Shown in pieces: positions 1-64,000 of a stretch of DNA of 64,000 nt. The position numbers were made by a program, and so were the translations under genes. Under the pieces are notes generated by a model that had not been told where the DNA came from, did no database searches, and worked only from the letters and a program-made list of their open reading frames with translations. How positions within the stretch are numbered: the stretch's first letter is position 1; every line of letters starts with the position of its first letter. Source of the stretch: Chloroflexota bacterium (GTDB lineage: Bacteria > Chloroflexota > UBA11872 > VXOZ01); assembly GCA_026710945.1 (NCBI GenBank), contig JAPOQA010000069.1, positions 1-64,000 of the forward strand, written 5' to 3'.

Positions 1-60
1 CGCCACAGGGAACAAGAGGAACACGTCTTCCCCCCGGACCCCAAACGGGCGCCCAGGGGC

Positions 61-828
61 GTGCCGTTTGACAGGGTTTTTATCGGGGGCCGCGGCGGCT
101 CGGGCGCGCCCCCGCGCCAGGAATTGGAACGGCTGGTCGCATCTGTAGCTCGTGCCGGTAGCTTTCGCGCTGTGCGCTACGCATTCTTGGAGCAGGGCAA
201 GCCGGCGCTGTCGGCCGTGCTCGAACAGTGTCTCGCCGCAGGGGCCCGCCGCCTCCTGGTGGTGCCGGGTCTCGTGCCCATGGATCGCACGCTGCGCTGG
301 TGGCTGCCCCTCGCGCTGCGCGACTGGCTGCGCGAACATGCGGATGCTGACGTGGAGGTCGCGCTCGCACCGCCGTTAGGCGATAGCGCCCACCTGGCAG
401 ACGCCTTTAGCGCTGCCGTCATGGATGCTCGCTCCTTTACGGATGTGCGTGAGGATCCCACGATAGAGGAGCGGCGGCGCTCCTGGAATCACTTACCCTC
501 CCATCGGCATCATGTGCTCCTCTGCAGCGGACCGCGCTGCACGCTGGAGAATGCCCCGGCGCTGTGGGAGTATTTCGAGGCGAAGGTCAGGGAATGCCGG
601 TTGCGAGGCAAGCAGCGCGTGATGATGGTCCGCACCGGCTGTCTTTATCCCTGTGATCTCGGTCCGATGATGGTGGTGCATCCCGACGGCACATGGTACG
701 GCGGCGTGGACGAGACTGCCGTGGACCGCATCGTGGCGGAACACATCGTGGATGGCGAAGTGGTGCAGGAGTATGCGTGCACTCCCGGTGCACGCCAGCG
801 CACCAAGACGAGCTTTGAAAGCGGCTAG
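61..828 (+). CDS. CbiX-like domain fused to 2Fe-2S thioredoxin-like ferredoxin
   Basis: Residues 1-125 resemble the CbiX/SirB sirohydrochlorin chelatase fold (LLVVPGLVP, then APPLG followed by LADAF). Residues about 150-245 form a thioredoxin-like [2Fe-2S] ferredoxin with four cysteines at 155, 160, 194 and 198 (LLCSGPRC and GCLYPC), then the typical HPDGTWYGGV tail. CbiX-type chelatases insert cobalt or iron into sirohydrochlorin, and a ferredoxin partner is known in some cobalamin operons. The usual N-terminal GHGS histidine is replaced (IGGRGGS) and the second metal-site histidine region reads VPMDRTLRW, so catalysis is doubtful. The GTG start is uncertain because the frame is open to position 1, so the 5' end may be incomplete. 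No other cobalamin gene is visible here. Confidence 0.75.
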   Translation: MPFDRVFIGGRGGSGAPPRQELERLVASVARAGSFRAVRYAFLEQGKPALSAVLEQCLAAGARRLLVVPGLVPMDRTLRWWLPLALRDWLREHADADVEVALAPPLGDSAHLADAFSAAVMDARSFTDVREDPTIEERRRSWNHLPSHRHHVLLCSGPRCTLENAPALWEYFEAKVRECRLRGKQRVMMVRTGCLYPCDLGPMMVVHPDGTWYGGVDETAVDRIVAEHIVDGEVVQEYACTPGARQRTKTSFESG

Positions 829-913
829 GTCTTCACCGCGCGCGCGCGTCCTATGCATTGCGAAACGCAGAGCTTACCCTTTCTTTGCGCCTTGGCGACT
901 GCTGCGCTTTCCT

Positions 914-1729
914 CTACCGTGATGGTTTCCGGCAGCGGAGGTGGAGGGAGCAGGCGATAACGCGGGTGGCGGCGAGGCTGGGATAGATTGCGATGGACTC
1001 GTCACTGGCGTACGGCTCGGCGCTCTCTTCGATGACGAGACCGGCTGTGGCTAGCATGTTCAGCCATGTGCTCAAGGTGTGGAAGTAGCGCGGGATGCGG
1101 AATTTCTTGTAACGCTCCTTCAATTCGTCAGGCGCCGAGCCGAAGATCCACTCCTCGATGGTGCCTTGCTCCGTCTTGAAATAGTCTCCGCACTCCATAG
1201 CGACGCGTCGCCCCTCTTCATCGAGCACCCACTTGAAGCGGGGTGTCATGAAGCAAGGGTGAAGAATCGAGAACTGGAAGAAGCCGCCCGGCTTCAAGAC
1301 GCGCGCCACTTCCCGGATAGCGCGGTCCTGGTCCGGCACGTCCATCATGCTCATGGTGGCCATGACAAAGTCGAAGCCGGCGTCGGCCAGAGGCAAATCC
1401 ACTGCGCTGGCGCGCAGATAGGTGATATCTAATGGCTCTTCCGTCTCTTGCTCCTGGGCATAGTCCACGAAGCGGCTGGAAATATCCAAGGCGGTAAGAT
1501 GCGCGCCGCGTTGTGCGACCAAGCGGGTGTTGTGTCCCTCGCCGCAGCCGACGTCAAGCCCCTGCAGCCCCTCTACGTCAGGCAGCATCTCCATGTAGGC
1601 CGGCGTGTTGATGTGGTCGCGGTACTTGTCGTAGCCGAGGCGGGTGAGCGTGGTCCAGGCTTCGGCGTTGTCATCCCAGAGGTCGCCGACTGCGCGGTGG
1701 TCGAGGACTCTCTCGTTCTCGGACGTCAT
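914..1729 (-). CDS. class I SAM-dependent methyltransferase
   Basis: A 271-residue protein of the Methyltransf_11 type. The SAM-binding motif I reads LDVGCGEG at about residues 58-65, followed by an acidic residue at the end of strand 2 (ALDIS) and motif II/III regions (FDFVMATMSMMDV, then LKPGGFFQFSILHP). It would transfer a methyl group from SAM to a small molecule; the substrate cannot be read from the sequence. The ATG is well supported by a GGAGGAG ribosome site eight bases upstream. It stands alone: its plus-strand neighbour converges with it and repeats lie upstream. Confidence 0.8.
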   Translation of the reverse strand: MTSENERVLDHRAVGDLWDDNAEAWTTLTRLGYDKYRDHINTPAYMEMLPDVEGLQGLDVGCGEGHNTRLVAQRGAHLTALDISSRFVDYAQEQETEEPLDITYLRASAVDLPLADAGFDFVMATMSMMDVPDQDRAIREVARVLKPGGFFQFSILHPCFMTPRFKWVLDEEGRRVAMECGDYFKTEQGTIEEWIFGSAPDELKERYKKFRIPRYFHTLSTWLNMLATAGLVIEESAEPYASDESIAIYPSLAATRVIACSLHLRCRKPSR

Positions 1730-1869
1730 GGATTCTCCTCCAGGGCCGTGCCTCCACTGCGGTCAAGAAACACAGCGCGCGTTGAGCGCCGCTCTGCTCC
1801 GGTAGCGCAGGATTGAAACCTGCGTGAACCTGGTTGAGAGACACCTCAAGGTTGTGCCTTACTCTTGTG

Positions 1870-2410
1870 CGACCAGGCGGGGGACAAGCCCCCGCGCTAC
1901 GCTGGATATTCTGTGGCAGGTAGGGGCGGTTCGCGAACCGCCTCTACTCGGTGCGCCGTCGGTAAGAACTGCGGTGGATGCTCTTGTGACAGGTGGGGAC
2001 GGTTCGCGAACCGCCCCTACACGCTGCACCGTTGGTAAGAACAAGACTATTCAGACCAGCTGTCGGGAGCGCTCTATTTCTGAGAACGGCATCTTATACA
2101 TGCAGCGAGGCGCGTCTTACGAGCATATCACAGGCGGGACACGACAGCCGGGCAAGAGCGTAAGAGCCGGAGGAAGCGAGATACTTATTCTCCATTCACG
2201 TAGGGAAGGACTGCGGAGATTCCTTTAGGACTTCTCGTTCTGATGCGGGGGGCAAGTCCCCGCGCTGCGGTGGATGCTCTTGCGGCAGGTAAGGTTGGTA
2301 CGCGGCCTCTACTCGGTGCGCCGTGGGTAAGAGCTGCGGTGGATGCCCTTGCGGCAGTTAAGGGCGGTTCGCGAACCGCCCCTACACGCTGCGCCGTCGG
2401 TAAGAACGAG
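1870..2410. repeat. block of two palindromic dispersed repeat families
   Basis: The roughly 690-base gap between the methyltransferase and the flippase carries no convincing gene. It holds two copies of a 24-base palindrome (1877-1900 and a variant at 2245-2267; arms GCGGGGG and CCCCCGC around ACAAG, then GCTAC). It also holds three clear copies of a second palindrome centred on GGTTCGCGAACC (about 1923-1947, 1995-2020 and 2361-2384) plus a decayed copy near 2291-2315. A shared spacer (gcggtggatg then ctcttgtgac or a variant) separates units, so the block looks like a composite that grew by duplication. Confidence 0.75.
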
Positions 2411-2416
2411 ACTCTT

Positions 2417-3988
2417 CTAAGTTCGCGCGCCACGCAGGGCACTCCAGAAGCGTGCGATGTCTTCGCGCGGCAGGGCCCCGAGAGCGATTACCAGGCCAAG
2501 ATAAACGAATCCCGCTAACGCCATGCTCGGCAGTGCAGGGAGAGAACTCGTGAACCACGCAACAGCAAACATGCCAACGCCGGCCAGCAACGGTCGCCAT
2601 CCAGTGCTGAGAATTGGGATTATGATCTCCCTGCGGCGCGCGATGACGAAAAAGGGCGCCAGGAGTACCAGCTCGGAGAGCACCGTCGTCACCGCCGCGG
2701 CCGCGTAACCGTACTGCGGCACGAAGATGATGTTTGTTACCAGGTTGAATGCGGTGGCGAGCGCAAAGGCGATAGCGATCCATTTCTGTTGGTCAAGGGC
2801 AATGAGGACGTACTGTGTGATTGCATTGACATAACTCAGCGGAAGGAACCAGATGAGTATGGCAAGGGCGGTGGCCCCATGGGGCAGGAACTTGTCGCCG
2901 CCGATCACCCAGATAAAGGAAGTGGCGTACCAGCTAAAGCAGACTGTGCTGCCGACGGCGAGGACGAGCATGAATTGCAACGCCTTGGTAAAGATACTCT
3001 GGAGAGCAGCACGGTCGGTGGGGGCGATCCGTGAGAGCGCCGGGAAGAGCGCAAACACGAGCGCCGAGGGCAGCAGGGCAAAGGCTTCAACATACTTATA
3101 CGCCGCTCCGTAGTACCCAACTTCCGTAATATCCCGTGTCATCGTCAACACCTGTATGTCGATGCGGAAGAAAACGATGTTGAGCAACGCATTGAGCATC
3201 AGCGGCACGGACGCCAGCATGAGCGTGCGCGCCAGTTGCCCGTCCCAGGGCGCGCGGGAGGTGCCTTCGTGAGGGAGCGCCCGGAGCAGCACGAAAGCGG
3301 TGACGACGTTGGCGATGAGCGCTGTTACGGCTAGTCCCACGTAACCCCAACCGAGAGCGATTGCCACTATGCCCAAGCCCACCGTGAAGAGTACCGTAGC
3401 GATCTGCACGAGCGCTGTGTAGTCCATGCGCTCGCGGGCGGCAAAGAGGGAACTGGCCGTACCGGCGGCGTTTGCCGGGATGAGCGCTACCGCGAGGAGA
3501 CCCGCCGTCAGGATGGTGTTTGCCGGCGCGATGTCCACATACCAGATGCCCGCCATGATGAGGATCACGACAGGGATAGCGGCAATTGAGAGCAACAAAC
3601 GGATGCGCTGCACAACCACAACATATGCCGAGGCAGCATCGGGGCGGCGGCTTACTTCCCGCGTCAGCAGCACGCCCAAGCCGAAGTCTGTGAGCGGGCC
3701 GAAAAAGCCGATCAGGTTGACGGCATGGGCATAGTAGCCGTAGTTTTCCAGACCAAGCACACGGAGGTAGTACGCGGCGAATACCCACATAAGGCCGCGC
3801 GCAATGACCATGGCCAGCAACGGTACGAGCGCGTTGCGGGCTATGCGGCGGAGAAATACCGGCCCCGCGTGGACTGCGGTTTCTGCCGAGACGGTACGTC
3901 CGGCCAGCCACCAGAACATGAGCAGCGCCAGCGACGTCAATGCCGCGCCACTGCCGAGAATGACCGCGAGGGGGATTTGCTGGATCAT
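2417..3988 (-). CDS. Wzx-type oligosaccharide flippase (MOP superfamily)
   Basis: A 523-residue integral membrane protein with about 13-14 hydrophobic segments, the length expected of polysaccharide/lipid-linked oligosaccharide flippases (Polysacc_synt family). Residues 60-115 (AAYYLRVLGLENYGYYAHA, then FGPLTDFGLGVLLTREVSR) match the conserved N-terminal region in which LGLxxYG and DFGL recur. It would move lipid-linked glycans across the cytoplasmic membrane during surface polysaccharide synthesis. No glycosyltransferase or polymerase gene is nearby, so this is an orphan copy. It starts 16 bases after the end of mazF and may share its transcript. Confidence 0.8.
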   Translation of the reverse strand: MIQQIPLAVILGSGAALTSLALLMFWWLAGRTVSAETAVHAGPVFLRRIARNALVPLLAMVIARGLMWVFAAYYLRVLGLENYGYYAHAVNLIGFFGPLTDFGLGVLLTREVSRRPDAASAYVVVVQRIRLLLSIAAIPVVILIMAGIWYVDIAPANTILTAGLLAVALIPANAAGTASSLFAARERMDYTALVQIATVLFTVGLGIVAIALGWGYVGLAVTALIANVVTAFVLLRALPHEGTSRAPWDGQLARTLMLASVPLMLNALLNIVFFRIDIQVLTMTRDITEVGYYGAAYKYVEAFALLPSALVFALFPALSRIAPTDRAALQSIFTKALQFMLVLAVGSTVCFSWYATSFIWVIGGDKFLPHGATALAILIWFLPLSYVNAITQYVLIALDQQKWIAIAFALATAFNLVTNIIFVPQYGYAAAAVTTVLSELVLLAPFFVIARRREIIIPILSTGWRPLLAGVGMFAVAWFTSSLPALPSMALAGFVYLGLVIALGALPREDIARFWSALRGART

Positions 3989-4004
3989 GAACCTGCAGGG
4001 TTCA

Positions 4005-4346
4005 TCACTGTAAGAGCGCGTTGATCTTGCCTAGGACCTCGCTAACGACTTGTGGAGAAGCCTGGCAGGCAAATTGAGCGCGTATTACCCGCCAGTCGAG
4101 GCTCTTGACCTGGTCGGCGAGCACGACACCGGTGATTTCGCCGGTAGGAGGAAGCATGACCTCAAAGGGGTAGCCCTTGACTGTAGACGTAATTGGGCAA
4201 AATAACCCTAGGCCGGTCTTCTCGTTGTAGGCCAAAGGACTCAAAACCAGGGCGGGACGGTGACCGGCCTGTTCGCGCCCGGATTGAGGAGTGAAGCGCA
4301 GCCAGACAATCTCCCCTCTGGCAGGAACATAGTCAGCACCTACCAT
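4005..4346 (-). CDS. mazF: MazF/PemK-family mRNA interferase toxin
   Basis: A 113-residue protein with MazF family hallmarks: an N-terminal RGEIVWLRFTP strand, the GREQAGHRPALVLSP segment, the CPITSTVKGYPFEV segment and the GVVLADQVKSLDW segment (compare LCDQVRSID in characterised MazF). MazF cuts mRNA at short sequence motifs when freed from MazE. The ATG overlaps the 3' end of mazE by seven bases, which indicates translational coupling. All regions expected for an intact toxin are present. Confidence 0.88.
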   Translation of the reverse strand: MVGADYVPARGEIVWLRFTPQSGREQAGHRPALVLSPLAYNEKTGLGLFCPITSTVKGYPFEVMLPPTGEITGVVLADQVKSLDWRVIRAQFACQASPQVVSEVLGKINALLQ

Positions 4347-4579
4347 TCCTCATTGCCTTGGATCGGGCCGGTATCCTGTTCGGAGTGGAGATTGTCGTCC
4401 GTCACCTGATCCAGCATGTCGGCAAGGTTATAGGTCTCCTTGCGCAGGACAACGTGATCGCCACGCGAGATGATCTCGATTGCAGATCCCTCTCGAACGC
4501 CCCACTGTTGCGCAATTGCCTTAGGAATGCGAATGGCTAGACTGGTACCCCATTTGGATATGTGCGAGTTTCTGCCCAC
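4340..4579 (-). CDS. mazE: MazE-like AbrB-family antitoxin
   Basis: An AbrB/SpoVT-type DNA-binding N-terminus (ISKWGTSLAIRIPKAIAQQW, then REGSAIEI) is followed by an acidic tail that would bind and neutralise MazF. I chose the GTG at 4579 (79 residues) because a GGGGAGG ribosome site lies a few bases upstream; a longer reading from an upstream ATG would place that site inside the gene. A run of alternating T and A at about 4596-4615 just upstream probably holds the -10 region. Proteins of this family usually repress their own promoter with the toxin. Confidence 0.85.
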   Translation of the reverse strand: MGRNSHISKWGTSLAIRIPKAIAQQWGVREGSAIEIISRGDHVVLRKETYNLADMLDQVTDDNLHSEQDTGPIQGNEEW

Positions 4580-4727
4580 GGGTGCACCTCCCCTCATATA
4601 TATATAATATATATCCAAGCCAGCGAATCGTCAACAGAAAGACTTTTGTAGATGGCAGACTTGCTGTGGGCCTACCCACTTCTCAAATGGGAATTGCCAC
4701 CCCAAGCAGAGGAATTACAACAGAGGC

Positions 4728-5084
4728 TCAACCCCCTTGAGGGAGGCCTTCCTCGAGCGGATAGCCGTCTTGCTGCCAGCCAACGATGCCGGGTCCAAGG
4801 TTGTAGAGGTCCTCCAAACCCATGGCGGCGGCGATCTCGCAAGCAACCTGGCTACTCTGGCCGACTTCGCAGACGAAGATGATCTTGTCTTCGGCAAGGA
4901 ACTCCCACGGCTTTTGCAGGAGTTCGGGCAACGGCGCCAAGGTGGAATCAGGAATGTGCGCTTTGGCGAACTGGTTGGGCATGCGCACGTCGATTACCTG
5001 GTAGTCGCCGCTATCGATCATCTGTTTGGCTTCCGCACTGTCGACTGTGCCAAAGGGAATGTCGCTATCAATTTGCTGCGCCAT
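4728..5084 (-). CDS. single-domain rhodanese-like protein
   Basis: A 118-residue rhodanese fold: the VIDVRMPNQFAKAHIPDS segment (DxR and the conserved HIP) and an active-site loop with the persulfide cysteine at residue 72 (CEVGQSS). The family moves sulfane sulfur, but this loop lacks the arginine usual at its end (CxxGxR), so substrate preference may differ. It is transcribed away from the ABC importer at 5260, sharing a 150-base AT-rich divergent intergenic region with it. Confidence 0.8.
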   Translation of the reverse strand: MAQQIDSDIPFGTVDSAEAKQMIDSGDYQVIDVRMPNQFAKAHIPDSTLAPLPELLQKPWEFLAEDKIIFVCEVGQSSQVACEIAAAMGLEDLYNLGPGIVGWQQDGYPLEEGLPQGG

Positions 5085-5141
5085 CGAGAGCCTCCGGAAA
5101 GTGAAACGCTACCGCATACATTCTATACGAACCGGTGTAGT

Positions 5142-5205
5142 TTGACATCGGTTTCGCACTATGCTACTTAGTTAATATATTATCTAAATAAAGTTACTTA
5201 GTAAA
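5142..5205 (+). promoter_or_regulatory. candidate promoter and direct-repeat operator
   Basis: TTGACA at 5142-5147 is followed, after 17 bases, by a weak -10 (TACTTA). Two copies of TACTTAGTTAA/TACTTAGTAAA start at 5165 and 5195, exactly 30 bases apart (about three helical turns). The second sits in a small palindrome (TTAC and GTAA arms). The segment is far more AT-rich than its surroundings and lies between the divergent rhodanese and ABC operon, so it could bind a regulator of the importer. Confidence 0.35.
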
Positions 5206-5259
5206 GTTTAGATTGCACGTATACATTCGTGGTTGTTGCAGCGAGAGCGGGGCTTTTTC

Positions 5260-6075
5260 GTGGCGAGATTAGTAGCGCAAGACGTGGGCGACGTTTCCTC
5301 CCCAGAAGCACGGATCGTGCTCGAGGGAGCCTCAAAAGTGTTTGGCTCGCGGCACGGCGACACGGTGGCATTCCAGGACGTGAGCCTCTCTGTGCATGAG
5401 GGCGAGTTGCTCTGTGTGTTGGGGCCGAGCGGGTGTGGCAAGTCGACGCTCCTTAACATTGTTGCGGGACTAGATCAGCTTTCCCACGGGAGCGTCACTG
5501 TAGCGGGCGAACCGGTAGCAGGCCCACATTACACACGAGGCATGGTCTTTCAAGACTATGCGCTCTTTCCTTGGTTGACGGTTGAGGAGAACATCCGTTT
5601 CGGTCTCGACGCGCGCAGGTTCAAGGGCGACAAGCAGACGATTGTTGCGGACCTCGTGGCACTCACCCGCTTGCAGGGATTCGAACGGGCGCGGCCGGCG
5701 CAGCTCTCCGGTGGCATGGCGCAGCGCGTCGCATTGGCGCGCGCGCTCGCCAATCAGGTGGAGATCTTACTTATGGATGAGCCCTTCGGCGCGCTCGACG
5801 CTTTCACGCGCATGGAAATGCAAGAGGAAATCGTGCGCATCGTAAAGGCGCAACGCGTCACCACGGTTTTCGTGACGCATGACATTGACGAAGCGTTATA
5901 TGTTGGCGATCGTGTGGCAATCATGTCCGCGCATCCCGGCGAGTTGCGGCGGATCATCCCGGTGCCCATTGCTCACCCGCGCGATCGTGTTGACCCGCAG
6001 CTCGTGCGCTTGCGTGAGGAAGTCTTTACCGAGTTCAATCTCGCGCACACCCGCGAACAGTACTATCACATCTAG
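5260..6075 (+). CDS. NitT/TauT-type ABC transporter ATPase
   Basis: Contains all nucleotide-binding motifs: Walker A GPSGCGKST (about residue 55), Q-loop (VFQDYALFPWLTVEEN), signature LSGGMAQRVALARAL, Walker B ILLMDEPFGALDAFTR and the switch histidine in VFVTHDIDEAL. These match the SsuB/TauB/NrtD group that powers uptake of sulfonates, nitrate or thiamine-precursor-like solutes. I chose the GTG at 5260 (GAGCGGGG seven bases upstream); a TTG at 5233 is an alternative. It is the first gene of an importer operon that continues with the binding protein and permease. Confidence 0.88.
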   Translation: MARLVAQDVGDVSSPEARIVLEGASKVFGSRHGDTVAFQDVSLSVHEGELLCVLGPSGCGKSTLLNIVAGLDQLSHGSVTVAGEPVAGPHYTRGMVFQDYALFPWLTVEENIRFGLDARRFKGDKQTIVADLVALTRLQGFERARPAQLSGGMAQRVALARALANQVEILLMDEPFGALDAFTRMEMQEEIVRIVKAQRVTTVFVTHDIDEALYVGDRVAIMSAHPGELRRIIPVPIAHPRDRVDPQLVRLREEVFTEFNLAHTREQYYHI

Positions 6076-6326
6076 GGACTTTCAAATAATGCCGTACGTA
6101 CCTCAGCCTACTCGCAAGCTCTATCAGGGAGTTGTCCAGGAACTCTGTTGTAAGTCTACTATTGCGGTCATGCACCGGGGGGCACGTCCGTTGGGGAGCA
6201 GGCGACGCAATGAAGTCCTGCTCTTGGGGGTTGCGAGTTCACTGCTCGCGGCTACCGGAGCGATCCCAAGTACGAGGTTATCTTGCAGAACAGTAGAAAT
6301 AGACCCACTCTAAGGGAGAACTGAAA

Positions 6327-7565
6327 GTGTCAATGCAGATTACGCGGGCGCAGTTTCTGAAAACGCTTGGCGCAGTGGCTCTCGGCGCTGTTGCCAGTCC
6401 GCTGCTCGGCGCCTGCGGCGGTGACGAAGAAGAAAGCGCGAGTGGCGGGCCGGTGAGCCCCTCAAAGGTCGCGGACATACCCGTGAAAATTGGCTACTTG
6501 CCGATTACGGACTCCACGCCGCTCACGCTTGGATATGCTGGCGACTACTTTGCCAATGAGGGCTTGAATGCTGAAAAACCCGCGCTCTTCCGCGGCTGGT
6601 CGCAGCTTGCCGAAGCGTTCATGGCGGACCAGGTGAATGTGGCGCACTTTCTGATGCCGATGACGGTATGGATGCGCTACGGCATAGGCTTTCCCGTCAA
6701 AGTGGTTGCTTGGGACCACATCAATGGCTCGGCGCTGACCGTGCATCAAGAGGGCGGTATTGATAGCATCAAGGACTTGGGTGGCAAGCAAATTGCCGTG
6801 CCGTTCTGGTATTCGATCCACAATGTCGTCTTGCAGATGGCACTGCGCCACCACAACCTAGAGGCCGTCATTCAAGACCGCAATCGAGAGCTCGCCAGCA
6901 ATCAGGTGAATCTCTTCGTGATGGCGCCGCCGGACATGCCGACTGCACTTGGTAACCGATCGATAGACGGCTATATCGTGGCGGAGCCATTCAACGCTGC
7001 CGGTGAGTTGCTCGCAAACGGGAAGATTATCCGGTTTACGGGTGACATTTGGAAGGACCATGCGTGCTGCGTGGCGGTGCTGAGCGAGAAATACATCGAT
7101 GAGAACCCAGAGTGGGCGCAGCGTGTGCTGAACAGCATTGCCAAAGCTCAGCTTGGGGCGCTCAAGGACATTCCCGGTACGGCGCAGCTTCTGTCGAAGG
7201 ACGGCAGTGGACTCCTGCCGCAGGCCGCCAATGTAATCGAACGTGCCATGAGCAAGTACGATTTAGAGACCTATGGCCCGCAGGGCACGAATGCCATTCA
7301 CCATCCGGAGTGGGGCGCGTCACGGATTGGCTTCCAGCCGTGGCCGTATCCGACCTATACCATAGAGCTCGTGAATCAAATCAAGCAGACGAAGGTGGAA
7401 GGCGACACTAGTTTCTTGGGCGATCTCTCAGGCGATCACGCGGCGGAGGATTTGGTAGAGTATACGTTGGTTAGAGAAGCCTATAACGCCGCTGGCGGCC
7501 CTGCCGCGTTCAACGTTGCGGAAGAGCAAGCGTTCGAGCGCAAGGAGATCATCGGCATTGAGTGA
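6327..7565 (+). CDS. NitT/TauT-type substrate-binding lipoprotein
   Basis: A 412-residue protein with an N-terminal signal and lipobox (SPLLGAC), so the mature protein starts with a lipid-anchored cysteine. The body is an NMT1/SsuA-like periplasmic-binding fold (KIGYLPITDSTPLTLGYA, then AVPFWYSIHNVVLQMAL). It would capture the solute for the ATPase and permease on either side. GTG at 6327 and ATG at 6333 are both possible starts; an AAGGGAGA site is just upstream. The ligand cannot be deduced; sulfonates, nitrate, cyanate or aromatic acids are all handled by relatives. Confidence 0.85.
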   Translation: MSMQITRAQFLKTLGAVALGAVASPLLGACGGDEEESASGGPVSPSKVADIPVKIGYLPITDSTPLTLGYAGDYFANEGLNAEKPALFRGWSQLAEAFMADQVNVAHFLMPMTVWMRYGIGFPVKVVAWDHINGSALTVHQEGGIDSIKDLGGKQIAVPFWYSIHNVVLQMALRHHNLEAVIQDRNRELASNQVNLFVMAPPDMPTALGNRSIDGYIVAEPFNAAGELLANGKIIRFTGDIWKDHACCVAVLSEKYIDENPEWAQRVLNSIAKAQLGALKDIPGTAQLLSKDGSGLLPQAANVIERAMSKYDLETYGPQGTNAIHHPEWGASRIGFQPWPYPTYTIELVNQIKQTKVEGDTSFLGDLSGDHAAEDLVEYTLVREAYNAAGGPAAFNVAEEQAFERKEIIGIE

Positions 7566-7569
7566 GGCC

Positions 7570-8433
7570 ATGCGCACGGAAGGACGGCTGGCCGAACCCG
7601 CTTGCGACGATAAGCGCTCCGGCTCAGCGACGGCGAGGAGCGTTTCGGAGCCGGCCGCGAGCCGTTGGTGGGTGCAAGTACGCAGCATAGGCCTACCAGT
7701 CATAGGCTTCCTCGTCATCCTGCTCTTCTGGCAGGTGCTTACGGGCGGTCTGCTGACTGACTCCGGCATCGTGATGGCGTTCCAACCTCGCAACGCCTTT
7801 CGCGAGCTCGTGGGCTTCTTTGTCAGCGGTGTCATTTACTCCCACATCGTTGCAAGCTTAGAGCGCATTGGGTTGGGATTGGCCCTAGCGGTTGCAATTG
7901 GGGTGCCGATTGGCGTCATCATCGGCCATTACCGGACTGCCGAACGCGCATCTTCGCTCGCTTTCCAGTTCATCCGCATGATTTCGCCGTTGTCTTGGAT
8001 GCCGATTGCGATCATCGCGTTTGGTGTAGGGAGCAATCCCGTCATCTTCTTGATTGCAATTGCCGCGGTGTGGCCGATGATCATCAATACGGCTCATGGT
8101 GTGAGCAGTCTGGACCAGCGTTGGATTCGGGCAGCGCGCACCCTGGGCGCCAACGAGTGGAAGCTTGTGCGCATGGTCATCCTGCCTGCGATTGTCCCGG
8201 ACATGCTAACGGGTCTCCGGTTAGCAGTGGGTCTTGCGTGGGTCGTCTTGGTGCCCGCGGAGATGTTGGGTGTTTCCGATGGCCTGGGCTACTACATTCT
8301 GGATACACGCGACCGCTTCAACTACGGTGAACTCATGGCCGTCATTCTCATTATTGGCGTTATCGGCTATGCGTTGGACCAGCTCATCCGCTCGCTCCGC
8401 GTGCACGTCTCTTGGGACCAGGAGGAGCGCTAA
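7570..8433 (+). CDS. NitT/TauT-type ABC permease
   Basis: An inner-membrane permease of the SsuC/TauC family with about six hydrophobic segments and the cytoplasmic EAA loop (AARTLGANEWKLVRMVILPA) that docks on the ATPase. It starts at ATG 7570, four bases after the binding-protein stop; an upstream ATG in frame would overlap that gene by 50 bases. The first 35 residues are hydrophilic. With the two preceding genes it makes a complete three-gene importer. Confidence 0.87.
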   Translation: MRTEGRLAEPACDDKRSGSATARSVSEPAASRWWVQVRSIGLPVIGFLVILLFWQVLTGGLLTDSGIVMAFQPRNAFRELVGFFVSGVIYSHIVASLERIGLGLALAVAIGVPIGVIIGHYRTAERASSLAFQFIRMISPLSWMPIAIIAFGVGSNPVIFLIAIAAVWPMIINTAHGVSSLDQRWIRAARTLGANEWKLVRMVILPAIVPDMLTGLRLAVGLAWVVLVPAEMLGVSDGLGYYILDTRDRFNYGELMAVILIIGVIGYALDQLIRSLRVHVSWDQEER

Positions 8434-8473
8434 ACGCATTGTCCGAGATGGTGCTTGATTGTTGCGCTAAAGA

Positions 8474-8497
8474 GCGGGGGACAAGCCCCCGCGCTAC
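8474..8497 (+). repeat. 24-bp GCGGGGG/CCCCCGC palindromic repeat
   Basis: A copy of the same palindrome seen at 1877-1900. It lies 40 bases past the permease stop and can form a stem of seven G-C pairs, so it might act as a weak terminator between the importer and the FAD oxidoreductase. Confidence 0.7.
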
Positions 8498-8606
8498 AGG
8501 TAGTCAATGAAGAATTCGCTGGCTCTGGCAAGCGAATTGCAATCAAGTCCGGTCGCGATTTGCCGTTTCCGGATGGTTCCGGCAAGTAACTAAGCTCTGA
8601 GATTGT

Positions 8607-8640
8607 CCCCTCTCCCTCTGGGAGAGGGCTAGGGTGAGGG
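8607..8640 (+). repeat. CCCTCTCCC/GGGAGAGGG inverted repeat
   Basis: An inverted repeat with arms CCCCTCTCCC and GGGAGAGGG followed by GGGTGAGGG. Its last bases lie just upstream of the FAD oxidoreductase ATG (8646) and supply the purine-rich stretch that could serve as its ribosome site. Confidence 0.65.
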
Positions 8641-8645
8641 TCGTC

Positions 8646-10349
8646 ATGGAAGTGCCTTATGATGTTCACACCACCGATGTCCTCGTAATCGGCGGCGGGC
8701 TGGCGGGTTGCTGGGCTGCGATTGCGGCCACGCGGCAGGGCAGCCGGGCGTTGGTAGTGGACAAGGGATTCGTGGGAGGGTCCGGCTGTAGCGTCTTCGC
8801 GGGTGGCGTGGTGCTCTACCTAACGCCGGATGACGATCCCGCAGACTTTGTGCGTGAACATTGCCGCGAGAGTGAGCTTCTCATAGACCCGGCGTGGGTG
8901 GAATGGTTGGTGCAGGCCAACTACGAGCGAATTTCGGAATTAGATGGCTGGGGTGCCCCTTTTGACCGCCATGAAGACGGATCCCTTCACCGCCGCCTCA
9001 TCTACGTAGGTTCGCGCGAGACGGTCTGGCGGCTTGGCTTGGACAGCGTCGAGTTGATGAAACTCATGCGCAAGCAGGTCTTGCGCACCAAGCAGGCGAA
9101 AATCCTCGATCATGCCGCAATCGTGAAGCTTCTCGTCCAGGACGGTCGAGTTGTCGGCGCGGTGGGCATCCGGCGGCAGGATGAGCGGCTCTGCCTGATT
9201 CAGGCAAAGTCCGTGGTGCTGGCAGCGGGAGGCTGTGCGTGGAAAGGGACGCACTTCGGCCACGACATGCTCTGTGGCGAGGCATATAAGCTCGCATGGG
9301 ACGCTGGCGCGTCCCTAATGAATATGGAGTATGCCAACGGCTACATTGCCACCAACACTCGCTTTGATAGCCATGGACAGTGCATTCTCGCTGCCATAGG
9401 CGGCAAGTACTTGAATGGAGAGGGTGAACCGTTTCTCGGCAAGTATTCGGATAAGGTTCCCCCGGCAATTCACGTCATCGCCCGCGGTATGGCATCCGAA
9501 ATTCGAGCTGGGCGCGGGCCGATTCAGCTTGACCTCTCCGCAGTTCCCGGCACAGATCGAGAAATGTGGTTGCACGCTTTCAAGCACATCGCGGAACTCG
9601 CCCGTCGTAGCGGGCAGGACCTTTTTGCTGAGCGCACGCAATGGCATCCGGGATTCAACGGTTCCGTGTCGGGCTCTGCGGGAATCCATATAACTGATAC
9701 CTCAATGGCTACTCGCGTGCCCGGTCTGTACGTTGCGGGAGATGCGGCCACACGCGGCTACGTGGTAGGCGCATCCAGCGGCATCACGTTTCTCAATCTC
9801 GCTTGGGCGAACGCGAGCGGCTTTGCCGCGGGTGAGGGCGCGGGGAAGTTTGCACAGGGCGTTGCTGGGGATGAGATTTCTGCTGCGAAAGCGGAGGATG
9901 CCCTGGCGGAGGCGCAGCGACCCATGGAGCGCGAGAACGGCCTGCTCCCCGATGTTGTTTACGGTCACCTGCAGACCCAGGCCATGCCAACGGAAGTAAA
10001 TATCTTCCGTGAAGGAGAGCGCATGCAACGGGCACTTGCGCACGTGCGGACTCTGCAGCGGGAGGCCGTGCCACGCCTCTTCGCGCCGGACTTCCACGAA
10101 CTCGTCAAGTGCTATGAGGTCGAGGCAACCGCCCTGACAACGGCGCTCATGTACGAGGCAGCGCTCAAGCGGACGGAGAGCCGGGGGTGGCACTACCGTG
10201 AAGACTATCCTCAGCGAGACGATAGTGGCTGGTTACGGTGGATAATCGCGGAGCCGAATGCGAGTAGTGAGCCGATCTTTCGCTACACTCCCGTACCTCG
10301 AGACCGGCTAGAGAGGTTGGGAATTCTTGAACCAGCGGCGGCGGTGTAG
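8646..10349 (+). CDS. FAD-dependent fumarate reductase/AprA-like oxidoreductase
   Basis: A 567-residue flavoprotein of the succinate dehydrogenase/fumarate reductase/adenylylsulfate reductase alpha superfamily. It shows an N-terminal FAD-binding Rossmann motif (DVLVIGGGLAGCWAA), a central SVVLAAGG segment, and the C-terminal flavin loop GLYVAGDAATRGYVVG. The ATG at 8646 is preferred over a GTG at 8634 that falls inside a repeat. It follows the ABC importer and is followed by a two-cluster ferredoxin (10663), a flavoprotein plus ferredoxin pairing like AprAB. A role in oxidising or reducing the imported compound is inferred; no other sulfate-reduction genes are present. Confidence 0.82.
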   Translation: MEVPYDVHTTDVLVIGGGLAGCWAAIAATRQGSRALVVDKGFVGGSGCSVFAGGVVLYLTPDDDPADFVREHCRESELLIDPAWVEWLVQANYERISELDGWGAPFDRHEDGSLHRRLIYVGSRETVWRLGLDSVELMKLMRKQVLRTKQAKILDHAAIVKLLVQDGRVVGAVGIRRQDERLCLIQAKSVVLAAGGCAWKGTHFGHDMLCGEAYKLAWDAGASLMNMEYANGYIATNTRFDSHGQCILAAIGGKYLNGEGEPFLGKYSDKVPPAIHVIARGMASEIRAGRGPIQLDLSAVPGTDREMWLHAFKHIAELARRSGQDLFAERTQWHPGFNGSVSGSAGIHITDTSMATRVPGLYVAGDAATRGYVVGASSGITFLNLAWANASGFAAGEGAGKFAQGVAGDEISAAKAEDALAEAQRPMERENGLLPDVVYGHLQTQAMPTEVNIFREGERMQRALAHVRTLQREAVPRLFAPDFHELVKCYEVEATALTTALMYEAALKRTESRGWHYREDYPQRDDSGWLRWIIAEPNASSEPIFRYTPVPRDRLERLGILEPAAAV

Positions 10350-10499
10350 TTTTTTATGCGCCCACAGCGCCTCCAGGACGGTTTGTCAACCGGTGTGACA
10401 CCGCACAAGGCGCCATGTGGTTTGAGAATGCTGATTAATGTATTTTGGATAACAGGCTATGTGCCTTGCCAAGATGGTGTGGGCCTATCTCGCCAAGAA

Positions 10500-10523
10500 G
10501 CGGGGGACAAGCCCCCGCGCTAC
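10500..10523 (+). repeat. 24-bp GCGGGGG/CCCCCGC palindromic repeat
   Basis: Another copy of the 1877-1900 palindrome. The rest of the 313-base gap 10350-10662 shows no convincing gene. The gap separates the flavoprotein from its likely ferredoxin partner. Confidence 0.7.
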
Positions 10524-10662
10524 GGCTTGTTGGAGGGGGATTAGGCGTACTATCGGCAAGACAATGCTAATCGAACCCAGATGCTTGGTGGAATGTGGGG
10601 TCTGGGCACGCGGCTCAGGTCGCTTCGCGGCCCAATACTGTACGTAGTGGAGATCTCTAGTA

Positions 10663-10899
10663 GTGGCAATTGAAAAAGTGTACGAAGACCTCTGTATCGG
10701 CTGCACCCTTTGCGTAAAAGTCTGCCCGTTAGACGTTCTGCGTATGGATGATAAGAAGAAAGCCTATATCAGGTACCAAGATGACTGCCAGTCTTGCTTG
10801 TTGTGCGAGATCTATTGCCCAACGGATGCCATCTACGTTGGACCGGAGAATCCCCGCGAGGTGCCATTCACCATTGTGGAATTAGCACAGGTAACCTAA
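10663..10899 (+). CDS. 2[4Fe-4S] ferredoxin, likely partner of the FAD oxidoreductase
   Basis: A 78-residue protein with two complete cluster motifs: CIGCTLCVKVCP at about residues 11-22 and CQSCLLCEIYCP at about 43-54. Each set supplies three cysteines to one [4Fe-4S] centre and one to the other. It resembles the small beta subunit of AprAB-type enzymes and free bacterial ferredoxins. The GTG start at 10663 has a GTGGAG-like site upstream. Its position after the flavoprotein suggests it carries electrons to or from that enzyme. Confidence 0.85.
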   Translation: MAIEKVYEDLCIGCTLCVKVCPLDVLRMDDKKKAYIRYQDDCQSCLLCEIYCPTDAIYVGPENPREVPFTIVELAQVT

Positions 10900-10950
10900 C
10901 GGCTCTGTGGCGCCGCCGGCATTTTTCATTGCGCAGAGGCGGGTATTGCT

Positions 10951-11035
10951 CCCTCTCCCTGGGGAGAGGGCCGGGGTGAGGGGGAAGTGTAACGTCCCAG
11001 CAGGAGAACGCAGACGCAGGTTTGCAACCTGCGTC
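10951..11035. repeat. two short inverted repeats between ferredoxin and hydrolase
   Basis: 10951-10983 is a copy of the CCCTCTCCC/GGGAGAGGG family with a trailing GGGGTGAGGG. 11012-11035 is a near-perfect palindrome with arms GACGCAGGT and ACCTGCGTC. The second could fold as a hairpin, but no T-run follows it, so a terminator role is unproven. Confidence 0.6.
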
Positions 11036-11147
11036 ATTTCCCTATAATGTATGGCAATTGCGCGGATGTGGCTTGATTTTCAAGCAAACGTGTAGAATCA
11101 TTGAGCTTGGCGCATAGCTCTATCGGTTTGAAAAGGAGAACACGCTC

Positions 11148-12176
11148 GTGAGTGAAGCATTCGATTTCGATACGTACATCATGGCGCACTACGAGAAACA
11201 CCCCCCGCTGCTGCACTTTGCCGGCGAGAGTCGTGAGGAGTGGTACGTGTGGCAGCAGCAATTGCGGGCGCGGCTGCTTGACCTCATGGAGCCGTTTCCG
11301 GAGCAGGTACCGCTGGAGGCACGCGTCGTCGAGCATCGGGAGCAGTTTGGCGTCCATTACGAGAAAGTGGTGTACACTACTGCCGAAGACGTCCAGGTTC
11401 CGGCGTGGCTCTTGATTCCGGAGGATGTCGCGCAGCCGGCTCCCGGCATCATCTGCTTACACGGACACGGAATATACGGCAAGGATAACGTGGCGCATGT
11501 GGACTACGGTGAGGAAGATAGGGCCCGCGCGATCGAACGCGCTAACTATGACTACGGCCTGCAGCTTGCCAGGCGCGGTTTTGTGACCCTGTGCCCCGAC
11601 GCGCGGGGCTTTGGCGAGCGCAGTGAAGACTTCCGGCGCTACGGCAACCGCGACGGCTGCAACGTGAACGGCATCAAGACCTTCCTCTTCGGCATGAACC
11701 TGATGGCGCTCAACACCTGGGACGACATGCGGGGACTTGACTACTTGGCGAGCCGCCCGGAAGTAGACGCGGACCGGCTTGGTTGCATCGGCCTCTCGTT
11801 TGGCGGCACACGCGCAATGTACCTTGCGGCAGTGGATGAGCGGGTGAAAGCGGCTGACGTGGTGTGCTATTTGACGACCTTCAAGCAGTATGCGCTCACC
11901 CAGGGCAACTTCTGCGGATCGCAGTTCGTACCCGGCATCCTCAAGTACGCGGAAGTGGCCGATGTTTGCGGCTTAGTAGCGCCGCGGGCGCTCCTCATCG
12001 AGTCCGGCATACAAGACGGAGGCTTTCCGATTGCGGCCGCGCGTGAGGCGTATGCACACTTGGAAACCATCTACGCGGCGGCGCAGGTATCGGAAAGCCT
12101 CTGGCTCGACGAATTCGACGGCGGGCACGAGTTCAGCGGTGCCAAAGCCTTCGACTTCTTCAACGCCTACCTTTGA
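11148..12176 (+). CDS. alpha/beta hydrolase, dienelactone hydrolase-like
   Basis: A 342-residue alpha/beta hydrolase. The oxyanion region is ICLHGHGIYGKD, the nucleophile elbow is GLSFGG, and the likely acid and base are the Asp in ESGIQDGGF and the His in DGGHEF. This resembles acetyl xylan esterase/dienelactone hydrolase-like proteins found in large numbers in environmental bacteria. It probably cleaves an ester in the cytoplasm, since no signal peptide is visible. The start is supported by AAAAGGAG upstream. Its 3' end overlaps the convergent PRC-barrel gene by ten bases. Confidence 0.82.
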   Translation: MSEAFDFDTYIMAHYEKHPPLLHFAGESREEWYVWQQQLRARLLDLMEPFPEQVPLEARVVEHREQFGVHYEKVVYTTAEDVQVPAWLLIPEDVAQPAPGIICLHGHGIYGKDNVAHVDYGEEDRARAIERANYDYGLQLARRGFVTLCPDARGFGERSEDFRRYGNRDGCNVNGIKTFLFGMNLMALNTWDDMRGLDYLASRPEVDADRLGCIGLSFGGTRAMYLAAVDERVKAADVVCYLTTFKQYALTQGNFCGSQFVPGILKYAEVADVCGLVAPRALLIESGIQDGGFPIAAAREAYAHLETIYAAAQVSESLWLDEFDGGHEFSGAKAFDFFNAYL

Positions 12177-12439
12177 GACGTAGGCCGCGTGAGACGTAGG
12201 CCGCGCGCGTTGTGGTGCAGCCGGTCACGGCGTACAAGCTGGCGCCGGTTCCCCAACCCCAGAATGCTAGGAGACGCGATTTCAGCGTAGACCGTCTCGT
12301 TGGTCTCCGTGTCTACGACAACGGCGCGCACTTTGCCCATTACGCGGTTGCACCGGTCGTAGACGCGCAACCCGCGCAGATCTTGAAACTGCGTATCCGG
12401 CCTGTCTGCTAACTCGCGCTCGAGGCGACGGAGGGGCAT
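12167..12439 (-). CDS. PRC-barrel domain protein
   Basis: A 90-residue protein whose core (LRGLRVYDRCNRVMGKV, then VYAEIAS) has the pattern of PRC-barrel beta-barrels, which occur in RimM, in photosynthetic reaction centre H subunits and in many small stand-alone proteins of unknown role. I placed the start at the ATG at 12439 because an AAGGAAGG site lies six bases before it. The last ten bases overlap the convergent hydrolase gene. Confidence 0.7.
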   Translation of the reverse strand: MPLRRLERELADRPDTQFQDLRGLRVYDRCNRVMGKVRAVVVDTETNETVYAEIASPSILGLGNRRQLVRRDRLHHNARGLRLTRPTSQR

Positions 12440-12743
12440 ATATTGCCTTCCTTTCATCTGCTTCACTTTCTTCTCATATCCAGTATCTCCGAGGAAGATT
12501 AGAGCAACATGAAAGGAAGGTTGTCGTGAGATTAAGGCCGGTGATCAGAGCAGTCGGTGTGGCCGCGCAGCCGCGCGGACGGCAAGCGTTGGTTGAGGGA
12601 GCGCGCGCATACGCCCGCTGCGGCCGGGCCGATCCATTAGTGGTGAGAATGGCTTAGAGGGTGTGTGAAAAGGACGTCCGCTCACCCTTCGACAGGCTCA
12701 GGGCGAACGGATGGTGTGGTTAAGAGCTTCTCGCACATCTTCT
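12440..12743. other. intergenic stretch with one dispersed repeat
   Basis: No gene is visible. At 12685-12710 there is one copy of a repeat reading CCCTTCGACAGGCTCAGG followed by GCGAACGG. Other copies lie at 35335-35358 (reverse), 41655-41681, 41831-41854 (reverse) and 43849-43875. Confidence 0.6.
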
Positions 12744-14033
12744 TTAGACGGCTTGCGGAGTCTTGTCTGTGGGAGCAGTCTGTTCCGTCGTGTCGTCCAC
12801 ACGGAAGATGAACCAAGCGGCAATCGCCATCATGGGTAGGAAAGCTGCAACCGCCACTGGGCGGCCCCAATCCAGACCGTTGACGATTAATGCCCAGATG
12901 AGCGGGCCGATAATGGCGGCAAAGCGTCCCACCATGGCATAGAGGCCGTAAAACTGGCCGATGTGCTCTGCTGGGGCGAGACGCAGCATCAGGGGCCGGT
13001 CGGCGGCCCACGTGGAACCGAGCGCATATCCCCCGAGCGGCGCAATTGCCCAGAATAAGACTGGGGCGAGGCTGAAGAGAGGTATGGAGAATGTCAGGGT
13101 GATGACGAAAGACCACAGCCCGATCACCATCAGCAAGGACGGCTTTGGGCCAATCCAATCTACGACAAAGCCCCACGACAACCCGCCCAAAGTGGCCCCG
13201 AGGATGCCTAGCAGCAAGGCTATCTGCACCTCTGACTCGCTAAAGCCCACCTCATTGGTCAAGTAGATACCCATGAAAATGATGAAGGTATTCGCGGCGT
13301 CAGTATAGAAGACGCGACCAATGAGAAAACGTCGCAGGTTCGGTAGTTCACCCAAGCGGGCGAGCGTCTGGCGGAGATCTTTGAGCGCGCGACCGGCAGC
13401 CTGTTTCCCCAGTATGACGCTGCCGACTCGTGGCTGCTCACGCACCCAAAGAAAGCAGGGCACGGCAAATATCAGGAAGAGTACCGCAGTCAACTTGAAA
13501 ACGAGCGGTTTTGCGTCGGGATTGTTCTCCAAGACGATGAGGCCCATGATAATGCCGATGAACGACCCCATGTAGCCTATACCGACACCAATGCCGCCCA
13601 CGCGCCCCCGGTTCTCCGGCGTGCTAACGACCGGGAGCAGCGCGTCGTAGAAGATTAGTCCGGATTGATAGAAGACGTTGGCAACGATGAATATCAGGAG
13701 CGCAATGAATATGCCCGTGATGCCCAGCAGGAACGTCGCAAGGCAACACACAAGCGTCGTCGCAATGAGAAACGGCATCCTGCGAGGCGTCTGGTCCGAG
13801 AGCGCGCCCAAGAACGGTGCCACCAGGAAGACAACGAACATGGAGAAGCTATTGGCGAGTGCGTAATCGCTGTCCTTCCCGCCCATGTCGTTGACGATCC
13901 ACAGTGAGAAATAGAGCGAAACGATATTAAAGGAGAATATCGTGTTGGCAAGGTCGTAGAGCACCCAACTTCCGACTGCGAGGAGCTTGGGACGTTCGGG
14001 CGCGGCGGCGGTCGCGGTGGCTGCCATAGACAC
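12744..14033 (-). CDS. UMF1/Atg22-like major facilitator transporter
   Basis: A 429-residue membrane protein with about 12 hydrophobic segments. The N-terminus (SWVLYDLANTIFSFNIVSLY) and the following loop (APFLGALSDQTPRRMPFL) are characteristic of the UMF1/Atg22-like branch of the major facilitator superfamily; bacterial members have no settled substrate. The second half has the expected repeat (LSWGFVVDWIGPKPSLL). The predicted start is a GTG two codons before an ATG; neither has a strong ribosome site. Confidence 0.8.
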   Translation of the reverse strand: MSMAATATAAAPERPKLLAVGSWVLYDLANTIFSFNIVSLYFSLWIVNDMGGKDSDYALANSFSMFVVFLVAPFLGALSDQTPRRMPFLIATTLVCCLATFLLGITGIFIALLIFIVANVFYQSGLIFYDALLPVVSTPENRGRVGGIGVGIGYMGSFIGIIMGLIVLENNPDAKPLVFKLTAVLFLIFAVPCFLWVREQPRVGSVILGKQAAGRALKDLRQTLARLGELPNLRRFLIGRVFYTDAANTFIIFMGIYLTNEVGFSESEVQIALLLGILGATLGGLSWGFVVDWIGPKPSLLMVIGLWSFVITLTFSIPLFSLAPVLFWAIAPLGGYALGSTWAADRPLMLRLAPAEHIGQFYGLYAMVGRFAAIIGPLIWALIVNGLDWGRPVAVAAFLPMMAIAAWFIFRVDDTTEQTAPTDKTPQAV

Positions 14034-14287
14034 CTGTTCTAATAGCTAGCTCTGCGGGAGAGCGGCGAAGCGTTTGAGAATACGTGTGGTGATCATCGTG
14101 CCGGCTTGGCGCTGGTTAGTTGCAAAGGCCTCTTAGCGCCGAAGCCGGATTGCTGTACTTCCGAAATCAGCCTTGGAGAATTCTTTGGCAACAATCTGTT
14201 TCTCATCTTCGGTCTTTGAATGCCAAGTTGATAGGAGTATAGCAGTTGCGTGGACGAGAGTCATTGCGCCGCCACGTAGGACAATGG

Positions 14288-15094
14288 CTAATCGATTGAA
14301 ACCTCAAGTCCTGCAAGCAGTCTCTCTGCCAAGGCGGCCATCGTCTTCACGTGGCTAACATGCTTGGCGTAAGCGTCAAGCCCGACCCGGGTATCGATGT
14401 ATTCCACGGCAAGAGGTCCCGAGTAACCGACCTGCACCAGCCCGCGGAGAAGTGCGGAAAAGTCCACGCATCCCTCGCCGGGCGGCACAAGGATTCTGTC
14501 AGGAGATGTGCCCGCGTCGCGAAGGTGGACGATGCGTGTATGGGGAAACGTAGCTGAGAAGTCGCGGCCCTGCCACGGGCCGGCGTAGAAATGCGAGGGG
14601 TCGAGGGCGAGGCCGAGATTCGGCGCCGACTCGCCCAGCCGCACCGCTACGGCCGGTAGTTCGGTGAGGCAACCGATGTGCGTCTCGAGACAGAGCGTGA
14701 CGCCGTAGCGATCGGCGAGAGCGGCAAGTAGTCGCAATTCTTCTATCGCTGTTCCCAAAGGCGTGCCGTTTGCAGGCGCATTGATGCAGATTGCTGGGAG
14801 ATCGTGGGAGGCGGCGAGCGCAGCAACGGCTGCAGTCTGTTCTTCCAACGAGACGCTGGCAGCCCGCTCGAGACCCACATTCATCGCGCTGAGCGCCACG
14901 CCGGCTTGCTCCAATCCCCGCTGCAGCGTGTCGCCAAAACTTTCACCGGAATGCACCAGATCCGATGCGCTCACGTGCGCCCAGGCCTGCACACCCAAAT
15001 CGACATAACGAAAGCCTAATTGTGCAATGCGCCTTAGCGCTTCATCAAGCGGCAACTGTGTGAAGCAAAGCGTCGAACACGCGACGTGCAGCAT
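14288..15094 (-). CDS. sugar phosphate isomerase/epimerase-like TIM barrel
   Basis: A 268-residue xylose isomerase-like TIM barrel (AP_endonuc_2 family). Features include the QLGFRYVDLGVQAW segment, CLETHIG with a likely metal-binding glutamate, ALDPSHFYAGPW, and HLRDAG then GEGCVDF near the C-terminus. Such proteins isomerise or epimerise sugars or act on inositol and hydroxypyruvate, usually with a divalent metal. A second, distant member lies at 40764-41600. The substrate is unknown. Confidence 0.75.
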   Translation of the reverse strand: MLHVACSTLCFTQLPLDEALRRIAQLGFRYVDLGVQAWAHVSASDLVHSGESFGDTLQRGLEQAGVALSAMNVGLERAASVSLEEQTAAVAALAASHDLPAICINAPANGTPLGTAIEELRLLAALADRYGVTLCLETHIGCLTELPAVAVRLGESAPNLGLALDPSHFYAGPWQGRDFSATFPHTRIVHLRDAGTSPDRILVPPGEGCVDFSALLRGLVQVGYSGPLAVEYIDTRVGLDAYAKHVSHVKTMAALAERLLAGLEVSID

Positions 15095-15272
15095 GGTTGA
15101 TCTTGCATCTCCCTAGGCAGGGCCTATGTTTTTTCTTCTCAATCGATCTACTGAAGACTACCGCTCAAGAGTTTAGCAGCGTAGCAGTGATCTTCTGTGG
15201 TATGCAATCTAAGATACCTAATCCTTGTGGATGGTAACAGGCCGCCCGGCGGGCACAGGTTGCAAATCTATG

Positions 15273-15962
15273 CTATTCACTTGTCCGTGTGATTGCGAGC
15301 ATCTCGTTAGCGCCTTTGAGAAACTCGTACGGCACCGTCCGCACCGTAGCAAAGAAACCTTCGTGGCGGAGGGCATTGAGCGCCAGAGCGAGGTGGGGCG
15401 AGACCCGGCCATCCAGATCGAGTAGAGGAAAGACGCGGACTTCAGTTGCGACGCGGCAGAATTCGCGCAGGGCCGCAACATGAAAGGCTCCACTCAAGTG
15501 CTCGGAGTACAGAAAGAGAAAATTGGAACAGAGCGCAAGATCGAAGGCCTTGTCGGCAAAGGCGAGGCGGGGGAGCGCAGAGGCGACATAGCGGTTGCCT
15601 CGCTGGCTGCACCCAAAATCGCGGATGAAAACTCCCATGGCGGTCTGCCGCATTGCGCCGAGCGCCTCGATAGACGGTATGGTATCCCATACGAAATTGT
15701 CGCGCTTCGCAGGCATCTGGGCCATCATCATCGCGTACGTTTCGTCGAAGCCCAGCCGAAGATCCTGAGCGCTAAAGACATAGATGGGATCGCAGGACAC
15801 GACCTGATGGCCGCGCGCTGTCATCTCCGCGTTGAAGCTTGCGGGGCCGTCCGCGCAGCCCAGGATGCGCTTCCCCAGGTCTTGCTGGCTAAGTGCAAAC
15901 ATGCCCACATACTCAGCCAGCGAGCGACCCCAGGGCACAACACGAGACAATTGCACGCCCAT
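15273..15962 (-). CDS. methyltransferase-like protein at the end of the trp operon
   Basis: A 229-residue protein beginning 16 bases after trpA. The segment RILGCADGPASFNAEMTARG followed by VVSCDPIY resembles a class I methyltransferase motif I and the acidic residue after strand 2. Later, FDLALCSNFLFLYSEHL matches the region after motif II. I cannot name a substrate. The tight spacing and AAAGGGG ribosome site suggest it is co-transcribed with the trp genes, though a metabolic link is not established. Confidence 0.6.
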   Translation of the reverse strand: MGVQLSRVVPWGRSLAEYVGMFALSQQDLGKRILGCADGPASFNAEMTARGHQVVSCDPIYVFSAQDLRLGFDETYAMMMAQMPAKRDNFVWDTIPSIEALGAMRQTAMGVFIRDFGCSQRGNRYVASALPRLAFADKAFDLALCSNFLFLYSEHLSGAFHVAALREFCRVATEVRVFPLLDLDGRVSPHLALALNALRHEGFFATVRTVPYEFLKGANEMLAITRTSE

Positions 15963-15978
15963 GCGTGCCCCTTTACGG

Positions 15979-16782
15979 TTAGTGTGTGTGGGCAGTAGCC
16001 TCGCGCATGGCGCTTACGAGTTCCGTCAGGGCCGCAAAACGTCGATTTGCGGGGGTCTCGTCCAGCACATTTATCAGGGCGCTCGCGCTCACCACACCCT
16101 CGGCGATCTGCGCTATCGTGGCAACGTGCTCGGGCCGCGACACCCCAAAGCCCACGGCCAGGGGCAGGTCGGTGTGCTGGCGCACGCGGCCGAGAAAGTC
16201 TGGCAGCGTGGCGGAGAGTTGCTCGCGGGCACCGGTGACGCCGGTGAGCGATACGCAGTAGACGAAGCCACTGCCGGCGTTGACGTTGGCCGCGATGCGG
16301 GATTCCGTACTCGTAGGTGCCAGCAGCGGGATGAGGTCGAGTCCATGCGCCTGGGCAAGGCCCCCAAACTCCTGTCCCTCTTCCGGCGGCAAGTCCGGTA
16401 CGATGAAGCCGTCGAGACCGATCTCGGCGGCTGCGTCCACAACGCGCTCCAAACCGAAATGGAGGAAGGGGTTGTTGTACCCCATGAAGACAAGGGGGGT
16501 TGTGACTCCTTCCGCCCGCAGCTCGCGTACGAGGTCAAGCGACATGCGAAGCGTGGTGCCCTGTTCGAGAGCGACTTGCGATGCGTGTTGGATTGTTGCT
16601 CCGTCGGCAAGGGGGTCGGAGAAGGGAATGCCGAGCTCGACGATGTCCGAGCCACCGGCAAGCAGTGCGCGCACGACGTCCGCAGAATGGGAAGGTGTGG
16701 GATACCCGACGGTAGCGTAGGTGATGAGCGCGGCTCGATTCTCTGCCTTCGCTTGGGCGAACGCTGCACTAATGCGACTCAC
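15979..16782 (-). CDS. trpA: tryptophan synthase alpha subunit
   Basis: A 267-residue TIM barrel that splits indole-3-glycerol phosphate into indole and glyceraldehyde 3-phosphate. Diagnostic stretches are [14 protein letters not shown] (catalytic Glu and phosphate-side residues), [19 protein letters not shown] (second catalytic Asp) and [12 protein letters not shown]. Length is normal for the family. The ATG overlaps the trpB stop (ATGA), the usual arrangement for coupled production of the alpha2beta2 complex. Confidence 0.97.
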
Positions 16783-17978
16783 AGCGCCACCCCCAGTCCT
16801 TCGGCGACGATGGTCATGTCTTTGTCCCCGCGGCCGGAGAGATTGACCAAGACTATGTTGTCCGTGGGCAGTTCACTCGCCATTTGCGCGGCGTGGTACA
16901 TGGCATGCGCAGGTTCCAACGCGGGAATGATGCCTTCGGCCCGGCAGAGGTGCTGAAAGCCCTCCAGCGCCTGCTCGTCCGTCACACCGACGTACTCCGC
17001 GCGCCCCAGGTCTTTCAAGTAGCTGTGCTCGGGGCCGACCCCGGGGTAATCCAGACCGGCGGAGATGCTATGGGGTTCGTAGATCTGGCCCTCGTCGTCC
17101 TGCAGCAGGTAGCTCTTGGCGCCGTGGAGCGTGCCGGGCGTGCCGGCCACAAGCGTGGCGGCGTGCTCGCCGCTTTCGATGCCGTGCCCGGCGGCTTCCA
17201 CACCAACCAAACGCACGTCGGTATCATCCATAAAGGAATGAAAGATGCCTATGGCGTTGCTGCCGCCGCCCACGCACGCTACCACGACGTCAGGCAAGCG
17301 CCCAAACTGTTGCAAGCACTGTTCCCGCGCTTCGCTGCCGATGACGCTCTGCAGGTCGCGCACGATCGTGGGATATGGATGCGGACCCACCACGGAGCCG
17401 ATGATGTAGTGGGTGGTCTCCACGTTGGTCACCCAGTCACGAATGGTCTCGTTGATAGCGTCCTTGAGCGTGCGGCTGCCGGACATGACCGGCACGACGG
17501 TCGCGCCGAGCAGTTTCATGCGGAAGACGTTGAGCGTTTGGCGGTGCACGTCAACCTCGCCCATGTAGACGATGCACTCGAGTCCGAGCATGGCGCACGC
17601 GGCGGCCGTGGCGACGCCATGCTGTCCGGCGCCGGTCTCGGCGATAATGCGGGTCCGCCCGATGCGCTTGGCGAGGAGCGCTTGGCCGAGAGCATTGTTG
17701 ATCTTGTGGGCGCCCGTGTGCGCCAGGTCCTCGCGCTTGAGGTATATCTGCGCGCCGCCGATTTCCGCGGTCAGGCGGGCGGCATGGTAGATCGGCGTGG
17801 GGCGTCCGACGTAGCGGTCCAGCAAGGCATTGAGTTCCTGCTGGAAATCAGCGTCGTCATGTATGTCAGCGTAGGCTTCCTCCAATTCTTCCAAGGCCGG
17901 TATTACGGTTTCGGGAACGTAACGGCCCCCATAGGGGCCAAACTGTCCCCGCACGGTGAGTGGTGGTGATGTTGCCAC
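16779..17978 (-). CDS. trpB: tryptophan synthase beta subunit
   Basis: A 399-residue PLP enzyme that joins indole and serine. Hallmarks: [12 protein letters not shown] at the N-terminus, the PLP lysine in [13 protein letters not shown], the catalytic-loop region [12 protein letters not shown], and the phosphate-binding GGGSNAIG. It is the TrpB1 type that works with TrpA. I chose GTG at 17978 because TAGGAG lies seven bases upstream; a longer reading from 18014 lacks such a site. The first gene of the BA pair, it starts 84 bases after trpS. Confidence 0.96.
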
Positions 17979-18062
17979 TTGATCGCTCCTATTGTTTCGT
18001 GCCGTCGAGCGCACGAGGCGCGTCGGGGCATTGCGTGCTTGCCGGTTCTCGATTTGCCGCGT

Positions 18063-19133
<1,071 letters not shown>

Positions 19134-19152
19134 AGTTCTCTTTCCTCCTGGT

Positions 19153-19572
19153 TTAGAATCCTGTGATGATTTGCTTAGGAGTCTTTCTTCCACGTTCTGT
19201 TCGATCAAAATCCGAATCGAAACTTACGAGCATGAAGCCGTGTTTCTCAGCGGCTAGATACTGATAAGCGTCGTCAAAATCAAGTCGAAACTGTTGTCCC
19301 ACGGCCAGCAAGTCTCGCATGTCAGACGTGTTTAGCCGGAGACTGGTGACTTCTCCCTGTTCAAGCGTGTCTGCGGTAAAGTCAGAGAATAGCTGGTCTT
19401 TACCAAGTCGCGTTAGTATGATGCCGATCGAGAAAATAGTGAAGTCTGTCAATGCGAGTAGGCTCGGCTCAATTGTGCTAAGAAAGTCCCGGACTTCCTC
19501 CGCTCTTTCCTGTTCCAGGAGAAGCTCTAGCCATACATTTGTATCGACAAGGAACACTAGTCCCCCCACCAT
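19153..19572 (-). CDS. vapC: PIN-domain (VapC-like) ribonuclease toxin
   Basis: A 139-residue PIN fold with its acidic residues in place: the Asp of VDTNVW near the N-terminus, the mid-chain LTDF and the C-terminal DFDDAYQYLAAE, then FDSDFDRT. PIN toxins cut RNA with divalent metals. The gene overlaps the upstream antitoxin: an ATG at 19572 sits 15 bases inside it, and a GTG at 19557, one base overlapping the antitoxin stop and preceded by GGGGGGA, is an alternative start. It is embedded in the trp operon between trpF and trpS. Confidence 0.85.
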   Translation of the reverse strand: MVGGLVFLVDTNVWLELLLEQERAEEVRDFLSTIEPSLLALTDFTIFSIGIILTRLGKDQLFSDFTADTLEQGEVTSLRLNTSDMRDLLAVGQQFRLDFDDAYQYLAAEKHGFMLVSFDSDFDRTERGRKTPKQIITGF

Positions 19573-19766
19573 TCAAGCGCTTTACGCTGGAGATCAAGTG
19601 AGGTATAGCGGTCGCGATATTCACGTAGTCCTCCAGCCCAGTTGAGACGGAGCTTGCCCTTGCGGCGCGGTTTGGCTTTCGTTTCTAGCAGAAAGCGCGC
19701 AAAGTCGTAGACTTCCTGCTGCAACTCTGGGGGCAACTCCTGAACCAACTCTTCAAGCCGTTTCAT
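19557..19766 (-). CDS. DUF2281-type antitoxin paired with the PIN toxin
   Basis: A 69-residue protein (MKRLEELVQELPPELQQEV, then YDFARFLLETKAK) matching the short helical DUF2281 proteins that usually precede PIN-domain toxins. The basic C-terminal half (RRKGKLRLNWAGGL) probably contacts the toxin. I set the start at the ATG at 19766, with GAGAGGA upstream. It begins 11 bases after trpF. Confidence 0.78.
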   Translation of the reverse strand: MKRLEELVQELPPELQQEVYDFARFLLETKAKPRRKGKLRLNWAGGLREYRDRYTSLDLQRKALEWWGD

Positions 19767-19777
19767 TGTGATTCCTC

Positions 19778-20449
19778 TCACGGTAACGAGGCGTCTCTTG
19801 CTTGGTGGATGAATGCGGCGATCCTGTCGGGGTCTTTGGCTCCATTGGTTTCAACGCCGCTGCTGACATCCACGCCCCAGGGCTGCGCCCGCGCGATGGC
19901 TTCTCCGACGTTTTCAGGGTTTAGCCCGCCTGCGATCAGAGTGGGGCGGTCGCGCGGCGCCGCGCTGGCAAGACCCCAATCCCAGGTTTGGCCGGTGCCG
20001 CCCGGCCCGTTGTCGGCGCCTTCCAGCAGAAAGGCTGTGGCGTCGACGTATCGATTCAACCGCTCGAAGTCCCCGACCGAGTGCAGATTGATGACCTTCC
20101 AATAGGGGACGCCCACTTCCGCGCAGTAGGCCGGGGACTCCTGACCACAGAACTGCACGTACTGGAGGCCGATTGCGGCGACTATGTCGCGCACCACGGT
20201 GGGCTTTTCATCGAGGAAGAGTCCAACGGTTGGCGGGCACGCGGATCCGAGCGACTGGATAATGTCCCGTGCCTTGTCCAATGTTAAGCACCGGCGTCTT
20301 CCCGTTACGAAGTTCAAGCCGAGGAAGTCCGCGCCGTGCGCTGCGGCCGCTTCCGCGTCGGCCGGCGCCATGATGCCGCAGATTTTAACTTTGGGCGAAA
20401 GGGAATTTTCCGAATCGCTTTGGGTTTCAGACTCTCGTAAGACTGTCAT
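19778..20449 (-). CDS. trpF: phosphoribosylanthranilate isomerase
   Basis: A 223-residue TIM barrel catalysing the Amadori rearrangement of phosphoribosylanthranilate. The start region VKICGIMAPADAEAAAAHGAD carries the catalytic cysteine (KICG), and FLGLNFVTGRRR, VGLFLD, VQFCGQES, LIAGGLNPENV and GVDVSSGVE follow in the canonical order. About 20 residues precede the usual N-terminus; they lie over the repeat-derived end of trpC. The ATG overlaps the trpC stop (ATGA). Confidence 0.95.
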   Translation of the reverse strand: MTVLRESETQSDSENSLSPKVKICGIMAPADAEAAAAHGADFLGLNFVTGRRRCLTLDKARDIIQSLGSACPPTVGLFLDEKPTVVRDIVAAIGLQYVQFCGQESPAYCAEVGVPYWKVINLHSVGDFERLNRYVDATAFLLEGADNGPGGTGQTWDWGLASAAPRDRPTLIAGGLNPENVGEAIARAQPWGVDVSSGVETNGAKDPDRIAAFIHQARDASLP

Positions 20450-21306
20450 GCGCGATGCCCCTTCTGGATTCCGGCTTTCGCCGGAATGACGGCGGGTGAA
20501 TCGCTAGACGGAGAAGTAACGCGCGGCGGTCTCGCGGCCTCAACAAGCGATGCAACTTTGGCAGCCGTGTCGGGAGCGGTAACGAGCGCTTCTCCAATGA
20601 GCATGGCGTCTACGTTCCAGCCGTGCAGTTGTGCCACGTCAGCGGGTGTATGGATGCCGCTTTCGCTGACCACTATGCGGTCGTTGGAAATGAGCGCGCG
20701 GAGTTCGGCCGTGGTTTCCAGGCTTGTCTCGAATGTGTGCAGGTTGCGGTTGTTGATGCCGATGATTGCCGCGCCGACAGCTAAGGCTTGCTCGGTTTCT
20801 GCCGCCGTGTGCACTTCCACGATGGCGGCCATCCCCCACTCCTTCGCGCAGCGAAGCAGCGTCCGCAGGCGTGGCTGCGGGAGGGCGGCGACAATGAGCA
20901 GCACGGCGTCGGCGCCCGCGGCACGGGCTTCTACGATGTGGTATTCGTTAGTCGTAAAGTCCTTGCGCAATGCGGGAATGTCCACGGTAGATCGCGCGGC
21001 CGTGAGATCGCTTAACGAACCTTGGAAAAACCGCTCGTCGGTGAGAACGGATAGCGCGCTCGCGCCGCCGGATTCATAGGTCTGCGCCAGTGCTGCTGGA
21101 TCGAGATCAGGCGCAAACACGCCTTTGGAGGGCGAAGCGCGCTTTATCTCGGCGATCAAACGAATGCCGTCTTGGCGCAGCGCAGCCGTGAAGTCACGCG
21201 GCGGTTGCGTCGCTTCGGCCCTTTTCTCCAGAACATTGAGAGGCACGGCCGCTTGGCGCTCTGCCAGCTCGCGTTCTTTGTGCTGCAGGATGGTATCGAG
21301 AATCAT
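20446..21306 (-). CDS. trpC: indole-3-glycerol phosphate synthase
   Basis: A 286-residue TIM barrel that closes the indole ring. Family signatures: LIAEIKRASPSKGVF, ALSVLTDERFFQGS, ALRKDFTTNEYHIVEARAAG, GINNRNLHTFETSL and VSESGIHTPAD. I chose the ATG at 21306, where homologues begin. After the family's normal end (LVEAARPP) the protein continues for about 25 residues to ...VIPAKAGIQKGHRA, encoded by a dispersed palindromic repeat (20464-20490). This tail is probably a by-product of repeat insertion at the gene's 3' end. Confidence 0.95.
   Translation of the reverse strand: MILDTILQHKERELAERQAAVPLNVLEKRAEATQPPRDFTAALRQDGIRLIAEIKRASPSKGVFAPDLDPAALAQTYESGGASALSVLTDERFFQGSLSDLTAARSTVDIPALRKDFTTNEYHIVEARAAGADAVLLIVAALPQPRLRTLLRCAKEWGMAAIVEVHTAAETEQALAVGAAIIGINNRNLHTFETSLETTAELRALISNDRIVVSESGIHTPADVAQLHGWNVDAMLIGEALVTAPDTAAKVASLVEAARPPRVTSPSSDSPAVIPAKAGIQKGHRA
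20464..20490 (-). repeat. 27-bp palindromic repeat inside the 3' end of trpC
   Basis: An inverted repeat with arms ATTCCGGC and GCCGGAAT around TTTCG. Other copies: 36954-36980, a variant at 37887-37913 and a decayed one at 42080-42107. Here it is translated as part of TrpC (residues VIPAKAGIQ) and reaches close to the trpF start. Confidence 0.8.
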
Positions 21307-21355
21307 GTGCCTGGCCCTAAGTACCTTTTCAACCGCAGACTTACTCTGACGTTTC

Positions 21356-21390
21356 ACCCTCACCCTAACCCTCTCCCTCAGGGAGAGGGG
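21356..21390 (-). repeat. CCCTCTCCC/GGGAGAGGG inverted repeat between trpD and trpC
   Basis: A third copy of the family at 8607-8640. It sits in the 132-base gap between trpD and trpC, the largest gap within the biosynthetic half of the operon, and could form an RNA hairpin there. Confidence 0.65.
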
Positions 21391-21438
21391 ATAACCGCGG
21401 AGCCTTGTTTACTAGTGATTCCACATTCGCATACGGTA

Positions 21439-22455
21439 TCAGGCGAGACTTTGACTGAGGCTCGCAAAAGCTTCCAGTTTGGCGGCGGCCTGGCCGTTGT
21501 CGATAGCGGCGGCGGCCTGCTCGGCGCCTGCTTTCCAGTCACTCGCTTTACCACTTACGACAAGACCGGCGGCGGCATTCATGACCACCACGTCGCGGCG
21601 CGGGCCCGGTTTGCCGGCCAGCACGTTGCGCACGTGCTGCGCATTTTCTTCCACGGAGCCGCCGGCAATTTCGCTGACCGGAGCCGAGGCGAGTCCGAAT
21701 TCCTCCGGCGCCAAGCGGTAGCTATTCACGCTGCTCCCATCCCATTCGGTCACTAACGTGGGACCGCTGATAGAGATTTCGTCAACACCGTCGGCCTCAC
21801 CGTGCACAACGAGCGCGCGGCGCACGCCGAGAGCGCTCAGCGAATGCGCGATGTCTGTGGCTAAGCTTGGGTCGGCGACTCCAAACACTCTGTAGCTTGC
21901 CCCGGCAGGGGTCGTCAGCGGTCCGAGAATGTTGAAAATCGTGCGGATGCCGATTTCGCGGCGCAGCGGCGCGGCGAACTTCATCGCCGGATGGTACGCC
22001 TGCGCGAACATGAAGCCGATGCCGACCTGCTCGATGCACTGCGCCACCGAGTCCGGTCCCAACTCAATGTGCACGCCCAGGGCTTCTAAGACATCTGCGC
22101 TGCCGCAGGCGCTGCTCATGGCGCGGTTGCCGTGCTTTGCTACAGGCTGTCCGGCCGCCGCCAATACGATGGCGTTTGCCGTGGAAATGTTGAAGGTACC
22201 TGTGCCGTCGCCGCCGGTGCCGCAAGTGTCGGCAACCGGCTGGCTGACGGTAACCGGCAGCGCTCTCTCGCGCATCACCGCGAGGCAACCGGCAATCTCG
22301 TCGGCGGTCTCGCCCTTGGCACGGAGTGCCGTGACAAAAGCGCCGAATTGCGCCGGCGTGCAGGCCGCATCCATGATCTCGGTCATTACCTCAGCCGCTT
22401 CGTCGCGGGTGAGCGGCGCACCATCAGTGGCTTTGATCGTAGCTTCAACTATCAT
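21439..22455 (-). CDS. trpD: anthranilate phosphoribosyltransferase
   Basis: A 338-residue enzyme that attaches phosphoribosyl to anthranilate. The PRPP/phosphate loop reads DTCGTGGDGTGTFNIST, followed by KHGNRAMSSACGSADVLEALG and REIGIRTIFNILGPLTTPA, all diagnostic. Length is typical. The ATG overlaps the trpG stop by four bases and is preceded by GAGGG. Confidence 0.96.
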   Translation of the reverse strand: MIVEATIKATDGAPLTRDEAAEVMTEIMDAACTPAQFGAFVTALRAKGETADEIAGCLAVMRERALPVTVSQPVADTCGTGGDGTGTFNISTANAIVLAAAGQPVAKHGNRAMSSACGSADVLEALGVHIELGPDSVAQCIEQVGIGFMFAQAYHPAMKFAAPLRREIGIRTIFNILGPLTTPAGASYRVFGVADPSLATDIAHSLSALGVRRALVVHGEADGVDEISISGPTLVTEWDGSSVNSYRLAPEEFGLASAPVSEIAGGSVEENAQHVRNVLAGKPGPRRDVVVMNAAAGLVVSGKASDWKAGAEQAAAAIDNGQAAAKLEAFASLSQSLA

Positions 22456-23075
22456 CCCTCTGCCCCCTTTTGCGCGGAAGCCGCTTGCGTTTTCCGCGAG
22501 TGGTGCCGCTCGACAATGTTGAGGAAATTCTGCAGGAGTTTCTTGCCTTCTGTGGTGAGAATTGACTCGGGATGAAACTGGACCCCGTAAATTGGGTATT
22601 CCCGGTGACGCACACTCATTATCGTCCCATCGTCTGCTCGTGCCGTCACGTCGAGGGCAGATGGAAATTGCGCGGGATCCACAATCAGGGAATGGTAGCG
22701 CGTCGCGACAAAGGGGTTATCCAGGTCTGCAAACAGGTCTCTACCGTGGTGGTGGATCATCGAGGTCTTGCCGTGCATCAGCGTGTCTGCGCGAATCACG
22801 TTGCCGCCAAAGACCTGGCCGATGCACTGGTGTCCAAGGCAGACACCAAGCAGCGGTATCTTGCCCGCAGCCTGCGTGATAAGGTCGTTTGAGATGCCGG
22901 CTTCATGGGGCGTGCACGGGCCCGGCGAGATGACAATGCCATCCGGCCGGCGCGCCATCACTGCTTTCACAGTGGTCTTGTCGTTGCGCGCCACTTCCAG
23001 ATCGGCGCCGAGTTCGCCCATGTATTGCACCAGATTGTAGGTAAACGAATCGTAGTTATCCAGCATGAAGATCAC
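22452..23075 (-). CDS. trpG: anthranilate synthase glutamine amidotransferase subunit
   Basis: A class I glutamine amidotransferase of 207 residues. It shows the N-terminal MLDNYDSFTYNLVQYMGELG, the nucleophile Cys in LLGVCLGHQCIG, and the catalytic His-Glu in YGVQFHPESIL. It releases ammonia from glutamine for TrpE; it may also serve p-aminobenzoate synthesis as in other bacteria. I chose GTG 23075 because GGAGGAG lies seven bases upstream; this overlaps trpE by 20 bases. Confidence 0.95.
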   Translation of the reverse strand: MIFMLDNYDSFTYNLVQYMGELGADLEVARNDKTTVKAVMARRPDGIVISPGPCTPHEAGISNDLITQAAGKIPLLGVCLGHQCIGQVFGGNVIRADTLMHGKTSMIHHHGRDLFADLDNPFVATRYHSLIVDPAQFPSALDVTARADDGTIMSVRHREYPIYGVQFHPESILTTEGKKLLQNFLNIVERHHSRKTQAASAQKGAEG

Positions 23076-24576
23076 GTTCCATCTCCTCCGCGACGTCAAT
23101 CGCCCGCATGGTCGAGGCGGCCTTGTTGCACACCTCTTGGTACTCCTCTTCGGGATCGGAATCCGCCACGATACCGCCGCCGGCTTGGATGTAGGCCGTG
23201 TTGTCTTTCACGGTCATCGTGCGAATGGTGATTGCCATATCCATATTGCCGGAGTAGTCGAAATAGCCGACAGCACCGCCGTAAGGTCCCCGTGTCGTGC
23301 CTTCGAGTTCTGAGATTATCTCCATGGCGCGCACTTTGGGAGCGCCGGAGAGCGTGCCCGCCGGAAAACACGAGCGCAGGGCGTCAAAGGCCGTCTTGCC
23401 CGGCAAGAGCTCTCCTTCCACTTGTGAGACGATGTGCATAACGTGGGAAAACTCTTCCACCACCATGAGCGTCGGGACATGCACCGAGCCGGGGCGGCAG
23501 ACCCGTCCGAGGTCGTTGCGGCCCAGGTCCACGAGCATGATGTGTTCAGCGCGCTCCTTGTCGCTCGCGAGCAACTCTTCAGACAGTGCCGCGTCTTCTT
23601 CCGGCGTGCTTCCCCGTCGTCGGGTACCGGCGATGGGGCGCGTCGTGACGTGAGATCCTTCTACCCGCACCAGCATCTCCGGTGAGGCGCCGACGATCTG
23701 CATGTCATCAAGCTGCAAGTAGTACATGTACGGCGACGGATTGATCATGCGCAACGCGCGATACACCGAGTATGGATGCACGCCCAACTGACGCGTCCAG
23801 CGCAAACCTAGTACAGCCTGAATAATGTCGCCCGCTGCGATGTACTCTTTCGCGGCGCGCACCATGGCATGATGCTGCGCTTCGCTTTTTGTGGGCACGG
23901 CTGCGCCGGAGCTCGTCGTGTCGCGCACGAACGGCACGGTACGTTGCAGGCGCGCGTGGATGGTTTCGACTCTTTCTACCGCGTCCTGGTAGTTCGCGGC
24001 GACATCTCCATGGGGTGGGACGTAGGAGATGATCGTGAGGCTGTGCTTGAAGTGGTCGAACATCACTAAACTATCCGTGAACATGAAGACCGCCTCGGGC
24101 ACAGGCAAGGCATTCTCCGCCGGCAGAGGCACCCTGGGCTCGAAATAGCGTACGCTCTCATAGCCGAGATAGCCGACGGCGCCGCCTTGAAAACGCGGCA
24201 GGCCGGGCATAGCGGCGAAATTGGTCTTGGCAAGCTCTTCTTGAAGCAACGCTAATGGGTCCGAATACGTGCGAGTTTCGCTTTCCCCGCCCTGCTTGCA
24301 GGTTGCCATGCCGTTGTCCATGCGCAGGACGGTAGACGGATTGGTTCCGATGAACGAATACCGGCCCAGGCTCTCGCTGCCCTGGACACTCTCGAGCAGA
24401 AATGAGTAGTCGCCCTGGGCAATCTTAAGGTAGGCAGAGACCGGCGTTTCCAAATCCGCGGGAATAGTGAGTGAAATGGGCACTGTCAGCCCCTCTGCCG
24501 CGAGTGCGCGCACTGCGGCAAGGTCCGGCTGAATGCCGGCAAAAACCATACCCGGTGCGGTTTGCATGACTGCCAT
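23056..24576 (-). CDS. trpE: anthranilate synthase component I
   Basis: A 506-residue chorismate-binding enzyme, first gene of the trp operon. The N-terminal LLES of FLLESVQGSESLGRYSFIG is the tryptophan feedback site. The catalytic part includes IAGTRRRG, ADKERAEH-like ASDKERAEHIMLVDLGRND, SHVMHIVSQVEG, ALRSCFPAGTLSGAPKVRAM and the C-terminal QAGGGIVADSDPEEEYQE. It converts chorismate and ammonia to anthranilate. The ATG has an AAGGGAA site and lies just downstream of a T-box terminator. Confidence 0.97.
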   Translation of the reverse strand: MAVMQTAPGMVFAGIQPDLAAVRALAAEGLTVPISLTIPADLETPVSAYLKIAQGDYSFLLESVQGSESLGRYSFIGTNPSTVLRMDNGMATCKQGGESETRTYSDPLALLQEELAKTNFAAMPGLPRFQGGAVGYLGYESVRYFEPRVPLPAENALPVPEAVFMFTDSLVMFDHFKHSLTIISYVPPHGDVAANYQDAVERVETIHARLQRTVPFVRDTTSSGAAVPTKSEAQHHAMVRAAKEYIAAGDIIQAVLGLRWTRQLGVHPYSVYRALRMINPSPYMYYLQLDDMQIVGASPEMLVRVEGSHVTTRPIAGTRRRGSTPEEDAALSEELLASDKERAEHIMLVDLGRNDLGRVCRPGSVHVPTLMVVEEFSHVMHIVSQVEGELLPGKTAFDALRSCFPAGTLSGAPKVRAMEIISELEGTTRGPYGGAVGYFDYSGNMDMAITIRTMTVKDNTAYIQAGGGIVADSDPEEEYQEVCNKAASTMRAIDVAEEMERDLHAG

Positions 24577-24603
24577 GGCATTCCCTTGTTCAGGCTGTTG
24601 CTT

Positions 24604-24636
24604 AAAAAAAGAAATCTCGTCCCTTTGAGGGACGAG
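24604..24636 (-). terminator. intrinsic terminator of the T-box leader
   Basis: On the minus strand, CTCGTCCCTCAAAGGGACGAG (24616-24636) folds into a strong stem with a short loop, followed after a few bases by a run of seven T (24604-24610). It competes with the antiterminator formed by the T-box sequence next to it. Confidence 0.92.
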
Positions 24637-24944
24637 AAGTATCTCGCGGTGCCACCCTTATTGGCTGCGTGCGCAGCCCGCTTCATTCACTCAAGCACTC
24701 CTCGCCTGCGCGGTTGCATGCTTGCCCCAAAGTCTACGGTAGGGGTTCCGTTGACGCCTAGTCGGCAACTAAACCGGCCACACTTCGCTTGGACGCGTTT
24801 CCGGATCAGCTATCTTTCAGGTCACAGCTCCCAGGCCCATTCCGCTGGCCGCGCACCGCCGGGATCCCACCATTCCCCGGCTCTCTGAAGGCCGCCTTAG
24901 CAGCGTACTCTTCCTGATCATCGCCTTTTTCATATTCAATTGTG
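24604..24944 (-). promoter_or_regulatory. tryptophan-specific T-box riboswitch
   Basis: The leader of trpE, read on the minus strand. The T-box consensus AGGGTGGCACCGCG is perfect at 24646-24659 and is followed by a terminator stem. Upstream, stem I carries GAATGGGCCTGGGAG, in which the specifier-loop codon is UGG (24837-24839), decoding Trp. An AGAGAGCCGGGG element (about 24878-24889) matches the conserved upper stem I region. When tRNA-Trp is uncharged it should bind the specifier and T-box bulge and favour readthrough into trpEGDCF, the toxin pair, trpS, trpBA and the following gene. Confidence 0.95.
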
Positions 24945-24950
24945 AATCGT

Positions 24951-24979
24951 ATTCTATGGTAGGTTCAGGCCTCTGTCAA
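24951..24979 (-). promoter_or_regulatory. near-consensus promoter of the trp operon
   Basis: On the minus strand, TTGACA (24974-24979) is separated by exactly 17 bases from TAGAAT (24951-24956), a near-consensus housekeeping promoter. Transcription would begin near 24944, right at the start of the T-box leader. The -35 box overlaps the stop codon of the upstream polysaccharide deacetylase. Confidence 0.75.
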
Positions 24980-25884
24980 GGGCTGGAGAGTACGATGGTT
25001 GGGGAAGGCTTCACAATAATCGTGGGCGTTGGATTCACAATGGGGGTCGCAATGGCCGGTGGCGGATACAAGAGTTCAGAGACTTTTACGACTCGGTAAC
25101 CCTGCTCCTTTAGTTCAGTCAAAATGTCTGGGAGCGCCTCCAGCGTATGCTTGCTGCCGAGATGAGCGAGGATGATGACGCCATTCTGGAGGCGGTCGCG
25201 GATGCGCTGCTTGACCAAGGCAGGCGTCGCGTCATCCCGCCAGTCAATCGTATCGATAGTCCAGTAGATGCTCTGATAGCCTTCACGGGCTACCACGCGG
25301 CGGACATGGTGATTGCGTGCGCCGTAGGGGAAGCGGAACCAGGGCTTGGTGCTTACTCCCCCTACGTCCTTTATGATTTCCTCTGTGCGGGTGAGCTCCG
25401 CGCGGATGGCATCATCGTTCAGCTCGGTAAAGTCGGGGTGCGCATAGGAGTGGTTCCCAATTTCATGCCCATCGGCGATCATCTCGAGGACGAGTTCAGG
25501 GTGGCGTTCGGCGAACTGTCCGGTGATGAAGATTGTAATGCGCACCCCGTGCTCGCGCAGAATTTGCAATATTTCAGGAGTGTAGTCGGCAATTGCCCCA
25601 CCGTCGAGCGTGAACGCGACGGCAGGGATGTCCGGGCCGCCGCGCACAATCTCTTGGGCGAGAACCTCATAGGGAAGCCCGGTGAGGTCCGGTGTGGGGT
25701 AAGGGACTGCCGTGGACATGACAATTGCTGGCTCAGCGCCCGCGGTTGGTATGGGCGCCGGCACAGATGGCGTCGGCACTGCCGTTGCGGGCGGAATCGT
25801 GCGCCCAAACGTCATTTGATCGGAATCGGTTTGCGCACAGGCGGCAAAGAGGAAGACACACAAGACCGTCCATTGCAAGCCCAT
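24976..25884 (-). CDS. NodB-type polysaccharide deacetylase lipoprotein
   Basis: A hydrophobic N-terminus ends in a lipobox (LFAAC), so I chose the ATG at 25884 (302 residues); a longer reading from 25971 is possible. A Pro/Thr-rich linker follows, then a NodB homology domain with HSYAHPD (metal His pair), RFPYGAR, a WTIDTIDW segment and ILAHLGS. Motif 1 reads TLDGG instead of TFDDG, losing the second, metal-binding Asp, so activity may be altered. A second Pro/Thr-rich tail closes the protein. Relatives remove acetyl groups from peptidoglycan or chitin-like glycans outside the membrane. Confidence 0.82.
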   Translation of the reverse strand: MGLQWTVLCVFLFAACAQTDSDQMTFGRTIPPATAVPTPSVPAPIPTAGAEPAIVMSTAVPYPTPDLTGLPYEVLAQEIVRGGPDIPAVAFTLDGGAIADYTPEILQILREHGVRITIFITGQFAERHPELVLEMIADGHEIGNHSYAHPDFTELNDDAIRAELTRTEEIIKDVGGVSTKPWFRFPYGARNHHVRRVVAREGYQSIYWTIDTIDWRDDATPALVKQRIRDRLQNGVIILAHLGSKHTLEALPDILTELKEQGYRVVKVSELLYPPPAIATPIVNPTPTIIVKPSPTIVLSSP

Positions 25885-26224
25885 GGGTGTCGGAATCCGC
25901 GACAGCAAGGCGGAGCATGACGGAAAGGCGAGAGAGTTGATTGAAAGCTGTAGGAGTTCTCGAAGTGTCATTCTTGAGGAGTGGCGAATAGGAAAAGCGC
26001 AAAGAGGCGCTGTAGAACGCAGCCAGAACCAATAAATGGGTCAAGACCGCAGACGCATGTTTAGCGTCTGCTCTAGTGTAATGCTAGACTGATTCTAAGC
26101 TCAAGAGGAGGTTTACAGTTACGATTATACTACATGAAGCGTTCTTGTAATGCAGTTCTTGTCTGCCTTTCGGATTGAGGGCAACTATATCTGGGCAGGG
26201 TAAGACCGTGCAAAGGAGTATGCA

Positions 26225-26866
26225 ATGAGTCGTGCGGCGCTGCTTAGCGATCTGTGCGAGGCCAAGATAACCGCCGTGGTGCGCACCAAGTCCACCGAGG
26301 AGGCGGTGCGTATCGCGCAGGCGCTGTATGCTGCCGGTATTCGGCTCGTTGAGATTACGTTTACGGTTCCGGACGCCGCCGCCGTGATTGAAGTGGTTGC
26401 GAGGGAGAAACCCGCCGGTTGTCTGGTAGGCGCCGGTACGGTGACAACCGAGACCCAGGCAAGGGAGGCGCTGGCAGCCGGCGCGCAGTTTGTGGTTGGG
26501 CCCGTGAACCGGCCTGCGCTCGTGTCTCTGGCGCACGAGGCTGATGTGCCTTGCATCATGGCCGGTCTGACACCCACCGAGATTCTCGACGTGCATGAAT
26601 CGGGTTCTGACATGGTGAAGGTCTTTCCAGTCGATAGCGTCGGCGGGCCGGGGTACGTCAAGTCGGTGCTCGGACCGCTCCCCGGGATCCCCATCGTCGC
26701 CTCCGGGGGCATCGGCTTCGACAACTATCGCGCTTACCTGGAGGCGGGAGCGGCTAACGTGGCGCTGGGCTCGGGACTCATGCCGCCGTCGCTCATAGCT
26801 GATGGTGACTACGCGGGGCTAACGGCATTTGCCCGGCGCTTCATGGAGTATTTGGACTCCGCGTAA
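26225..26866 (+). CDS. eda: KDPG/KHG aldolase
   Basis: A 213-residue class I aldolase. The N-terminal KITAVVRTKSTEEA matches the VxR region of Eda, VEITFTVPDA carries the catalytic Glu, LVGAGTVTT is conserved, and MVKVFPVDSVGG holds the Schiff-base lysine; GGIGFDN and VALGSGL complete the phosphate site. It splits 2-keto-3-deoxy-6-phosphogluconate into pyruvate and glyceraldehyde 3-phosphate. GGAGT precedes the ATG. The KDG kinase at 27369 supplies its substrate. A relative, DgaF, works with SelA-like ammonia-lyases, one of which lies at 32616. Confidence 0.9.
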   Translation: MSRAALLSDLCEAKITAVVRTKSTEEAVRIAQALYAAGIRLVEITFTVPDAAAVIEVVAREKPAGCLVGAGTVTTETQAREALAAGAQFVVGPVNRPALVSLAHEADVPCIMAGLTPTEILDVHESGSDMVKVFPVDSVGGPGYVKSVLGPLPGIPIVASGGIGFDNYRAYLEAGAANVALGSGLMPPSLIADGDYAGLTAFARRFMEYLDSA

Positions 26867-26980
26867 TTGCGCTCAGGCCAGAGGATGGGTGCACTGCATG
26901 TCACTCCTGTAAATGATGAGTAATTCGTTGGCAAGTTTGAGAACAGAAGCAACCTAACGCAGTACTAGACATGGCTAATT

Positions 26981-27092
26981 CACATGTCATTCCGAGCGGA
27001 GCGAGGAATCTAGGGTACATGCAACATGTCGCCAAATAGGCTCAACATCTTAGATTCCCCTCTTCGACGCGCTCCGATCAGAACGATATGTG
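26981..27092. repeat. imperfect long inverted repeat (MITE-like)
   Basis: Two arms of about 32-42 bases, starting CACATGTCATTCCGAGCGGA and ending ...ATATGTG on the other side, pair imperfectly across a 38-base centre (the outer bases and the AATCTA/TAGATT inner bases match best). It lies in the 500-base gap 26867-27368, which otherwise shows only a copy of the GCGGGGG palindrome. Confidence 0.6.
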
Positions 27093-27265
27093 TACTATTC
27101 ATGTAGAGTATTGCGTTCACTTGCTATCATTCTCAAGTCTGTCAACGAATTACCTGACATTTACAATTCCAAACGAAGCCTAGCGAAGAGTAACTCGGGG
27201 TGCGGAACCTGGAGCGTGCGGCCGGTATTCCCCTTGGTCGAGATCACTAGACTGGCAGCGTCAGT

Positions 27266-27289
27266 GTAGCGCGGGGGCTTGTCCCCCGC
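27266..27289 (-). repeat. 24-bp GCGGGGG/CCCCCGC palindromic repeat
   Basis: A reverse-oriented copy of the palindrome family at 1877-1900, about 80 bases upstream of the KDG kinase start. Confidence 0.7.
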
Positions 27290-27368
27290 TTCTGTAGGTG
27301 CGATAGAGGACCGACGGCATTGTCGCCGCTTGACGACGATTGCTGTCTTACTTTCCAATAGGTCGAAC

Positions 27369-28322
27369 ATGCCTGATATTCTCTCCCTCGGCGAGTGCAT
27401 GGTGGAGTTCTTTGCAGAGGAGCCGTTAGCAGAGGCGCACAAACTGCAGAAGGCCTTCGCCGGCGATGCGCTCAATCTCCTGGCGGCGGCGTCGCGTATG
27501 GGAAGCTCGTGCGGCTTTCTCTCGCGGGTCGGCAACGATCCCTTTCAACCGTTCTTGCTCGATGGCTGGGAGTCTTTGGGAATTGATACCTCACACGTGA
27601 AGCGCGTGGAGGGTCGCAACGGCATATACTTTATCTCCATCTACGGTCAGGGCGAACGGGAGTTTACCTACTACCGGGCCGGCAGCGCGCCCAGCACCAT
27701 GACCCCTGAGGACCTGGATCCCGATTACATCGCGCAGGCCAGGGTGCTTCACATCAGCGGCATCACACAGGCAATCTCAGAGTCGGCGCAGGCGACCGCG
27801 CTAGCGGCGGCGCGCGTGGCGAATGAGGCACATGTGTGCGTTTCGTTCGACCCCAATTTTCGGCCCGCGCTGTGGTCGGCGGCGGAGGCGCGGACCGCGG
27901 CGGAAGAGCTCCTGTCGCATGTGGACATCGCCCTGCCGAGCGGGCCTGAGGAGTCAGAGCAATTATTCGGCTGCGCGTCCCCCCAGGAAACGGCAGAATA
28001 CCTGCATGGATTTGGTGCCTATGCGGTGGCGGTCAAGCTAGGCGATGCCGGTGTATACGTGAGCGCAGAAGGCGGAACGGGGACGGTACCTGCTTTCGCT
28101 GTCCCGCAGGTGGTCGACACGACCGGCGCCGGTGACGCCTTCGACGGCGCGTTCCTGCACGGGCTGGTGGAGAACAAGGATCCGCTGGAAGCAGCGCGAT
28201 TGGGCGTGGTCACGGCCGGACTCAAGGTGCGCGGCAGAGGCGCGATCGCCAGCTTGCCGAGTCGGGAGGAAGTGAACCGAGCATTGCGCAGGGGCTCGGC
28301 GCGTCTTGGCGGAGACCGCTAA
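27369..28322 (+). CDS. kdgK: PfkB-family sugar kinase, probable 2-keto-3-deoxygluconate kinase
   Basis: A 317-residue ribokinase-fold enzyme. The start ILSLGECMVEFF, the first PfkB signature region (GDALNLLAAASRMG) and the second signature with catalytic Asp (DTTGAGDAFDGAFLHG) are clear. The sequence GREFTYYRAGSAPSTM-like region (EREFTYYRAGSAPSTM) is typical of KDG kinases. It would phosphorylate 2-keto-3-deoxygluconate for the aldolase encoded 500 bases upstream on the same strand. I chose ATG 27369; frames open further upstream only through a repeat. Confidence 0.85.
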   Translation: MPDILSLGECMVEFFAEEPLAEAHKLQKAFAGDALNLLAAASRMGSSCGFLSRVGNDPFQPFLLDGWESLGIDTSHVKRVEGRNGIYFISIYGQGEREFTYYRAGSAPSTMTPEDLDPDYIAQARVLHISGITQAISESAQATALAAARVANEAHVCVSFDPNFRPALWSAAEARTAAEELLSHVDIALPSGPEESEQLFGCASPQETAEYLHGFGAYAVAVKLGDAGVYVSAEGGTGTVPAFAVPQVVDTTGAGDAFDGAFLHGLVENKDPLEAARLGVVTAGLKVRGRGAIASLPSREEVNRALRRGSARLGGDR

Positions 28323-28545
28323 TCAAAAGGAATCCACTGCGGAGGACGAGTTGCCGTGAGATAGTTCGTGCCGTGTATTTGCATCGTCACGTCGGCCTAT
28401 AAATGTGATGCACCCGGATTCTTTGGAGTGCGGCTTCAGCGGGACGCTTCTGATTAGTGATGTAGTTCGTTGTGTCTGCGAAAACGCTAGGTTGTGTTAG
28501 CTTTTCATGTCAAGCGTAAGCGCGAGGTTATGATTGCAAGAAGGG

Positions 28546-28790
28546 CTACAATTCAAGCTGCTCGAGCAGTTCTGAGACGCTCAGGCCGTGATGGGCCGCG
28601 ATGCCTTTGAGAATGTTCGATAGTGTCTTGGCCTCTTGATGGGCGTATGTTGGGGGATCACCTCATGATGTTCGCCATTCGTCTGCGTCGTGATCCGCAC
28701 GTGAGAACCGCGTTGCCGGGTAGCCCTATACCCCAAACGCCGCAGCGCTTTCACTAAGCCCGCCCCGCTTACGTTGCGCGGCAATTTCAT
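28546..28790 (-). pseudogene. hicA: hicA-like toxin gene broken by a one-base frameshift
   Basis: The first 48 or so residues match HicA mRNA interferases (LVKALRRLGYRATRQRGSH, with the catalytic-site GSH, then HEVIPQH and PIKR). From about 28632 the frame is wrong and ends at 28581. One frame over, the DNA reads TLSNILKGIAAHHGLSVSEL then LEQLEL and a stop at 28546, exactly the expected HicA C-terminus. A single missing base restores the fusion. Either the toxin is inactivated or this is a sequencing error. The ATG overlaps the hicB stop by four bases. Confidence 0.8.
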
Positions 28791-29011
28791 AGGGCAAGAA
28801 CTTCGTCGCGGACGAAGTGGAGACGAATCAAGCCAGGTTGCTTCATGGATTCGTCGAAGTAGCAGTCGACGGCTTCTTTGACATTGTGGCGGAGCTCCTC
28901 AATCGTTTCGCCAGCCGTGTGGATGCCATATCCTAACGCGCTGGCCGAATATCCACCGTCGATTTCATCCTCGTTGACTTCAAAAATGATTTCGGAAATG
29001 ATGTCGGCCAT
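28787..29011 (-). CDS. hicB: HicB-like antitoxin
   Basis: A 74-residue protein with the HicB partial RNase H-like pattern: IIFEVNEDEIDGGYSASALG, GIHTAGETIEELRHNVKEAV, then CYFDESMKQP. It would neutralise HicA. The antitoxin-first order and four-base overlap with hicA fit many HicB-HicA pairs. I set the start at the ATG at 29011, nine bases after AGGAG. It lacks an obvious C-terminal DNA-binding domain. Confidence 0.8.
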   Translation of the reverse strand: MADIISEIIFEVNEDEIDGGYSASALGYGIHTAGETIEELRHNVKEAVDCYFDESMKQPGLIRLHFVRDEVLAL

Positions 29012-29169
29012 GATCATCTTCTCCTTCTGGGTACGTGAGTATCTACCGCTTTGGCTTCCTCCCGTCTTCCCCCAGCGATCTTCCACTTCTCAATCCAATC
29101 TTAGTATATCAGCCCAATTCTCCCCTGGCGGGAGCGTCGCGTGAAGCTCCGGAACGGCAAGCGCGATGC

Positions 29170-29838
29170 TTAGAGTATCGGCAAGTCGGCAAGTGTGAGA
29201 GTTTGCCACCAATGTCCGGCATCGAGCACGTGCAGCATGAACCTGGGCGTGCCCAGCGGCGCGATGGTGAGAGATGGGTCAGGCGGTGGAGACTTCGGAT
29301 TGACAAAGAGCTCCGCGCCCGCCTGCAATAGGTGTTCCAGGGTAAGAGCTTGCTGCTCCACTGCCACGAGCAACGGCTGGCCGAGGGCAATGAGCGCGGC
29401 AACATCTTCTCCAGGCCGTGGCGTGCCCCGCACGTGCGCGAAGTATTCTGCGCCGTAGACAGTTTGCAAGTCGCCGTAGGGGTTGTCCGGGGGTCGGTAT
29501 GCGGCGGCATAGAGCAGGGCGGGCGCCGGTACGTCTTCAACGTCTACGCCAAAGATGTCGCTCTTCACATTGAGGTAGTACGTCTCGCGGCTGGAGAAGA
29601 GCCGCACCTCGCAGCCGGTCTCGGCTTCGCCATGACGCTGAGCGGCGGCTTGCCACGACTCGCCCGCCGCGCACATGCCGCCGATACCCCAAAGAGGAAG
29701 AACGTGCGCGCCATTCTCCCCTTCCTGTGCATAGCTGGGATCGGGCAGCGTGAAGAGCAGCTTGTTGCGGCGCAAGCCAACAATTCCGGCAAAGCGTTGG
29801 CCGTCCGCGCCAAAGTCACGGAGTCGCATGGTCCCCAT
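29170..29838 (-). CDS. Nudix-fold protein with a degenerate Nudix box
   Basis: A 222-residue protein. Residues 52-79 (GIGGMCAAGESWQAAAQRHG, then EAETGC) follow the spacing of the Nudix box Gx5Ex7REUxEExGU, but the RE glutamate is His and one of the two following glutamates is Ala, so metal-dependent hydrolysis is questionable. It starts 45 bases after the STAND NTPase gene on the same strand. Its base composition looks like the G+C-rich host average, unlike the NTPase, so the two may not share a history. No strong ribosome site is seen. Confidence 0.6.
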   Translation of the reverse strand: MGTMRLRDFGADGQRFAGIVGLRRNKLLFTLPDPSYAQEGENGAHVLPLWGIGGMCAAGESWQAAAQRHGEAETGCEVRLFSSRETYYLNVKSDIFGVDVEDVPAPALLYAAAYRPPDNPYGDLQTVYGAEYFAHVRGTPRPGEDVAALIALGQPLLVAVEQQALTLEHLLQAGAELFVNPKSPPPDPSLTIAPLGTPRFMLHVLDAGHWWQTLTLADLPIL

Positions 29839-29883
29839 CTATGGGATTGTTCACTTACTGTGAGACTTTTCCACTTTAGCCCA

Positions 29884-32544
29884 CTAATCGACCTCGAGCC
29901 ACACTGCATGGGGACCTTTAACGTAGCGAATCACGCTAAAGGCTACTTGCTGTCCTTCACGTAGATTCGCCCATTCACTGGGATGAACTAAGGATTTGCG
30001 ATTCATGTGTACTTCGCCTAATGAGTTACTCCTGACAAAGCCAAATGTACCTAGTATCCTAGATACAACACCTTTGAACCGTTGCGTGCGGTCTGAACTT
30101 AGGGCAGCTTTATAAGCATTTGGAATTATATGAATTAGATCCGCATTTCTATTGAGGCAAGCTAGAGTCTTTCTAAAGTCCCTACACTTCTCAACGAATT
30201 CACGATCAGAATCCCAACCCTCAGAAACCTGGGTGAAGCGAGAAATTGCTGACGAATAACCGTCGTACAGTCTGAGTACTTCTGCCAGTATTCTCACACT
30301 CACGCTTGCCAACTGTTGATCCCAACCGTAGGCACTTGCAGCTTCATCCGCTACGTGGACACCCTTGATGGCCAGTTCCTCTGCTGACTCAAAGTCGCCT
30401 TGTGAGATAAAGTGTTCTACACTCCGCCGGAGTGCGTCTGCATATTGAGTGCTGCGAATTCTCATTACATGATCTGGCGCATTCAAGTCTTCATAGTTCC
30501 AGACACATTCCAAGTCAACTAGCGCATCAGGTAATCTGCTGAGTCTTAAGTTTGCAAGCCCTCGAATGCTTTTCAATGAAACTTCATGTGCAGCTTCACT
30601 GTCCAACGCACTCTCCACTTCCTCCAGTGCCTTCTCATACTGACCATTATTTAGCAAGTAAGTGGCATAGTGATACCGATTAATGTCAGTGGCTTTGTAT
30701 CGGATAGATGTCTCGAATGCATCTTCAATTTCATACATTGGCCGTTGCTCAGACTCCAACAAGTGTGCCTTTACCCGATGGACTTCCCACCAATTAGGAG
30801 TTAATTCTTCTGCCTTGCGTAATGACCTCATCGCAGCGTCTGGATTCTGACGGATAGTATTGAGTGCAAATCGAAGGTACGGAGCAGCGACCAGTTGATC
30901 GCTTGTTTCAAAGTCAATATGGTAACGATCATACCGATAATTGAGTTTCTGTTTCGCGCTCTTCTCTTTTTCAACCTGCCACTGACGAATCTTTTCCCGT
31001 GTCTTCTTTACAGTCGAATTGTTTGGCGGATGGTAGCGGGACAAATAATCAAAAACAAGGCTACCAATCTGATAAATTGCGCTCCCTTCATTGAATTTCC
31101 CTTCCAGAATGCTGGACTGCTGTAGCTCTTGTAGTGCTTCCAGGAAGGGGATATGCTTGGCATCTAGTAGTTCCTGAACTTCAGTCTGGCTAAGTTCCCT
31201 TCTTGCCGCCAACAGGGTGGAGATGATATTCCGAGCAAGCGGAGACAAGCCAGCATAGACGTTCTCCCAGCAAAAGCGCAGCGCTTGATTAAAGTCCTCA
31301 TGTGCAAGCACGTCTTCTGGACTTGCCCCTTTGCCAACAGCTTGAACAAACCACTTGATGAGCAACGGACTATAGTGTAGTCGGTTGCAGTATTTTCTAA
31401 GCAAGTCCTCGCTAAGCGTTTGAAAGATTGTATAGTTGTATGCGTTCGCCAAACTTCTCAATAATGCGATTGAATCTCTTGTAGAGAGCCCAGGCATCGG
31501 GTAGCGAATTTCAATCTCCCCAAGACCGACCCTTGACGTTAGCAGTAGCTTAGAGTCGTGAGGGATTCCTATGGCTAGATCCCTGATCGCCGAGCCGAGT
31601 GTCTCTAGATTGTCAACTACTAAAAGGGTTCGGCTTCCTTGCAATTGCTCGAGTACCTTATCCCAGTTTGGCTCTGCTTGTCTCCGGATTGCTGTGTCTA
31701 AATCTACTAGCAAGTGATCCACTAGGTCGCTTGTCGTGTCAACAGCGTCTGTAACCTCGCGAATTCCGTCGGCCGTGAGATGCTGCGTCTTGAGTGACAC
31801 CCAGACTATTCTATCCAAACCGAATTCAGGTTGATCCAGAATATCATGGCAAACGCGAAGTGCTAGGGCAGTCTTTCCTATACCGCCAGCACCTACTATA
31901 GTTATGACATTATGGTCGGATTTCAAGAGATTCGTCAGTTGTCGGATTTCCTTTTGGCGGCCTATGAATCCGGTGTCGCCGAATTCTGCCACTGGTAAAT
32001 CGTGAAGAATAGCTGTCTCTTCGGTCCAAAAGTGTGGTATTGAGAAGCTCAGAATGTGTGCAGAATCTTGGGTTAAGTCGATGCTCTCGAAGAGTGGCTC
32101 CCAGATCAGACTCTGTGAATTCACTGGTAGCTCTTTGGCGATAGACATTAGTTTGGGCAGGTCTTCTAAGTCCAAAGTGCGAACTGGATGCATTACTCTA
32201 TTGCGTATTTTGAGCACCTCTTGCTCAATAATTGTGGCCGCAGCAGCCTGGATGTCGGTCTGGTTAGCAGTTGGGAAACTGTGCTTGTGCCGGTTCAGCA
32301 AATCAACAAAGTCGCCGAGATCCAAGTAAATCAGCAAGTCCTCAGCCGTCACATCCTCTAGTTCCCATTCGGATTGCCCCATGTCCGCTCTTAGACGAGT
32401 CAATGCTCGCCTCTGCTCATCTGGCGACAAAAACCCAGGGGTATTGATGTCTAGACTCCGGACGAGATTCTCAAGGATTGACCGCTCCAATCCGACGATG
32501 ATCTGATAACATTGGTTCCTTCGCACATCACTCAAACTTGGCAT
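29884..32544 (-). CDS. HEPN-NB-ARC-TPR-cold-shock-like STAND NTPase, candidate defence protein
   Basis: An 886-residue multidomain protein. Residues about 1-140 look like a Swt1-type HEPN domain with the RNase motif RNRVMH at 114-119. About 190-420 is an NB-ARC/NACHT-type switch: Walker A GAGGIGKT (218-225), Walker B TLLVVDN (306-312) and the LLLTSR sensor (333-338). About 440-520 is winged-helix-like, 540-800 is helical with TPR-like spacing (NGQYEKALEEVESALDSEAA), and about 820-886 (GVVSRILGTFGFVRSN, then FSVIRYVKGPHAVWLEV) resembles a cold-shock OB fold. This matches an effector-switch-sensor design. The gene is visibly AT-richer than its neighbours, suggesting transfer. Domain limits are inferred by eye. 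Confidence 0.8.
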   Translation of the reverse strand: MPSLSDVRRNQCYQIIVGLERSILENLVRSLDINTPGFLSPDEQRRALTRLRADMGQSEWELEDVTAEDLLIYLDLGDFVDLLNRHKHSFPTANQTDIQAAAATIIEQEVLKIRNRVMHPVRTLDLEDLPKLMSIAKELPVNSQSLIWEPLFESIDLTQDSAHILSFSIPHFWTEETAILHDLPVAEFGDTGFIGRQKEIRQLTNLLKSDHNVITIVGAGGIGKTALALRVCHDILDQPEFGLDRIVWVSLKTQHLTADGIREVTDAVDTTSDLVDHLLVDLDTAIRRQAEPNWDKVLEQLQGSRTLLVVDNLETLGSAIRDLAIGIPHDSKLLLTSRVGLGEIEIRYPMPGLSTRDSIALLRSLANAYNYTIFQTLSEDLLRKYCNRLHYSPLLIKWFVQAVGKGASPEDVLAHEDFNQALRFCWENVYAGLSPLARNIISTLLAARRELSQTEVQELLDAKHIPFLEALQELQQSSILEGKFNEGSAIYQIGSLVFDYLSRYHPPNNSTVKKTREKIRQWQVEKEKSAKQKLNYRYDRYHIDFETSDQLVAAPYLRFALNTIRQNPDAAMRSLRKAEELTPNWWEVHRVKAHLLESEQRPMYEIEDAFETSIRYKATDINRYHYATYLLNNGQYEKALEEVESALDSEAAHEVSLKSIRGLANLRLSRLPDALVDLECVWNYEDLNAPDHVMRIRSTQYADALRRSVEHFISQGDFESAEELAIKGVHVADEAASAYGWDQQLASVSVRILAEVLRLYDGYSSAISRFTQVSEGWDSDREFVEKCRDFRKTLACLNRNADLIHIIPNAYKAALSSDRTQRFKGVVSRILGTFGFVRSNSLGEVHMNRKSLVHPSEWANLREGQQVAFSVIRYVKGPHAVWLEVD

Positions 32545-32615
32545 TGTCCAACACCTGTCGATATCAACTACGGGGTTTATCTGGCGTTTAAGGGAATAAT
32601 GTAGGAAGCCAACAA

Positions 32616-34208
32616 CTATTGCGTGACGATGGCGCGGATGCGTGCTGCGACGAGCTGCGGTTTGTCACCATCCAGGTTGAGCGGGTTGATGGTGATGCTG
32701 CCTTCCAGGGAGCCGTACTGACTCACGGCAATGGCCGGATCGTCGTCAAACAAGCGATTCACCAAGTCGATGGCCGATACGCCGTGCACGCCGTCGTCCA
32801 GTGAGACTCGCAGCGTGGGATAGGAAGCGCCGTCGCGTCCAACCACCTCGGTGGCGATTCCTGATACGCTGCTGAGATCGGCAGCGATGGATTCGAGGCG
32901 GCAGAGCCACTCTGCCCGCGCGGCGGCATGGTCGCGGTTGACGTAATTCTTCACGGCTGCGAGTAGGCCTGCGATCTCCTCCTTGCCCACTTTCATCGGG
33001 CGGCCGATGCCTTGGAGCGGCGGGCCGAGCAGGCGGCCGCTTCCCAGCAGTTGCTCGCGTAGGGTCCACGTCTCCACCATCACGTCCATGTCCTGGTGCT
33101 GTAGTGCCACGGATTGGATGAGGTCGCGCCGACCGACCAGGATGCCGGAGGCTTGCGGGCCCTGTATCGCCTTGCCGCCGGAGAAAGAGACGAGGTCGGC
33201 GCCCGTGGCGATGTAGCCGCGCAGGTTTTCGGCGGGCGGCAAGCCACCGGCCGCGTCCACGATGACGGGAACGTCATGTTTGTGCGCGACGGCGACCGTG
33301 TCTTCCAAGCTCACAACCCCTTCCACGGGCATGGCGACCCAGTGAACGGCGACCGTGCGCTCGTTTATTGCAGTCTCGATATGCCACGGCTCGGTGTAAC
33401 CTCCAGTCGGGTGACCGATGTGTCCGACCTCAACAAACTTCGCGCCCGCCGTGCGCAAAGCGTGGTCGTACGCATTCCGGTGGAGGCGTTGGATGACTAC
33501 CTCGTTCGGTATGTTCGCTGTTTCAGGCAGGAGGTTCATCTTGTGGATATCTAAGCCCGCGATGCAGGCGGCGGTACCAACCAGCAGGCCTGCCGCCGCG
33601 CCGGCGGTAACGTAGCCGGCTTCCGCCCCGGTGACTTCGGCGAGGTAGTTCCCCGCTGCCTCCTGGAGTTCCTCGATGCGCACGCTCCATTGCGCTGCCT
33701 CGCGCATGGCGTCGAGCACGTCATCGTCCATCGGTGTGCCGCCTAGACGGGTTAAGGTGCCGGCAGCATTGATCACACGCTTGACACCGAGATCTTGATA
33801 GAATTCACCCGCTGAAGGTTGCACATCGGACTTGCTGCCGCACGTCTCGCTGCGAAGACTACGGAGCTTTGCCACGTCTTCAGGGGTGAACCTCCAGAGA
33901 GAGTCCACTCTGTGACCGCCCTTACCCTCATATACCATGTAATTCACCCACCCAGGACCAACGTCGAGTTGAGCCGCGACCTGCAAGGTCGAGAACATCC
34001 CATCCTCTCCGGGTTCGTCGGCGGTAATTGACCAAATGGATTCCAACTTGTCCCGGTGATTGATGGCCTTAACATCATCATCGTCGAATGTCCATCGACC
34101 GGATTTGGGGTCTTGGCGGCCAATCCCTTTATGGTTCGCAATCTCATTGATCCGCTGTACAGTAAGGCTGAATTTCTCGGCCACTTGTCCAGTCGTATAG
34201 TTAGACAT
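32616..34208 (-). CDS. SelA-like PLP enzyme with N-terminal helix-turn-helix repeats
   Basis: A 530-residue fusion. Residues 4-50 (TTGQVAEKFSLTVQRINEIA) and 71-115 (FSTLQVAAQLDVGPGWVNYM) each look like a MerR/excisionase-type winged helix. Residues about 135-530 form a fold-type I PLP enzyme of the SelA/D-glucosaminate-6-phosphate ammonia-lyase (DgaE) group: VINAAGTLTRLGG, Asp318 in VDAAGGLPP, Lys346 in SFSGGKAIQGPQASG. True selenocysteine synthesis is unlikely, as no selB or selD is seen. ATG 34208 has AAGGGA upstream. A creatininase-like gene precedes it on the same strand. Confidence 0.8.
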   Translation of the reverse strand: MSNYTTGQVAEKFSLTVQRINEIANHKGIGRQDPKSGRWTFDDDDVKAINHRDKLESIWSITADEPGEDGMFSTLQVAAQLDVGPGWVNYMVYEGKGGHRVDSLWRFTPEDVAKLRSLRSETCGSKSDVQPSAGEFYQDLGVKRVINAAGTLTRLGGTPMDDDVLDAMREAAQWSVRIEELQEAAGNYLAEVTGAEAGYVTAGAAAGLLVGTAACIAGLDIHKMNLLPETANIPNEVVIQRLHRNAYDHALRTAGAKFVEVGHIGHPTGGYTEPWHIETAINERTVAVHWVAMPVEGVVSLEDTVAVAHKHDVPVIVDAAGGLPPAENLRGYIATGADLVSFSGGKAIQGPQASGILVGRRDLIQSVALQHQDMDVMVETWTLREQLLGSGRLLGPPLQGIGRPMKVGKEEIAGLLAAVKNYVNRDHAAARAEWLCRLESIAADLSSVSGIATEVVGRDGASYPTLRVSLDDGVHGVSAIDLVNRLFDDDPAIAVSQYGSLEGSITINPLNLDGDKPQLVAARIRAIVTQ

Positions 34209-34254
34209 GGTAACTTCCCTTTGTAGCGATTCTCTCCAAAGTTTGGTGGCTCTC

Positions 34255-35103
34255 CTAACGCGGCGGTGTGGCGTCAGGCGAGAGCGGGCCAAGGGTGGCG
34301 TCGCTGCCGCGGTCGAAGTAGCCGCGCACCGGATTGTTGTGTAACTCGTTGCAGGCCAAGGTAAGGCGCTCGACAGCCAGATTGAAGATGCGTTCGCCCT
34401 TCTCCGCGCTGGCCACAAATGGATCGCCCATCACGCCCTCATCGGCTTCGCGGCGGCGTTCCGGCCACTTGGCGAATTTGCCCACCACCGGGTCGCGGAA
34501 CATGGGCGCAAGGCCGTTAGGTGTGCGTTTGTCCAGGTCGACCATGTGGCCCCGCAAGTAGAGTTGCAGAGATGTCTCCCATTCGCCGCCGTGCCCGATG
34601 GTGTCGTCGCTGTCGCCCCACTCCTTGAGCTCGTCCTCCACCATGTGGAAGTACGTAATGTGCAGAGACCAGATGTCCTCCTGGGCGAGCTTGACGGAAG
34701 TCGTTTGCGTGGGAGCCACGTTGCCGCCGTGCCCATTGAGCATGATCATGCGCTCGAAGCCATTCGCCTTGATGCTGCGGCAAACGTCGCAGAGCACGGC
34801 AATGTATGTCTCAAGCGCCACCGTGATCGTGCCGATGTGCCCCATGTTGAAGTGCGTAAAGCCCGTCCAAACCGGCGGTGCCACGATGATGGGATAGTCG
34901 TCCGTACGGGTCGCGGCTTCAGCAGCGAGGTAGTAGGGGATGCTGATGTCGATGTCGGTGGGGCTGTGGGGGCCGTGCTGCTCGATGGATCCTACGGGGA
35001 TAATAACGACGGGGTCATGTTTCAAGGCTTCGTAGAGCTCGTGCCGCCACATCTCTTGCCAAAAGACTTTCTTGTTCGTGCCGTTATAGGACCTGGTATA
35101 CAT
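34255..35103 (-). CDS. creatininase-family amidohydrolase
   Basis: A 282-residue metal-dependent amidase of the creatininase/MftE type. Metal ligands are visible in VGSIEQHGPHSPTDIDI (Glu, His, Asp), MLNGHGGN (His) and GEWETS (Glu). Members open cyclic amides such as creatinine, formamidopyrimidines or peptide ends; the substrate is unknown. The ATG has AGGGAGG eight bases upstream. It ends 46 bases before the SelA-like gene and may form a two-gene unit with it. Confidence 0.85.
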   Translation of the reverse strand: MYTRSYNGTNKKVFWQEMWRHELYEALKHDPVVIIPVGSIEQHGPHSPTDIDISIPYYLAAEAATRTDDYPIIVAPPVWTGFTHFNMGHIGTITVALETYIAVLCDVCRSIKANGFERMIMLNGHGGNVAPTQTTSVKLAQEDIWSLHITYFHMVEDELKEWGDSDDTIGHGGEWETSLQLYLRGHMVDLDKRTPNGLAPMFRDPVVGKFAKWPERRREADEGVMGDPFVASAEKGERIFNLAVERLTLACNELHNNPVRGYFDRGSDATLGPLSPDATPPR

Positions 35104-35434
35104 CCATCGAGCCTCCCTGAATTGATGACAAAGCTACTACTTCAAGTGTGATCGTAGTTAGAGTACCATTCTGTGCCGGTGTCGGTGAGCCCTGCCGAGC
35201 GCAGGGTCGTTGCCTAGGCGATGGCCTCTTCCTGCGAAAGACAAAGAAACTGTTCGTACTCCGTCTACGCTGACGTTCTGTTCAAGGAAAGTATTCTGTT
35301 GGGGAAACAAGAATCTGCCACTGGCGCGAGCGCTCCGTTCGTGCTGAGCCTGTCGAAGTATGAACGGAGCGCTGCGTGTCGAATTGCCTATACGACACTA
35401 TTCGGGAATGACCAGCATTCGTTGACACCCGACG
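35104..35434. other. intergenic stretch with one dispersed repeat
   Basis: No gene is supported. A reverse copy of the CTTCGACAGGCTCAG family lies at 35335-35358, and a small hairpin (arms CCCTGC and GCAGGG) is near 35190-35208. Confidence 0.55.
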
Positions 35435-36571
35435 CTACTCCGGCGCCGCCACGTCCACCCAGCCGCGGTCTTGCACCGACGTTCCGACCGCTTCCATGAT
35501 CTCCTGCACGCGCAGACCGTCAACAAAGTCGGGACTCATGGTTTCACCGCTGCCCAGCGCTTCCAGGAAGTCCTTGACGATGTGAATAAAGGCTTCGCCA
35601 TAGCCGATGCTGTGGGCGGCGGCCGGCCAGTAGCCGTGCATATAGTCGTGCTGGACAGAGTCCGAGGCATGGATGGTGCGGAACCCCGTAAGCGGTCCCG
35701 GATCGTCACCGCAGTAGTACTGCAATTCATTCAAGCGCTCGAAGTAGAAACGGATCGACCCCTTGCTCCCGTTCACTTCAAAGCCGAAGTTATTCTTGTT
35801 GCCACGTGCCAGCTTGGTTACTTCCAGCATGCCTTGTGCGCCGTTGGTAAACTGCATGAGGACCTGCGCGCAGTCGTCAACGGTCACCGCGCCGCTGCCG
35901 CCCTCAGGCGTGGGACGCTCCTTAATGTAGGTTGCAAAGTTGCCGCAAACGCTGCGCACGTCGCCGAGCAAATAACGTGCAATGTCGAGCACGTGCGAAC
36001 CAAGGTCACCGAAGACACCAAAACCGGCGTATTCCTGCTGCATGCGCCAGCCGAGCGGCGTAGCCGGATCGGCGAAGCGTTCAGCCAGGAACCACCCGCG
36101 AAAGTGGTAGATGTCGCCGAGTTCGCCATCCTCGATGAGTTTTCTCGCGAGACGCACTGCCGGATAGCGCCGAAAGTGAAAGCAAATGGTGTTGCGTACG
36201 CCTGCCTTCTTCACGGCTTCCACCATAGAGCGCGCTTCCGGTACGGTCACGGCAAGCGGCTTCTCGCAGATCACCTGCTTGCCGGCTTCCGCGGCGGCAA
36301 TGGCCACGTCAGCGTGCAGGTGGTTTGGCGTAGCGACGTCCACGAGGTCAATGTCATCACGTGTGACGACCTCTTGCCAGTCTGTGGATGATTCTTCCCA
36401 ACCTAGTAGGTCCGCGGCATCTTGCACCGATTTGGCGTCGCGCCCCGCTATCACTTTGAGGCGAGGCCGGTACGGCACCGACGGAAAAAAGAGGTTTACG
36501 TCACGATATGCATGGGTGTGTGCTTTGCCCATAAAGCGATGGCCCACCAGGGCAACATTGATATCTTGCAC
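35435..36571 (-). CDS. Gfo/Idh/MocA-family NAD(P)-dependent oxidoreductase
   Basis: A 378-residue protein with an N-terminal Rossmann fold (NVALVGHRFMGKAH), the hallmark catalytic EKPLA in VICEKPLAVT, and a C-terminal substrate barrel (FGDLGSHVLDIARYLLGDV with the typical DxGxHxxD). It oxidises or reduces a sugar, inositol or related polyol with NAD(P). The GTG start follows AAAGGATGAG. It shows no obvious linkage to the genes on either side other than shared orientation with the creatininase gene. Confidence 0.87.
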   Translation of the reverse strand: MQDINVALVGHRFMGKAHTHAYRDVNLFFPSVPYRPRLKVIAGRDAKSVQDAADLLGWEESSTDWQEVVTRDDIDLVDVATPNHLHADVAIAAAEAGKQVICEKPLAVTVPEARSMVEAVKKAGVRNTICFHFRRYPAVRLARKLIEDGELGDIYHFRGWFLAERFADPATPLGWRMQQEYAGFGVFGDLGSHVLDIARYLLGDVRSVCGNFATYIKERPTPEGGSGAVTVDDCAQVLMQFTNGAQGMLEVTKLARGNKNNFGFEVNGSKGSIRFYFERLNELQYYCGDDPGPLTGFRTIHASDSVQHDYMHGYWPAAAHSIGYGEAFIHIVKDFLEALGSGETMSPDFVDGLRVQEIMEAVGTSVQDRGWVDVAAPE

Positions 36572-37291
36572 AGGCTCATCCTTTCGTCAATTGGCGTTCG
36601 ATTATGGTGCGGGGATTCAGCTTAGATTCTGTCGTCTGTATTGATTTCGTTGCTGCGTGTTCGGGCAGTGTCGTCTTGGTTTTTCATAGTGAAACAAAGG
36701 GGACGCCGGAGTGCCTGAATCTCTGGGAGCTAACCCGTTTGGGAGACACCCTTCATTGACGGGTGAAAGACAGTTTTCGCCGCTTTGCTACGGCATTGAG
36801 CGTAACCGACACGGCGGCGAATGGTCAAGGAGAGCTGAAGGATGACCCGCCGGATACCCCTGCATAGCTCGAAAGGATAAGGGAGATTGGGTTCAATTGA
36901 CGAGATTGCCTCTTCGTACCGGCCTTCTCTCCAGGAGACCACTAAATGACTCCGTCATTCCGGCGAAAGCCGGAATCCAGTAGTTAGAGGGTAGCTTGCG
37001 ATTGCTAGCTATGAAGCCAAAATTCACCCCTCCCCGCCTGGACTACCCCATCGCGGGGGAAAGGGGATTGCAGAGGCTCCCCAGGGAGTGCAGCCGGTCT
37101 GGAATTGCCGACCGAATTCAACCAAGGGTCTCCTCATTTCAGAGAGACCCTGGCTCAGCTGCTTCGGCAATGCGAGCGGTCCTCCAAGGGAAAAGCGTCA
37201 TTAGTCACCACTATGTGCTTGTTACAGGATTGGGCGTATGGTCTAATGGGCTTAGTTACTGACGTAACGCCTCATGCGAGGAGTAATCGTT
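36572..37291. other. intergenic region with a palindromic repeat
   Basis: A 720-base stretch without a convincing gene. A copy of the ATTCCGGC/GCCGGAAT palindrome lies at 36954-36980. Around 37122-37155 the sequence AGGGTCTC...GAGACCCT can pair. A 70-codon minus-strand frame at 36730-36942 lacks family features and a ribosome site. Confidence 0.5.
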
Positions 37292-37720
37292 ATGGCGAGT
37301 ATCACCATCCAATTGAGCGCGCCGAATCTCGAACTTGCCTCCGTGCTCAAGGACGTGACGGGGGGTGTACTGCACCAGAATGGTCCGTGGCTTACGATCG
37401 AGGGCAAGAGGCTTGAAATCACGCGCTCTCAGGTCGAGCAGGCGTGGGGACGACCGCTGACTGAAGAGAAGTGGCGTTCGCTCACGCAGAGTCGCCGCGG
37501 GCATGTGGTTGAGGCTACCGATCAGGTGATTGTGGTTCAGGATCAGCCGGTAGCTCCACAGGCTACTGCCTCCACAGAGCGGTCGCTCAGTTTGACCCTG
37601 GAAGACGCTTGGCTGATGCAGCGGCTCGAGCAAGAAGCGAAACGCCGCGGCGTTAAGGTGAATCAGCTTGCTGCCCAAGCGATCGAGCGTTTCTTGCGTG
37701 GCGTGGAGACTAACGGATAG
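37292..37720 (+). CDS. hypothetical protein with ribbon-helix-helix-like C-terminus
   Basis: A 142-residue protein I cannot assign. The N-terminal 60 residues (ITIQLSAPNLELASVLKDVT) look like a small beta-rich fold. The C-terminus (SLSLTLEDAWLMQRLEQEAK, then RRGVKVNQLAAQAIERFL) has the strand-helix-helix spacing of CopG/Arc-type DNA-binding proteins. The start at ATG 37292 is well supported by GAGGAG eight bases upstream. The frame also contains an upstream ATG at 37274. A DNA-binding role is only a guess. Confidence 0.55.
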   Translation: MASITIQLSAPNLELASVLKDVTGGVLHQNGPWLTIEGKRLEITRSQVEQAWGRPLTEEKWRSLTQSRRGHVVEATDQVIVVQDQPVAPQATASTERSLSLTLEDAWLMQRLEQEAKRRGVKVNQLAAQAIERFLRGVETNG

Positions 37721-38366
37721 AGTATTCCGGGTAGGCCGCATAAGGCAGACGGATGCCCCATGCCGATGGTACCGCGTCGGAGAAGTCGCCATACTGTGCT
37801 GGCGAGGAATGACCGCACTCGGTACTGTCATTTCAGCGAAAGCTCGCCCCCGCCCGGGGGCGCGGAATCCACCTCTTCCGCGTGCCCTGGACTCCGGCGA
37901 AAGCTGGAGTGACGAGGAACGCGCGCCCTGGACTCCAAGGCCGTTCCATGCGCGGGCCTGCATTGCGCCAGCTTGTTGGCAGACTGGCCGGAGTGACAGA
38001 GAGTCTTGGACAGCTTCTAAGTACTTTGTCCGAGAGGATACTTGCTTCTTTTGCCAAGAGGCGGGGGACAAGCCCCCGCGCTACGACTTGCCAACGAGGA
38101 GCGAGCGAACGTTGGCAAGAGAACAACAAGCAAGCCCACGTACCTAGAAGCTGTCGCATAAGAGGGACTCGACATGGTGTTTCGTGCTTCGACCACTCGG
38201 CAAGCTCAGGATAGCCAAGGGCTTCGCGCAGCATTCAGCATGGTTGGATTGTTGTTCTTCCCGTTCGCCCTCGTATCAAGTGCGAGGCAGGCTCTGAGCC
38301 TGTCGCAGGGCGGATCTGCGCAGAGCTGAATATCTATGAGATGAGTACGAGCAAGGAGCCGTAGCC
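37721..38366. repeat. repeat-rich intergenic region
   Basis: No gene is supported in these 645 bases. They carry a variant of the CCGGCGAAAGC palindrome at 37887-37913, a copy of the GCGGGGG/CCCCCGC palindrome at 38061-38084, and decayed pieces of the CTCAGG/TGTCGAAG family near 38189-38215 and 38288-38310. Confidence 0.6.
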
Positions 38367-40571
38367 GTGTCCCAAGAAGCCAATGTAGCCTCCCCGAACG
38401 CGGTAGAGTCCGTGCGCTGGGACCAGGCGGCGCAACTGGAGCGATACCTCGATACCCTTGCCGTCCAGGCGTATGAGTGGCGGAGGGCAAAGTGGCACCG
38501 GGACTTTTCAAGCCTCCGGGCGTACGCGGAAGCCGTAGCGCCGAATCGTGAACACTGGCGCGATATGCTCGGTATATGGCCGGCGGCGGAAGAGCGCGTG
38601 TCCCTCGAGCCGGACCTCCATGTCGTGGCAGAGCGCAGCGATCATACCGTCTATGCGGTTACGTTTGGCACGCTGCCGGGCGTCCGCTCTTTTGCCCACC
38701 TCTTGGTACCTAAGCGCATCGAGGCGCCACGACCGGCAGTCATTTGCCAGCACGGCATGGGCGGCACACCACATTCCATCGCGGGTTTGGTGGATGAGGA
38801 TGACGCCTATCATAAGTACGGCCAGCGGTTGGCGGAACGCGGGTACGTGGTGCTGGCCCCGCATTGCATCAACTTTGTCGATTGGCGCAATCGCCTGCAC
38901 AACAAGGCGTTACTCGTTGGGCGCACCCTAATGGGTTTGGAGATTTGGCGGGAGATGCGGGCAGTCGACTTGCTGGAGACATTGCCCGAAGTAGACAGCG
39001 AGCGCATCGGTTTCTACGGGCTTTCCCAAGGCGGCAAGATGGCGCTGTGGTTTCCGCCGCTCGAACCGCGCATCCGCGCTACCATCATTTCGGCTTTCTA
39101 CAACGAGCGCACCAAGAAGCAGCTCGTAGCATCGCCTCACTATCGACCCTTCATAAACACCAGCGAACAGTCGTACTTCGAGCCGGACTTCCTCACCGAG
39201 TTTTCGGACTACGATCTGGCATCGCTCATCTGCCCCCGTCCGGTGATGATCGAACACGGGCAGACGGATAGCTCCTACTACATCGAGAGCGCGCGCGAGG
39301 AGTTCTACCCGCTCAAGGAGATTTACGAGCGCTTGGGCATCGGTGAGCGTTGCGAGTGGGGTGAGTTTGACGGCCCTCACGAGATTCACGGTGTGGAGGC
39401 TTTTGACTTTCTCGATCGCTGGTTGAACGATGGGCAACCACCCAAGGGGCACGCCGCGCCTGATGACAAGGCGGCCACACCCCCGCCGCCGGTGTTTGTC
39501 AACGATGCTGCCCTGCAAGCCATGCGCGACGATACGAACGGGCAGCACGATCGGTACCTGGACGGCCTGGCCGATCAGGCATACGGGGTGCGGGAAGAGC
39601 GTTGGCAGCGGGACTATGCCAGCGCGGAGGCCTACACGGAGTCCGTAGCGGCGAACCGCGAGGCGTGGCTGGCGATGATGGGCGGGTTGCCGCCGGTAGA
39701 GGAACAGGTGCCGCTTGCCCCCGAACGCCGCGTGGTAGTGGAGCGTCCGGACCATACGGTCTATGCCGTAACGCTGGGCATGCTGCCGGGGGTGCGACTA
39801 TTCGGCTATTTGTTGGTGCCCAAGTGCATTACCGCGCCGCGCGCTGCGGTGGTGACTCAACACGGGCTCGGTGGGGCGGTGCAAGCTGTCGCCGGCTTGC
39901 TGGAACAAGACGATGCCTACCACCGCTACGGCCAGCGCCTGGCGGAACGGGGCTACGTGGTCTTCGCGCCGCACTGCATCAATGGCACGCCGCGGCGCGT
40001 GCGTTTACATAACAAAGCTATCGTCGTTGGCAGGCGTTTGATGGGACTGGAGATCTGGCGCGAGATGAAGGTGATCGACTATCTGCAATCGCTGCCGGAG
40101 GTCGATCCGGAACGCATCGGCTTCTACGGTCTCTCCCAGGGCGGGACCATGACGCTCTGGCTGACGCCGCTGGAACCCCGCATCAAGGTCGCGGTGGTCT
40201 CTGCTTACTTCAATGAACGCACCCGCAAACTCAATGTGGAGTCCGAGCACTACCGCGCGTACGTCACGACGGACGAATTCCATCAATACTATCTCGGCCA
40301 GCTCTTGGAGTTCTCCGACGCTGATCTCGGGTCTCTCATCTGCCCGCGCCCCCTGTTCATCGAACAGGGCACGCAAGACCGGGCGGTCTACTACAAAGAG
40401 GCGGAGGTAGAGTTCGTGAGGCTTCATTCCCACTACGCACGGCTGGGTCTCGGCGACCGTTGTGTGCTGGGAGTCTTTAAAGGCAAGCACGAGATTTACG
40501 CCAAGGATTCGTTTCCGTTCCTCGACAAGTGGCTGGAGCACACGCCTAGTGGTCCAACAACATTGTATTGA
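38367..40571 (+). CDS. tandem two-domain alpha/beta hydrolase
   Basis: A 734-residue protein made of two homologous halves (about 15-357 and 385-728). Each half has an N-terminal helical lead-in (YRDYASAEAYTESVAANRE-like), a QHGMGG/QHGLGG oxyanion segment, and a full triad: Ser220, Asp301, His338 in the first half; Ser590, Asp671, His708 in the second (both nucleophile elbows read GLSQGG). A Pro-rich linker (ATPPPPVF) joins them. No signal peptide is visible. The GTG start has AAGGAG eight bases upstream. Its last ten residues are encoded by the inverted repeat of a MITE-like element. Probably an esterase; substrate unknown. Confidence 0.85.
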   Translation: MSQEANVASPNAVESVRWDQAAQLERYLDTLAVQAYEWRRAKWHRDFSSLRAYAEAVAPNREHWRDMLGIWPAAEERVSLEPDLHVVAERSDHTVYAVTFGTLPGVRSFAHLLVPKRIEAPRPAVICQHGMGGTPHSIAGLVDEDDAYHKYGQRLAERGYVVLAPHCINFVDWRNRLHNKALLVGRTLMGLEIWREMRAVDLLETLPEVDSERIGFYGLSQGGKMALWFPPLEPRIRATIISAFYNERTKKQLVASPHYRPFINTSEQSYFEPDFLTEFSDYDLASLICPRPVMIEHGQTDSSYYIESAREEFYPLKEIYERLGIGERCEWGEFDGPHEIHGVEAFDFLDRWLNDGQPPKGHAAPDDKAATPPPPVFVNDAALQAMRDDTNGQHDRYLDGLADQAYGVREERWQRDYASAEAYTESVAANREAWLAMMGGLPPVEEQVPLAPERRVVVERPDHTVYAVTLGMLPGVRLFGYLLVPKCITAPRAAVVTQHGLGGAVQAVAGLLEQDDAYHRYGQRLAERGYVVFAPHCINGTPRRVRLHNKAIVVGRRLMGLEIWREMKVIDYLQSLPEVDPERIGFYGLSQGGTMTLWLTPLEPRIKVAVVSAYFNERTRKLNVESEHYRAYVTTDEFHQYYLGQLLEFSDADLGSLICPRPLFIEQGTQDRAVYYKEAEVEFVRLHSHYARLGLGDRCVLGVFKGKHEIYAKDSFPFLDKWLEHTPSGPTTLY

Positions 40572-40657
40572 TGGGTAGGTGTAAGCAATAGCGAGAGGAA
40601 ACTGCGCAGGTTGCAAACCTACGCTACCAATCAATACAAAAAATGCCGAACCACTAG
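40546..40657. mobile_element. MITE-like element, 112 bp with about 34-bp terminal inverted repeats
   Basis: The left end (CTAGTGGT, then ATTGTATTGATGGGTAG) and the right end (CTACCAATCAATACAA, then ACCACTAG) are imperfect inverted repeats. The centre holds GCAGGTTGCAAACCTACG. The left end lies inside the 3' end of the hydrolase gene and supplies its stop codon. A larger relative is at 48906-49088. No transposase is present, so these would move only in trans. Confidence 0.65.
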
Positions 40658-40763
40658 GGCTTAGGGCAATAATCAGTTTAACCGCGATTGCAAACGAATG
40701 CTCTGGAAAGTCCGGCTAAGAATTCTGGAATCCTCAAATGGCGAGCGCGGACTATTCAGAATT

Positions 40764-41600
40764 CTAGTCAGTGAGAAATCCGACGGACCGCAGATGTTCC
40801 ACGCTGCGGACGACGCGCTCCTGGCGCTGCTCCAGAGTCGGTTCCGGCTCGCCCTCAATGCCCTCGATCTCCAGGCTATACGGTCCGAAGAATCCCGCAT
40901 TGTTGGTAATCTCACTTATGCGCGCGAAGTCAACGGCGCCGCCGTCTCCCATAGCCGTGAAGTACCAGTCCCGGTAGCCGCCGCGGCTGTCCTTGAGATG
41001 CATGTGCACCACGTAGTCCATGACCTGTTCGAGTTGCTTGTAAACATCCGCGCCTTCGTTGTAGAAGAGGATGTTGCCCGTGTCGAAATTGATGCGGATG
41101 GCGTCATGCTGTAGGGCCTGCATCGTGTCTAAGATTGCATCCGCGTTTTGGGTAATACCCGGGTGGGTTTCGAGGGCAATGGTGAGCCCGTGACTGGCCG
41201 CCACGTCGCCAATAGCCCCCATCTTGTCAAAGAAGTCTTTCCGGTCTTCTTCAGCCGGTTCGCCGCCCAAGCCGACAAAGTACTTGGCGCCAATGCCAGC
41301 CGCGAGGCGCATCCGTTCCGCAATACGGGCAAATCCATCCGGGTCCATGAGGTTATCGGACCCGTTCGCGCTGATCACGGTGAGACCGTTCGCGTCGAGC
41401 TCGCGCTTAAGGTTCTGAATCCCCTCGTCGCCGAGCTTTTCGCTGGCGACGACATCCTCCGGGATCTCCAAGACACCGCCGTGCTGTTTCATGGCGAGTT
41501 CGAGGTGAGTGATGCCGGCTTGCGGCGCGAGATCAATCGCCGCGCGTACGCCGTAGCGGCCGTAACAATTCGTAAAGACTTCCAGTAAGTTGCTGGGCAT
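40764..41600 (-). CDS. sugar phosphate isomerase/epimerase-like TIM barrel
   Basis: A 278-residue xylose isomerase-like TIM barrel. Likely metal ligands occur in IALETHPG, INFDTGNIL and the MHLKDSRGG segment, spaced as in the AP_endonuc_2 family. It probably interconverts ketoses or acts on a related polyol. The ATG is preceded by AAAGGAG. It lies alone between repeat-rich gaps and differs clearly from the copy at 14288. Confidence 0.78.
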   Translation of the reverse strand: MPSNLLEVFTNCYGRYGVRAAIDLAPQAGITHLELAMKQHGGVLEIPEDVVASEKLGDEGIQNLKRELDANGLTVISANGSDNLMDPDGFARIAERMRLAAGIGAKYFVGLGGEPAEEDRKDFFDKMGAIGDVAASHGLTIALETHPGITQNADAILDTMQALQHDAIRINFDTGNILFYNEGADVYKQLEQVMDYVVHMHLKDSRGGYRDWYFTAMGDGGAVDFARISEITNNAGFFGPYSLEIEGIEGEPEPTLEQRQERVVRSVEHLRSVGFLTD

Positions 41601-41654
41601 GATGTGCTCCTTTGCGAGAACTTACGTATGAGTGCATTTGCTCCGTGCTGACCT

Positions 41655-42161
41655 GCCCTTCGACAGGCTCAGGGCGAACGGAGAGGGAGTGAGTCCGCTA
41701 GAACAAGATACCCGCTGGAGCGAGTAGCCCGCTGGAGCGAGTAGCCCGCTGGAGCGAGAATCCTCCAAGAGCGAGATATCCGCTAGAGCAAGATGTCCGC
41801 CAAGGCATAGAGCCCGCCAAAGTAAGGAATCCGTTCGTGCTGAGCCTGTCGAAGCACAATTTGGCACGTTGAACCGGAATCTTGGCAACCACTCCAGCCA
41901 CTTTGACTACTCCCTGTATCTACTTGTTGCGCGACGCCCTTTCGCGTACAGGGCTATTGTACCCGTCTGGCGCCACTCTCGCCGACAAGACTACGTTGCT
42001 GACCCTTCAATGTCCAGGCCGTCGCTGCTACGAGCAACGGGCGCATGGTCCGTCATTCAGTAAAGAGCGGACCGCCGCCGTCATTTGCGGCGAAAGCCGG
42101 AATCCATCCTCACCCCAATCCTTGCATGCCGTCCCAAGCGGGGGACAAGCCCCCGCGCTAC
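41655..42161. repeat. repeat cluster in the 41601-42243 gap
   Basis: The 640-base gap has no convincing gene. It holds the CCCTTCGACAGGCTCAGG repeat at 41655-41681, its reverse at 41831-41854, a decayed CGGCGAAAGCCGGAATCC palindrome at 42080-42107 and the GCGGGGG/CCCCCGC palindrome at 42138-42161. The span between the first two is filled by a 17-base tandem array. Confidence 0.7.
41695..41830 (+). repeat. eight-unit 17-bp tandem repeat array
   Basis: Eight units of exactly 17 bases run without gaps, each starting CCGC or a variant. Units 2 and 3 are identical (CCGCTGGAGCGAGTAGC); others differ at several positions (for example CCGCTAGAGCAAGATGT). The period is not a multiple of three and no protein reads through it. 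The array is flanked by inverted copies of one dispersed repeat. Confidence 0.85.
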
Positions 42162-42243
42162 GTTTCAGACTGCGCGTAATTGACGGATTCGGCGAGCCCT
42201 GTTCGATGCTTGCGCTCGGCATGACGCGGAATGTTTACATTGC

Positions 42244-43728
42244 CTAGTGGCGCACGTCAACGTTACTGTATTCAGTGCGGAATCCGGCGTGATTGGTCGC
42301 GGTATTGCGGCGGTCGGCAGTGGTCTCGACCTGTGGGTCTCGCACCGGCAGGTTGCCGTCTTCAAGGTAGGCTGAATCTCGTAATTGGTGCCTTTCCACG
42401 AGCTCGCTTTGCAGGTGCTGCTTCTTGGCTTGACAGCGTGTTTCGTGGGCGAGATTGTGCAACTCCGCCGGGTCTTCAGCGAGATTGAAGAGGTGTTCCG
42501 TTGGACCTTCGGGGTACCAAATGTACTTCCACTGCCCATCCGTAATCGCCAGGTAGATGCACGGGATGCGCTCCGCCTGCGGCCAACGGGGCCCGCTCAT
42601 GCCTTCCAAATAGCAGCGCGGGTTCTCAAGTTTGCCGCGTGCCAGCGCGACCAAATCCTGGCCGTCCGTATCGTCCGGCGACTTACCGCCTGCCACGGCA
42701 ACCAGCGTTGGCAAGATGTCGGCATGGGTGATCGGCGTTTCCACCATCGTGCCATGGCGTCGATTATCCCAATTCTGCGGCATACGCAAAATGAAGGGCA
42801 CGTGCGCTGACGGTTCGTAGAAGAAGGTCTTGGCTCCGTTGCGGTGATCGCCGAGCATCTCGCCGTGGTCGGAGGCAAACATGATGAAGGTGTCATTGAA
42901 GAGTCCGCAGTCCTCCAAGGCGCTGATGAGGCGGCCGATGACGTGGTCGATCTGCGTGATCAGCCCGTAATAGACGGCGCGCGCCGCGTGAATGGTCTCG
43001 TCTGGGATGGAGTCAAATGCGCGCCGCTGTGCTTGCCGGTCGAACGAAATGGGGCAGTCCGCGTTGTCGCGCCACGCCCCAACCGCCGGTTCAGGTATTG
43101 GCGAATTCTGATACATCGAGTAGTACGGCTCAGGCGCGTCGAGCGGCGGGTGTGGTTTGGCGAACGAACACCAGAGGAAGAACGGGAGGGTGGGATCGCG
43201 GCGGACGCGGATGTACTCCACGCACTGTTCGGCGATCCAGGAGGTGAGTGTCATGCTTTCCGGTACGGTTGCGAGCGTTGGGTACAACTCATTCTGACCG
43301 ATCCCGTGGTGCATCGGCTGCCGCGCGCTGCCGGAATGGCGCATGTCACGGTAGTAGTCATCCGGCAGAATCATCTCTTCAAAGCCATGCCGCACCCGCT
43401 GTGGGCCAAAGTGCATCTTGCCAATGGCGGCAGTCTGATAGCCACACGCCCGCAGATGTGTCGGGAGCGTCCCCTCCCTTCCCATCACATTCGAGGTCTG
43501 GTCGTTGTTGGCCACGCCGTGGGTGAATACCTGCGTGCCCGTCATGATGCCGACGCGCGCCGGTACGCAGAGCGGACAGTCGGCATAGGCGCGCGTGAAC
43601 TGCACGCCTTGGTAGCCAAGGAGGTCTAAGTGAGGTGTCCGGAGAAAGGCAGGTTTGGTGTCACCAATAGTATCGAAACGTTGCTGGTCAGTGGTAATAA
43701 GCAGGATGTTGGGTTGAGTAGCGGACAT
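42244..43728 (-). CDS. type I sulfatase (arylsulfatase/choline-sulfatase-like)
   Basis: A 494-residue alkaline-phosphatase-fold sulfatase. The N-terminal ILLITTDQQRFDTIG supplies metal-binding Asp residues. CPLCVPARVGIMTGTQ contains the CxPxR core (CVPAR) whose cysteine is converted to formylglycine. IMFASDHGEMLGDHR gives the remaining metal site. No signal peptide is visible, so it probably acts in the cytoplasm on an imported sulfate ester. I chose ATG 43728, with GAGGGG upstream. Activation needs a maturase; a formylglycine-generating-enzyme-like gene begins at 63068 but is not adjacent. Confidence 0.87.
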   Translation of the reverse strand: MSATQPNILLITTDQQRFDTIGDTKPAFLRTPHLDLLGYQGVQFTRAYADCPLCVPARVGIMTGTQVFTHGVANNDQTSNVMGREGTLPTHLRACGYQTAAIGKMHFGPQRVRHGFEEMILPDDYYRDMRHSGSARQPMHHGIGQNELYPTLATVPESMTLTSWIAEQCVEYIRVRRDPTLPFFLWCSFAKPHPPLDAPEPYYSMYQNSPIPEPAVGAWRDNADCPISFDRQAQRRAFDSIPDETIHAARAVYYGLITQIDHVIGRLISALEDCGLFNDTFIMFASDHGEMLGDHRNGAKTFFYEPSAHVPFILRMPQNWDNRRHGTMVETPITHADILPTLVAVAGGKSPDDTDGQDLVALARGKLENPRCYLEGMSGPRWPQAERIPCIYLAITDGQWKYIWYPEGPTEHLFNLAEDPAELHNLAHETRCQAKKQHLQSELVERHQLRDSAYLEDGNLPVRDPQVETTADRRNTATNHAGFRTEYSNVDVRH

Positions 43729-44153
43729 GCGATCTTGTCCCCTCTTCTTCACGGTGTAGCAGTGGGCACTATCAACACAGTTTCACGGAACTACGTATGC
43801 ACAATCGGCTAGAACTCATCCCTTAAGTGTCTCGCTCTGTGCAAATATGCCCTTCGACAGGCTCAGGGCGAACGGAAAAGGAAACAATCCGTTCGTGCTG
43901 AGTGCTGCGCGAAGCCTGCTGCGCGAAGCCTGCTGCGCGAAGCCCTTGTCGAAGCACGAAACGGCATGACGAATCTGTCTATGAGATAGCTTCTAGTCCT
44001 ACTTTACAGGATTCGGCCCTGCAGTTTGCGGATGTGCCTGCTCGTTTGGTCGCAAGGGTACTCGAATTGAAGAATCCCAGCGAAACGGTAGCGGGGTCGG
44101 CATTTGCCGACCCCGCTACCCAGTCTCTTTTCTGCTACTGGTTTGCTATGCCG
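43729..44153. repeat. intergenic region with dispersed repeats and a 14-bp triplication
   Basis: No gene is supported. The CCCTTCGACAGGCTCAGG repeat is at 43849-43875. A reverse copy begins at 43889 but is interrupted by three perfect head-to-tail copies of TGCTGCGCGAAGCC (43903-43916, 43917-43930, 43931-43944). Confidence 0.7.
44087..44120 (-). terminator. perfect 16-bp inverted repeat, possible terminator
   Basis: Arms GGTAGCGGGGTCGGCA and TGCCGACCCCGCTACC are perfect complements around a two-base loop. It lies 33 bases past the stop of the sugar-binding lipoprotein gene. No T-run follows on the minus strand, so it could instead be another dispersed palindrome. Confidence 0.5.
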
Positions 44154-45551
44154 CTATCCTCCGCCCGAGAAGTAGGCGCTCATCTCGTCGGTGATGAGCT
44201 TCTGGAACCAATCCGCATATTCGCGGGTATCGATTTGACCAAGCTGGTATTGCTCGCGATAGCGCGGCCTGGCCTCATTGCGGATCTTCTCCCAGGCACT
44301 GTATTTCAACATGCCCCAACCGTGTGGCCGGGTCTGCTGTGCCTGGAGGAAGTACGCCCTGGGATCGATGCCAAGCTGGTTGCGGAACACTTCTTGGGAG
44401 ACTTCTGAGTACGCTGGGTCTATGAACGGCGAGACGACGTGGCCGGCGGTGCGCGGGAAGCGTCCAGCATTCTCCGGCGTCATGAACCACGTGAACACTG
44501 TCCACACGGCTTCTTCCGTCCCCGCATTGCCGATCTGCAGACCGTGGTTTGAAATGCGCGCTGACCTGCTGGGACCGTCACCGTCGTAGGGCAACGTGCC
44601 GGCTGCCCAGTTGAAGTTCGTGTCCTGGTTGATGAAGGACACTTGCATACCGATCTTGCCGGTGACGAAGGTATTCATGCGCTGGCCGCCCTTCAGCTCG
44701 TTGGCTTCGTCCGGGTTGGGCTGCACGTGGTACTTGACCTCGGTCACGTCCCGCCAGAATTCAAGCCCCTGCATGATGCCGGGTGAGTTGATGAAGGCCA
44801 CTTTCTTGTCATCGTCCCACGGGCCCTGGCCAAAGTAGGTTCCGGTGGTCTCGCCCGCCGCGTTGCCGCCGCCCAAGCTGCCGCCAAAGCCGAACTGCCC
44901 GTCGCCGGTCAACTTCTGCGCGTAATCGAGGAACGTGTCCATGTTCCACCACTTGGCACTCGTGTCCACCGGCGGCTCTTCCAGTCCGGCCTCGGCAAAC
45001 ATGTCCTTGTTGTAGGCCATGGCATCGGAGGACGTACTTATGGGCATGCCGCCCAACACGCCGTCGAGCACCCACTCGAACAGTGACGACTCAATGTACA
45101 GGTCTGCCGGCACGAGCTTGTCAGCCTTGAAGAACTCGGTCAGATCGAGAATGGCGCCTGCCTGGAACATGCGGTCCCACGTCAACCAGCCGTTGTGCAC
45201 GAAGTCTAAGGTTACGCCGCCGGCGTGGGCGGTCATGAACTTCTCATATACGCCGCGCCAGCCACCGGCCTGACCTGCAACCTCAACCTGAATGTTGGCA
45301 TGCTGCGCGTTAAAGTCGTCAAAGATGGCGATTTCTTTTTCCTGGCGCGCTGGGCTTTCCGGCGAGGCATAGACAATGTTCACTACTTCCATGGTTTCAG
45401 GTTGCGCGGCCTCCGTGGATGTCTCTCCATCCGCGGGCGCTGCCTCACCTCCGGTCATCTGTGCCGTTCCGCACGCAGCGAGGAGACCGACTGCCCCAAT
45501 CGTGGCGCCGGTACCCATGAGACGTCGTCGCGTTACATGTAAGTCCGCCAT
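44154..45551 (-). CDS. ABC transporter sugar-binding lipoprotein (family 1)
   Basis: A 465-residue extracellular solute-binding protein. The N-terminus has twin arginines (TRRRLMG) followed by a lipobox (LLAAC), then an acidic Ala/Thr-rich linker. The body (EIAIFDDFNAQHANIQVEVA, then GLEFWRDVTEV) is typical of oligosaccharide-binding proteins. ATG 45551 has AGGAGG upstream. No permease or ATPase gene is next to it, so it must work with a transporter encoded elsewhere or be an orphan. Confidence 0.85.
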   Translation of the reverse strand: MADLHVTRRRLMGTGATIGAVGLLAACGTAQMTGGEAAPADGETSTEAAQPETMEVVNIVYASPESPARQEKEIAIFDDFNAQHANIQVEVAGQAGGWRGVYEKFMTAHAGGVTLDFVHNGWLTWDRMFQAGAILDLTEFFKADKLVPADLYIESSLFEWVLDGVLGGMPISTSSDAMAYNKDMFAEAGLEEPPVDTSAKWWNMDTFLDYAQKLTGDGQFGFGGSLGGGNAAGETTGTYFGQGPWDDDKKVAFINSPGIMQGLEFWRDVTEVKYHVQPNPDEANELKGGQRMNTFVTGKIGMQVSFINQDTNFNWAAGTLPYDGDGPSRSARISNHGLQIGNAGTEEAVWTVFTWFMTPENAGRFPRTAGHVVSPFIDPAYSEVSQEVFRNQLGIDPRAYFLQAQQTRPHGWGMLKYSAWEKIRNEARPRYREQYQLGQIDTREYADWFQKLITDEMSAYFSGGG

Positions 45552-45759
45552 CGCTCCACCTCCTGATAGCACTTCAGCCGTGGACTCTTTACAGCAATAG
45601 AGTTGTAAATGCAATCACATCGCTGTTGTGGGCAGTATAGTCTTTCAGCCAAACTCTTGTCAATAACAGAATTGTGAAATCTTTGTGAAGGAGCGGGTCA
45701 GGTCAAGATGTTTTACTCAGCCAGTCAAGGCGCCCTTGCCACAATTGGAAAGAAAGCGG

Positions 45760-47154
45760 CTATGGCGATTTCCCGGTTCCTATGTCGCCTTCCAGGAAGT
45801 CCACAAACTGGCGCGCCGTGCGGCCGGAGAAGCCGTTCTGCTGCTGTGCCCACGTGATGGCGCGGGCGCGGAGATCCGCCTCCTGAATCTGGAGGCCACG
45901 TTGCTCGGTGAGGGCCGCCACGATTGCAAGGTAGTGCGCTTGCGTAGGTGAGACAAAGCTGATGCGGATGCCGAAACGATCGCTAAGGGAAAAAGTCTCT
46001 TGCAAGGTCTCTTTGGGATGTACTTCATCCTCGAGGATGCCGGCGCGATCGGAAAAGTTCTCACGAATGAGGTGGCTGCGGTTGGACGTAGCGTAGATAA
46101 CTACGTTTCGCGGCTGCGCCGCCACGCTGCCTTCCAGGATGGCTTTCAAGGCTTTGTAGTCAGTCTCATGGGGCTCAAATGAGAGATCGTCCACGAAGAC
46201 AACAAAGGACTGCGGCCGCACCTGGAGTTCCATCAAGATGTCGGGAAACTCGTTGAGATGCTCCTTGGCAACTTCAATGAGGCGGAGCCCACGGTCACCG
46301 TAGCGGTGCAACAGCGCCTTGATGGAAGAGGACTTTCCGGTGCCGCGATCGCCGCTGAGCAACACGTTGTTGGCGCGGTACCCCGCGAGCAGGTGCTCAG
46401 TGTTTTGCATGAGAAGCCGGCGCTGGCGGTCGTCGCCGATGAGTTCCTCCAGACGAATGGGGTCTGGGTGCGGCACGCCCTGCAAGTTGCCGCCATGCGT
46501 TGAGCGCACCCAGCGAAAGGCACGGTAGCGGGCGAAGTCGCCGGTGCCATGCCGGCGGTAGTGTGCCGCAAGCAGAGGGACGGCTTCCCGCCAGTCTTGC
46601 AATGCCATGAGCTTCTCGCGGATGTCTAGCTCATGCCGTTCGCTATCGGTCGCGCCTGGCGACGTAAACTCATCCCACGCCAGATAGGGCGGATTTTCAT
46701 CGGCTGCGAGAAGACCCGCTAGCGTCCGCCAGGCAACGGCGTTGAGATTGAACAACCGTTGGAGGATGGCAAGATCTTCTTCCGCGAGCGACCTCAGAGC
46801 AGTACTCAAGCCGGTAGGGCCAGCCAATGCGGCCCTTTGCGTGAATGCGTTCTCGGCCTCGAGTATGTGCTGTACGAGGAAGTCTTGCCAGGCATCGCCA
46901 TGCCCCCCCGCCGATTTGCGTTCACTGTGCTGCGCGAGCAAACCGCTCAGCTTGGCGGCGGTCGCCGCAAACCGATGTGGCGGGTCTCCCGCCGCCACGC
47001 AGCGTAGCATGGCGCAATAGCACTGAAATATGTCGTCATGTAGGACATGGGTATACAGCGCGAGCCGGTCGAGGCTGTCGAGTACGGACTGTGCTTCCTG
47101 TACGGAAATGGGAGTGCTTGCGGCAATATCCACGTTGGATGGTCTCGACCTCAT
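45760..47154 (-). CDS. DUF815-family AAA+ ATPase
   Basis: A 464-residue protein whose C-terminal half is an AAA+ module: Walker A LSGDRGTGKSSS, Walker B FVVFVDDLSFE, sensor-1 region VVIYATSNRSHL and the DRFGIRISF segment, all conserved in DUF815 proteins. The N-terminal 200 residues are helical and variable, as in the family. Family members are widespread but lack an agreed function. It is not clearly linked to neighbouring genes. Confidence 0.82.
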   Translation of the reverse strand: MRSRPSNVDIAASTPISVQEAQSVLDSLDRLALYTHVLHDDIFQCYCAMLRCVAAGDPPHRFAATAAKLSGLLAQHSERKSAGGHGDAWQDFLVQHILEAENAFTQRAALAGPTGLSTALRSLAEEDLAILQRLFNLNAVAWRTLAGLLAADENPPYLAWDEFTSPGATDSERHELDIREKLMALQDWREAVPLLAAHYRRHGTGDFARYRAFRWVRSTHGGNLQGVPHPDPIRLEELIGDDRQRRLLMQNTEHLLAGYRANNVLLSGDRGTGKSSSIKALLHRYGDRGLRLIEVAKEHLNEFPDILMELQVRPQSFVVFVDDLSFEPHETDYKALKAILEGSVAAQPRNVVIYATSNRSHLIRENFSDRAGILEDEVHPKETLQETFSLSDRFGIRISFVSPTQAHYLAIVAALTEQRGLQIQEADLRARAITWAQQQNGFSGRTARQFVDFLEGDIGTGKSP

Positions 47155-47267
47155 AGTGCTACGTGAACGTGCAGTAATCCTGAACTCGCCCCGCGCCGCA
47201 CGTCGTCATGCTCTTGTCTCGAAGCCAATTCCAGGCCCGAGTCCTTTGGGCGCGTAGCTACAGAGTA

Positions 47268-48683
47268 CTACGAAAGCGGCAGCCATTTCTCCGCCCAGCG
47301 CCACCAGGGATCCTGGGTCTCGACCATCCACACCATGAGACGCCGCAGGAGTTCGTGGCGGATGTCCTGGTACGCCGGGTCGTCGCAGAGATTTTCCAGC
47401 TCGTAGGGATCGCGCTCCAAGTCATAGAGCTCATCTATGGCGTGCGGATTGTACACGAACTTGAACTGCCTATAGCGGATCAAGCGCGAGGTGAAGAGTC
47501 CGACTTCGTCGCCGTGGAATTCGCAGCCCAACATGTCGCGCCAGGCGTCGAGAGTCGGGTCCTGCCAAAGCGGCTGCAGAGCTTCACCGTGCAGATTGTC
47601 GGGCACGGGGAGATCGGCGGCCTGCAAGATGGTGGGCATGATGTCGATGAGGCTGGTGAACTTTGTGGTGGTGACGCCGGCAGGAATGCACGCGGACCAG
47701 CGCATGATCAGCGGAATGTGATAGACCTCCTGGTAGAGCAACGGTCCTTTGTTGAATTGTCCGTGGCTGCCGGTAAAGTCGCCGTGGTCGGTATTGAAGA
47801 TGATGAGGGTGTCGTCGCGAAGGCCGAGGTCGTCGAGCGTCTGCAAGAGTTTGGCAAAAAGAGAATCGAGAAAGCTGACGTAGCCGAAGTACTTAGCGAC
47901 GGCGGGCTGCCAGTCTTCCCATGTGAAGTCCTGCACGCCCCGATGGAATTTGTGCCTGCGGTGGACCTGCGGCTTATTCTCGAATGTGTCGTGGAAGTTC
48001 GGCCATGGTGGGATTGCCTGTGGGTCATAAAGCGAGGCCCAGGGCTCAGGCACCACGTAGGGATGGTGTGGGCCGTTGAAGTCCACGCGCAGGTAGAAAG
48101 GCTGATGGCCCTGGTATTCGCGGAGCAGGCGCATGCCCTCTTCGGCGAAGTAATACATGAGATTCCCCTCTTCCGGAAGCTGTTCCGTGCCGGAGATGAG
48201 AAACTCTTCGTTAGGGTACGTGGCGTAGACTGCATCGGGCGGCGTGGGCGGACGCAGGGGCAGGCCGAGCTGTCGCCGGTAGTCGGCGATGCCTTGCGCG
48301 CCCACGTCATGAAAGCCGCGGGTCTTCGGCCCGTTTTCACGTCCGATGTGCCATTTGCCCACGTGCCCCAGTCGGTAGCCGGCCTCGCTCAAGAGTTCGC
48401 TGTAAGTTACTTCCTCCGCCGGCAACTCTACGAGGATAGAGTCTTCCTGATGGCAGTTGTTGTAGATGCCGTGACTGTGGGAATAGCGCCCTGTGACCAT
48501 AGATGCGCGGGCCGGCGAGCAGATGCCTGCCGGCGTGTAGGCCTCGGCATAGTTGATGCCGTCCTGGGCGAGATGATCCAGCGTTGGCGTGCGGCAAATC
48601 GGACTCCCGTTTATGCCCAACACGTCAAACCGCATCTGATCGACCATGATGTGCAAAATGTTTGGTTGGCGCGCGTCCGTCAT
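47268..48683 (-). CDS. type I sulfatase
   Basis: A 471-residue sulfatase. ILHIMVDQMRFDVLG provides metal ligands, TPAGICSPARASMVTGRYSH holds the formylglycine core CSPAR, and IIFNTDHGDFTGSHGQFNKG completes the metal site. No signal peptide is visible. It shares the fold but little detailed sequence with the sulfatase at 42244, so they probably act on different sulfate esters. The start ATG follows TGAGGA. Confidence 0.87.
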   Translation of the reverse strand: MTDARQPNILHIMVDQMRFDVLGINGSPICRTPTLDHLAQDGINYAEAYTPAGICSPARASMVTGRYSHSHGIYNNCHQEDSILVELPAEEVTYSELLSEAGYRLGHVGKWHIGRENGPKTRGFHDVGAQGIADYRRQLGLPLRPPTPPDAVYATYPNEEFLISGTEQLPEEGNLMYYFAEEGMRLLREYQGHQPFYLRVDFNGPHHPYVVPEPWASLYDPQAIPPWPNFHDTFENKPQVHRRHKFHRGVQDFTWEDWQPAVAKYFGYVSFLDSLFAKLLQTLDDLGLRDDTLIIFNTDHGDFTGSHGQFNKGPLLYQEVYHIPLIMRWSACIPAGVTTTKFTSLIDIMPTILQAADLPVPDNLHGEALQPLWQDPTLDAWRDMLGCEFHGDEVGLFTSRLIRYRQFKFVYNPHAIDELYDLERDPYELENLCDDPAYQDIRHELLRRLMVWMVETQDPWWRWAEKWLPLS

Positions 48684-48905
48684 GTTTCATTCCTCAATCC
48701 AGTTACCAGTTTTGCAAAAAAGTACGCTCCCAAACACCGCCAGCGAGCGGCATTCGATGTCTTGGCAATACAACTGTGGGGGATGGGTACTCACTGAACA
48801 ACTAAGGCCGCAAGCGGACGCAGAGCCTGCACCGTACGTGATACGGGGTTGCAGTACTGCAGTACCGGGAGGAAACGTCTGAAGCGAATCGCACATGTGA
48901 ATTAT

Positions 48906-49088
48906 CTTGTGGTTCGACACTCTTTCATTGATGGGTTGGAGCGCCGGTAGATGGGTAAGAGTTCCGGTAGCACAGGTTTGTAACCTGTGCCCAGTCCCTC
49001 GATTTGATGTGCTCACTCCACGCTACGGTAAGATGGCGCAGGTTGCAAACCTACGCTACCCATCAATACAATCGTGTCGGACTATTAG
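48906..49088. mobile_element. MITE-like element, 183 bp, related to the copy at 40546
   Basis: The left end (CTTGTGGTTCGACAC, then CATTGATGGGT) pairs imperfectly with the right end (CTACCCATCAATACAA, then GTGTCGG and ACTATTAG). Inside are an inverted ACAGGTTTGTAACCTGTG and a GCGCAGGTTGCAAACCTACG core shared with the 40546 copy. It ends 12 bases before the stop of the minus-strand oxidoreductase gene at 49101. The rest of the 416-base gap shows nothing else. Confidence 0.6.
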
Positions 49089-49100
49089 GGTATGAAGGCT

Positions 49101-50189
49101 TTATCGGAATTGCGGTACCTCCAGCCACACACCCTCCTGCATGGCGGCGGCGTGGGCAACGATGCCGGGAGCGGTGAACTCTACTGCTCTTACGGCGTCT
49201 ATGGGGGCCTTTGTGTTGTTGTCGATGGCGGCAATGAAGTCCTGCACCATGAAGTATTCAGACGTGCCGTGGCCGCCGTGCAGGGCTTCCGGCGGGGCAT
49301 TGGGATCCACCAGAAGGCAGTCGATCTCTTCCGCCCCAGTCTGCTTGGACATGGTGTCTACATTGAAGTAGCGTCCGGTGGAAGCGCGGTCCTCGATGTG
49401 CCTACCGTTCTCGATGAAGCCTTTGGTGCCATACAGCGTGTAGTAGACCGAGTGCGGGTGCCGGTGCGCCACCTGGCTGCGCAGGATCTTGACCACGTTG
49501 CCTTTTTCGGTTTGGAACAGCCCCACTTCCATATCCAGGTGTCCCAAGTCCTTTTCTTCCGGATGCATGTTCCTGCCGGCGGACGCGCCGGTGGCTTTGA
49601 CGATGCGATCGTCCATCAGTGTGAGCACCGGTCCGAGCGTGTGCGCGCAATACCAGATCGGCGCGCGGGGCAGCCGCCACTTGGGCGTGCCGGTTTCCGG
49701 ATCGCGCAGGAGGTCGGCGATCTCGTGGACGTACTCCGCTTCCGCGTAGAAGAGCGTGCCGAGCGTGCCCTTGGCAACGAGATTGCGCCACTCCTTGATG
49801 TAGTGAAAGTAGCAGTAGTTCTCCGCCATCATATAGACGTTGCCGGTGCGTTCCTGAGCGGCAATGACAGCCTCGCATTCGTTTAGGGTGTAGGCGACGG
49901 TCTGTTCGCAGAGGACGTGTTTACCGCTTTCCAAAGCGGCGATGGATTGTGCAGCGTGGAACTCGATGGGTGTCGCTATGACTACGACATCCAGAGGGGC
50001 ATTGACGAAGTCATCGAAAGCCGTGAACAGCGCCTTCTCGGGGAGACTAAAGTCCTTGCTCATGGAGGTAAGCGTGTCTTCGTTGAGATCGCACAGGGCG
50101 GCTACTTCCACCCTGGGATGCGCGGCCAACGCGCGCACCAATCCCCCGCCGCGGCGCAGTCCAACAAAGCCGACTCTAAGCTTTTCCAT
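49101..50189 (-). CDS. Gfo/Idh/MocA-family oxidoreductase, downstream paralogue
   Basis: A 362-residue NAD(P)-dependent oxidoreductase. The Rossmann start reads VGFVGLRRGGGLVRA, departing from the usual GxGxxG by substituting Leu-Arg-Arg. The catalytic lysine position of EKP is replaced: the segment reads VLCEQTVAYT. This makes ordinary dehydrogenase activity uncertain. It is very similar along its whole length to the protein encoded at 50369, so the two arose by tandem duplication. Both follow the molybdenum hydroxylase genes on the same strand. Confidence 0.8.
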   Translation of the reverse strand: MEKLRVGFVGLRRGGGLVRALAAHPRVEVAALCDLNEDTLTSMSKDFSLPEKALFTAFDDFVNAPLDVVVIATPIEFHAAQSIAALESGKHVLCEQTVAYTLNECEAVIAAQERTGNVYMMAENYCYFHYIKEWRNLVAKGTLGTLFYAEAEYVHEIADLLRDPETGTPKWRLPRAPIWYCAHTLGPVLTLMDDRIVKATGASAGRNMHPEEKDLGHLDMEVGLFQTEKGNVVKILRSQVAHRHPHSVYYTLYGTKGFIENGRHIEDRASTGRYFNVDTMSKQTGAEEIDCLLVDPNAPPEALHGGHGTSEYFMVQDFIAAIDNNTKAPIDAVRAVEFTAPGIVAHAAAMQEGVWLEVPQFR

Positions 50190-50368
50190 AAAGGCTTTCC
50201 TTTTGGCTACTTCACTTGTTGGCTACTTCACTTGGGTATCCCTTCGGTGCCTTTGTAGCACGCTAGGAAGGGCCTTGAATCTCACAGGATTTCCCCTCAA
50301 CCCCGTATCGAGTACGGGGCAGGTCCGCACAGTGCAGTGTACCTAATGTGATGAGTTCTAGTAATTCG

Positions 50369-51472
50369 CTAACGGAACTGCGGCACGTCGAGCCAGACGC
50401 CGCCTTGCATGGCAGCCTCGTGGGCGACAATGCCGGGGGCTGTGAATTCCACGGCGCGCACGGCGTCGATGGGGGCCTTTGTGTCGTTGTCGATTGCGGC
50501 GATGAAGTCCTGCACCAGGAAGTACTCAGACGTACCATGGCCGCCAAGAAGAGCCTCCGGCGGTGCGTTGGGATCCACCAATGGGCAGTGAATCTCTTGC
50601 GCCCCGGTCTGTTTGGACATCGTATCCACATTAAAGTACCGTCCGGTTGAATACCGTCCGGTTGCAGCGCGGTTTTCAACGTAGCGACCGTTCTCGATGA
50701 ACCCCTTGGTGCCGTAGAGCGAGGAAAAGGCCAACTGCGGACGCCGGAGCGCTACCTGGCTACGCTGAATCTTGATGACGCTGCCCTTCTCGGTGTGAAA
50801 GAGCCCAACTTCCATATCCAGGAAACCCAAACCCTCTTCAGCGGGATTTATGTTTCTGCCGGAAGACGCGCCGGTCGCCTTCACGATGCGGTCGTCCATG
50901 AGCGTGAGTAACGGCCCGAGCGGGTGCGCGCAATACCAAATCGGCGGGCGCGTCAGCCGCCACTTGGGCGCGTCGGTGTCCGGGTCACGCAGCAGGTGAG
51001 CGATCTCGTGAATATAATCCGCCTCCGCATAGAAGAGCGTGCCGAGGTCCCCGCGCGCGATGAGCTTGCGCCACTCGCGGATGTAATGAAAATAGCAGTG
51101 ATTCTCCACCATCATGTAGACATTGCCGGTGCGCTCTTGGGCGGCAATAACTGCCTCACACTCGTCCAAAGTGTAGGCTACAGTCTGTTCACAGAGCACG
51201 TGCTTGCCGCTCTCCAAGGCGGCGATAGTCTGCGCCGCGTGAAACTCGATGGGTGTGGCGATCACGACGATATCCAGCGCAGCGTTGACGAATTCGTCGA
51301 ATGCCGTGTAGAGGGCCTTATCGGGCAGGTTGAAGTCTCCGGCCAGAGTAGCGAGAGTCTCTTCCTTTAGATCACAGAGAGCTGCAACGTCAACGCGTGG
51401 ATGCGCGGCCATGGCGCGCAAGAGCGCGCCGCCGCGGTGGAGACCTACGAAGCCGGCTTGCAGATTCTCCAT
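50369..51472 (-). CDS. Gfo/Idh/MocA-family oxidoreductase, upstream paralogue
   Basis: A 367-residue close paralogue of the 49101 protein. It shares the unusual VGFVGLHRGGALLRA nucleotide-binding start and the VLCEQTVAYT segment in place of EKPxA. It differs by a five-residue internal duplication (TGRYSTGRYF against TGRYF) from a repeated CCGGTTG-containing DNA unit near 50640-50660. It begins 41 bases after the end of the large molybdopterin subunit gene and is probably in the same transcript. Confidence 0.8.
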   Translation of the reverse strand: MENLQAGFVGLHRGGALLRAMAAHPRVDVAALCDLKEETLATLAGDFNLPDKALYTAFDEFVNAALDIVVIATPIEFHAAQTIAALESGKHVLCEQTVAYTLDECEAVIAAQERTGNVYMMVENHCYFHYIREWRKLIARGDLGTLFYAEADYIHEIAHLLRDPDTDAPKWRLTRPPIWYCAHPLGPLLTLMDDRIVKATGASSGRNINPAEEGLGFLDMEVGLFHTEKGSVIKIQRSQVALRRPQLAFSSLYGTKGFIENGRYVENRAATGRYSTGRYFNVDTMSKQTGAQEIHCPLVDPNAPPEALLGGHGTSEYFLVQDFIAAIDNDTKAPIDAVRAVEFTAPGIVAHEAAMQGGVWLDVPQFR

Positions 51473-51513
51473 CGCATCCGGCCCTGCTCTCTTCTCTTGC
51501 AGGTAGTTCGATA

Positions 51514-53847
51514 CTACGCAGGCGGATTCCCGTTGGACCTGCCGTTCGCCTTGGCGTTGCGCAGCGCCATCACGATGCGTTCCGGTGTCATTGGCATGTT
51601 GTGCAAGGGAATGCCGAGGGCATCGCTGATTGCGCTGGTGATGGCTGCTCCCGGCGGGACGATGCTGGGCTCCCCAACGATGCGGGTGCCTTTCCAGCCG
51701 TATTGGTTGTGCTTCTCTACGATGACGGCGTCCACGTCGGGCACATCTGCCGCAGTGGGGAGCCGGTAGTCCAGGAGGCCAGGATTGCGCACGCGGCCGT
51801 CTTCGTCATAGACAATCTCTTCCAGCAAGGCGTAGCCGACACCCTGGATGGTGCCGCCCTGGATTTGGCCCTTCACCGAGAGCGGGTTGATGGCGAAACC
51901 GGCATCCTGCACGCCTACGAGATTGAGGATGGTGACGAGACCGGTCTCGGTATCAACCTCAACATCGGCAATCGTTCCGGCAAAGCCGGGGTTGCCGCGC
52001 GCGGGCTTGCCGTGTCCGGTGCCGATGATGGGACCGTTGGCTGAGCCAACTGCCTCATCCGCAATGCGGCGATAGGTGACGTAGCGGTCAGGATCGCTCT
52101 GCGCCCACATCTTGCCTTCGTCAAATTCAATGTCGTCAGCATCCGCACCCAGACGCTGGGCCGCAACAGCCTTCATCTGACGGAGCACGTCGTGGGCGGC
52201 GGCAGCAGTCGAGAGGCTCATAGTGTAGGTGACCTGACTGCCACCAGCCACGGGGCCAAACGGCGCTTCATTTGTATCGCCCTGGGTTACGCTCACGTAT
52301 TCCATGGGCACGCGCAATTCCTCCGCGGCAACTTGCGCGATAGACGTTGTATTGCCGGTGAGGTTGATTGTACCCACAAGAACGCTGAACGAGCCGTCCG
52401 CTTCAAGCTTCATCGTTGCCGCGGACCCGCCCGCGCCGCCGGACCAGCAGCCGATAGCTGCACCGCGACCACGCGGCTTGCCGTTGGCTCCTTGTTCCAG
52501 CGGTGTTCTCCAAACCGCATGGTCCTTCATGGCTTCCAGCACTTCCACCGCACCGACGTCGGGCAGCGGTTGTCCGTTCGGCCAGCGGCCGCCCTCTTCA
52601 ATCACATTCTTGAGGCGGAAATCCACCGGGTCCATGCCGATTTCCTGCGCCACCCAATTCATCACGTTCTCCACGGCATGCGCGGAATTCGGTGCGCCCG
52701 GCGCGCGGTATGCGCCCACGCTTACCTTATTTGTAAGCACCTCGAAGCCTTCGAGTTCCATGTTGGGAATCTCGTAGCAGCTTCCCAAGAGCATCGTAGC
52801 CGTTGACATGGGCGAGCCGGGATAGGCGCCGGTATCCATGACAACGCGTCCCTGCAATGCCGTAAGTGTGCCGTCTTGTTTTGCGCCAACCTTCACGTCG
52901 ATGACAGAACCCGGCGCTGGGTTGGCCGCCACCAGTTCTTCGCTTCTGCTCCACACGACCTTGACGGGCCGGCGGGCCTTCTTCGAAAGGATCGCGGGGA
53001 TGGGTGCGAGTAGCGTCATCTTACCGCCAAAGCCGCCGCCGATGGCGGTGCCTTGGACGATAACTTTGTGGGCCGGCAGCTTGAGCAGCCGCGCCACCGT
53101 ATCCCGCACATAGAACTGGCCCTGAGAAGTCACCCACATGCGGAGATCACCGGCTGGCGAGTAGTCGGCCAGAGCGGCATGGGGCTCGAGATAGGTCTGG
53201 TGTACCATGGCCGCCGTAAAGCGGCCTTCCTTTATTACGTCCGCTTGCGCGAAGCCTTCTGCAATATCTCCGCGCCCAAACTGGACCTGAGAAGAGACAT
53301 TTCCGGACTCATCCAGGTCCTCGGCGGATGAGGCAACGGAAGAGTGGAACGACATCTCGGTGCGATCAACCTCGCCGCCTTCGCCGTGGCGGATGACAGG
53401 CGAATCGGGTTCCATGGCTTTCAACGGGTCGAGGACATGGGGCAAGGGTTCGTAGTCAACCTCGATAAGTTTCAGCGCTGCTTCGGCGTCCTCTTGCGTG
53501 ACGGCGGCCACGGCAGCTACGGCCTCTCCGAGGTAGAGTGCAACTTCACCGGCAAACACATTATGCGGCCGTGAGGTCGGTTCCACCACGTCTTCGTCAA
53601 AGTCGGCAGCGGTAGCAACAGTTACAACGCCGGGCGCGTCCAGCGCCTTGGCATAGTCGATGTGCCTAATGCGGGCGTGAGCGTGGGGGCTGCGCAAAAT
53701 CGCACCCCACAACATGCCGGGCATCGAGAAATCCGCGCCAAATTTCGTGGCCCCCGTAACATTCTCGATACCGTCGATGCGAATGACCGGTTTGTTGGCA
53801 ACACGCAACGCGGTCTTTTCTTGTGGACGTTCGACCACTTTTGCCAT
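51514..53847 (-). CDS. xanthine dehydrogenase/CO dehydrogenase-type large (molybdopterin) subunit
   Basis: A 777-residue molybdenum hydroxylase large subunit. The start KPVIRIDGIENVTGATKFGAD is the typical Ald_Xan_dh_C entry, GTAIGGGFGGKM binds the cofactor, and the active-site region GAYRAPGAPNSAHAVE resembles xanthine/aldehyde oxidase types rather than the AYxCSFR of true form I CO dehydrogenase. It hydroxylates an aldehyde, purine or aromatic heterocycle. I chose ATG 53847, with GAGGAGGAG upstream. It is last in the medium-small-large order. Confidence 0.9.
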   Translation of the reverse strand: MAKVVERPQEKTALRVANKPVIRIDGIENVTGATKFGADFSMPGMLWGAILRSPHAHARIRHIDYAKALDAPGVVTVATAADFDEDVVEPTSRPHNVFAGEVALYLGEAVAAVAAVTQEDAEAALKLIEVDYEPLPHVLDPLKAMEPDSPVIRHGEGGEVDRTEMSFHSSVASSAEDLDESGNVSSQVQFGRGDIAEGFAQADVIKEGRFTAAMVHQTYLEPHAALADYSPAGDLRMWVTSQGQFYVRDTVARLLKLPAHKVIVQGTAIGGGFGGKMTLLAPIPAILSKKARRPVKVVWSRSEELVAANPAPGSVIDVKVGAKQDGTLTALQGRVVMDTGAYPGSPMSTATMLLGSCYEIPNMELEGFEVLTNKVSVGAYRAPGAPNSAHAVENVMNWVAQEIGMDPVDFRLKNVIEEGGRWPNGQPLPDVGAVEVLEAMKDHAVWRTPLEQGANGKPRGRGAAIGCWSGGAGGSAATMKLEADGSFSVLVGTINLTGNTTSIAQVAAEELRVPMEYVSVTQGDTNEAPFGPVAGGSQVTYTMSLSTAAAAHDVLRQMKAVAAQRLGADADDIEFDEGKMWAQSDPDRYVTYRRIADEAVGSANGPIIGTGHGKPARGNPGFAGTIADVEVDTETGLVTILNLVGVQDAGFAINPLSVKGQIQGGTIQGVGYALLEEIVYDEDGRVRNPGLLDYRLPTAADVPDVDAVIVEKHNQYGWKGTRIVGEPSIVPPGAAITSAISDALGIPLHNMPMTPERIVMALRNAKANGRSNGNPPA

Positions 53848-53914
53848 GATCTCTCCTCCTCGCGAATTTTCTGTATACAGAGTGTGGAAGGTGTTTGGCC
53901 GCTTTGGGCCGCTC

Positions 53915-54439
53915 TTATTCCCCTTCGGGCTCCGGCACAAGTTCCTGAGGCTCCGGAGCCACCTCGATCAATTCCACTTTGCCGTCAATCACGGAATGCA
54001 ATGCCGTCATGATGGTCTCGTAGCCGGTGCAGCGGCAGAGATTGCCCGCAACACCCATGCGCAACTCATCGTCCGTTGGTTTGGGATTGTCGCGCAGATA
54101 GGCGGTAGCCATGACGACGAAACCGGGAGTGCAGATGCCGCACTGGGTCGCGCCGGCCGAGACAAAGGCGGACTGGACTTCATTGAGCATATCACCGCTC
54201 GCCATTCCCTCGACGGTCGTAACCTCGGCGCCCTCGGCTTCAACGGTAAGAGTGAGGCAGGAGTGTTGGGGCTGGTCATCTATCAACACGGTGCAGGCAC
54301 CGCAGTCGCCGGTGCCACACCCCTCTTTAGTGCCCGTGAGGCCCAGGTCCTCGCGCAGAAAGTCGAGAAGCCGAACCTGGGGCTCCACGACGCGCTTCAC
54401 CGGTATGCCGTTTACCGTCAGTTGCAACGGATAGTCCAT
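53915..54439 (-). CDS. molybdenum hydroxylase small [2Fe-2S] subunit
   Basis: A 174-residue subunit with two [2Fe-2S] motifs: the plant-ferredoxin type EGCGTGDCGACTVLID plus a later Cys (HSCL), and the helical type QCGICTPGF with GNLCRCTGY. It passes electrons from molybdopterin to the FAD subunit. I set the start at ATG 54439, after GGAGG; a TTG six codons earlier overlaps that site. A Pro/Glu-rich C-terminal tail is unusual. Confidence 0.92.
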   Translation of the reverse strand: MDYPLQLTVNGIPVKRVVEPQVRLLDFLREDLGLTGTKEGCGTGDCGACTVLIDDQPQHSCLTLTVEAEGAEVTTVEGMASGDMLNEVQSAFVSAGATQCGICTPGFVVMATAYLRDNPKPTDDELRMGVAGNLCRCTGYETIMTALHSVIDGKVELIEVAPEPQELVPEPEGE

Positions 54440-54483
54440 CGCTTGTGCTGCCTCCAAAGTACATTTCTTGCTGACTAATGTAA

Positions 54484-55362
54484 TTAACTCGCCGCCCTGG
54501 CACGCTCAATAGCCGTGGTAAGGGCACGCCTGGTGTAAACGTCTACCATCATGCGCCGGTACGCTGCTGAAGCCCGCACGTCAGATATCGGCTGGGAGTC
54601 ATTTGCCGCGGCTTCACCGGCATGGGCGAGCAGTTGCTCTGAAACCGGTTGGCCGCGCAGAACTTCCTCCGCAGTAATCGCATGGGGCCACGTGGGCGCT
54701 ACGGCGGAAAGCACCACGCTGGCATCTTTGATTGTCTCCAAGTCGTCTTCCAAGGTTACAAGTGCCGCAATGCCTACAACGGCAATATCCATCTCTCGCC
54801 TCGGCACGTGGCGCACGTAGCGCGAACCAGTGTGCGCCTGCGGGGCGGGAACATTGAATGACTGAATTAACTCACCGGGTTCCAGCGCAAGCTGCCCCGG
54901 GCCGGTCATGAGATCACCAACCAAAACGTCGCGCGTGCCTTTGGTACCCACAATGCAGGCAGTGGCATGGGCGGCGACCAGAGGCGGCGCGGCGTCGGCG
55001 CTCGGCGCCGCATTGCCGACATTGCCGCCTAGCGTGCCGCGGTTGCGAATCTGAATTGAACCGAGCAACTCCGCACCCTCACTGATAAAGAGGGCTTGGC
55101 TTTGCACGAGTGGACTGTGGTTCACCTCATCACCGGTAGCCATCGCGCCGATTGTGAGTGAACCGTCCGCATTCTGGGCGATTCCCTTAAAACCATCAAG
55201 ATTGCGTAAGCTAACGACGAGGGGAACCCTGCGGTCGCGCTCCCTCATCTGCACAATGAGGTCTGTGCCGCCTGCTAAAGCACGCGCATCGTCGCCGCGG
55301 TCGGCCAGCAATGCACAGGCCTCAAAGACTTCGGTTGGTGCAGCATAGTCAAATCTTCTCAC
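54484..55362 (-). CDS. molybdenum hydroxylase medium (FAD-binding) subunit
   Basis: A 292-residue FAD-binding subunit (CoxM/CutM type). Flavin-binding signatures are ARALAGGTDLIVQM and IRNRGTLGGNVGNAAPSADA; the C-terminal half ends with the CO_deh_flav_C domain (RRMMVDVYTRRAL). I chose GTG 55362 because GGAGGAG lies nine bases upstream. It is first in the operon and its product should assemble with the small and large subunits. Confidence 0.92.
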   Translation of the reverse strand: MRRFDYAAPTEVFEACALLADRGDDARALAGGTDLIVQMRERDRRVPLVVSLRNLDGFKGIAQNADGSLTIGAMATGDEVNHSPLVQSQALFISEGAELLGSIQIRNRGTLGGNVGNAAPSADAAPPLVAAHATACIVGTKGTRDVLVGDLMTGPGQLALEPGELIQSFNVPAPQAHTGSRYVRHVPRREMDIAVVGIAALVTLEDDLETIKDASVVLSAVAPTWPHAITAEEVLRGQPVSEQLLAHAGEAAANDSQPISDVRASAAYRRMMVDVYTRRALTTAIERARAAS

Positions 55363-55658
55363 GCGTCGTGTCTCCTCCAGATTAATGGTCTGACAAGGCA
55401 CCTGAGGTACTACAAACCAGTGTATTCGGTTGAATTACGTAGATACCATACCATAGTGGGTGTGCAGCGTAAACGAGTTTGCGCATGGCCATGGCGAGCC
55501 CAACATTCGCGTAGAATTCTCGTGTGCTTCGCCAAGAGTTTGGCAAGAACGGTGCCATTGGCGAAAATCTTGGAGGTTTTGTATTATGTTCCCTAGCACA
55601 GTGTTGTGGATAGTGGTGAATTCTCACCGCTTGGTTGGAGTATCAATGGGAGGATTTG

Positions 55659-56660
55659 ATGGGCTATTACAAGGCGGAATACATTTGGGTGGACGGGTCG
55701 GAGCCAACAGCCAAGCTGCGCTCAAAAGGGAAAGTCATCCCGGTAGGTGAAGAGCCGCCAATTTGGGGTTTCGACGGTTCCAGCACGAATCAAGCGACCG
55801 GCGATGACTCGGACTGTGTCCTGAATCCGGTCTATTCCGTACCCGATCCCATTCGCGGCGGCAACAGTAGGTTGGTCATGTGTGAAGTTCTGTTGCCGGA
55901 CTTATCCCCACACCCTACGAACACCAGAGCTGCTTGCGCGGAAGCCGCTGAAAAATACGCGGACTTCGACATGTGGTTCGGCATCGAGCAAGAATACACC
56001 TTCTTTGCCGGAGTCAGGCCACTGGGATGGCCCCAAAACGGTTTTCCGGCGCCTCAGGGAGGGTATTACTGCGGCGTAGGCTCTGACGAAGTGTTCGGGC
56101 GGCCGGTAGTTGAGGAACACATGGATGCGTGCATAGCAGCGGGGTTCGACTTTTCCGGTATCAATGCCGAAGTGATGCCGGCGCAATGGGAGTTTCAGAT
56201 TGGCCCGGTCGGTGCGCCCGAGGTTGCCGACCAGGTGTGGCTCGCCCGCTGGTTGCTCTACCGCATTGGTGAGAAATACGACGTAAGCGCACGGTTGGAT
56301 CCCAAGCCCGTTCTCGGCGACTGGAATGGCGCGGGCGCCCACACAAACTTCTCCACCCGGCAAATGCGGGAAAACTATGACGCATGCATAGCGGCCGCTG
56401 AAGCGCTGGGCCGCAATCATGATGAGCATATTGTCAACTATGGCGATCGCATTGAATTGCGCCTGACCGGTCTGCACGAAACGTGCTCCTACAAGGAATT
56501 CCGCTACGGGGTTTCCGATAGAGGCGCCTCGGTGCGCATTCCTTGGCAGGTAGATGTTGATCAGAAGGGCTATATCGAGGACCGTCGCCCGAACGCCAAT
56601 ATGGATCCGTATTTGGTAACGGGGTTGATCCTGAACACGGTCTGTGGAGACGCTTCCTAA
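55659..56660 (+). CDS. glnII: type II (eukaryotic-like) glutamine synthetase
   Basis: A 333-residue enzyme with GSII features: AEYIWVDG start, WGFDGSSTNQATGDDSDC, WFGIEQEYTFF, PAQWEFQIGP and the ATP/glutamate region GDWNGAGAHTNFSTRQMR. It makes glutamine from glutamate and ammonia as a decamer. Length fits GSII (about 330-350), not the 450-residue GSI, and the adenylylation tyrosine region of GSI is absent. ATG 55659 follows GGGAGG. Bacteria with GSII usually also have GSI. Confidence 0.92.
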   Translation: MGYYKAEYIWVDGSEPTAKLRSKGKVIPVGEEPPIWGFDGSSTNQATGDDSDCVLNPVYSVPDPIRGGNSRLVMCEVLLPDLSPHPTNTRAACAEAAEKYADFDMWFGIEQEYTFFAGVRPLGWPQNGFPAPQGGYYCGVGSDEVFGRPVVEEHMDACIAAGFDFSGINAEVMPAQWEFQIGPVGAPEVADQVWLARWLLYRIGEKYDVSARLDPKPVLGDWNGAGAHTNFSTRQMRENYDACIAAAEALGRNHDEHIVNYGDRIELRLTGLHETCSYKEFRYGVSDRGASVRIPWQVDVDQKGYIEDRRPNANMDPYLVTGLILNTVCGDAS

Positions 56661-56854
56661 TTCGGATGAACCGGATGGAAGAACTCGTGTATTCAGGTTA
56701 GGTTGCCTCCTTACGATGGAAACCAAGAACGGGTGGGCCAAGCAGCGGTCCACCCGTTCATTGAACACAGGGCAGGTGTCGATAGTGATTCTTAAGGCGC
56801 CTGCAGGCTCTTTCCGCACGGCAGACCATGGTATTCGTGAGAGAAGGAAGTCGT

Positions 56855-57214
56855 ATGCCAATCTATGAATACCAATGCCAAGACTGCAAGCAACCTTCGA
56901 CACACTTCTTTCGCAGTTTCTCTCAAGTGGAGGATCCTGCGTGCCCCCACTGTGCTTCAATGTCCTTGGAGCGCCTGATTTCGCGGGTGGCCGTGCACGG
57001 GGGCGGTGTATCGTTCGACGATCCTGCATCCATGGATGGCTTTGATGAGAGCGACCCGCGTGCACTGGGACGCCTGGCGCGCGCGATGGGTGAGGAGACC
57101 GGTGAAGACCTGCCCGGGGAATATGAAGACATGGTGCGCGATTTGGAATCGGGGAAGATTCCCGATGATGACGATGGAGCCGGCGCCGGTGCTGACGAAT
57201 TTCTACCGCATTGA
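56855..57214 (+). CDS. FmdB-type zinc ribbon protein
   Basis: A 119-residue protein whose N-terminus is a FmdB zinc ribbon (MPIYEYQCQDC with a second pair CPHC). The C-terminal half is acidic and unstructured-looking (PDDDDGAGAGADEF). Such proteins were named from an amidase operon, but their role is not settled; regulation or metal handling is suspected. ATG 56855 follows GAAGGAAG. It ends seven bases before the HAD hydrolase gene. Confidence 0.85.
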   Translation: MPIYEYQCQDCKQPSTHFFRSFSQVEDPACPHCASMSLERLISRVAVHGGGVSFDDPASMDGFDESDPRALGRLARAMGEETGEDLPGEYEDMVRDLESGKIPDDDDGAGAGADEFLPH

Positions 57215-57220
57215 CGGTGC

Positions 57221-58111
57221 ATGATGTACGCCAATATGAAGACTCCCAACCCAAGCACAACCCCGTATCGTCTGATCGCCCTCGACGTGGATGGTACCTT
57301 GCTCGACAAGCAGGGCGGCGTGACGCCAGACACGAAAGCAACGCTGCAGCGCTTGGCCGGGCAGGGCGTTCACGTGGCGTTAGCGACCGGCAGGCGCTAC
57401 ATCATCGCGAATTTCCTTCCCAAACTGCTGGATATTTCTCTCTATATGATTCTGAGCAACGGCGCCGTTATCCGCGACCATACCGGCGAGATTACCTACG
57501 AGAGCTATCTGCCGAGCGACTGGGCATGGCGCGCGGTGGAAGAAGCGCGCCGTCTAAACTTGCGCTCGACTGTCTATGAAAATGCCGCAGCAGGAGACCG
57601 CATGTTATTCGATGGTGACTGGCATGCCCATCGGGGTCCGCAGGGACAGCTCAAGCGGCGTCCCGAACTTGAATCGCTCTTTGTCGACCTCAATACGGTG
57701 ACCGACCTCCCCGATCCAATTGAAATAGTGCTCTGGGGTGAAGAGGAGGAGCTGCGGGAATTGGCCGATGCGCTGGTGTCAACCGGACACGATTACACGC
57801 TGGTATTCTGGCGAGGCCGCGAGTCCAGTTCCTTCGTGCGTGACGGGCAGAGCGCCTTGGAAATTCTCGGTCCCAATACCTCCAAGGCTACGGCTCTCAC
57901 GTGGCTCTGCGCGCATCTGGCAATTGAACCGGCCCAGGTTGTAGCCTTCGGCGATGATGTAAATGACATTGAAATGCTGCAATTTGCGGGACTGGGCGTA
58001 GCCGTGGGTAACGCGACGCAAGCTGCCCGCGATGCCGCCGATGAGTATACCCACAATGACGACCATGAGGCTGTTGCGAGGACGTTGCAGCGGCTCTATC
58101 TCGATGACTAG
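57221..58111 (+). CDS. Cof-type HAD-IIB phosphatase
   Basis: A 296-residue HAD phosphatase. Motif I is LIALDVDGTLLD with the nucleophile Asp, motif II is ALATGRR, motif III uses the Lys of NTSKATAL, and motif IV is VAFGDDVNDIEML. The cap between motifs II and III is the C2b type of Cof/YidA proteins, which dephosphorylate sugar phosphates or coenzymes. Start choices at 57221 and 57236 are not clearly separated by ribosome sites. Confidence 0.87.
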   Translation: MMYANMKTPNPSTTPYRLIALDVDGTLLDKQGGVTPDTKATLQRLAGQGVHVALATGRRYIIANFLPKLLDISLYMILSNGAVIRDHTGEITYESYLPSDWAWRAVEEARRLNLRSTVYENAAAGDRMLFDGDWHAHRGPQGQLKRRPELESLFVDLNTVTDLPDPIEIVLWGEEEELRELADALVSTGHDYTLVFWRGRESSSFVRDGQSALEILGPNTSKATALTWLCAHLAIEPAQVVAFGDDVNDIEMLQFAGLGVAVGNATQAARDAADEYTHNDDHEAVARTLQRLYLDD

Positions 58112-58320
58112 CGTTCCAGGACGGCGTGCCTTGAGCCAGGGTCGGTGTGTGCCGGCGGTTGCATCGGCGCGGGATAGTCTCAATTAGCCGCAGTCCGAAG
58201 CCATCGGCGCTCTGCCAGACTTTCATATCATGACGTAAGGAAGATTGGCGGTCTCTTGCGTCACATGTTGTTGGATGATTTAGTAGCAAGCTCGAGTGCT
58301 TGCCAAAGGAGTGCGAGACC

Positions 58321-59316
58321 GTGGAACCGATTCGCGTTGCGCAAATGGGATTGGGGGCAGTGGGGTGCGGCATTGTGCAAACTGCTTTGGGGCGTTCCCA
58401 GTTGCACGTGGTCGGGGCGGTCGACGTAGATCCCGCGAAGGTCGGCAGAGATCTGGGGGAGATTCTCGGCGCAGGTGAGACGCTGGAAATTCCGGTTATG
58501 GCCTCACTCGGCGACGTGCTGAATTCACAGTCAGTTGACGTTGTATTGCAGGCGACAGGATCGCACATTCCGGACGTAGTCGGTCAGCTCACGGAAATTG
58601 CGGCGGCCGGCTGCAATGTAGTGAGTACGTGCGAAGAGCTGGCATTCCCTTGGCTGCGCCACCCTGCGTTGGCCAGGGAAATCGACGCCAAGGCCCGAGA
58701 ATGCGGGGTAACCATCCTTGGCACCGGCGTCAATCCGGGCTTTGTCATGGATACGCTGGTGCTCGTGGCAACGGCGGTGTGCAGTGATATCCGGCGCGTT
58801 GTTTCCACTCGGGTCGTTGCTGCCCGGGAGCGGCGCTTGGCGCTCCAGCAGAAGATCGGTTCCGGCATGGAAGAGGCTAACTTTCTTCAATTGGCGTCCC
58901 AGGGAGGAATTGGACACGTGGGGTTGCGGGAGTCCTTCCATTTAATTGCCGCCGGTTTGGGCTGGGAGATTGCGGATGCGCGTGAGTCTATCGACCCAGT
59001 GTGCGCAGAGGATAGCATTACGACCGAACAGTTCGACATTGCTGCCGGACAAGTAGCCGGCATTCATCAAACAATCGAAGGCAGCAGTCACGGCCGCGAA
59101 CTCGTCTTGGATCTCACCATGAGCATGGCCGCCGCAGCAGGCAGGGACAGCATCAGCATTGAAGCCAACCCGCCGATGCACTTGGAAGTAGTGGGCGGCA
59201 CCCACGGCGACCAGGCGACGTGGTCCATGATTGCGAACATGGCGCCGCGCGTGGCAGAGGCACCAGCGGGACTGTTGACAATGCTGGACGTGGGATTACC
59301 CCGCGCAATTGGATAG
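58321..59316 (+). CDS. DapB-like NAD(P)-dependent dehydrogenase
   Basis: A 331-residue protein with a DapB_N-type Rossmann start (RVAQMGLGAVGCGIVQTAL) and an ATGSH segment that often holds catalytic residues. The C-terminal domain (GTGVNPGFVMDTLV, then SVEAxx-like ANPPMHLEV) resembles 2,4-diaminopentanoate dehydrogenase-type enzymes more than true dihydrodipicolinate reductase. The exact reaction is uncertain. I chose GTG 58321, with AAGGAG nine bases upstream. A nuclease gene starts nine bases after it. Confidence 0.75.
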   Translation: MEPIRVAQMGLGAVGCGIVQTALGRSQLHVVGAVDVDPAKVGRDLGEILGAGETLEIPVMASLGDVLNSQSVDVVLQATGSHIPDVVGQLTEIAAAGCNVVSTCEELAFPWLRHPALAREIDAKARECGVTILGTGVNPGFVMDTLVLVATAVCSDIRRVVSTRVVAARERRLALQQKIGSGMEEANFLQLASQGGIGHVGLRESFHLIAAGLGWEIADARESIDPVCAEDSITTEQFDIAAGQVAGIHQTIEGSSHGRELVLDLTMSMAAAAGRDSISIEANPPMHLEVVGGTHGDQATWSMIANMAPRVAEAPAGLLTMLDVGLPRAIG

Positions 59317-59325
59317 GATTGGACG

Positions 59326-60192
59326 ATGGCACGCCCGTTGCGCCGATTGTCTCCGAGTAGTATCCGCACGTATGAGCGGTGCCCGTATATGTACCATTTG
59401 CGGTACACGGAACGGGTTCGTGTCACGAGCACGGCTGCGCAGTTGCTTGGCCGCGCCGTCCACACGGTCATCGAGTTGTTCTATAAGCAGAAACGAGATG
59501 GAAGGATACTCGACACAGAAGCGGCGTTCGACGTTCTCGATGACGCTCTCGACGCCACCTTGCACGAGTTGGATGATGAGGGGCGCGCCGAAGTAGAAGA
59601 ATTACGCGAGCTGGGGTATGACCTGGTCGAATACTACGTCGAAGAGGTTGCCCCGCACATCCGACCGCATCTGATCGAAGAACGGTTCGACTTCAGTGTG
59701 CCGGGAGTGGACGTGCCCATAGTTGGCTATGTTGACCTAGTCGACCAGGAAGGCACGGTCATCGACCATAAGACGGCAGCTTCGCCCTTTCCCGCCGATT
59801 ACTTGGCACACGACATACAGTTATTAACGTATAGTCTTGGCTACAATGCTTTGCGGCTGGGGGCGCGCCAGCGCCCCGGACAACTGCCACTTGTCAGCAT
59901 GCTGCCTCCCGTTCGCCTCGATGTCCTGGTGAAAGGCGAGGAAATCACGTATCAGCGGCTCGACTTTCGTTATCAGCAGGAGCACCTCGAGCACTACGTG
60001 GCGCGTGTGAACGCCGTTGCCGCAGGTATCCGGTCTGCGGACTTCCGTCCATTCTGGCAGTTGCGGCAACCTGATCCGAAAGTTTGCAGCTATTGTGATT
60101 TCAATAGTGTCTGTACGTACCGGTTACCTTCCCCTCCAGAGTCGTCTCCCGAGGGTGACACGACAGATTCGGCATCCACAGAAGTCGATTAG
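59326..60192 (+). CDS. RecB-like PD-(D/E)XK nuclease with Fe-S cysteines
   Basis: A 288-residue nuclease of the PDDEXK_1 type. The core reads IVGYVDLVDQEGTVIDHKTA, giving the catalytic Asp and the xxK motif (DHK). Cysteines in YERCPYMYHLRY near the start and CSYCDFNSVC near the end match the four-cysteine iron-sulfur site of AddB and Cas4. It probably cuts single-stranded DNA ends in repair. It is tightly linked (nine bases) to the DapB-like gene, probably by chance of operon packing. No CRISPR genes are nearby, so a Cas4 role is not supported. Confidence 0.85.
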   Translation: MARPLRRLSPSSIRTYERCPYMYHLRYTERVRVTSTAAQLLGRAVHTVIELFYKQKRDGRILDTEAAFDVLDDALDATLHELDDEGRAEVEELRELGYDLVEYYVEEVAPHIRPHLIEERFDFSVPGVDVPIVGYVDLVDQEGTVIDHKTAASPFPADYLAHDIQLLTYSLGYNALRLGARQRPGQLPLVSMLPPVRLDVLVKGEEITYQRLDFRYQQEHLEHYVARVNAVAAGIRSADFRPFWQLRQPDPKVCSYCDFNSVCTYRLPSPPESSPEGDTTDSASTEVD

Positions 60193-60528
60193 TTACACTT
60201 CTGTCTGCTTATGCCATCCGTCAGAATGTCGCGCACTGTACAGGGACGCTTTCTTGCTAGGCCGCTTAATGTATCCCCAGGGACGGCGCAGTTAGAGTGA
60301 TGAACCATGCCATAAAACGAAGCAGCACCGAGATTGCTACTCCAGAGCTAAACGCGGGTAGCAACCATGTTCCCATGTATCTCCAGATGGATTGCCCCAT
60401 TCCAGTTGAGTTGATTGCCGATTTGAAGGGAACTCTCTAGGACAGGTACAATGCAATTCTAGAACGCCATTGATGCACTTGATCATTGCCCTGCTATGGC
60501 TGTGGAATCAGTAAGTGGAGGAGAGTAC
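60193..60528. other. intergenic region, no feature recognised
   Basis: I see no gene, repeat or terminator here. Base composition shifts towards AT, leading into the Fic gene. Confidence 0.5.
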
Positions 60529-62049
60529 ATGGGGAATGTTAGGTGGTCGCCGATAGAGCCTCTAAGAGAAGAGACTGTAAACGTAGACTTCGCCGAAATT
60601 GATGCGCTCAAGAGGCAGTGGTTGGATGTAAAGAGTAACGTTGAAGCCTCCAACCCTACGGCATACGAGAAGTTCAACGAAGAGCTCTATCGAAGTTGGG
60701 CGATTGAAACAGGGATTATTGAAGGACTATATGAACTTGATCGTGGTATAACACAGACCCTGATCGAACGAGGTTTTGTAACCAACTACATCGAAAGAAA
60801 CTCCTCCAACAGGACACCGGGGGACCTAATCGCTACCCTTCGCGACCACAGAGCAGCGATTGACCACATTTATGGCTGGATTGCAGATTCCCGCCCGCTT
60901 ACCATTTGGTTCATAAAGAGCCTGCACGAGGCGATTGCTAGGAACCAAACGACTTATGCAGGTGTAGATCAGTTTGGAAATGCTGTAACTACAGAGTTGC
61001 ACCGCGGACGATTCAAGCAGTGGCCAAACAATCCGACTAGACCAGATGGAGTAGTACATGAGTATTGTCCGCCCGAACATGTCGAATCTGAACTAGATAG
61101 GCTGAAGGAATGTTATCAGTCCTATGACGGCAAGCAGCACCCCTTAGCAATTGCCGCGTGGCTGCATCACAGGTTCACTCAAATCCATCCATTTGAAGAT
61201 GGCAATGGACGTGTGGTTCGTGCCTTGCTGACCTGGCACTTGGTGAGGGGTAAGTTCTTGCCGATTGTGGTAACTCGTGATACGCGGCCCGAATACATTG
61301 CTACGCTTGAAGCAGCGGATTCCGGCGAGCTTTCTCCACATGTTCGCCTTTTGGTAAAGCTTGAGAGACAAACACTTCTCGATGCCCTAAAGGTCGAACA
61401 CGGCCATGTTACAAGCATAGATACCGTAAGTGAAGTTGTAGGGTTTATTTCTGACAGATTTAGGAAAAAACAGAAGGAACGTGAGGCCAAGCTCCGCTCG
61501 GTACAGGACATTGCTCTTGAAATTCGGAATTACACGAATGAATTGCTTCAGGAGGAAACTTTCCAAACTGCCCAGCAACTAAATGAGAGCATCGGATGGA
61601 ATATTTTTCCGGAGGTCTCGTTAGGTGGTCCGGAAGAAGAAAATGAATACTACTATAGAAGAGAAGTACTCGAGACCGCTAACTCGGCAGGACACTGGGT
61701 CAATTTCCAGGAGCCTCGGTATTTTGTCCGTGTGACCATGCGTGTGAGTTCAATATCGCGCAGTCCCACGATGGTGTTTGTAGTCTCTTTACACAGTGTT
61801 GGGCGATACATTACTGGTGTAATGGCAGCTACGAACTTTGTAATGTATCGCTATCCGTCGACTCCCGACGAAGGAGAGGGTGAGGGTGAATCGCTTGCTC
61901 CTGAGTTTGATATATGTAGCATTGATCCCTTCTTTCTTACCGTTGGGGATCAATTTGAGCAGTTAAGATTGCGTTTTGAGACGTGGTTAAGGCAAGGGTA
62001 TAGCTTAGCTCTTCAAAGATGGGGTGAGAGGGTAGTTGAGCAAGCTTGA
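60529..62049 (+). CDS. Fic-family AMP transferase with N-terminal inhibitory helix
   Basis: A 506-residue protein. The Fic motif is complete: HPFEDGNGRVVR at 220-231, with catalytic His220. An inhibitory motif T-x3-EG (TGIIEG, residues 61-66) lies upstream, placing it in the class with an N-terminal inhibitory helix. Fic enzymes attach AMP or similar groups to protein hydroxyls. The C-terminal 250 residues contain a linker helix and a beta-rich domain I do not recognise. ATG 60529 follows GGAGGAGAG. The gene is visibly AT-richer than its neighbours, suggesting transfer. Confidence 0.85.
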   Translation: MGNVRWSPIEPLREETVNVDFAEIDALKRQWLDVKSNVEASNPTAYEKFNEELYRSWAIETGIIEGLYELDRGITQTLIERGFVTNYIERNSSNRTPGDLIATLRDHRAAIDHIYGWIADSRPLTIWFIKSLHEAIARNQTTYAGVDQFGNAVTTELHRGRFKQWPNNPTRPDGVVHEYCPPEHVESELDRLKECYQSYDGKQHPLAIAAWLHHRFTQIHPFEDGNGRVVRALLTWHLVRGKFLPIVVTRDTRPEYIATLEAADSGELSPHVRLLVKLERQTLLDALKVEHGHVTSIDTVSEVVGFISDRFRKKQKEREAKLRSVQDIALEIRNYTNELLQEETFQTAQQLNESIGWNIFPEVSLGGPEEENEYYYRREVLETANSAGHWVNFQEPRYFVRVTMRVSSISRSPTMVFVVSLHSVGRYITGVMAATNFVMYRYPSTPDEGEGEGESLAPEFDICSIDPFFLTVGDQFEQLRLRFETWLRQGYSLALQRWGERVVEQA

Positions 62050-62206
62050 CCCAAGACCACTTTCGAAGAATTACCTTGATTGCGATGGTCACATCAGTAA
62101 GTGCGAAGGGCAGCACAGAATTGTGGCAGCTTGGTTCTGCGCTCCGAATGATTTCTTGGGGCACAGTGCCTGAAAGATATTGCTCAGAGACTACACTAAT
62201 TCTTAG

Positions 62207-62398
62207 AACGAGATAAGAATTGATCGTCAGCTTCTTGCCATTGGCGCGTACCGTGAGTACTATGTGGCTAAGGTGCGAGCGGTGTGCGCTGAGGCATTTG
62301 CCGAAGCCGGCACGCCGCAGTCATGGGGGAAGCAACAATTCAGGCAGATGCGGAATCTCTTCCGTTGTTGGCCTGAGGATATGAGAGGCCCCGGCTGA
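62207..62398 (+). pseudogene. possible gene fragment, 63 codons without a start
   Basis: An open frame reads DRQLLAIGAYREYYVAKVRA, then AEAFAEAG and KQQFRQMRNLFRCW, a plausible amphipathic-helix pattern, but it begins after a stop with no ATG, GTG or TTG start. It may be the tail of a decayed gene. I cannot name a family. Confidence 0.3.
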
Positions 62399-62534
62399 GG
62401 GGTTCCTGTCGTGCTTACGCAACGCATGCGGTTGCGTTATTCCCTCTTGGCGATGAAGTGCGCCTGATGCGAGTTTAAGCAGAGTGCGCTAGGCGTGGTG
62501 CTTAGTCATATCCAGGAACAGGGAAGCTAGTGCG

Positions 62535-62963
62535 ATGCAGGTATTTAGGTCGCGTCCAGAGAATCGACCGATGTTGCCGCATTCGTTGCGAAGACAGATG
62601 CACGGACTCAGCGGCCGCCTTCCCGGTTACGTCCTCCTTATTGGCACTATCCTGCGCCGTCGGAGCATGCCTGTAGCATATTCTCAGGCACTGGCACAAG
62701 AGGCCGGCTTTGGGCGGCTGCCGGTACGCGTTCCGGGCAGGATGCTGCCGGGATTTCGCCGTCTTGGCAGCGTTGCCATTCTGGGCGTGATCTTGCACCT
62801 TCTATTGCGACAGAAAGGCTCGGGAGATGGCAAGGGCGGGCTGATTGCTACCGGAATTGACGTGAACGAGGTTCGCGACGACGCCGCGGCGATAGTAGCC
62901 TTTGCTCGATGGGTGCTTGCCGGTGTGACGGGAAGGCGTGCGCGACTGCGGTCTGAAGTTTAG
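62535..62963 (+). CDS. doubtful hypothetical open frame
   Basis: A 142-codon frame with one hydrophobic stretch (SVAILGVILHLLL) and no recognised domain or good ribosome site. The wider gap 62050-63067 otherwise shows nothing. It may be non-coding. Confidence 0.25.
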   Translation: MQVFRSRPENRPMLPHSLRRQMHGLSGRLPGYVLLIGTILRRRSMPVAYSQALAQEAGFGRLPVRVPGRMLPGFRRLGSVAILGVILHLLLRQKGSGDGKGGLIATGIDVNEVRDDAAAIVAFARWVLAGVTGRRARLRSEV

Positions 62964-63067
62964 GCAGTAGCGACCCCGCAGCAATGCACTGACGCCTAAT
63001 TCTGTATACATTAAAGACGCGGCAATCTTGCTCGATAGATTAGTTAGGTAAGTGGGAGACACAACTC

Positions 63068-64000
63068 GTGGCCATAGCAGAGGAACGTCTCGGCCAGGAA
63101 ATCTGGTCCGACCTGCAAAGTAATGTGCAAGAGCGAATTCATGGCGCGATCTTGATGTTGAGTGAGCGCGAGAAGCAAATTGCGCTGACTGATTTGGCGC
63201 GCATGGTCGCCACGCCAAATCAATATAGCGTGGCGGAGCGTGTCTCGGTGGGGAAAGCCCTCTCTTTTCTTGGTGACCCGAGAATTCACTCGCGAGAACC
63301 CAAGATGGCGCGCATTCCGGCTGGCGCCTTCACAATGGGTACAGCGAGCGATTCAGTAGACCAGATTCTGGAAGGAGCCCCCGCAGGCACCGAGGATGAT
63401 GGGGATTCTCACCGTACGCAGCGGGGTGCGTTGCTCATGGAAACGCCGGCGCGATCGGTTGAGCTCCCAACATTCTTCATTGGGAGATATCTTGTCACGA
63501 ATATGGAATTTCGCTCTTTTGTGCTTGCCGGCGGCGCGCCGCCTCGCGACTATTGGGATGGCACTACCGTTGATCCCTGGATCCTGAACCAGCCGGTAAG
63601 GGACGTGAATTGGGAAGAAGCGGTAGGGTACTGCGATTGGCTGGCGGGAGAGACAGGGAATGCCTATCGTTTACCTACGGAGGAGGAGTGGGAGAAAGCG
63701 GCACGCGGCACGGATGGTAGGGTGTTTCCTTGGGGAGAGACGTTTTACTACACTTGTGGCAATGTTTGGGAAGGCGGTGTCGCGGCGCCCACGCCCGTTG
63801 GGGTCTATCCGGATGGCACCAGTCCCTATGGTGTCTTGGATATGGCCGGGAATGTTGCGGAATGGACGGCATCTTTCATAGGCAACTATCCCGAATCCGA
63901 GGGCGGTGACGTGATCGCGTCCCAAGTAGCAGAATACGGTCGGTACCGTGTAGTGCGCGGCGGCTGCTGGCAGGATCCCACGCAATTTTCGCGGTGTGCT
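63068..64000 (+). CDS. formylglycine-generating-enzyme-like (SUMF1) protein, 3' truncated by window
   Basis: The frame from GTG 63068 (GGGAG nine bases upstream) stays open for 311 codons to the window edge. The first 85 residues are helical and end in AERVSVGKALSFLGDPR, a lead-in often seen before such domains. Then comes a SUMF1/FGE fold: MARIPAGAFTMGT, ELPTFFIGRYLVTNMEFRSF, DVNWEEAVGYCDWLAGETG, YRLPTEEEWEKAARG, FPWGE, SPYGVLDMAGNVAEWT, RVVRGGCW. True FGE oxidises the sulfatase CxPxR cysteine; many relatives have other roles. The paired active-site cysteines would lie near or beyond the visible end. Confidence 0.85.
   Translation, partial: MAIAEERLGQEIWSDLQSNVQERIHGAILMLSEREKQIALTDLARMVATPNQYSVAERVSVGKALSFLGDPRIHSREPKMARIPAGAFTMGTASDSVDQILEGAPAGTEDDGDSHRTQRGALLMETPARSVELPTFFIGRYLVTNMEFRSFVLAGGAPPRDYWDGTTVDPWILNQPVRDVNWEEAVGYCDWLAGETGNAYRLPTEEEWEKAARGTDGRVFPWGETFYYTCGNVWEGGVAAPTPVGVYPDGTSPYGVLDMAGNVAEWTASFIGNYPESEGGDVIASQVAEYGRYRVVRGGCWQDPTQFSRCA

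Follow-up and report, generated by a model that had tools for sequence, protein, structure and literature searches.

AsfA and AsfB have been described together with an importer in Pseudomonas putida S-313 and in Cupriavidus, and the passages on these proteins in the two reports establish their importance with a mutant and assign them no reaction (PMC4267179; PMC2864759). The role given to asfAB in one of these sources is that of a reductase/ferredoxin chain (PMC4267179), and asfA serves as a soil marker of aromatic sulfonate use (PMC4267179; PMC2864759). The initial annotation of the locus presented here regarded the linkage of such an importer to a flavoprotein and a ferredoxin as not yet known, a claim that is contradicted by these descriptions and by the position of the flavoprotein as sister to AsfA.

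The window, a 64,000-nucleotide stretch of Chloroflexota DNA, resembles the arylsulfonate-use asfRABC loci of P. putida S-313 and Cupriavidus metallidurans CH34 in that an FAD flavoprotein and a 2[4Fe-4S] ferredoxin are encoded beside a NitT/TauT importer. However, the flavoprotein is 29% identical to CH34 AsfA, the importer is of another type with a binding protein 17-19% identical to three Asf-linked ones, and the ferredoxin lacks the C-terminal tail seen in alignments of AsfB-type ferredoxins.

Content and conservation of the five-gene set

The set consists of five intact genes on the plus strand that end at position 10899. The first three encode the ATPase of a NitT/TauT-type ABC importer (5260..6075; 271 aa from a refined GTG start at 5260), a substrate-binding protein of the NMT1_2 family (6333..7565; ATG at 6333, 410 aa) and the importer permease (7570..8433; ATG at 7570, 287 aa). 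These are followed by an FAD flavoprotein of the fumarate reductase/AprA superfamily (8646..10349; ATG at 8646, 567 aa) and an AsfB-like 2[4Fe-4S] ferredoxin with matches to Fer4 families (10663..10899; GTG at 10663, 78 aa). The corresponding Pfam assignments are ABC_tran, NMT1_2, BPD_transp_1, FAD_binding_2 plus Succ_DH_flav_C (PF00890 and PF02910), and a Fer4 dicluster.

The same order is found in all six Chloroflexota loci of the window flavoprotein clade (G000, G001, G003, G004, G016 and G373), which represent three families and share 45-88% flavoprotein identity. Because the order is kept across these loci, the five genes are more than a chance neighborhood, and the original suggestion that importer, flavoprotein and ferredoxin belong together is borne out. 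The flavoprotein gene follows a gap of about 210 bp and the ferredoxin gene one of about 310 bp, and each gap holds an exact plus-strand copy of a 24-nucleotide palindromic repeat element (8474..8497 and 10500..10523) that occurs seven times in the window, where none would be expected by chance. With gaps of this size and content, we can only infer that the set forms a single transcript.

Linkage to an importer is also typical of AsfA-type proteins. A NitT/TauT permease and binding protein occur within 6 kb in 28 of 34 AsfA-type rows, as in 6/6 window-clade loci, versus 3 of 42 rows for other flavoproteins, where distance and score thresholds were set by the analyst, a broken gene (L046) is counted twice among the 34 rows, and L123 was scored as importer-linked even though some permease hits lie off the strand of its flavoprotein. 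Thus, these flavoprotein-ferredoxin pairs are not rarely near such importers, which was the concern attached to the first proposal. Genes for a luciferase-type (LLM) monooxygenase, SfnB or TauD lie within 6 kb in 9 of the 34 AsfA-type rows.

A gene for a single-domain rhodanese (4728..5084, minus strand; PF00581, 58.2 bits) is divergent from the importer genes. It occupies the same place in L008, L009 and L010 and was not found in L095 or L119, such that its conservation is confined to the genus. This protein is a possible sulfur-handling partner.

Relatives and active site of the flavoprotein

The flavoprotein is sister to AsfA in three trees, with support of 98/97 (52 rows), 100/98 (60 rows) and 98/99 (48 rows), and in 100% of 200 bootstrap trees. 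The row sets of the three trees overlap; L098 was left out as an incomplete sequence, and 8 and 20 rows were removed to shorten the 60-row and 48-row trees. The protein nevertheless lies outside the AsfA clade, since every AsfA row sits on a long, fully supported stem (length 1.3-1.4 in the three trees) that excludes it. The flavoprotein has a branch of its own, separate from AprA and MtPAPSR.

Pairwise comparison gives another picture. UbiD-linked pairs from Chloroflexota score up to 341.7 bits, whereas any AsfA-type protein reaches at most 230.6 bits, and by this measure the flavoprotein is nearer to the UbiD-linked pairs than to AsfA. Two of these pairs (L120 and L121) have a flavoprotein of 37% identity with an adjacent ferredoxin, but differ from the window in having UbiD-type decarboxylase genes close by and no importer found within 6 kb.

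A predicted structure (mean pLDDT 76.7) has the PAPS reductase alpha subunit of Methanothermococcus thermolithotrophicus (8a8o) as its best fold match, which is also the best profile match. PAPS/APS reductases, with their FAD plus Fe-S architecture, are among the top fold matches. The 8a8o enzyme and AprAB thus share a superfamily, a fold and an FAD protein with a 2[4Fe-4S] partner with the window pair, but their substrate residues are absent from the window flavoprotein. The AprA substrate-site residues N74, E141, W234, R265 and H398 (columns located by motif) are not conserved. In addition, the score against TIGR02061 is 67 bits versus a cut-off of 641.75. As had been judged initially, it is very unlikely that the protein acts as a dissimilatory APS reductase. 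The earlier label "AprAB-like" describes its fold and superfamily and applies no further.

The residues that bind dicarboxylates in SDH, FRD and L-aspartate oxidase (H242, E255, H354 and R399 in SdhA numbering) are likewise not retained, and the column of the covalent-FAD histidine holds a glycine in the alignment. At the pocket columns of SdhA H354 and R399, the window flavoprotein has N and S, versus E and mostly F in AsfA. With this difference, the substrate could be something other than an arylsulfonate.

The importer and its wider cassette

The ATPase (PF00005, 109.8 bits) is nearest to the NCBIfam models ntrCD (234.1 bits) and SaoA (233.3 bits), and the permease (PF00528, 91.9 bits) is nearest to SaoP (169.2 bits), all below cut-off. 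Membership in the Sao system was rejected, as the three importer proteins fall far under the Sao NCBIfam cut-offs. The binding protein (PF13379, 138.8 bits) shares only 17-23% identity with TauA, with SsuA and with three binding proteins from Asf-linked importers. Although SsuABC and TauABC of E. coli belong to the same transporter family, their binding proteins share 19-23% identity with that of the window, which misses the NCBIfam cut-offs (96.2 versus 163.5 bits for SsuA_fam and 41.1 versus 304.25 bits for the taurine model). Seventy-two residues are invariant in an alignment of 15 binding proteins, including a Cys-Cys and a His, and the closest solved relative is the zinc-bound 3un6. The AlphaFold model of the binding protein has a mean pLDDT of 35.6.

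Much closer relatives are found in importer cassettes linked to acyl-CoA-dehydrogenase-type proteins. These cassettes, exemplified by pANL of Synechococcus elongatus, carry the same importer genes in ATPase-binding protein-permease order, with binding proteins of the same family at 46-50% identity, together with OsmC, CMD or DUF4242. The acyl-CoA-dehydrogenase-type oxidoreductase adjoins the importer in 9/9 other loci read. The annotated plasmid loci were chosen for diversity (8 of 306 records matching the binding protein and, for the flavoprotein, 13 of 276), and fractions drawn from them are not free of bias. SfnB is the top NCBIfam match, below cut-off, for four of six such enzymes scanned. 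Sulfur genes also occur near the cassette elsewhere, namely cysK on pANL and a rhodanese-type sulfurtransferase gene in Pseudosulfitobacter.

In the window, the neighboring flavoenzyme is instead the AsfAB-like pair, and no acyl-CoA-dehydrogenase-type gene is present among nine proteins scanned between positions 61 and 12176. The other window-clade loci were searched for such genes with an SfnB query alone, which distant homologs could escape. The G373 locus retains DUF4242 (PF14026), a gene known from the version with an acyl-CoA-dehydrogenase-type enzyme, and yet carries the flavoprotein-ferredoxin pair. The importer is a member of a widespread cassette in which the AsfAB-like pair here occupies the place of the acyl-CoA-dehydrogenase-type enzyme, and this arrangement is new.

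Candidate functions

A further difference from asfRABC is that three of the four carriers in the genus (G000, G001 and G003) have no LLM monooxygenase gene, whereas the fourth (G004) has four on a single contig, and all seven other records tested have such genes. Sulfite reductase is absent from 6/6 genomes of the genus, which closes the usual assimilatory route to any sulfite that the pair might release. A lone PF01507 hit in G000 resembled CysH and proved to be DndC beside DndA. Because most carriers lack the monooxygenase and all six genomes lack sulfite reductase, the published Asf route cannot run as described in this genus.

We give about an even chance to the view that this is a conserved Chloroflexota cassette for the import and redox processing of one small, probably organosulfur (sulfonate-like) compound, although we infer both its ligand and its reaction. 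Organic sulfur was one of three substrate classes first proposed, alongside nitrogenous and aromatic compounds, and it remains the best guess. The binding protein would hand the compound to the permease and ATPase, and inside the cell the ferredoxin would reduce a non-covalently bound FAD one electron at a time. The FAD enzyme would then have the imported compound itself as its substrate, in the simplest case reducing it at a C-S or S-O bond, and would substitute for the acyl-CoA-dehydrogenase-type oxidoreductase that partners the importer elsewhere. The pair would not feed a luciferase-type monooxygenase in the genus, because most carriers have none.

Several observations run counter to an organosulfur cassette. 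These include the closer pairwise scores of UbiD-linked pairs, the long AsfA stem, the pocket columns unlike those of AsfA, the dissimilarity of the binding protein to Asf-linked ones, the lack of sulfite reductase in the genus, and the failure of the rhodanese to be conserved outside it. The LLM genes of G016 and G373 and the one TauD-family gene of G000 point the same way, but a TauD-family gene is also present in G002, a genome that has no cassette.

It is somewhat unlikely that the pair serves as a redox enzyme for an imported non-sulfur compound, be it aromatic, nitrogenous or metal-bearing. UbiD-linked pairs, the closest pairwise relatives outside the clade, would suggest aromatic acids, and a metal-bearing or nitrogenous ligand would accord with the below-cut-off resemblance to importer models for nitrate and for Sao (Sec-assisted organometallic) and with the invariant Cys-Cys and His of a binding protein related to 3un6. 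Against this stand the sulfur-linked genes that neighbor the importer as well as AsfA-type pairs. The relationship to AsfA and the published reductase/ferredoxin chain (PMC4267179) instead recall the canonical Asf role, in which the pair is an electron chain for a desulfonating oxygenase encoded elsewhere. The TauD-family gene of G000 and the LLM genes of G016 and G373 could supply such an oxygenase, but G000, G001 and G003 have no LLM gene, no TauD gene was found in G373, and LLM, TauD and SfnB are absent within 6 kb in all six window-clade loci. Moreover, TauD enzymes depend on 2-oxoglutarate and work without a ferredoxin. We consider this role quite unlikely.

Two identities suggested by superfamily were rejected for the flavoprotein on the basis of residues and trees. 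An assimilatory APS/PAPS reductase of the AprAB/MtPAPSR type would explain the match to 8a8o and the ferredoxin partner, but it is highly improbable given the missing AprA residues, the separate branch, the absence of sulfite reductase and the identity of the PF01507 hit. A paralog of SDH/FRD or L-aspartate oxidase with a chance importer neighbor is scarcely credible: the Pfam family and high-ranked fold matches fit, but the four dicarboxylate-binding residues and the FAD-binding histidine are absent, the genome already has SdhA-like and NadB-like proteins in the tree, and the importer linkage is conserved.

A bolder form of the organosulfur reading, which we consider rather unlikely, is that AsfAB-type pairs in general work on their own as flavoenzymes, cleaving or reducing organosulfur compounds directly after import, in the manner of APS/PAPS reductases and with no SsuD electron chain, and that in Chloroflexota they replaced the acyl-CoA-dehydrogenase-type enzyme of the widespread importer cassette. 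If true, this would constitute an oxygenase-free organosulfur route in bacteria that have neither a luciferase-type monooxygenase nor sulfite reductase. Carriers with neither the presumed monooxygenase partner nor a sulfite reductase make the accepted role of AsfA/AsfB directly testable, and one importer type with two alternative flavoenzymes offers two independent handles on a single ligand. The cassette thereby bears on uptake by uncultured Chloroflexota.

Organization and distribution of the five-gene set

The initial annotation described an importer, a flavoprotein and a ferredoxin following each other on one strand, and this set is real. Five intact genes on the + strand (5260-10899) code for an ATPase (5260-6075), a substrate-binding protein (6333-7565), a permease (7570-8433), an FAD flavoprotein (8646-10349) and a 2[4Fe-4S] ferredoxin (10663-10899). 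The window lies at the beginning of contig C69 in a 3.5-Mb assembly (G000) that is 98.4% complete. Its close relatives are Chloroflexota metagenome-assembled genomes, possibly from sponges, as their isolate labels suggest. Flavoprotein matches are found in 5 of 41 genomes of the class (E<=1e-50), comprising four of six genus members and G016 from another family, and in 14 of 400 genomes across the phylum (E<=1e-45). Among the nine matching genomes beyond the class, only G373 carries the same five genes within the regions examined.

The proposed gene-neighbourhood search bears out the linkage. The order ATPase, binding protein, permease, flavoprotein, ferredoxin is kept in 6/6 loci of the window's flavoprotein clade, which represent six genomes because L008, L009 and L010 are, by length and position, contigs of genus members G004, G003 and G001, respectively. 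All six of these loci have a NitT/TauT-type permease and binding protein no more than 6 kb from the flavoprotein, as do 28/34 rows resembling AsfA, the flavoprotein of the arylsulfonate asfRABC system, versus 3/42 other rows. Annotated neighbours of plasmid AsfA-type pairs include LLM oxidoreductases, SfnB, TauD, sulfurtransferase and sulfate adenylyltransferase. The suggestion that the pairing was not yet known therefore survives only in part: AsfA-type pairs are commonly importer-linked, but the window flavoprotein is only a sister of AsfA and its importer is of another type. Two of the three importer-linked "other" rows (L099 7732-10359 and L100 7421-9217) form a second NitT/TauT-linked flavoprotein-ferredoxin family, which the tree places towards AprA and PAPS reductase and which keeps the AprA N74 and H398 columns and matches NF006131 above its cut-off.

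Several neighbouring features were also recorded. The gene at 61-828 encodes a fusion of a CbiX chelatase domain with a thioredoxin-like 2Fe-2S ferredoxin domain, and that at 11148-12176, downstream of the set, an Abhydrolase_7/AXE1-type hydrolase. The hydrolase is a tandem pair in L008 and L009 and does not adjoin the set in relatives' loci L010 or L095. In G373 (L119 2604-8468), genes that look CarB-like and CarA-like and an amidohydrolase gene (PF01979) lie 3' of the ferredoxin gene and share its strand, an arrangement not noted in other clade members. A 24-nt palindromic repeat occurs seven times in the window (1877, 2245, 8474, 10500, 27266, 38061 and 42138; six exact) versus none expected by chance, and the copies at 8474 and 10500 are in the gaps flanking the flavoprotein gene. 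Two exact copies are present in L008, with none in L009, L010, L095 or L119.

A flavoprotein related to AsfA

The best NCBIfam scores of the flavoprotein are far under the model cut-offs (TfrA, 206.8 versus 718; adenylyl-sulfate reductase alpha models, 136.4 versus 557 and 67 versus 641.75). In columns located by motif, it has none of SdhA H242, E255, H354, R399 and the FAD-binding His, nor AprA N74, E141, W234, R265 and H398; the superfamily-wide Arg (SdhA R286, AprA R317) is the only compared residue kept. G000 encodes separate SdhA-like and NadB-like proteins, which group with their E. coli counterparts in the tree. The structural model (mean pLDDT 76.7, pTM 0.86, 17 sequences) fits the structures of PAPS reductase alpha, fumarate reductase and APS reductase nearly equally well (query TM 0.71-0.77), so these enzymes cannot be told apart by fold alone.

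C. metallidurans AsfA and AsfB are Rmet_4334/5, as listed among second-replicon genes in PMC2864759. NC_007974.2 has two flavoprotein matches, and since only that at 928339-929808 has a ferredoxin neighbour, it was taken as AsfA by elimination. Its identity to full-length flavoproteins from Proteobacteria, Paenibacillus and actinobacteria is 43-65%; rows for Nostoc and Sphingobium are truncated in this alignment. Three trees with overlapping row sets place the window clade as sister to these AsfA-type proteins (98/97, 52 rows; 100/98, 60 rows; 98/99, 48 rows), as do 100% of 200 bootstrap trees for the 48-row set, which omits long branches. The proposed phylogeny separates the protein from AprA and SdhA without placing it inside AsfA. 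By pairwise score, UbiD-adjacent Chloroflexota pairs (341.7 and 335.2 bits, 37%) are nearer to it than any AsfA-type protein (<=230.6 bits; 27-33% over the alignment where the row is full-length). The AsfA-type proteins also sit on a long stem. For these reasons the protein is best described as a sister to AsfA, and not as AsfA. The UbiD-adjacent pairs (L120 and L121), which lie near UbiD-type decarboxylases, are its closest pairwise relatives outside the window clade; that of L120 also adjoins a second FAD_binding_2 protein.

A widespread importer cassette

The importer belongs to a different, non-Asf cassette. Its binding protein is distant from E. coli TauA and SsuA and from three Asf-linked binding proteins (17-23% identity), but is 46-50% identical to homologues from Synechococcus, Marinobacter, Variovorax, Thermomicrobium, Methylocystis, Pseudosulfitobacter, Bartonella, Roseomonas and Paraburkholderia. 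An alignment of 15 such proteins has 72 invariant residues, including H129, H163, H243, C245 and C246. In 8/8 annotated plasmid loci examined from 306 plasmid records matching the binding protein, and in Paraburkholderia caribensis as read from ORFs, the importer genes run ATPase, binding protein, permease and have an acyl-CoA-dehydrogenase-type gene nearby. In P. caribensis, L045 10065-15591 encodes in succession an AraC-like regulator (by eye), CMD, the acyl-CoA-dehydrogenase-type protein, ATPase, binding protein and permease, and this cassette (near 852 kb) sits between AsfA-type clusters at 842.7 and 856.4 kb. An OsmC, CMD or DUF4242 gene is found in 8/9 importer-cassette loci, Bartonella having none. 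Four of six acyl-CoA-dehydrogenase-type enzymes scanned have SfnB as their top NCBIfam match, at scores well under cut-off; one of the others matches other models and one matches none.

G373 has a DUF4242 gene (PF14026) upstream of its ATPase gene, as do the cassettes of Thermomicrobium and the Synechococcus elongatus plasmid pANL, but its enzyme is the flavoprotein-ferredoxin pair. Its binding protein groups with that of Thermomicrobium and not with that of the window, with modest support (91/94). A single importer type has thus been paired with each of the two enzymes, perhaps on more than one occasion.

Sulfur metabolism and possible function

As described in PMC4267179, Asf proteins deliver electrons for an oxygenolytic desulfonation that operates when sulfate is limiting. 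Judging from gene content, this role cannot be complete in the genus, because the monooxygenase and sulfite reductase are missing. Luciferase-type monooxygenases (PF00296, the SsuD family) have no match in G000, G001, G003, G002 or G005, and 2 to 32 matches in 7/7 other AsfA-type or window-clade genomes or records, including G016 and G373. G004 has four matches, all on contig C52, which also bears its strongest TauD match and may be foreign or contamination. Sulfite/nitrite reductase (PF01077) is found in 0/6 genus genomes, with controls positive in 11/14 genomes. A single absence in G000, at its level of completeness, could be a gap, yet the pattern recurs across genomes. TauD-family genes occur in 5/6 genus genomes, whether or not these carry the cassette; G016 also has one, and none was found in G373. 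PF01507 matches weakly in G005 and once in G000, where the gene is DndC adjoining DndA and was ruled out as a sulfur-assimilation reductase; these DNA phosphorothioation genes lie at L101 997-3362 (G000:C7).

Given these missing enzymes, the pair may act alone, it may work with a different oxygenase, or its substrate may differ. The binding protein and ABC importer would bring in a small molecule, and the FAD enzyme, supplied with electrons by the ferredoxin, would convert it. A sulfur compound is the favoured substrate because of the neighbours of both the importer and the flavoprotein-ferredoxin pair. In the strain that carries pANL, sulfate starvation induces the SrpI encapsulin, according to a report that concerns SrpI (PMC8049743) and whose reference list includes a paper title on sulfur-regulated plasmid genes. 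Overall, the window set is an AsfAB-related pair, with a sister flavoprotein and a 2[4Fe-4S] ferredoxin, on an importer that elsewhere accompanies another flavoenzyme.
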